Assembly: GCA_018400545.1 (NCBI GenBank)
Contig: JAGYLT010000005.1
Coordinates: forward strand, 1-24,723
From: Bacteroidales bacterium
GTDB lineage: Bacteria > Bacteroidota > Bacteroidia > Bacteroidales > 4484-276
Direction: 5' to 3'
Length of the DNA: 24,723 bases
Part shown: piece after piece, positions 1 through 24,723 of the stretch
Position numbering within the stretch: the stretch's first letter is position 1
How the letters are laid out: every line of letters starts with the position of its first letter
The notes under the pieces: model-generated
Databases searched by the model: none
What the model was told of the DNA's origin: nothing
Seen by the model: only the letters and a program-made list of their open reading frames with translations
Made by a program: the position numbers and the translations under genes

Positions 1-125
1 AAAAAAGCTTTTAAAGTGTTGATATCTAATTTATTTGAATGGCAAAACTACGGAATAACGCTTAACCTATCATCATGCGAATGAAAACCTTAAATAATTT
101 GATCGTTAAAATATTTTAAAACATG

Positions 126-133
126 TATATTTG
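126..133 (+). promoter_or_regulatory. Possible Bacteroidota -7 promoter element for the receptor operon
   Basis: TATATTTG matches the TAnnTTTG consensus of Bacteroidota sigma-ABfr promoters. A TTTG at 98-101 could be the -33 element, but the 24-base spacing is longer than the usual 19-21, so the pair is imperfect. It lies about 50 bases before the receptor start. The rest of 1-183 is AT-rich and shows no gene. Confidence 0.4.
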
Positions 134-183
134 GCTTTTTAATTACAGGGACAAATACATTAACCAACTAAACCAATGCGCGT

Positions 184-2388
184 ATGAAACATTTAGCTTT
201 ACCGCTGAGTGCAATTTTCCTGCTATTTTTCTGTCTGGCCCAAATGCCAAAAGTTTCCGCTCAGGTTGCCGACACGTCATTCAACAATTTGTATGAGATG
301 GACCTGGAAGCCCTCATGGATCTGGACATTTATTCCGTATCCAAGAAGGTTGAAAGCCTGTTTGATGCACCGCTCTCGGCATCAGTGCTCTCCAGGGAGG
401 AAATTATCAATTCCGGGGCCACAAATATTCCTGAGGCCTTGCGCCTGGTGCCGGGTATTATTGTGAGACAGAAAACCAATGGGAACTACGATGTCCATAT
501 CCGTGGAAACGACAATGTGCTGGGCAACAAATTGAACTATTCTGAAAATACATTGTCGCTGGTGATGATCGATAACCGGATTGTGTACAACAGTTTCCAG
601 GGTGGTACATTTTGGGAAACCCTGCCCATAGGCATCGATGAGATCGAGCGCATCGAAGTGGTTCGCGGGCCGTCGTCGGCATTGTACGGGCCAAATGCTG
701 TTACCGGCGTAATCCATATCATTACCCGCCGGCCGGATCAAAACAAAGCCGTATCGGCAACAGCGGATTTGCAGATCGGAACACTCAACACAAAGCTGGC
801 TTCCGCATCAGTGGGGTTTGCTCCTTCAGAGAAATTCCAGGTTCAGGTTTCGGGAAATTACCAGTTCAGGGACCGCACGCGGGATGATTACTATTCTTTT
901 GATTTGCAGGAATATCTTACCCGTGATGCATTGGGTACCACCATGCAGCCTGATAATCCGGCTTTACCTTTGCTTTCTGATCCGGATAAATATTACCCGA
1001 ATCCATCTACCGCACTCGATACCTACAGTGGCAATTTTTCGGCCTGGTACGATCCGAATGAAGATGTGAACTTGAGGCTGACTGCCGGGTTGCAGGAATC
1101 GGAAGCCCAAACCATTTACCTTGATAACGGCGCCGTTCCGATGAATACAAGACAATCGAATACCCAGTATATGAATCTTACCGGAAATGTTTACGGTTTC
1201 GATGCACGTGTTTCTTACATGGGTGGGGAGCAAAACCTTTTCCTGGGCGCCACAAGCCCTCATTTCCATTACGATATGACGCAACTGGACGCTGTTCTGG
1301 AATACAATTACATCTGGAAAAATTTAACCATTCGCCCGGGCGTGAGCTACCAAAAGGCAACCTATGACGTCAGCCCTTATTCCGATTCTACAAACCTGGG
1401 ATTTTTTGAGGGCGAAAAAGAGCTTTCAACCCTCGCATTCCAGCTCAGGGCCGAATATTTGCTTTTTGATAAATTGAAGTTGGTTGCAGCTTTGCGTGCC
1501 GATAATTATGATGTTCCGGATGATTCGTACTTCTCGTATCAATTTGCCACCTCCTACAAAATTGATGATAACAATCTGCTCAGGCTGGTTTATTCACGCG
1601 CCAATCAGGGGCCGATTATTCTGGATAATTACACAAGCATGATTATCGACCCGGGTTTTTATCGCTTTGAATTATATGGCAATGAAAATCTTAATCTGGT
1701 AACTTCCGACATGTTTGAGTTCGGAACGCGGAATAAACTCACCGATTGGCTACAATCTGATATTGAGGTATTTTATTCGGTAACCAAAGATTACAGCCTG
1801 CCGCTGATGGAATCGATGACGGTTGATACACTGACTTTGCCTTTCCCGCCATTTGAAGAATACACAAAGACCACAAGTGTTTTCCGGTACCGGAATATTC
1901 CGTTGAAAGCGCATCAGTTTGGACTGACCGGAAGCCTCAAATTAATCGCCGGCCAGAACCTTCAGTTCAAGGGTTTTGGAACGGTGCAATTAACTGCACT
2001 GGATAACCTGGATACCAAAGTCAATCATGAGATGTATGGTTATATGCAAAGCTATCCGTCGCAGATTGACCTGAAGCATGAATCTACACCAACATTTTAC
2101 GGCGGTTTCATGGTAAATTATACCCCCATTCAAAAGCTGAACCTGTTCGCAAATCTTTATTATTATTCAGATCAGGTTTTCAGGTATGATGATGCTTCAA
2201 CGGGGCATGTGGAAGAAATCAGTATCGACTCAAAAACCATTGTGGATTTCAAAGCCTCATTTAAGGTTTACAAAGAAAATGCTGTTTTTATCAACGCAAG
2301 AAACCTGCTGGGATCAGAAAGTAAGGAATTTGCGTTTGGTGACGATACCAAAGGTTTATATCTGATTGGGTTGAATCTTAATTTCTAA
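184..2388 (+). CDS. TonB-dependent receptor-like outer membrane protein
   Basis: This is a 734-residue outer membrane protein. Residues 1-26 form a signal peptide ending KVSA. A plug domain at about 55-185 contains PEALRLVPGI, the VRGPSSALYGPNAVTGVI block typical of TonB-dependent receptor plugs, and INIITRRP-like IHIITRRP. The rest is long aromatic-rich amphipathic beta-strand sequence ending in F, as expected for a 22-strand barrel. The N-terminal MDLEALMDLDIYSVSKK is a short form seen in receptors lacking the carboxypeptidase-like extension. The substrate cannot be read from sequence. The next genes encode a YfiR-like protein and a hybrid kinase 24 and 47 bases downstream. This arrangement suggests that ligand state at the outer membrane feeds a signalling pathway, which is inference. 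It could equally be a plain siderophore or cobalamin-type receptor. Confidence 0.9.
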   Translation: MKHLALPLSAIFLLFFCLAQMPKVSAQVADTSFNNLYEMDLEALMDLDIYSVSKKVESLFDAPLSASVLSREEIINSGATNIPEALRLVPGIIVRQKTNGNYDVHIRGNDNVLGNKLNYSENTLSLVMIDNRIVYNSFQGGTFWETLPIGIDEIERIEVVRGPSSALYGPNAVTGVIHIITRRPDQNKAVSATADLQIGTLNTKLASASVGFAPSEKFQVQVSGNYQFRDRTRDDYYSFDLQEYLTRDALGTTMQPDNPALPLLSDPDKYYPNPSTALDTYSGNFSAWYDPNEDVNLRLTAGLQESEAQTIYLDNGAVPMNTRQSNTQYMNLTGNVYGFDARVSYMGGEQNLFLGATSPHFHYDMTQLDAVLEYNYIWKNLTIRPGVSYQKATYDVSPYSDSTNLGFFEGEKELSTLAFQLRAEYLLFDKLKLVAALRADNYDVPDDSYFSYQFATSYKIDDNNLLRLVYSRANQGPIILDNYTSMIIDPGFYRFELYGNENLNLVTSDMFEFGTRNKLTDWLQSDIEVFYSVTKDYSLPLMESMTVDTLTLPFPPFEEYTKTTSVFRYRNIPLKAHQFGLTGSLKLIAGQNLQFKGFGTVQLTALDNLDTKVNHEMYGYMQSYPSQIDLKHESTPTFYGGFMVNYTPIQKLNLFANLYYYSDQVFRYDDASTGHVEEISIDSKTIVDFKASFKVYKENAVFINARNLLGSESKEFAFGDDTKGLYLIGLNLNF

Positions 2389-2412
2389 ATTGAAATATGA
2401 AACTTTAAGAAA

Positions 2413-2925
2413 ATGCAAAGGATCATCAAATATATGCTCATGATGCAGTTGCTGTTCATCATTTCTACTGCATCTGCCCAATCAGAAAAGTTGCACACTG
2501 TTTTTATTTACAATTTCACCAAGCATATCGAATGGCCGGCCGATTATCGTGATGGGAATTTCGTAATTGGCGTGCTTGGCAATTCACCAATTATCAATGA
2601 ATTGAAAACCCTGGCATCGGCTCGAAATGTGAGCGGACAACCCATGGAGGTGAAAAAGTTCACGGATGTTGATGAAATAAACCAATGCCACATTCTGTAC
2701 ATTCCGCAGGATCAGTCGGATGAAATCGGGGCTGTGCTGGAAAAGGTAAAAGATTACAGTACGCTGATCGTTACCGACAAAAAGGGACTGGCAAGGGCGG
2801 GTTCAGCCATAAATTTTTTGGTGGATGGATCGAAGCAAAAATTTGAACTCAATAAAAGCAACGCTGCAAAATACGGACTCAAAGTGAGTTCCGATCTTGA
2901 ACGACTGGCAATAATTGTTAAGTGA
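2413..2925 (+). CDS. YfiR family (DUF4154) periplasmic protein
   Basis: This 170-residue protein has a signal peptide (cleavage near TASAQ at residues 20-24) and the YfiR/DUF4154 pattern throughout: YNFTKHIEWP near the N-terminus, FVIGVLGNSPI, the CHILYIP strand, LIVTDKKGLARAGSAINF, and a final FELN-SNAAKYGLKVSSDLERLA block. In Pseudomonas, YfiR is a periplasmic regulator of the membrane diguanylate cyclase YfiN. In Bacteroidota, DUF4154 proteins are often encoded beside TonB-dependent receptors and sensor kinases. Here the gene sits between such a receptor and a membrane hybrid kinase, so it probably modulates the periplasmic domain of that kinase; this role is inferred. Only one cysteine remains in the mature part, so the disulfides known in Pseudomonas YfiR are not expected. 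Confidence 0.85.
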   Translation: MQRIIKYMLMMQLLFIISTASAQSEKLHTVFIYNFTKHIEWPADYRDGNFVIGVLGNSPIINELKTLASARNVSGQPMEVKKFTDVDEINQCHILYIPQDQSDEIGAVLEKVKDYSTLIVTDKKGLARAGSAINFLVDGSKQKFELNKSNAAKYGLKVSSDLERLAIIVK

Positions 2926-2972
2926 TCCGGTAAAACCATGCCGGAATCTGAATTTTTCCAAATGAATGTGAG

Positions 2973-5900
2973 ATGAAGATTAGGTTTACAGTAAGAAATA
3001 AACTTATTATTGGGTTTGGTACCATCATTCTGGGTGTGCTCATCAGTAGCATTTTAACCTATTCCACACTGGACCAAAACCGTAAGGTCAGCGATGATAT
3101 CACCAAAATCCACTCGCCGTCTGTATCGCTGCTCACCGATCTGCTTTCGTTGGTAAACGATTCCAAGATGCTCATCAAAAACTGGGTATTCATCGATAAA
3201 AAGGCCGATACGCCGGATAAAATCCGGTTAAATGAATTGCATGAAAAAGATTTTCCGGCGCTAAAACAGAAATTGATCGGGGTAGCCGAAAACTGGACAA
3301 TCGAACAACAAAATCTGCTTTTTTATGCGCTCACTTCCATCGAGGATACGCTGTTCGAAAAGCATCGCTACATCATGAACCGGCTCAACGATTTCGAGAG
3401 TTATGAGGATGTGATGGTTGTTTTTGAAGTGCAGCCGATGGTGGAAGAGCAGGGCGAAGTCATGATCGAGACCGGCAAGGTGATCGATATGCTGAGTGAA
3501 TTAACCCGACAGCAGGAACAGATTGTTGAAGATCAGCTTACACAGATGGACAGGTCGTTCAATGCCTTCCAGTTTCTGATTATTCTCATGGGGATTTTAT
3601 TGCTGGTTGTGGGCGCTTTATCGGCATGGCTTACCACCAACTCGCTGGTTAAGCCCATCAATTATCTGAAAGGAATCATTCTGCAAATGGGGAAAGGTGT
3701 ACTTCCGAAAAAGGAAATTAAGGGCGGGAATGATGAGATGGGCGAAATTTCAGAAGCCCTCAACCTGCTGGTAAGTGGGTTGAAGGACACGTCTTTATTT
3801 GCCAACGAAATCGGAAAAGGGAAATTCGATATCGATTACAATCCGCTGAGTAGCGACGATTCTCTTGGGAATGCCCTCATCCAGATGCGCGATAACCTCC
3901 GGAAACTCTCGGAGGAGAATGAGGCCAACAACTGGCTGCAGACCTCCATTATGAAAGTGAGCGATGTGATGCGCGGCGAAAAAACGGTGCGGCAACTCGC
4001 CGATAAATTGCTCTCGGTGCTGGCGGAAATCCTGAATATGAAAATTGGAGCGGTGTATCTGGCAGGTGGCGAAGAAGTACTCGAACTATCAGGTTCTTAC
4101 GCCTTTGATGTGCGGAAAGACAATACCACAAAATTTAAGTTTGGCGAAAGCCTGGTGGGGCAGGCGGCGATGGAGCAAAAACCCATCCTGTTTACCGATC
4201 CGCCAAAGGATTATATTTATATTCAGTCCGGGCTGGGTAAAATAAGTCCGCAGAATATTCTGGTCACCCCTTTGGTTTATCAAAGCAAGGTTATTGGTGT
4301 GATTGAGATGGGTTTTGCCGGGCCGATGACAAAGCTTCAGATGGAACTGATCAACCAGGTTTCCGAAAGCCTGGCCATTGGTTTTAACTCCATCAAAACC
4401 AGAACAGAGATTCAGCATATGCTGCAAATGACCACCGAGCAGGCCGAACAGCTCAGGATACAGCAGGAAGAGCTCAAGCACAAAAATGAGGAGATGCAGA
4501 CCCAGCAGGAGGAACTGCGTGTGGCCAACGAGGAACTGGAGGAACAAACCAAGGCGCTAAAAAAATCAGAGGCCAGCCTGAAAGAGCAACAGGAAGAATT
4601 GCAGGTTACCAACGAAGAGCTTGAAGAAAAGACCCGCGCCCTGGAAGAACAAAAGAAAAAGATCACCGATAAAAATATGGAGCTCGAACTGGCCCGGGCA
4701 AATATTGAGCAGAAGGCCAAAGAGCTTGAAATTTCAAGTAAATACAAATCGGAGTTTCTGGCCAATATGTCGCATGAACTGCGCACGCCGCTCAACAGCC
4801 TGCTGATCCTTTCGCGCGACCTTGCGGATAATAAGACGGCCAACCTGAATGATGAGCAGATCGAGTCAGCAGAAATCATATACAAAAGCGGAAATGACCT
4901 GCTTTCGCTGATCAACGAAATCCTTGATCTTTCCAAAATCGAATCCGGCAAAATGGCGCTCAACCTTGAAGCGGTGCCGCTCGAAGAAATTAAGGATTCC
5001 ATCACAAGGCAGTTTGGGCCCGTGGTGCATCAAAAGCAGCTTAAGCTGGACGTTGATATCGACAGCAATCTCCCGGAAACCATTGGAACGGATAAACTCA
5101 GGCTGGAACAAATATTGAAAAACCTGATTTCCAACGCTGTAAAGTTTACTGAAGAAGGCGGAGTACGCATTCATTTCCATTGGCCGGCGCCGGGCGTTGA
5201 CCTTTCCCGCAGTGGCCTGGATGTGGAATCCACCATCGCCATCTCGGTGATCGACAGCGGCATCGGAATTCCCAAAGACAAACAAATTGCGATCTGGGAG
5301 GCTTTCCAGCAGGCCGATGGCGGTACCAGCAGAAAATACGGAGGTACCGGACTTGGTCTTTCTATTTCGCGCGAACTGGCAAAACTGCTCGGCGGGGAAA
5401 TCCTGCTGAGAAGTGAGGTGGGAAAAGGTTCGACTTTTACACTTTACATCCCACTTAAGAAGGAACCCGAACCCCTTGAGGAAGCGGTGCCCCGGAGGCC
5501 TTCGGGGCGAAGGAAAGAAACGGGCTCAAACCAGGAAGATCAACTGGTGGCAAGCCCTGCACCGGTTAAAGAAGGGGCAGCAAAACCCGCTGAAGTTTTC
5601 AAAACCAACCCGAAGGTTGTGCCTTCGGCCGAGCATGCGCGAACAATTCCTGACGACCGTGATAGCATTGTTAAAGACGACAAGGTGATCCTCATCATTG
5701 AAGACGATCCGTCGTTTGTGCAAACGCTCATCAATCAGGCGAGGCAAAAAGGTTTTAAATGCCTGGCCAGCACCACCGGAGAACAGGGACTTAAACTTGC
5801 AGAACAGTACATCCCCGATGCAATAATCCTGGATATTAAATTACCGGGAATTGACGGCTATGCTGTGCTTGAAAAACTCAAAGACAATTCTAAAACCCGC

Positions 5901-6851
5901 CATATTCCGGTGCACGTGATGTCGGCTTACGAAGAAACAATCGATATTTTTCAGAAAGGCGCCATCGGATTTCTCAACAAACCAGCAAAGCCGGATGATT
6001 TGAGGGACGCATTTGGTAAGATTGAACATTTCATCGATCGAAAAATGAAAGACCTCCTGATTGTGGAGGATGACGAGTCGATGCGCAAAAGCATTCGGGT
6101 GGTGATAGGTGAAGAGGATGTGAATATCACAGAAGTGGATTCGGGCGAAAAAGCATACGATGCCATCAAAAACAGTGAATTCGATTGCATGGTGCTCGAT
6201 CTGGGCCTTCCCGATATGACCGGTTTTGAACTGCTCAGGAAACTGGATGAAGATGAGCAAATCAGCATTCCGCCCATTATCGTTTACACCGGAAAGGAAC
6301 TGACCAAGGAAGAGAATGACGAATTGCAGAATTATACCAGCTCCATCATTATTAAAGGTGTAAAATCCGAAGAAAGATTGCTGGATGAAACGGCCCTGTT
6401 CCTGCACCGCGTGGTGGATGATCTGCCCGATAAAAAGCAAAAGATCATTGCCAATCTTCACGATAAGGAAAAATTATTCCAGGGAAAGAAGATCATGGTG
6501 GTGGATGACGACATGCGAAATGTTTTTGCCTTGTCTAAAGTGCTGAAAGGAAAGGGAATGGAGGTGGTGAAAGCCGTAAATGGACAAATGGCACTGGAAG
6601 TTTTGGAGAAGCAGGATGGAATCGACCTGGTATTGATGGATATTATGATGCCTGTGCTTGACGGATATGAAACAACCAAAAAAATCAGGGAGGAAAAGAA
6701 ATACGACAAGCTCCCCGTGATCGCGCTGACGGCCAAGGCCATGAAGGAAGACCGCCAGAAATGCATCGAGGCCGGTGCAAACGACTACATGTCGAAACCG
6801 GTAAATGTGGAAAAACTGCTTTCGCTGATGCGGGTGTGGCTTTATAAGTAG
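2973..6851 (+). CDS. Membrane hybrid sensor histidine kinase with HAMP, GAF and three receiver domains
   Basis: This 1292-residue kinase has, in order: TM1 at about 11-33, a helical periplasmic sensor region to about 195, TM2 at about 200-223, HAMP at about 224-275, GAF at about 340-475, a long glutamate/glutamine-rich coiled coil at about 475-589 with repeated QQEEL-NEELEE units, a HisKA domain with SHELRTP (phosphoacceptor His601), and an HATPase with NLISNAVKF, DSGIGIP and GGTGLGLS. A low-complexity linker at about 835-900 follows, then three receivers with phosphoacceptors Asp954, Asp1076 and Asp1223. All three keep an acidic pair, a Ser/Thr and a Lys, although the second has KG rather than the usual KP. 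It lies 47 bases after the YfiR-like gene and most likely senses its state. No DNA-binding output is attached, so phosphate must pass to another protein. The linker DNA contains palindromes, reported separately. Confidence 0.95.
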   Translation: MKIRFTVRNKLIIGFGTIILGVLISSILTYSTLDQNRKVSDDITKIHSPSVSLLTDLLSLVNDSKMLIKNWVFIDKKADTPDKIRLNELHEKDFPALKQKLIGVAENWTIEQQNLLFYALTSIEDTLFEKHRYIMNRLNDFESYEDVMVVFEVQPMVEEQGEVMIETGKVIDMLSELTRQQEQIVEDQLTQMDRSFNAFQFLIILMGILLLVVGALSAWLTTNSLVKPINYLKGIILQMGKGVLPKKEIKGGNDEMGEISEALNLLVSGLKDTSLFANEIGKGKFDIDYNPLSSDDSLGNALIQMRDNLRKLSEENEANNWLQTSIMKVSDVMRGEKTVRQLADKLLSVLAEILNMKIGAVYLAGGEEVLELSGSYAFDVRKDNTTKFKFGESLVGQAAMEQKPILFTDPPKDYIYIQSGLGKISPQNILVTPLVYQSKVIGVIEMGFAGPMTKLQMELINQVSESLAIGFNSIKTRTEIQHMLQMTTEQAEQLRIQQEELKHKNEEMQTQQEELRVANEELEEQTKALKKSEASLKEQQEELQVTNEELEEKTRALEEQKKKITDKNMELELARANIEQKAKELEISSKYKSEFLANMSHELRTPLNSLLILSRDLADNKTANLNDEQIESAEIIYKSGNDLLSLINEILDLSKIESGKMALNLEAVPLEEIKDSITRQFGPVVHQKQLKLDVDIDSNLPETIGTDKLRLEQILKNLISNAVKFTEEGGVRIHFHWPAPGVDLSRSGLDVESTIAISVIDSGIGIPKDKQIAIWEAFQQADGGTSRKYGGTGLGLSISRELAKLLGGEILLRSEVGKGSTFTLYIPLKKEPEPLEEAVPRRPSGRRKETGSNQEDQLVASPAPVKEGAAKPAEVFKTNPKVVPSAEHARTIPDDRDSIVKDDKVILIIEDDPSFVQTLINQARQKGFKCLASTTGEQGLKLAEQYIPDAIILDIKLPGIDGYAVLEKLKDNSKTRHIPVHVMSAYEETIDIFQKGAIGFLNKPAKPDDLRDAFGKIEHFIDRKMKDLLIVEDDESMRKSIRVVIGEEDVNITEVDSGEKAYDAIKNSEFDCMVLDLGLPDMTGFELLRKLDEDEQISIPPIIVYTGKELTKEENDELQNYTSSIIIKGVKSEERLLDETALFLHRVVDDLPDKKQKIIANLHDKEKLFQGKKIMVVDDDMRNVFALSKVLKGKGMEVVKAVNGQMALEVLEKQDGIDLVLMDIMMPVLDGYETTKKIREEKKYDKLPVIALTAKAMKEDRQKCIEAGANDYMSKPVNVEKLLSLMRVWLYK
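5490..5507 (+). repeat. Palindromic element inside the kinase linker
   Basis: CCCCGGAGGCCTTCGGGG is an 18-base palindrome with one mismatched pair. It lies in frame in the disordered linker between the ATPase domain and the first receiver, where it encodes a Pro/Arg/Ser/Gly-rich piece. Its CCGRAGG...TTCGG core resembles the hairpin at 5610-5628 and the intergenic palindrome at 6994-7009. Confidence 0.5.
5610..5628 (+). repeat. Second hairpin in the kinase linker
   Basis: CCGAAGG, five loop bases, then CCTTCGG form a perfect 7-bp stem. It lies in the same non-conserved linker as the palindrome 100 bases upstream. It may be a small dispersed repeat tolerated because the linker is unstructured; that interpretation is inferred. 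Confidence 0.4.
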
Positions 6852-6891
6852 TTGAGAGATGCGAGTTGAGCTGTGAGCAGGAGAGTGAGTT

Positions 6892-6931
6892 TTGGAGTAA
6901 TGGGGTGATGGGGTGTTGGAGTGCTGGGATT
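6892..6931 (+). repeat. Degenerate 8-bp tandem repeat
   Basis: Four to five consecutive octamers of the form NTGGRGTN follow the kinase stop codon: TTGGAGTA, ATGGGGTG, ATGGGGTG, TTGGAGTG, CTGGGATT. The 299-base gap to the next gene contains this array, the palindrome at 6994-7009 and two copies of a 13-base direct repeat. No gene is visible in it. Confidence 0.5.
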
Positions 6932-6993
6932 GGGCTGTCATGATGTTAAGTCACTCCGTTGTACGGAAATAATCTGATAGCCGAAGGAATTAA

Positions 6994-7009
6994 CCCGAAA
7001 GCTTTCGGG
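6994..7009 (+). repeat. Perfect 16-bp palindrome CCCGAAAGCTTTCGGG
   Basis: The sequence is self-complementary over all 16 bases. It has no T-run after it, so it does not look like a standard intrinsic terminator. A dispersed palindromic repeat is the likelier reading, given the similar cores inside the upstream kinase gene. Confidence 0.55.
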
Positions 7010-7029
7010 ATGGAATTTGCGAAACATCC

Positions 7030-7122
7030 AATAACTCAATAATGCCAGGCAAAGTCAGGCATCGAATCACTCAATTCAAGAATCAGGACATACTTCGGCA
7101 CAATTAACGAATAACTCAATAA
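7030..7122 (+). repeat. 13-bp direct repeat pair AATAACTCAATAA
   Basis: Identical 13-base copies occur at 7030-7042 and 7110-7122. A related ATCACTCAATTC lies between them. The pair sits immediately upstream of the GTG start of the first REC-kinase-REC gene. No function is evident. Confidence 0.5.
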
Positions 7123-7150
7123 CGAATAGCAATAAATCAAACGCACCATC

Positions 7151-8815
7151 GTGAAACCTAAAATCCTCATAGTGGATGACAAACCGGAAAACCTGATCGC
7201 ACTCGAAAAAGTGTTGAATAATTTCGACGTGGATTTTATCAGGGCAACCTCCGGAAACGAGGCGCTGGTCATGACTTTGATGTACGACTTTGCCCTGGCT
7301 ATCGTCGATATCCAGATGCCTGAAATGGATGGCTACGAAACGGTGGAACTGATGCGGCAGGAGGAAAAAACCAAATTGCTGCCCGTCATTTTTGTTTCAG
7401 CCATCTACACCGAAGATTTTCACATCGTGAAAGGCATCGAAACCGGGGCTGTCGATTTTATTCCAAAGCCCATCGTGCCAGTCATCCTGCGTGGTAAAGT
7501 GAAGGTTTTTCTGGACCTTTACATCCACCAGACCCAGCTTGAAATGCTGGTAAAAAAAAGAACACAGGAGCTTAAAAAAATCAACAAAAAGCTGGAAGAA
7601 GAAGTAGGGGAACGCAAAAAAGCTTACCTGATCGCCGAAGAGGCCAAAGCAAAGGCCATTGCCGCCGATAAGCACAAATCAACATTTCTGGCCAATATGA
7701 GCCATGAGATACGAACACCGCTTAATGGTATTCTGGGTATGACCCAAATCCTGAGCGAAACCAAACTGGCCGGTAAGCAGCAGGAGTATGTCGATCTCAT
7801 TACGGCATCCGGGAACAGCCTGTTGGGCATCATCAACGATATCCTGGACTTCTCCAAAATCGAGTCCGGCCAGATAGAGCTCGAAGAAATAGATTTTGAC
7901 CTGAATGTGCGGCTGGATGAAATTTACAAGTTGATGAACCTGAAAGCCTCTGAAAAAAATCTCAAACTGATTTTTAAAGTTGCAGATGATATTCCACAGT
8001 ATGTAAAGGGCGACCCGCTCAGGCTCAAGCAAATCATCATCAACCTGGTGAATAACGCCATTAAATTCACCGAAAAAGGTTCCGTATCACTCGATGTTTC
8101 GCTGATGAAAAAAGACAGCAAGCAGGCTAAGATTATGTTCAAAATTATCGATACCGGCACCGGCATTTCTGAAAAAGCCCAGAAAAAGCTTTTCAAGGAG
8201 TTTTCACAGGCTGATGCCTCCATCTCCCGGAAGCATGGCGGTTCGGGGCTCGGGCTGTCCATATCTAAAAACCTGGCCAAAATGATGGGCGGCGATATCG
8301 GAGTGATCAGTAAAATTGGCAAAGGATCTACTTTTTGGTTCACCGTGGTTTTTGAGATCGGAACCAAAAAATCGGTTGAAGCGGGATCAGGCAGGAAAAA
8401 GTCAATAGATGAAGAAAAACTCAGAAAACTTCGCATTCTGCTTGCCGAGGATAACCTTATCAACCAGCGGGTAGCCACAGTTAACCTCAACAAAATGGGC
8501 CACAAAGTGGATGTGGCTGAAAACGGCAAGGAAGCGGTTGACATGTTCAGGGACAATCTTTACGATGTGGTGCTGATGGATATTATGATGCCGGTGATGG
8601 ATGGTATTGAAGCCACGAAACAAATCAAATCCATTCAGGGAGATCAGGCCATCAAGAAAGGTATTCCAGTTATTGCCATGACCGCCAACGCGCTGAAAGG
8701 CGACCGCGAAAGGCTGATTGCCCAGGGGATGGATGGTTACATCTGCAAACCTTTTAAAACAGAGGAACTCAGGCAGGAACTGGTGAATCATTTTAAAACC
8801 AATACGGCGAAATAG
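7151..8815 (+). CDS. Soluble hybrid kinase, REC-HisKA-HATPase-REC
   Basis: This 554-residue cytoplasmic protein has no membrane segment. It begins with a receiver (ILIVDD at 5-10, phosphoacceptor Asp53, conserved Lys in IPKP), followed by a coiled coil at about 130-175, a HisKA domain with [10 protein letters not shown] (His185), an HATPase with NLVNNAIKF, DTGTGIS and GGSGLGLS, and a C-terminal receiver (Asp477 in LMDIMMP). The start is GTG: the receiver core begins only three residues in, no ATG fits, and no Shine-Dalgarno is visible. An N-terminal receiver feeding a kinase core suggests it is an intermediate of a phosphorelay, possibly fed by the membrane kinase upstream; that is inferred. 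It is a close tandem paralogue of the following gene. Confidence 0.93.
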   Translation: MKPKILIVDDKPENLIALEKVLNNFDVDFIRATSGNEALVMTLMYDFALAIVDIQMPEMDGYETVELMRQEEKTKLLPVIFVSAIYTEDFHIVKGIETGAVDFIPKPIVPVILRGKVKVFLDLYIHQTQLEMLVKKRTQELKKINKKLEEEVGERKKAYLIAEEAKAKAIAADKHKSTFLANMSHEIRTPLNGILGMTQILSETKLAGKQQEYVDLITASGNSLLGIINDILDFSKIESGQIELEEIDFDLNVRLDEIYKLMNLKASEKNLKLIFKVADDIPQYVKGDPLRLKQIIINLVNNAIKFTEKGSVSLDVSLMKKDSKQAKIMFKIIDTGTGISEKAQKKLFKEFSQADASISRKHGGSGLGLSISKNLAKMMGGDIGVISKIGKGSTFWFTVVFEIGTKKSVEAGSGRKKSIDEEKLRKLRILLAEDNLINQRVATVNLNKMGHKVDVAENGKEAVDMFRDNLYDVVLMDIMMPVMDGIEATKQIKSIQGDQAIKKGIPVIAMTANALKGDRERLIAQGMDGYICKPFKTEELRQELVNHFKTNTAK

Positions 8816-8839
8816 CGTTTTTAATTTAAACAAATAGTC

Positions 8840-8844
8840 GGAGG
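8840..8844 (+). promoter_or_regulatory. Strong Shine-Dalgarno GGAGG
   Basis: GGAGG lies eight bases before the ATG at 8853. This is notable because most genes here lack a recognisable Shine-Dalgarno, as is usual in Bacteroidota. It supports the ATG at 8853 as the start and may raise expression relative to the GTG-started paralogue upstream. Confidence 0.6.
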
Positions 8845-8852
8845 TAAACGAC

Positions 8853-10448
8853 ATGAGAGTAAATGATAAACCCAAAATACTCATAGTTGACGACAAAAAG
8901 GAAAACCTTGTGGCCCTCGAACGAATCCTTCAGGATTTCAATCTTGAGTTTGTAAGGGCATTGTCGGGCAACGAGGCGCTGGTCAATACATTTCTCCACG
9001 ACTTTGCGCTGGCCATCATCGATATCCAAATGCCTGAAATGGATGGCTATGAAACGGTGGAATTCCTGAGGCAGGAGGAGAAAACGAGGTACCTGCCAGT
9101 GATTTTTGTTTCGGCTATTTATAAGGATGATTTTTATGTGGTGAAAGGCATAGAAACCGGCGCTGTTGATCTGATATCGAAACCCATCAATCAGGATATT
9201 TTACGTGGTAAAGTCAAGGTTTTTCTTGATCTCTATACCCAGAAACGCCAACTGGAACGCTTCAATGCCGAACTTAAAATTGCCAAGGATAAAGCCGAGG
9301 CAGCCACGCATACCAAATCGCTTTTCCTGGCCAGCATGTCGCACGAAATCCGCACACCGCTCAATGGCATCATCGGCATGACCAATATCCTGCGGGATAC
9401 CGAGCTTTCAAAAGAGCAAAAGGATTACCTCGATATCATCAACATTTCAGGCAACAACCTCCTGGCCATCATCAATGATATTCTGGATTTTTCAAAAATT
9501 GAATCGGGACAGGTTGAACTGGAAATTATCACTTTCGATTTGATAAAGGAACTTGAGGATATCGTAAAATTGCTGCAGCTAAAAGCCAGGGAAAAGCGCC
9601 TTTGCATGCGCACCGAGATCAGCGATAAAGTGCCCCGGTTCCTGAAAGGCGACCCGCTTCGCCTGAAGCAAATCATTATCAACCTTCTGAATAATGCCAT
9701 CAAATTTACATTGTCGGGAAGCGTAACTTTAAAGGTTGATGTGCTTGATAAAGATCAGACCATCTCCACGCAGAAAAATGCAACCAAGCTGATGTTCCGG
9801 GTTATCGATACCGGTATCGGGATTTCTGAAGAAGGAAAGAAAAAACTTTTCAAGGCATTTTCGCAAACCGAGAGCTCCATTTCGAGAAAGTTCGGAGGCA
9901 CCGGACTGGGACTTGCCATTTCGAAAAACCTCTCCAAAATGATGAACGGAGAAATTGGTGTAGAAAGCGAGATCAACAAAGGTTCGAAATTTTGGTTTAC
10001 CGCAGAATTTGAGATCAGTGAGGGATCGGAAAGAGAAATTCAAAAAACAATAAAAGCCGAAACCCGCGGCGATAAAGCCCTGAAAATTCTGTTGGTCGAA
10101 GACAACCTGATCAACCAGAAGGTGGCCTTGTTTAACCTGAAAAAACTCGGCCACAAGGTCGATCTGGCTGAAAACGGGAAAATTGCTGTGGAAAAGTATA
10201 AGCAGAATTCCTACGATCTGATCCTGATGGATGTGCTGATGCCGGTTATGGACGGCGTTGAAGCCACCCACAAAATCCGGGAATTCGAAAAGGAAAAATC
10301 CGTGGATACCCCCATTCAGATTATTGCCATGACGGCAAGTGCTTTAAAAGGCGAACGTGAGCGGCTCATTGGCGAGGGCATGAACGACTATATCAGCAAG
10401 CCTTTCAAACCGGAGGATCTGGCCAAAATGCTCAGGCTTTCCGCATAA
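8853..10448 (+). CDS. Soluble hybrid kinase, REC-HisKA-HATPase-REC (paralogue)
   Basis: This 531-residue protein shares the architecture of its upstream neighbour: an N-terminal receiver (ILIVDD, Asp57 in [16 protein letters not shown]), HisKA with [10 protein letters not shown] (His164), HATPase with [16 protein letters not shown] and GGTGLGLA, and a C-terminal receiver (Asp460 in LMDVLMP). Long stretches of the first receiver, such as GYETVE and KGIETGAVD, are identical in the two proteins, so they arose by tandem duplication. The coiled-coil between the first receiver and the kinase core is shorter here. It lies 37 bases after the previous gene, probably in the same transcript. No output domain is present. 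Confidence 0.93.
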
Positions 10449-10511
10449 ACGCGCTTCGGAGCCGTTGTTTGTTGATGTAATTTAATGTCTTTTTTTTTCA
10501 CCCTCGTCATC

Positions 10512-11312
10512 ATGCAATTCATAGATTTTAAATATAGAACCATTATTGTGTCTGACGTACACCTGGGTATGAAGGATGCCAAGGTAAAGGAACTGATATC
10601 ATACCTATCGGAAAGGCCTACAAAAACCCTGATCCTGAATGGGGATATCATCGATGGATGGCGGCTGCGCAGAAGCGGAAAATGGAAGAAAAAATATACA
10701 CGTTTCTGGAAATACCTCATCAGGATTTCCGTGCACACCAAAATCATCTACCTGAAAGGAAACCATGATGATTTTCTGGAAAATATTGCGCCATTCGGCT
10801 TTGCCAATTTCAGGGTGCTGAATGACTGCACCATCATATCTGGCGGTAAAAAATACCTTGTGATTCACGGTGATGTGTTCGACGCGGTAACCAAAAGCCT
10901 GGTTTGGCTTTCCAAATTCGGGGCATCAGGATACAACATCCTACTGGCCTACAACCGATTCTATAACCGCCGAAGGCTAAAAAAGGGTTTGCCTTACAAA
11001 TCCGTTTCGCAGGAGATTAAACGTAAAGTGAAAATGGCCGCCAATGTGGTGGGAAATTTCGAGGAAAAGGCCATAGCCCTGGCAAAGAATATGGAATACG
11101 ATGGCATCATTTGCGGGCACATCCACACACCGGCGGATAAAATGTTGGATGGTATTCATTACCTGAATTCAGGCGATTGGTTAGAGACCATGTCGGCGCT
11201 TACTGAAGATTTTGAGGGGAACTGGAAAATCGAACGTTACGAGGGGGAAGTGCAAAGCCACATCAGGCTCACCAAACACCGGGGTTCTAAATTCTTGGGA
11301 AGAAATAAGTAA
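10512..11312 (+). CDS. LpxH-like metallophosphoesterase
   Basis: This 266-residue protein carries the full calcineurin-like metallophosphoesterase signature: SDVHLG at 14-19, NGDIIDGW, KGNHDDF, IHGDVFDA and CGHIHTPA. These motifs supply the Asp/His/Asn ligands of a two-metal site. In Bacteroidota, proteins of this type are annotated as UDP-2,3-diacylglucosamine diphosphatases, which make lipid X for lipid A; the substrate here is inferred from family only. The ATG at 10512 is preferred over an in-frame ATG at 10485, because the earlier start adds nine hydrophobic residues not expected for this soluble family. The 3' end overlaps the convergent gene by 26 bases. Confidence 0.8.
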   Translation: MQFIDFKYRTIIVSDVHLGMKDAKVKELISYLSERPTKTLILNGDIIDGWRLRRSGKWKKKYTRFWKYLIRISVHTKIIYLKGNHDDFLENIAPFGFANFRVLNDCTIISGGKKYLVIHGDVFDAVTKSLVWLSKFGASGYNILLAYNRFYNRRRLKKGLPYKSVSQEIKRKVKMAANVVGNFEEKAIALAKNMEYDGIICGHIHTPADKMLDGIHYLNSGDWLETMSALTEDFEGNWKIERYEGEVQSHIRLTKHRGSKFLGRNK

Positions 11313-12723
11313 ATCCAAGAAATGCCCCAATCTGGCTGTAGATTGGATTGGCAATATATTCCCGCTCCCCGAAAAGGCTATGCTCAATGGTCGGGTCACT
11401 TAAATTGATAAGCTGCCTGGCATTTTTTCTGCTTCCAAAGGTGAAGCTCGCTCCGAGGCTCAAATCATATTTTTCGGTCTTCCAGATCACCCCGCCGGAA
11501 ATATGATACAGGTTGTTGTAGATTTTTCCCGGCACAAATTCTGTGTCAGGATTCAGTTCCGATTCGTCCAGATGATTAAAGTCGGTGCGGAAACCGATGA
11601 TGCCTTCAAAATTCTTAAGCACATTTTTTTGAAGCGCCACAGCGGCATTCAGCACAGGTTTACTGGCCAGAAACATATTGCCAAAGCCTTCGTATTGTCC
11701 GGGAGTAATCAACTGAAATTCTCCGTCAGGTTCCAGTTTCTCGAGAATTCTGTATTTTTTAATGGGTGCAAAAAACGAGATTTTCGTATGCAGTTTTATT
11801 TCTTCCGAAATATCCGTATCGGCACCCAGGTCGATTGAAAACGGTGAGCGGTATCTGGTGGGTACTTTTAATTGCCAAACCGAAAGTTTAAGCGGATCAC
11901 CTTCCTGTTCTGGCACGACTTTTACGATGTCACGTTTCAGGTCGCTTTTGGAAATAAAACCGAGATTTATCCTCGGTGTGGTGATGTTCAGGCCAAACCT
12001 GGCAAAAGGGGTTTCCAGTGTTGCGCCGACAATTATAAGCAGCCCGAAAGCCGTCGATCTAATCTCATCCGTGAAACGTGTGCTGCCGTAGATTGCCGGA
12101 AGGCTATCCACCTCATTTGGCGCGTAAACATCGGCGTTTTCACTCAAATAGTAATTCTGCGTTCTGAAGGTGCCAAACAGCGAGATACCCAACCCGAAAC
12201 CTTCCCTGATCTCTTTTCCGTATCCCATACCGGCCCAATCTTCCCTGATTTTGTTGTAGTAGCTAAAACTGCCCACATAATATTCGCTGCCGGAAATTTC
12301 GGGATACAGGTCGGTTTCGTAGCTGGTACGATAACTGGTTCGGATATTACTGTAATGCCGGTTCATGAAGGCTAGCGTTAAACTGATGGGCAGGTTGGGT
12401 ACTTTTTGAATAAACGATACAATTTGCGGCATGCCGTCAACATTGGTGGATTGCAGGTCCATGTCCTTTCCCACGATGTCTTTTCCGTTGAAAATGCCGA
12501 GGTAATACCCGTCGCTGCTCACCGAGAGGCTGGAGTTTTCAATAAAAGCAAGGCCGGCCGGATTGTAAAAAATAGCACTGTTATCGCGCACACCGGCGGT
12601 AACGGCACCGGCAAGCATGTTCGACCTGGAGCCAACGCTGTTGAGCCAGTAATTGAATTCCTGCGAAATCAACGATGCCGGCCACATCAGAATGCCAAGT
12701 ATTGCGATGAATGTTATCCTCAA
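11287..12723 (-). CDS. FadL/OmpP1-like outer membrane beta-barrel protein
   Basis: This 478-residue protein has a signal peptide (about 1-20, ending SLISQ) followed by the segment NMLAGAVTAGVRDNSAIFYNPAG, here cited by its key NPAG and the preceding Gly/Ala-rich part. That segment matches the N-terminus of FadL/OmpP1 hydrophobic-compound transporters and PorV-like barrels. The remainder alternates aromatic and polar residues in beta-strand style and ends FTYFFPRI. The cargo is unknown. It runs convergently to the LpxH-like gene, with the two stop regions overlapping by 26 bases. It is unlikely to belong to any neighbouring operon. A TAGCTTTG element on the - strand 20 bases upstream may be its promoter. 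Confidence 0.75.
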   Translation of the reverse strand: MRITFIAILGILMWPASLISQEFNYWLNSVGSRSNMLAGAVTAGVRDNSAIFYNPAGLAFIENSSLSVSSDGYYLGIFNGKDIVGKDMDLQSTNVDGMPQIVSFIQKVPNLPISLTLAFMNRHYSNIRTSYRTSYETDLYPEISGSEYYVGSFSYYNKIREDWAGMGYGKEIREGFGLGISLFGTFRTQNYYLSENADVYAPNEVDSLPAIYGSTRFTDEIRSTAFGLLIIVGATLETPFARFGLNITTPRINLGFISKSDLKRDIVKVVPEQEGDPLKLSVWQLKVPTRYRSPFSIDLGADTDISEEIKLHTKISFFAPIKKYRILEKLEPDGEFQLITPGQYEGFGNMFLASKPVLNAAVALQKNVLKNFEGIIGFRTDFNHLDESELNPDTEFVPGKIYNNLYHISGGVIWKTEKYDLSLGASFTFGSRKNARQLINLSDPTIEHSLFGEREYIANPIYSQIGAFLGFTYFFPRI

Positions 12724-12742
12724 GATTCAGAATTTAGATATG

Positions 12743-12750
12743 CAAAGCTA
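12743..12750 (-). promoter_or_regulatory. Possible -7 element for the FadL-like gene
   Basis: On the - strand this reads TAGCTTTG, a match to TAnnTTTG, about 20 bases before the start codon. No matching -33 element was found at the normal spacing, so the call is weak. Confidence 0.3.
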
Positions 12751-13051
12751 AGAAACCATTTTAAAAAATAAATTTGACCATTCGGCTCAAAAGTATCAAA
12801 TTTGGATGTTGAAATTTAAAAATATTTCATATGATTTGTAACCCTGCTATTAACGCTTTGGCAGACTTCCCATTACATTTGAAAGCAGGTACCTTAAAAA
12901 TAGCTAACGATTCAATTGCTGTTTTTTTAAGCAATTGTACAATCGGTTGAGATTTCATGGTCAACTAAAAGTGACTATGTCAAAAAAAAAAGGTTCTACT
13001 ACCATTTTTGTGGGTAACATTCTCATTGCTGGTTATTGTATGTTTTTAAAT

Positions 13052-13086
13052 AGTTGGCAGTCTGCAGTATCCAGTAGGCAGTAATT
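13052..13086 (+). repeat. Left heptamer array of a nested inverted repeat
   Basis: Five consecutive 7-base units begin AGT: AGTTGGC, AGTCTGC, AGTATCC, AGTAGGC, AGTAATT. The first 17 bases are complementary, with one mismatch, to 13153-13169. This arm and the right arm could form a long stem enclosing about 66 AT-rich bases. Confidence 0.7.
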
Positions 13087-13152
13087 GCGGTAAATAGATA
13101 GCATAAAAATTTATTAAGTTTTTATTAAAGATTTCTTCAAAAAGCCTCAGCG

Positions 13153-13183
13153 ACTGCGGACTGCCAACTGTGGACTGCCGACT
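13153..13183 (+). repeat. Right heptamer array of a nested inverted repeat
   Basis: Four consecutive 7-base units plus a partial one begin ACT: ACTGCGG, ACTGCCA, ACTGTGG, ACTGCCG, ACT. It is the inverted counterpart of the array at 13052-13086. Confidence 0.7.
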
Positions 13184-13293
13184 TTTTGTGTGTTTTTCTG
13201 TAGGACCTTCCACAAAATTTGCAGTAGTGCCGTTTTTTTTTTTGACAGGATTGCGAAAAGCTCATCACGAACATAAATACATATTTAATTATG

Positions 13294-13301
13294 TAAGTTT
13301 G
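13294..13301 (+). promoter_or_regulatory. Possible -7 promoter element for the PKD protein gene
   Basis: TAAGTTTG matches TAnnTTTG and lies 41 bases before the start codon. No good -33 element is visible at 19-21 bases upstream. Confidence 0.4.
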
Positions 13302-13342
13302 AAAAAAACCTTTTAATTCGCGCTTATTTTAAATCCAATAAC

Positions 13343-14620
13343 ATGAAAAAAATTACACTACCCTTACTGTCGATCTTCTTGATTACCTCAACTACTCTGC
13401 TTTTTAGCTCATTTACGGATAAAGAAAAGCAACAAACCCGCGAAAACACACCCGGCACCGTTACCTTTTCCGTTACCACCGAAAGTGAGGGAGGCTCGTA
13501 TGCCCCCAGGCATGTGCTTGCTATTTGGGTTGAACACGCCGGCGAATTTGTAAAAACCCGCAAGGCCATGGCCAATCAGCGGATACAATATCTGTACACC
13601 TGGAAAGCGGCTTCCAATTACAATGTAACAGACGCCATCACCGGCCCGACAATATTCAACCATACTTCTCACACCGTTGAATGGGATTGTACAGATCTGG
13701 ACGGAAATGTGGTTGAAGACGGAGAATATGTGATGTGGATCGAATATACCGAAAAGCATGCACAGGGCCCGCTCTTCAACATCGCTTTCGAAAAAGTCCC
13801 GGAAGGTTTTAACATCACACCTCCCGATGAAGATTATTTTAAAGATATGCAACTCACCTGGGAACCAGAATTAGTTTTGGTTGCCGATTTCACCGCCGAT
13901 GTGGAAGAAACCTGTTTGGAAGACACAGTGATTTTTACGGATAATTCAACTGGTGCAACCACCTGGGACTGGGATTTTGGTGAAGGTGCCGATCCGGCTA
14001 CTGCCAATGCGCAAGGCCCTCACGAAGTGGTTTATTCAACAGCGGGTAGCAAAACCGTTTCGCTAACCATCGACCAGGGCATCACCCAAACCAAAACCGA
14101 CTACATTACGGTGCAACCGGATGCCGTGGCCGGTTTTACCTGGACACAGCAAAACAGAACCATTACTTTCATCAATACTTCAGAAAATGCTGATGCCTAT
14201 TCATGGAACTTTGGCGATGGAAATACCACCAACGAAGAAAACCCTGTGCATACTTTTGAAGAGGATGGCACCTACAACGTCAGCCTTATCGCAATACCTG
14301 TATTGTGCGATGATGACATGTACATCGAAGAAATTGTAATCAACACTGTGGGAATTTCTGATCCGGAAACGGAAGATGCAATTTCCGTTTTTCCAAATCC
14401 GGGAGATGGCATATTTAATATTAATATTGCTGAAGATTGGGAAAACTGCACCATTTCACTTTTTGACGCATCCGGACAAATCATGCTAAAACAAAACTAT
14501 TCGGGGGCGCAAAAAGGTTCATCACTTACATTTGGAAATCACCAGATTAAATCAGGAATCTATATTTTAAACATCAGACATGAAAAAGGACAGCAAATAC
14601 AAAAGGTACTGGTAAAATAA
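13343..14620 (+). CDS. Secreted DUF2271-PKD-PKD protein with type IX sorting domain
   Basis: This 425-residue protein has a signal peptide (about 1-24). A domain at about 38-155 resembles DUF2271: VTFSVTTESEGG, APRHVLAIWVE, and WDCTDLDGNVVEDGEYVMWIEYTE. Two PKD domains follow, at about 180-260 (WDWDFGEGADP, then VVYSTAGSKTVSLTI) and about 262-335 (YSWNFGDGN, VHTFEEDGTYNVSL). The C-terminal 80 residues form a type A sorting domain (ISVFPNPGDGIFNI ... GIYILNI ... KVLVK), so the protein should cross the outer membrane by T9SS and be attached or released. DUF2271 proteins are normally stand-alone periplasmic proteins of uncertain function, so this architecture is unusual. No catalytic site is evident. 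Confidence 0.82.
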   Translation: MKKITLPLLSIFLITSTTLLFSSFTDKEKQQTRENTPGTVTFSVTTESEGGSYAPRHVLAIWVEHAGEFVKTRKAMANQRIQYLYTWKAASNYNVTDAITGPTIFNHTSHTVEWDCTDLDGNVVEDGEYVMWIEYTEKHAQGPLFNIAFEKVPEGFNITPPDEDYFKDMQLTWEPELVLVADFTADVEETCLEDTVIFTDNSTGATTWDWDFGEGADPATANAQGPHEVVYSTAGSKTVSLTIDQGITQTKTDYITVQPDAVAGFTWTQQNRTITFINTSENADAYSWNFGDGNTTNEENPVHTFEEDGTYNVSLIAIPVLCDDDMYIEEIVINTVGISDPETEDAISVFPNPGDGIFNINIAEDWENCTISLFDASGQIMLKQNYSGAQKGSSLTFGNHQIKSGIYILNIRHEKGQQIQKVLVK

Positions 14621-14642
14621 TTCCGTTGATCAAGATATTACA

Positions 14643-14669
14643 AAAAGCCCACCTTTGCTGTGGGCTTTT
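14643..14669. terminator. Bidirectional intrinsic terminator
   Basis: AAAAGCCCAC, a seven-base loop CTTTGCT, then GTGGGCTTTT form a perfect 10-bp stem with A's on one side and T's on the other. It lies between two convergent genes ending at 14620 (+) and 14690 (-), so it can serve both. Confidence 0.85.
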
Positions 14670-14689
14670 ATTTTGCCAAAAAGAAAAAT

Positions 14690-15394
14690 TTAACCCACCA
14701 GGCTGATTTTTTCCAACACTCTGATATCAGGGATGTGAACACGATCGCCATCCATTTCAATGACTTTTTCCGTTTTAAACTCTTTCAAAATCCTGATTAC
14801 ACTTTCCTTCGAAAGGTTGGTCATATCTGCCAGGTCCTGCCGGGTTAATGGCATACCAAACTCGGTTGAACCATAAATATCTTTGCTGAGGTATAACAAA
14901 GCATCCGCCACGCGACCCGGCATTTGTTTCTGGGTCAGATCTGAAAACTTATTAAAGCTGTAAATAGCATTACGATTAATATGCTCGATGTATTTTTCAG
15001 CAAAATCCGGATTCGAGCGGATGGCTTCCCTGAATCGCTGCCGGGTAATAAAACATATGGTGCAATTTTCGAGGGCAGTGGCAGAATAATAGTTTCTGCC
15101 ATCGAGAAATATGCCGGGTCCCCCAAACATCTGAACGGGTTTTACAAGTTTTAGAATAAGTCCGCGGTCGTTTTGCCCTTCCAGGAATATTTTTGCAAGT
15201 CCGCTGGTAAGCATTAAAATATGTGTAGCAGCTGAACCCTGTTTAAAAATCATTTCCCCCTTGCGGTATGATGCCTCAAACCGCTCCTGGTTCAGCCTTT
15301 CCAGTTGTTCGGCAGTCAGTAAACTAAATAACGGCGATCGCTTATTACAATCGCTGCAGTTATTACAGTTTGATGATTTTTGAAATTGTATCAT
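14690..15394 (-). CDS. FNR-like Crp/Fnr family transcription regulator
   Basis: This 234-residue regulator has an N-terminal cysteine cluster (Cys10, Cys13, Cys16), a cyclic-nucleotide-binding-type beta-roll at about 25-140 (KGEMIFKQGS, ILMLTSGLAKIF), the long dimer helix at about 135-165, and a winged helix-turn-helix at about 178-205 (LTRQDLADMTNLSKESVIRIL). Cys114, in the ENCTICF segment, aligns with the fourth cluster ligand of E. coli FNR. The set of four cysteines suggests an oxygen-labile [4Fe-4S] sensor; this is inferred from spacing only. It is divergent from the cytochrome operon and is the obvious candidate regulator of it. Confidence 0.88.
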   Translation of the reverse strand: MIQFQKSSNCNNCSDCNKRSPLFSLLTAEQLERLNQERFEASYRKGEMIFKQGSAATHILMLTSGLAKIFLEGQNDRGLILKLVKPVQMFGGPGIFLDGRNYYSATALENCTICFITRQRFREAIRSNPDFAEKYIEHINRNAIYSFNKFSDLTQKQMPGRVADALLYLSKDIYGSTEFGMPLTRQDLADMTNLSKESVIRILKEFKTEKVIEMDGDRVHIPDIRVLEKISLVG

Positions 15395-15426
15395 TTAAAA
15401 AAGTAGTTTCTTTAATCGTAAGTCAG

Positions 15427-15434
15427 CAAAAATA
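15427..15434 (-). promoter_or_regulatory. Possible -7 element for the FNR-like regulator
   Basis: On the - strand this reads TATTTTTG, matching TAnnTTTG, 33 bases before the start. No -33 partner was found at normal spacing. Confidence 0.35.
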
Positions 15435-15478
15435 AGCATATTAAAAAAACATGAAACATTAAAATCAAGTAATTATTG

Positions 15479-15523
15479 ACATGGATTCGTAAAAGCAGTG
15501 ATAAATAATTAGGAAATCCATGT
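15479..15523. promoter_or_regulatory. 9-bp inverted repeat in the divergent intergenic region
   Basis: ACATGGATT and its exact complement AATCCATGT are separated by 27 bases, in the middle of the region between the regulator and the hexaheme gene. It could be a two-site operator or chance; no family is assigned. Confidence 0.3.
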
Positions 15524-15549
15524 AATATACAGATGTAGATTTTTCGATG

Positions 15550-15565
15550 TGTTAACGGCATAACA
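15550..15565. promoter_or_regulatory. Putative Crp/Fnr-family operator TGTTA-N6-TAACA
   Basis: TGTTA, six bases, TAACA is a 16-base dyad with the geometry of CRP/FNR-family sites. It ends one base before a TAnnTTTG element. The same half-site and spacing occur before the second transcription unit at 18667-18682. This makes both sites candidates for the adjacent FNR-like protein. Overlap with the core promoter would favour repression. Confidence 0.45.
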
Positions 15566-15566
15566 G

Positions 15567-15574
15567 TACTTTTG
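15567..15574 (+). promoter_or_regulatory. -7 promoter element of the cytochrome operon
   Basis: TACTTTTG is a full TAnnTTTG match 45 bases before the hexaheme cytochrome start. The -33 region (TTTTTCG around 15540-15546) is only a weak match. Confidence 0.5.
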
Positions 15575-15618
15575 ACAATCGAATCAAATACTTCATTTTA
15601 TACTTAAATCGCAGACTT

Positions 15619-16641
15619 ATGAGAAAGATTAGTTTAGCACACGTTTTTATGTTGATGATCCTGGCGCTGGCAGTAGCAGCAGGATGTACAAAAGAAGGAC
15701 CGGCAGGCCCGCAAGGCCCTGCAGGTGAAGACGGAACCGATGGCGTTGACGGAAATGCCTCATGTATCCAGTGTCACACCATTGAATACATGAATCAGAT
15801 CGAAGAGCAGTATGCCATGTCGGGTCACTCGGCAGGTTTGTATGTTGGCTATGCCGGTAGCCGTAACGATTGCGCCATGTGCCACTCCGATGAGGGATTC
15901 CGTGAAACGCAACACACCGGACTGGATACGACCGCAAATGATATTCCAATTCCAACCCACATTCAGTGTTCCACCTGTCACAGTTTCCACCAGACACTGG
16001 ACTTCGAAAACGACGGACCCGATTACGCCGTTCGCGAAAACGGACCGGTTGATTTGCTGATGTATCGCGGAAGTGAACCTCCTGTTAACCTCGACTTCGG
16101 CAACAATTCAAACCTCTGTTTGAATTGCCACCAGCCAAGGAGGGCAGAACCAGAGGATGACGGAAGTGGAATGTTCACCATTACCAGCACCCACTATGGT
16201 CCGCACCACGGTACACAGGGAACATTCCTGCAGGGCATCGGCGGCGCTGAAATTGGTGTTGGCTATCCGGAACCTGGAAGCTCAACCCACACCCAGGCCG
16301 GTTGTACAGGTTGCCACATGCATGAATATGCCGATGAAGAAGGCGGACACACCTGGAAAGTTCCGGTTGCTTCCTGCACACCCTGTCACGAAGGTGCCAC
16401 AACCCTCGATATAAACGGCGTGCAAACCGAGATCGAAGATTTGATGGAACAACTGAAAGATGAGCTGTTGGCACTTGGCATAATAGACGAAGAAGGTCAC
16501 CCGATACCGGGTACCTATCCGTTGGTTCAGGTTCAGGCATTTTACAACTATGCCGGTCTGGTTGACGACCGCAGCAATGGTGTTCACAATCCCGGATACA
16601 TCAAACAGCTCGTAACCAACTCGATCAATGTATTAGACTAA
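15619..16641 (+). CDS. Hexaheme c-type cytochrome lipoprotein with collagen-like stalk
   Basis: This 340-residue protein begins with a lipoprotein signal ending AVAAGC (lipidated Cys23). Next comes a collagen-like Gly-X-Y stretch at about 27-46 (GPAGPQGPAGEDGTDG). Six intact CXXCH heme motifs follow: CIQCH at 49-53, then CAMCH, CSTCH, CLNCH, CTGCH and CTPCH. It should be anchored to a membrane and exposed to the periplasm or cell surface, where it would carry electrons. The C-terminal 70 residues contain a helical segment (EDLMEQLKDELLAL) without heme sites. It is the first gene of a four-gene unit with a monoheme lipoprotein, a beta-barrel and a cytochrome c. The redox partner is not known. 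Confidence 0.9.
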   Translation: MRKISLAHVFMLMILALAVAAGCTKEGPAGPQGPAGEDGTDGVDGNASCIQCHTIEYMNQIEEQYAMSGHSAGLYVGYAGSRNDCAMCHSDEGFRETQHTGLDTTANDIPIPTHIQCSTCHSFHQTLDFENDGPDYAVRENGPVDLLMYRGSEPPVNLDFGNNSNLCLNCHQPRRAEPEDDGSGMFTITSTHYGPHHGTQGTFLQGIGGAEIGVGYPEPGSSTHTQAGCTGCHMHEYADEEGGHTWKVPVASCTPCHEGATTLDINGVQTEIEDLMEQLKDELLALGIIDEEGHPIPGTYPLVQVQAFYNYAGLVDDRSNGVHNPGYIKQLVTNSINVLD

Positions 16642-16652
16642 AATATTTGATT

Positions 16653-16700
16653 ACCAAAAAAGGGGTTTCTTAGAAAATACTCTATTGAAACCTTTTTGGT
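16653..16700 (+). terminator. Imperfect intergenic hairpin after the hexaheme gene
   Basis: ACCAAAAAAGGGGTTTC pairs with GAAACCTTTTTGGT downstream, with small bulges, leaving a loop of about 17 bases. It lies between the first and second genes of the unit. It could partially terminate transcription or stabilise the upstream message. Confidence 0.4.
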
Positions 16701-16734
16701 TGATCACATAACTGTCACCCAAAATTTGAATTTT

Positions 16735-17130
16735 ATGAGCATAAAAAGACTAATCCAGCTTGCAGCTATGGCAACGATTATTGCCATGCTGGCTTCCTGT
16801 GAATATGAATTTATTCAGCCCGAACCTGCTCCACCACCACCCGAACCTACGGATACCATAAGTTTTGCTGCTGAAGTTGTCCCGATCTGGGATAACAACA
16901 ACTGCACAAACTGCCACAAGCCGGGCGGAGTTTCGCAACTTCACCTCACCACATCCGAAGCATACAGCAGCCTGACATCATTGGGCATTTACAATACTGC
17001 TGATCCGGCATCCAGCAGGATTTATACTTTCCCGCATCCAACTACCGGTGAACACAATTATAAATATTCCAATGAAACCGAAGCCGACATCATCTTGCAA
17101 TGGATCACACAGGGGGCAATGGATAACTAA
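16735..17130 (+). CDS. Monoheme cytochrome c lipoprotein
   Basis: This 131-residue protein has a lipoprotein signal ending MLASC (Cys22). A proline-rich linker follows (about 28-40, APPPPEP), then a compact domain with one heme motif (CTNCH, in NNNCTNCHKPGG), followed by LHLTTSEAYSSL and a C-terminal ILQWITQGA helix. This pattern resembles the short cytochrome c domains found in Planctomycetes and Bacteroidota. The ATG at 16735 is chosen because it places a proper signal peptide at the N-terminus; upstream in-frame codons lack one. It probably works with the hexaheme lipoprotein upstream and the barrel downstream in envelope electron transfer. Confidence 0.8.
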   Translation: MSIKRLIQLAAMATIIAMLASCEYEFIQPEPAPPPPEPTDTISFAAEVVPIWDNNNCTNCHKPGGVSQLHLTTSEAYSSLTSLGIYNTADPASSRIYTFPHPTTGEHNYKYSNETEADIILQWITQGAMDN

Positions 17131-17153
17131 GCTGAATAACTAAAAACTTGATT

Positions 17154-18029
17154 ATGATGAAAAAGATTATAGCAGGAATTTTAATACTTACAATGAGCTG
17201 TTTGCATCTTGTTGCACAGGATGAAGCAGAACCGGCAGACAAGCCCGTAAGATTTTCGTTTGCCAGTGGGCATCTCATCGATAACCAAACCAGTACCTTG
17301 CCGGTAAAAAATACCCTCGAATGGGTGATTCAGCACCGGTTTGGAACCATGGACAACGGCACCTCAGACCTTTTTGGACTTTATGCACCAGGGGCGAATA
17401 TCAGGAATGGTTTTAACTACACTATTCTGGATAATTTATCGGTAGGTTACGGCCTTACCCTGAAAAACATGTACAGCGATTTTAACATTAAGTATGTTGC
17501 GCTGGAGCAAACCAGGGAAAACACCATCCCGGTTTTCGTTACATTGTACGCCAACATGGCCATAGACGGCCGGAAGGATGATGTGTTCGGAACGGAATAC
17601 AAGTTTACGAACCGCTTTTCCTATTTCAGCCAGCTGATCGTTGGCCGTAAAATTAGCTACTGGCTTTCGCTGCAGGCGCATACATCATTCACGCACTACA
17701 ATTCGGTAGCTGACGATATGAATCACGATGTGATCGGAGTTGGATTTAATGGGCGGATCAATTTCTCTCCCCAGTCATCCATACTTTTGCAGTATGACCA
17801 TCCTCTTAAGATCGAGTCCATTTCGGAGCAAAGCGAATTTGATGCAGCCAAGCCGAATTTTGGTATTGGCTATGAAGTATCCACGAGTACGCATGCATTT
17901 CAAATTTATGTAACTTCGTCGAATAGTATTTTGCCACAGGATGCATATCTATATAATAATTTTGATCTGAGCAATGGTTTTTCCGACCTGATGATCGGTT
18001 TTACCATTACCCGATTATGGGGATTTTAA
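17154..18029 (+). CDS. DUF5777 family outer membrane beta-barrel protein
   Basis: This 291-residue protein has a signal peptide (about 1-21, ending HLVAQ) and beta-barrel sequence with amphipathic strands: LEWVIQHRFG, NIRNGFNYTILDNLSVGYGL, and a C-terminal DLMIGFTITRLWGF ending in Phe. It matches the DUF5777 pattern, a Bacteroidota family often encoded with c-type cytochromes. Here it stands between a monoheme lipoprotein and a soluble cytochrome c, so it may be the barrel of a porin-cytochrome conduit; that role is inferred and heme proteins that would thread it are not proven. The start is one of two adjacent ATGs, at 17154 or 17157. Confidence 0.75.
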   Translation: MMKKIIAGILILTMSCLHLVAQDEAEPADKPVRFSFASGHLIDNQTSTLPVKNTLEWVIQHRFGTMDNGTSDLFGLYAPGANIRNGFNYTILDNLSVGYGLTLKNMYSDFNIKYVALEQTRENTIPVFVTLYANMAIDGRKDDVFGTEYKFTNRFSYFSQLIVGRKISYWLSLQAHTSFTHYNSVADDMNHDVIGVGFNGRINFSPQSSILLQYDHPLKIESISEQSEFDAAKPNFGIGYEVSTSTHAFQIYVTSSNSILPQDAYLYNNFDLSNGFSDLMIGFTITRLWGF

Positions 18030-18081
18030 CAGGAAACCCAAATTAAATAATATCTATTGTTTAACTTAAATCACTTTAAAA

Positions 18082-18501
18082 ATGAAAAAATCTAGTTTAG
18101 TAATGCTGACAGCACTTGTAGCAGGAATATTTATGCTCATGTCGTTCATGGTTCCCCAGGAACAAAAGAAGCCCGAACCATGGGATATTCCTTCGAAATA
18201 TGAGAAAATGGAAAATCCTTATGCGGGAGATAAAAGCCTCGACCGTGTTGGAAAAATACTCTATTCCAAGCATTGTAAATCATGCCATGGAAACCGGGGT
18301 GAGTGCGACGGTCCCAAAGCAAAACAGCTTGAAACCCGGTGCGGTGATTTCACTTCAGAAGAATTTCAGTTACAATCAGATGGCGTATTGTATTACAAGT
18401 CTTTCATAGGCCGTGATGAAATGCCTAACTTTGAAAAGAAGATTCCTGAAGAGGAAGATCGCTGGGCAGTAATTAACTATATGAGATCAATGAAAAAATA
18501 A
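18082..18501 (+). CDS. Small periplasmic class I-type cytochrome c
   Basis: This 139-residue protein has an N-terminal signal or anchor (about 4-24), then a single cytochrome c domain: heme motif CKSCHGNRG, axial methionine in GRDEMPNF, and a C-terminal helix RWAVINYMRSM. This is the layout of small cytochromes c that shuttle electrons in the periplasm. The usual GxGDGP sequence after the heme motif reads GECDGP here, adding a cysteine near the heme, and a second extra cysteine follows in ETRCGDF. A strong hairpin after the gene probably ends the first unit. Confidence 0.88.
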   Translation: MKKSSLVMLTALVAGIFMLMSFMVPQEQKKPEPWDIPSKYEKMENPYAGDKSLDRVGKILYSKHCKSCHGNRGECDGPKAKQLETRCGDFTSEEFQLQSDGVLYYKSFIGRDEMPNFEKKIPEEEDRWAVINYMRSMKK

Positions 18502-18544
18502 CGGCGGTTTTCTTCTGCTGATTTATTTTTCAAATAACTGATCT

Positions 18545-18610
18545 GAAAAATACCCTGGTAGGAGAACCATTTAGAAAATAATAGTAGCATAATCCTACAG
18601 GGTATTTTTC
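18545..18610 (+). terminator. Long hairpin between the two cytochrome units
   Basis: GAAAAATACCCTG, one bulged G, TAGGA pairs with TCCTACAGGGTATTTTTC, giving 18 base pairs around a 29-base loop and ending in a T-run. It lies 43 bases after the cytochrome c stop. It is a likely terminator or attenuator separating the units. Confidence 0.65.
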
Positions 18611-18618
18611 TATAGTTT

Positions 18619-18631
18619 GCATGATTCATGC
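18619..18631. promoter_or_regulatory. 13-bp dyad GCATGA-T-TCATGC
   Basis: This perfect short dyad lies between the hairpin and the second unit. It could be an operator; no regulator is assigned. Confidence 0.3.
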
Positions 18632-18662
18632 TAACAATAATTTTAATATGACGCCAACGAAA

Positions 18663-18686
18663 TGATTGTTTTATTCGAAACAATCA
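18663..18686. promoter_or_regulatory. Putative operator TGATTGTTT-N6-AAACAATCA
   Basis: Nine-base perfect arms are separated by six bases, about 100 bases before the second cytochrome unit. The inner part, TGTTT-N6-AAACA at 18667-18682, has the same half-site start and spacing as the dyad at 15550-15565. It is therefore a candidate site for the same FNR-like regulator. Confidence 0.45.
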
Positions 18687-18788
18687 GGCACCTGCCGGGA
18701 TGTTAAAATGAGATTAAAAACCAAACAGACCCCGAACAATGATGAGAGGAGTATGAACGGGCTTATCATTTCTAAACATTTCCAAAAA

Positions 18789-20183
18789 ATGAAAATCAAA
18801 CTATCCATACTACTCGTATTTCTGATCAGCTTCGGCCTGACCGCAATGATGACATTTGGCCAGGAAAATACTGATACGATACCCGAAAATGTGCTTGCAA
18901 ACGAAACATGCCTGAAATGCCACGGTCAGGATTTTTACTATTATTACAACGACTGGATTGAACGTAATGTCAGCGAAAAAATGAACCCTTACTACGTAAT
19001 TGATTCTGCAGAATTCTATGTGTCGAATCACAAAACATTTTATTGTACCGACTGCCAATCAGCCGATTATGAAACATTCCCCCACGATGATTTATTGAGA
19101 ATGGAACCCAGTTATACTTGCATGGACTGTCATGGCGGGGATGAAAATTATGCACAATACAATTTCGATGAAATTGAGAATGAATATAATAAAAGCGTGC
19201 ATGCCAAACGTCACGATGAAACCTTTAGCTGCTGGATGTGTCTCGATCCACATACTTACCGTATCAGTGCACGTACCAATAAAAGTGTAATAAACATTGT
19301 AGCCTGCGACAATGGTATCTTCCCGGAGCGTAATGCCGATCTTAACATGTACCAACTGGTAACCGATAAAGAAAACCCCAACATCCTGAACACACATTAC
19401 TGGCTTCCAAACCAAAGCATGCACTTTGCCAATGTAAGATGCATCGAGTGCCATGCCGAGATCAACAACAGCCTCCTGGCAACCCACCTGGTGCTGCCCA
19501 GGGAAAAGGCCGTGAAAAAATGCGTGGAGTGTAATTCCACGAATTCGTTGCTAATGGCATCGCTTTATAAATATCAGGCCCTCGAACAGAGAGGCAAACT
19601 GGGATTTGTTAATGCTGCCATACTTAACGAAGCCTATGTTATTGGTGCAAATCGCAGCCCGCTCCTTAACAATGTCAGCATCATCGTTTTTGGGTTGGTT
19701 TTGCCTGCAATCATTATTCACGCTTTAAAAGAATCATCAAAAACTAAATTTACTATGTCAAAGGAAATGATATATCTATATCCTGTATGGGTCAGGCTTT
19801 GGCACTGGATCAATGCGGTATTGTGCATTTTATTGCTTCTGTCTGGTATCAGCATGCAATACTCAAACCCGCAATATCCTTTTATACGTTTCGATATTGC
19901 GGTCTCAATGCATAATATTGCTGTTAACCTCCTAACCTTAAGTTATGCGATGTTTATCATAGGAAACTGGAAAACGGGAAACGGGAAATATTACAGAATG
20001 AAAATCAGGAAAATCATTCCCGAAGTTAAAAAACAATTTGTATATTATACGGAGGGTATATTTAATAAAAACACACCAAAGCCCTACCCTATAAGTAAAG
20101 AAAGGAAATTTAACCCATTGCAGAAAGTATCTTATGTGTCGGTTATCCATTTTTCATTGAGCGATCAGTGGATTACCAGGTAG
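18789..20183 (+). pseudogene. Multiheme cytochrome-cytochrome b fusion with degenerate heme motifs and truncated C-terminus
   Basis: This 464-residue open frame starts with a signal peptide (1-25, ending MTFGQ). Three heme motifs are intact: CLKCH at 41-45, CMDCH at 111-115 and CIECH at 218-222. Four expected sites are broken: CTDCQ at 86-90, CWMCL at 148-152, IFPERN at 177-182 where a CxxCH would fit, and CVECN at 245-249. A membrane helix at about 308-326 follows. Then comes a cytochrome b-type part with RLWHWINA and SMHNIA carrying candidate heme b histidines, which ends after the KERKFNPLQK segment, two helices short of the usual four. The frame is otherwise open and the in-frame ATG at 19755 could once have begun a separate cytochrome b gene. 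It is either a decaying gene or a functional protein with fewer hemes. The ATG at 18789 gives the signal peptide directly. Confidence 0.7.
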
Positions 20184-20201
20184 CAACAAAATACAGAAAT
20201 C

Positions 20202-21176
20202 ATGAGTCGATCAAAAGACGATAGCAATTCAAGGAGAAGTTTCCTGAGGAAGGGAATTCTCGCGGGTTCTGCTGCCATTGCAGGCAGTGCTTTTATCTCG
20301 TCGTGCAGCAGTGAACCCGAAAGCGGCGAAAAAATAAAGGTATTAACCACCGATGGGAAAGTGGTTGAGGTGGACAAAGCACATGTTAAAACGGAAAAAC
20401 AGCTCAGGGCGGAAGCCAGGGAAGGTGTTCCGGGTAGAAAGTTCGTAATGGTGATCGACCTGGCCAAATGCGCAAATGCCCGGAAATGTACCGAGGCCTG
20501 CCAGGAAGGGCATCATCTTCCGAAAAGTATTGAGTATATCAGGGTGTATCTTTTACAGGATTCCGAAAAAACCGCACCTTACTGGTTTCCAAGGCCTTGC
20601 TTCCACTGCGACAATCCGCTTTGTGTTAGCGTATGTCCGGTTGGAGCAACCTATAAGAGATCAGACGGGATTGTGCTTGTGGATCAGGAGCGCTGTATCG
20701 GATGTAAATTCTGTATGACCGGATGTCCTTATTCTGCAAGGTCCTTTGCCTGGGATCATCACGATAAATACGAAAAACCCATCCAGTACGATCCTGAAAC
20801 AACAACACCCGGCAAAGAAGGCACCGTATCGAAATGTGTTTTCTGTGCCGATAGGGTTGCTGAAAAGAAACTACCATATTGTGTAGAAGCCTGCCCGATG
20901 GGCGTGATATACTTCGGCGATATAGATGAAGATACAGTGACGAATGGCGCAGAAACAGTGCTTTTTAGCCAGCTTATTAAAGACCGGGGTGGTTATCGCT
21001 ACCTGGAAAATCTGGGCACACGGCCAAGTGTGTATTACCTGCCACCGGTAAACCGGCAATTCGATATTGAACGTGGTTTCGAAGGCCTGGAAGAAGATGT
21101 AAAAGAAAGATATAAAGACACACCATACTACCAAAAAAATATTTCTGATCATGGAAACAGGGATGAAAAACTATAA
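20202..21176 (+). CDS. Tat-exported four-cluster ferredoxin-like subunit (NrfC/PsrB/HmcB type)
   Basis: This 324-residue protein begins with a twin-arginine signal (SRRSFLRKG at 10-18, hydrophobic to about 33) and Cys35 in a possible lipobox (ISSC). Four iron-sulfur motifs follow: Cys90/96/100; Cys133/136/141/145; Cys165/168/171/175; and Cys212/215/227/231. Such proteins pass electrons between a quinone-reactive NrfD-type membrane subunit and periplasmic cytochromes. The first motif has Ala93 where the second of four cysteines is expected, giving 15 rather than 16 ligands. The next gene overlaps its end, which suggests translational coupling and a tight complex. Confidence 0.9.
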   Translation: MSRSKDDSNSRRSFLRKGILAGSAAIAGSAFISSCSSEPESGEKIKVLTTDGKVVEVDKAHVKTEKQLRAEAREGVPGRKFVMVIDLAKCANARKCTEACQEGHHLPKSIEYIRVYLLQDSEKTAPYWFPRPCFHCDNPLCVSVCPVGATYKRSDGIVLVDQERCIGCKFCMTGCPYSARSFAWDHHDKYEKPIQYDPETTTPGKEGTVSKCVFCADRVAEKKLPYCVEACPMGVIYFGDIDEDTVTNGAETVLFSQLIKDRGGYRYLENLGTRPSVYYLPPVNRQFDIERGFEGLEEDVKERYKDTPYYQKNISDHGNRDEKL

Positions 21177-22464
21177 TACAACGCTTGAAGAATTTAAGCA
21201 TCAGATAGAGCGACCCGGGGTAAAAACATGGCTTTGGATGGGCTTTCTGATACTGGTTATCTTATTTGGGATTTACGCACTTGTTATGCAAATCCGGCAC
21301 GGGCACATTATAACCGGCATGCGCGATAATGTGGTTTGGGGAATTTACATCGTGAACTTCATCTTTTTCATGGGTGTGAGTTATGCCGGTGCGCTGATTT
21401 CCGGTGGTCTTCACCTTTTTAAAACATCATGGCGAAAACCGGTTATTCGCATTGCAGAATTCATCACGATCATATCGCTGCTCATCGGTCCGATTTATAT
21501 TCTGCTTTGCATCGGCCGGCTGGATAAATTGCATTACCTGGTTCTTTTTGGCAGAATTCAGTCACCCATTACATGGGACGTTATCGCAATCTCCACCGAT
21601 ATTATCGGCTGCCTCCTCTATTTGTATCTTTCCGTACTCAGGGATATCGCCCGTATCCGAGATTTCGAAAATATTAAAATGTCCAAATGGCGTAAAAAAC
21701 TTTATAAAATCCTTGCGCTTGGCTACAACGGACACCCGGAACAGCAAAAAAGGCTGAATCGCGCAAGCGATATCATGGCAGCTATGGTAATGGCCATTGC
21801 TATCATCGTATACTCTGTACTTGCATGGATCTTTAGTGTTACGCTCCAGCCCGGATGGCACAGTACCATATTCGGCCCCTACTTTGTGATTGCCGCCGTA
21901 TATTCTGGTACAGGAGTTCTGATCGTACTGATGTGGGTTTACCGGAAAGTGTTTCATCTGGAGCACTATATCACCAAAAAGCATTTTGTGAATGTGGGCG
22001 TGATCATGCTGGTGCTTGCAGCGTTTTTTGGGTATTTCACCTTTAGCGAATACCTTACAAAATGGTACGGATCCGAAAAAAACGATGAACAACTTATCCA
22101 GATATTATTCGACAGGTACTACTGGCTGTTTGTTTTTTCTAACTATGTGGGCGTTTTGCTGCCACTGATTGTGGTGGGCATCCCGTATCTCAGAAAGATA
22201 AACTACATCACCATTACCGCGGTTGTGGTGATCGCCGCACTCTGGATAAACCGCTACCTGATTGTGGTGCCAACACTCGAATCGCCCTATTTGCCAATAC
22301 AGGATTCACGTCCGGACTGGATACACTACTCCGGAACCTGGGTAGAATGGGGGCTCACGTTTGCAGGGATAGCTGCCTTTGCGCTGCTGTTTACCATCTT
22401 CTCAAGATTTATTCCAATACTCCAGCTTTCGTCACCCAAAAATCAGGTTCAAACAGCACAATAA
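21151..22464 (+). CDS. NrfD/PsrC family integral membrane subunit
   Basis: This polytopic protein of up to 437 residues has about nine to ten hydrophobic segments: for example WLWMGFLILVILFGIYAL, NVVWGIYIVNFIFFMGVSYAG, IISLLIGPIYILL, AAMVMAIAIIVYSVLAW, and a final AGIAAFALLFTIF. The WGIYIVNFIFFMGVSYAGALISG region is typical of the NrfD/PsrC family, quinone-binding partners of four-cluster ferredoxin subunits. It overlaps the iron-sulfur gene by 26 bases from the first ATG or by 14 bases from Met5 at 21163; either start is possible. It probably oxidises or reduces menaquinone in the inner membrane for this locus. Confidence 0.9.
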   Translation: METGMKNYNTTLEEFKHQIERPGVKTWLWMGFLILVILFGIYALVMQIRHGHIITGMRDNVVWGIYIVNFIFFMGVSYAGALISGGLHLFKTSWRKPVIRIAEFITIISLLIGPIYILLCIGRLDKLHYLVLFGRIQSPITWDVIAISTDIIGCLLYLYLSVLRDIARIRDFENIKMSKWRKKLYKILALGYNGHPEQQKRLNRASDIMAAMVMAIAIIVYSVLAWIFSVTLQPGWHSTIFGPYFVIAAVYSGTGVLIVLMWVYRKVFHLEHYITKKHFVNVGVIMLVLAAFFGYFTFSEYLTKWYGSEKNDEQLIQILFDRYYWLFVFSNYVGVLLPLIVVGIPYLRKINYITITAVVVIAALWINRYLIVVPTLESPYLPIQDSRPDWIHYSGTWVEWGLTFAGIAAFALLFTIFSRFIPILQLSSPKNQVQTAQ

Positions 22465-22500
22465 CATTGGAAAATGATAAATCATAAATATGATCGATCT

Positions 22501-23391
22501 ATGAAAACCAAGAGATATTTCATACATACATTCAGGGTATTTTTAGCAATTATTGCAGTGGGTATTTTTCAGAACCTTGCGGCACAAGCTCCGGTTTATG
22601 CCGAACTCACAACCTGGAAATACGATGACCTTTCACGCGATCTTATCGTAAAAGCCACTAGCGAGAACAACGAGGGCGAGATTCCTGCCACGGGTTTGAA
22701 TTTTATATTTTTCGTAATGTCCGACGGCGAGCCTGTGAATATAGGTCAGGCTGAAGCCGGTAAGGCCGGAAAGGCTGTTCTAACGCTGGATCCAGGGTCT
22801 GAGCTCCCAAAAGACGATGAGAATTATATAACGATAAATGCAGTTTTTGAGGGCACTGGAGATTTCGAGCCGGCAGAAACCGAACTGATGTTTAAGGATG
22901 TAATCATCGATCTTAAATTTGTTGAGGAAGACCAATCAAAATACATAGCATATTCCGGGAGGATTATCAATAAAGATGGTGAACTGATACCACTGGCAGA
23001 TGATGAAGTGGGTTTTTATGTTCCCCGAATGTTCAGCTTCCTTAGAATTGCCGATGGCTGGTTCGAAGAAAATGGAGAGGGAGTTGCCGAATATCCCTCT
23101 CATATCATAGGTGATCCGGAGGGGAAACTTGAAGTGCATGCACGAATACTCGATCACTGGGACTTTGGCAATGTGGAAAGAATATCTACAGTTGACTGGG
23201 CGAAAAAAAGAAGGCTTATTGCCGCCGAGCAGCCCTCGAGAGAACTCTGGACGCCCATTGCCCCGCTCTGGATGATCATCACACTTATCATTTTGCTGGC
23301 GGGTGTTTGGGGGCACTATATCTATGCCATGTATGAACTTTATATGATTAAAAAAATAAGCAAACGCGAGAAGAAAAAGAACCAACATTAA
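22501..23391 (+). CDS. Anchored extracytoplasmic protein of unknown function, cytochrome-operon associated
   Basis: This 296-residue protein has an N-terminal signal peptide (about 6-29, ending NLAAQ) and an extracytoplasmic part of about 215 residues with two beta-sandwich-like segments (GLNFIFFVMSDGEPVNIG and YIAYSGRIINKDGELIPL). A single membrane helix at about 252-276 and a basic cytoplasmic tail (KKISKREKKKNQ) close it. No cysteines for heme or clusters are present. I do not recognise the family. Its position 36 bases after the NrfD gene, before the unit's terminator, suggests an assembly or anchoring role for the redox complex; this is inferred. The ATG at 22501 is chosen over 22474 because it directly precedes the signal peptide. 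Confidence 0.7.
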   Translation: MKTKRYFIHTFRVFLAIIAVGIFQNLAAQAPVYAELTTWKYDDLSRDLIVKATSENNEGEIPATGLNFIFFVMSDGEPVNIGQAEAGKAGKAVLTLDPGSELPKDDENYITINAVFEGTGDFEPAETELMFKDVIIDLKFVEEDQSKYIAYSGRIINKDGELIPLADDEVGFYVPRMFSFLRIADGWFEENGEGVAEYPSHIIGDPEGKLEVHARILDHWDFGNVERISTVDWAKKRRLIAAEQPSRELWTPIAPLWMIITLIILLAGVWGHYIYAMYELYMIKKISKREKKKNQH

Positions 23392-23466
23392 AGCATAATG
23401 TATTAATTGATAACCTTTTGGTTATAATCATTTTTACATTTTTTTGGGGATAGTTTTTTCATTTTT

Positions 23467-23494
23467 CAGGGCCTTTCGGGGCCCTGTTTTTTTT
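23467..23494 (+). terminator. Intrinsic terminator of the cytochrome unit
   Basis: CAGGGCC, loop TTTCGG, GGCCCTG is a 7-bp GC-rich stem followed directly by eight T's. It lies 76 bases after the last gene of the unit. Confidence 0.9.
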
Positions 23495-23495
23495 A

Positions 23496-23525
23496 TTGAC
23501 AGCTTTTACGGTTTTGTTAACTTTG
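23496..23525 (+). promoter_or_regulatory. Bacteroidota promoter for the toxin-antitoxin pair
   Basis: TTG at 23496-23498, exactly 19 bases, then TAACTTTG at 23518-23525 match the TTG-N19-TAnnTTTG consensus. It lies 52 bases before the antitoxin start and right after the upstream terminator. Confidence 0.75.
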
Positions 23526-23577
23526 CAAGTTATAATCAAAATGGGATAAATTCAGCATTTTTGTAAAAACAATTATT

Positions 23578-23808
23578 ATGGACACTTACAGATTTTCCAC
23601 CAAAATATCTCATGACGGAGTAATCCAGATACCATACAACCCGGCTTTATTTAATAAAGAAGTCGAAATCATTATTTTAAAAAAAGTTGAATCTGTTGAA
23701 CAAACCCAAAATAAAGCAAAGGAGTTTGTGAAAAAATGGGCTGGTTTTCTTAAAGACACAAACCCGGATAACGAAAAGTATAATTACCTGATTGAAAAGT
23801 ACAAATGA
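23578..23808 (+). CDS. Putative antitoxin of a PIN toxin pair
   Basis: This 76-residue protein has an N-terminal beta-rich part (FSTKISHDGVIQIP, then KEVEIIILKK), which resembles the short DNA- or partner-binding fold of small antitoxins. A C-terminal helix follows with KAKEFVKKWAGFL, a pattern seen in Bacteroidota antitoxins next to PIN genes. Its stop overlaps the toxin start as ATGA, the usual arrangement for coupled pairs. It should neutralise the downstream ribonuclease and may repress its own promoter at 23496-23525; both are family-based inferences. Confidence 0.72.
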   Translation: MDTYRFSTKISHDGVIQIPYNPALFNKEVEIIILKKVESVEQTQNKAKEFVKKWAGFLKDTNPDNEKYNYLIEKYK

Positions 23809-24236
23809 TCCAGGCACTTTTTGATACAAATGTAATTCTTGATATTGCCCTGGAGCGCCAGCCGTTTTTCAAGGAAGCATCCAAAATATTTGATTTGATT
23901 GATGAAGGAGTCATTATTGGAAATGTAACTGCCACGACAATTACTGACATTTATTATGTTTCAAGAAGATCAAAAGGGCACAGAGATTCCCTCGATTTTA
24001 TTCGGGGATTGACAGCAGTTGTTGATATTATTGGCATAGACAAAAAAAGTGTTATAAAATCCCTGGATTCGAATCTTGATGATTTTGAAGATGCAATGCA
24101 AGCTAGTGCTGCACAATTGAATGAAATTGACATTATTATCACCAGGAATCAAAAAGATTTCAATAACATCGGACTTTCAGTACAGTCGCCTGCAGAATTC
24201 CTGGCTGAGCTTAATTCGCCAGAAACGGATACTTAA
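23805..24236 (+). CDS. PIN domain ribonuclease toxin (VapC-like)
   Basis: This 143-residue protein is a single PIN domain: FDTNVILD with Asp7, TITDIYY with Asp48, FEDAMQ with Asp96, and TRNQKDF near residues 113-119. These are the acidic metal-binding positions of PIN nucleases. In VapC-type toxins the fold cleaves tRNA, rRNA or mRNA to halt growth; the target here is unknown. It starts within the antitoxin stop (ATGA overlap). The pair appears more AT-rich than the cytochrome genes, which would fit horizontal acquisition. Confidence 0.85.
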   Translation: MIQALFDTNVILDIALERQPFFKEASKIFDLIDEGVIIGNVTATTITDIYYVSRRSKGHRDSLDFIRGLTAVVDIIGIDKKSVIKSLDSNLDDFEDAMQASAAQLNEIDIIITRNQKDFNNIGLSVQSPAEFLAELNSPETDT

Positions 24237-24250
24237 AAAAGCCCAGTAAA

Positions 24251-24264
24251 TATCCAGCTGGATA
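24251..24264. repeat. 14-bp perfect palindrome TATCCAGCTGGATA
   Basis: This short palindrome lies in the 78-base gap between the convergent PIN toxin and DUF4625 genes. It has no T-run immediately after it. It might act as a weak terminator stem or be incidental. Confidence 0.35.
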
Positions 24265-24314
24265 AAAGGAAATCCAAAACAACTTTTTACCGAAAATTTT
24301 CAGAAAAGAATGAT

Positions 24315-24723
24315 TTAATCCTCAATTTTCACACTCACCGATTGCCAGCCCTGCCAGCCTTCCTGATCAGTTACTTTTAACATAAAATGATAATCGCCGG
24401 TATCCACATCTGCAGGGATTTCAATTTCGACTTCCGCTGTGTAAGTTGAACTGCCCGGAGGAATTTCATAATTTTGATTAAAATAAAAAGGATTCACAGG
24501 ATCCTTGTCGGGATGCACCGGGCAGGTTTCCACATGGCTGCCATGGGTGTGATGATCGAAATTGTGATGCAACTCCAGGATAAATGAACCCAGTTCAACA
24601 TTGTCAGAAAATTCAGCTTTAAACGTGAATATTTCTCCCCGGTAGATGGTATCGCAGGGTTTGGGGAATGCATCTGCAAAATCCATATTAACCTCTGGCT
24701 TTATTGTATCGGTCTGCTCATCA
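24315..24723 (-). CDS. DUF4625 domain protein, 5' end outside the window
   Basis: The visible 136 codons end at a TAA and stay open to the window edge. An in-frame Met at 24686 is preceded by DEQTDTIKPEVN in the same frame, so it is internal and the true start lies beyond 24723. The segment matches DUF4625: FPKPCDTIYRGE, FTFKAEFSDNVELGSF, a histidine-rich ELHHNFDHHTHGSH, then NYEIPPGSS and DTGDYHFMLKVTDQEGW. Members are usually Bacteroidota lipoproteins with an immunoglobulin-like fold; the missing N-terminus probably holds the lipobox. The histidine cluster suggests metal binding, but no function is established. Confidence 0.75.
   Translation of the reverse strand, partial: DEQTDTIKPEVNMDFADAFPKPCDTIYRGEIFTFKAEFSDNVELGSFILELHHNFDHHTHGSHVETCPVHPDKDPVNPFYFNQNYEIPPGSSTYTAEVEIEIPADVDTGDYHFMLKVTDQEGWQGWQSVSVKIED

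What the first reader, a model, noticed from the sequence alone, without database searches (positions are those of the whole stretch)
18789..19710. Multiheme cytochrome that has lost heme ligands at four of seven sites without losing its frame
Seen: intact CXXCH at residues 41, 111 and 218. At 86-90 the His is Gln (caa), at 148-152 it is Leu (ctc), at 245-249 it is Asn (aat). At 177-182 the positions where Cys, Cys, His are expected read Phe (ttc), Arg (cgt), Asn (aat). Each of these six changes is one base from the expected Cys or His codon. The surrounding sequence (MEPSYTCMDCHGG, THLVLP, ASLYKYQ) still looks like a constrained cytochrome. Random decay should also hit other positions and create stops. 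Options are early pseudogenisation, selection against heme loading, conversion to a structural subunit, or base errors in the assembly.
Basis: partly seen in the sequence, partly recalled or inferred. Interest (0 to 1): 0.75.

Follow-up and report, generated by a model that had tools for sequence, protein, structure and literature searches.

The report
Decaying seven-heme respiratory cytochrome gene
A respiratory gene in a Bacteroidota-like genome is in the early stages of breaking: it has lost four of its seven heme sites and has run on into a truncated neighbouring gene, and it is most likely an ordinary young pseudogene rather than a new kind of cytochrome.

Summary
The residue-level observation is right: 3 of 7 CXXCH remain, and the six changed ligands are kept in 119 of 119 listed homologues, so this is no heme-poor subfamily. 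"Without losing its frame" is wrong. In the nearest relatives the cytochrome is a separate ~319-aa gene followed by a ~205-aa cytochrome b gene. Here a net one-base loss at about 19725-19730 skips the stop and fuses the two. Cytochrome b then ends 63 codons short at 20183, its last dozen codons hardly resembling the family. Eight neighbour genes look intact at invariant positions. The cytochrome's branch is longer than its sister's, even without ligand columns (0.116 vs 0.042). Zero nonsense changes is unsurprising (P 0.30-0.41). Best reading: an early pseudogene pair in a retained operon. One oddity stays: ligands were hit more than equally conserved residues (6/21 vs 1/52, p=0.002), weakening to p=0.04 if cluster 178-182 is one event. 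Reads, sister DNA and dN/dS were not available.

The parts
18789..19747 (+). Degraded membrane-anchored seven-heme c-type cytochrome gene (residues 1 to about 312 in the family frame; family stop TAA at 19745-19747 now out of frame)
   Evidence: nearest homologue P0002 (319 aa, 80-81%) ends ...RIIKN; the same residues and a stop are read in another frame here
19056..19058 (+). Heme site 2: proximal His position holds Gln (residue 90)
   Evidence: His in 119 of 119 homologues
19242..19244 (+). Heme site 4: proximal His position holds Leu (residue 152)
   Evidence: His in 119 of 119
19320..19334 (+). Heme site 5: Cys, Cys and His positions all changed (residues 178, 181, 182), plus residue 179 Leu to Pro
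   Evidence: ligands in 119 of 119; residue 179 Leu in 22 of 22 genomic orthologues
19533..19535 (+). Heme site 7: proximal His position holds Asn (residue 249)
   Evidence: His in 119 of 119
19725..19730 (+). Region of the net one-base loss that shifts the frame past the stop between the two genes
   Evidence: both frames read against relatives; the exact base cannot be resolved without sister DNA
19755..20183 (+). Truncated cytochrome b561-family gene (142 codons against 205 in P0121), now in one frame with the cytochrome c gene; last helix missing
   Evidence: PF01292, profile positions 2-70 of 179; 82-83% to P0121
20145..20183 (+). Last dozen codons of the truncated cytochrome b, little or no likeness to the family, ending in TAG
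   Evidence: local alignment of three frames no better than shuffles (p 0.56-0.95); MAFFT nevertheless places them without gaps with I140 and T141 matching; 7 of 11 window-derived replacements of cytochrome b lie here
20202..21176 (+). Intact 4Fe-4S dicluster subunit gene (DsrO/NrfC-like), next gene of the operon
   Evidence: 1 of 120 invariant columns changed, 8 orthologues; 90% to P0241
21151..22464 (+). Intact NrfD-like membrane subunit gene
   Evidence: (4 of 160, 8 orthologues)
22474..23391 (+). Intact unnamed protein gene of the same cluster
   Evidence: 1 of 27, 6 orthologues
18082..18501 (+). Intact monoheme cytochrome c gene upstream
   Evidence: 0 of 18, 15 orthologues
17148..18029 (+). 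Intact DUF5777 outer-membrane barrel gene upstream
   Evidence: 0 of 16, 22 orthologues
16696..17130 (+). Small intact protein gene of the cluster
   Evidence: 0 of 9, 18 orthologues
15619..16641 (+). Intact multiheme lipoprotein-like cytochrome gene of the cluster
   Evidence: 0 of 39, 19 orthologues
14690..15394 (-). Intact Crp-like regulator gene beside the cluster
   Evidence: 1 of 29, 16 orthologues

Best explanation
An early-stage pseudogene pair. The ancestor had, as relatives do, a seven-heme, membrane-anchored periplasmic cytochrome c followed by a four-helix cytochrome b561-type subunit, inside a gene cluster with a DUF5777 barrel, further cytochromes and, in part of the relatives, Fe-S, NrfD and an unnamed protein. 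The likely job, inferred from family resemblance only, was passing electrons between the quinone pool and periplasmic cytochromes. In this lineage selection on the pair stopped. Four heme sites were lost by point changes, a one-base loss put the two genes into one frame, and the end of cytochrome b was removed or scrambled. Three scattered hemes of seven plus a cytochrome b without its last helix could hardly carry the original electron path, while the genes on both sides remain intact. Shown: the lesions, conservation in the family, the lengthened branch, intact neighbours. Inferred: loss of function, order of events, electron-transfer role.
For: Ligand changes shared by none of 119 homologues and none of 22 genomic orthologues. 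Fusion by a net one-base loss. Cytochrome b 142 instead of 205 codons with a tail unlike the family. Terminal branch 0.140 vs 0.037 for the sister, 0.116 vs 0.042 without ligand columns and residue 179. 21 window-derived replacements against 4 in the sister, p=0.0009. Eight neighbours: 1/29, 0/39, 0/9, 0/16, 0/18, 1/120, 4/160, 1/27 invariant columns changed, all within the range of the orthologues, against 7/56 in the cytochrome. Zero nonsense changes has P 0.30-0.41. One other genome (G058) carries a broken copy of the same pair.
Against: The fused frame is open for 464 codons, and natural fusions of the two genes exist (P0003, P0012, P0025), so fusion alone is not damaging. 51 of 52 highly conserved non-ligand positions are kept, perhaps more than free drift would leave, and the seven non-CXXCH histidines found in 119 of 119 homologues, plus H311, are kept. 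Codons 1-129 of cytochrome b are not accelerated (0.307 vs 0.289), and 0 of 25 invariant columns tested there are changed. One of 23 other sister pairs is as lopsided (P0021/P0032, 1 vs 21). Regression of cytochrome against Fe-S identity was inconclusive. dN/dS could not be measured: the sister's DNA is not held.
Confidence: 0.75

Rival explanations
1. Assembly or sequencing artefact: consensus errors or a strain mixture produced the substitutions and the frame change.
For: No second copy of this sequence was found (the P0001 cluster has one member, the window itself); no genome is held for the window and no reads.
Against: Errors would have to fall almost only in this gene pair: the long ORFs around are open and eight neighbour genes look normal at invariant columns. 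Fifteen further non-ligand replacements and the missing end of cytochrome b fit divergence better than base errors.
Confidence: 0.13
2. Selection against heme loading: after its membrane partner broke, a still expressed multiheme cytochrome became costly or harmful, and loss of heme sites was favoured ahead of general decay.
For: Among columns at least 98% conserved, ligands are hit 6/21 vs 1/52 others (p=0.0018); 6 of 21 derived replacements are ligands against 1.5 expected (p=0.003). The accelerated homologue P0032 has 0 of 21 ligand changes.
Against: Three of six ligand changes lie in one five-residue cluster; counted as one event p=0.038, without it p=0.09. The feature was tested because it looked striking. 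The branch is long outside the ligands too. The one other broken copy (G058) keeps all seven CXXCH, so broken copies do not regularly lose ligands first.
Confidence: 0.07
3. A working heme-reduced fusion: three hemes plus about three helices, kept as a structural part or altered electron carrier.
For: Open frame, natural fusions of the pair (P0003, P0012, P0025), 51 of 52 highly conserved non-ligand residues and the conserved non-CXXCH histidines kept; cytochrome b codons 1-129 not accelerated.
Against: Cytochrome b lacks its end and has a tail unlike the family; retained sites 1, 3 and 6 are not neighbours in sequence; none of 119 homologues is an intermediate.
Confidence: 0.05

Closest known systems
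Bacteroidota 'cytochrome c3 family' seven-CXXCH proteins (P0002, P0004-P0011 and relatives; Pfam PF14537/PF14522/PF09699)
   Same: Homology over residues 1 to about 312, C-terminal anchor, place beside cytochrome b
   Different: 119 of 119 listed homologues keep the six ligands lost here; the window copy matches no cytochrome c model of Pfam at E 0.001, P0002 matches five
Cytochrome b561 family PF01292; nearest NCBIfam model thiosulfate reductase cytochrome b (NF011582)
   Same: 82-83% to P0121 over the part that remains
   Different: 63 residues short, last helix absent; P0121 scores 159 bits and the window fusion 106 bits against a cut-off of 204, so neither qualifies as that named subunit
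Loss of multiheme cytochromes in Pelobacter carbinolicus (PMC2923632, PMC3543383; passages seen)
   Same: Lineage-specific loss of multiheme cytochrome genes
   Different: There whole gene families are reported lost and a histidyl-tRNA shortage is proposed; here a gene is caught part-way and the conserved non-CXXCH histidines are kept

Membership tests
Functional seven-heme Bacteroidota cytochrome (P0002 group) | Seven CXXCH sites | tested here: not met
   3 of 7 in the window; of 119 homologues 116 have 7 and 3 have 6
Functional seven-heme Bacteroidota cytochrome (P0002 group) | Seven further invariant His (81, 99, 138, 155, 203, 212, 233) | tested here: met
   All kept; each His in 119 of 119 homologues; a role as distal ligands is inferred
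Functional seven-heme Bacteroidota cytochrome (P0002 group) | Own stop after the C-terminal anchor, or a fusion to a complete cytochrome b | tested here: not met
   Stop out of frame, run-on into an incomplete cytochrome b
Cytochrome b561 (PF01292) | Complete domain including the last helix (its heme ligand role is recalled) | tested here: not met
   Profile positions 2-70 of 179 only; P0121 covers 2-179
Pseudogene | Disabling lesions not shared by relatives | tested here: met
Pseudogene | Relaxed constraint (dN/dS near 1 on the branch) | tested here: inconclusive
   Protein branch lengthened, but no sister DNA, one of 23 other pairs as lopsided, cytochrome b 1-129 not accelerated
Pseudogene | No functional product | not testable with these tools
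   No expression or protein data

The most novel reading that the evidence does not exclude
Once its membrane partner is broken, an expressed multiheme cytochrome is selected to stop binding heme, so heme sites are lost first while fold and other histidines are kept: a signature of toxic or wasteful orphan cytochromes.
Probability: 0.08. Interest if true: 0.6.

Novelty: new member of a known kind. Interest (0 to 1): 0.22.

Why it matters
As found, it is a snapshot of a respiratory module being dismantled in a Bacteroidota-like lineage: the cytochrome c/cytochrome b pair is damaged while flanking subunits survive. It warns that counting CXXCH motifs in metagenomes can mistake a decaying gene for a three-heme cytochrome. 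If the ligand excess held up in more decaying copies, it would suggest that heme loading of orphan cytochromes is itself selected against, which could be tested.

Tried and rejected
Normal heme-poor subfamily: rejected, none of 119 homologues nor 22 genomic orthologues shares the changes. Replacement of cytochrome-maturation genes by a foreign Fe-S/NrfD module (my first idea, from L002, where ResB/CcsA-like genes follow cytochrome b): rejected, since Fe-S/NrfD follow cytochrome b in 8 of 21 loci that hold both genes. Remnant of the cytochrome b C-terminus after codon 130: three frames tested, no better than shuffles. A window-specific terminator upstream of the gene: the spacer hairpin has a different counterpart in L002; Rfam gave no match over 18400-20300. 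Structure of sister P0002: mean pLDDT 54, too poor to place hemes or search folds. Solved structures by sequence: only a weak match to an entry named cytochrome c (28pb) and, at a laxer threshold, 6qvm. Closer DNA for dN/dS: searches of 295 and 393 (overlapping) genomes gave at best 67% protein identity to P0002; family searches covered 1 and 2 genomes. Literature: searches; no paper on this gene was seen in those listings (15, 1, 3, 8 and 12 papers listed); passages read in PMC3543383 and PMC2923632 only.

Full report
WHAT IS THERE. The ORF from 18789 runs to 20183, not to 19710: 464 codons. Its first part is a c-type multiheme cytochrome (by homology) and its second part, from an ATG at 19755, belongs to the cytochrome b561 family.

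THE FAMILY HAS SEVEN SITES. The homology search found 1398 proteins and listed 120, the window's own among them. Of the 119 others, 116 have seven CXXCH and three have six; the window has three. At each of the six lost ligand positions 119 of 119 keep Cys or His. The same positions are invariant in 22 orthologues taken from genomes. So this is not a normal subfamily.

THE FRAME IS NOT INTACT. The nearest relative P0002 (319 aa, 80-81%) and the other close ones end with RIIKN or similar; in L002 the DNA shows a stop there and a separate cytochrome b gene. P0121, the nearest cytochrome b, comes from a contig of the same length, 2700 bases, as P0002, presumably the same one. In the window RIIKN and a stop (TAA at 19745-19747) are present in another frame; a net one-base loss at about 19725-19730 takes translation past the stop and, by chance of spacing, into the cytochrome b frame. 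More distant relatives have natural fusions (P0003, P0012, P0025), so fusion alone need not be harmful. But cytochrome b is cut: it ends with a TAG at 20181-20183, 63 residues short of P0121 and 18 bases before the next gene. Its codons 131-142 hardly resemble the family: MAFFT places them without gaps with I140 and T141 matching, 7 of 11 window-derived replacements of this gene lie there, and local alignments of three frames are no better than shuffles. So either a burst of changes before a new stop or foreign or scrambled sequence; I cannot tell. PF01292 is matched over positions 2-70 of 179, against 2-179 in P0121.

CONTEXT. I compared 23 loci from 22 genomes. In the 21 that hold both genes, cytochrome c and cytochrome b lie side by side. 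The small gene and the DUF5777 barrel precede them in 18 of 21, the multiheme lipoprotein-like cytochrome in 13, the monoheme cytochrome c in 9; some contigs end early, and in L039 and L046 the arrangement differs. Fe-S, NrfD and the unnamed gene follow in 8 of 21, as in the window. In the window the neighbours are intact: changed/invariant columns are 1/29, 0/39, 0/9, 0/16, 0/18, 1/120, 4/160 and 1/27, within the range of the orthologues' own leave-one-out values, against 7/56 for the cytochrome; 6 to 22 orthologues per gene. By NCBIfam the Fe-S protein is nearest DsrO, the NrfD protein nearest DsrP and the cytochrome b nearest a thiosulfate reductase subunit, all below their cut-offs. A quinone-to-periplasm electron-transfer module is therefore inferred, not shown.

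RELAXED CONSTRAINT. Window-derived replacements in residues 25-312 number 21 against 4 in the sister (p=0.0009; 22 against 3 with another outgroup choice). The window's terminal branch is 0.140 against 0.037, and 0.116 against 0.042 without ligand columns and residue 179 (32 sequences). Against this: 1 of 23 other sister pairs is as lopsided, the first 129 codons of cytochrome b are not accelerated, and identity regression against the Fe-S protein was inconclusive. The missing stop codon in the cytochrome is no argument for constraint: 21 missense changes predict 0.9-1.2 nonsense changes, P(0)=0.30-0.41.

ARE LIGANDS HIT PREFERENTIALLY? Among columns at least 98% conserved, 6 of 21 ligand and 1 of 52 other columns changed (p=0.0018); at 90%, 6 of 21 and 7 of 92 (p=0.015); residues after 312, beyond the frame change, were left out. 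In the homologues ligands change least (2 of 2496 cells). On the other side, three ligand changes and residue 179 sit in one stretch of five residues; as a single event the excess is p=0.038, and leaving it out p=0.09. The test was also prompted by the pattern itself. A second broken copy (G058: a frame break and in-frame stops in both genes; assembly error not excluded there either) keeps all seven CXXCH, so decay of this gene does not always start with ligands. I treat the excess as suggestive.

VERDICT. Early pseudogene pair in an otherwise kept gene cluster, 0.75. Artefact 0.13, heme-specific selection 0.07, working fusion 0.05.

Noticed in passing
L057 1404-2880 (G058:C95): A second genome has a broken copy of the same cytochrome c / cytochrome b pair (frame breaks, in-frame stops) that keeps all seven CXXCH; assembly error not excluded.
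   Followed up: partly
P0003, P0012, P0025; open frames of 551 and 540 aa in G161 and G218: Natural fusions of the seven-heme cytochrome to cytochrome b occur in more distant relatives; for G161 and G218 only the open-frame length was seen.
   Followed up: partly
P0021/P0032: P0032 is another accelerated homologue (21 derived replacements against 1 in its sister) but with no ligand changes.
   Followed up: no
18546-18609: Strong hairpin with A and T tails between the monoheme cytochrome c gene and the broken gene; L002 has a different hairpin in the same spacer. It may be a terminator.
   Followed up: partly
22474-23391: Unnamed conserved protein, by eye with a signal peptide and a C-terminal membrane segment, after NrfD in 8 of 8 loci with Fe-S/NrfD, without Pfam or NCBIfam match at E 0.001.
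   Followed up: no
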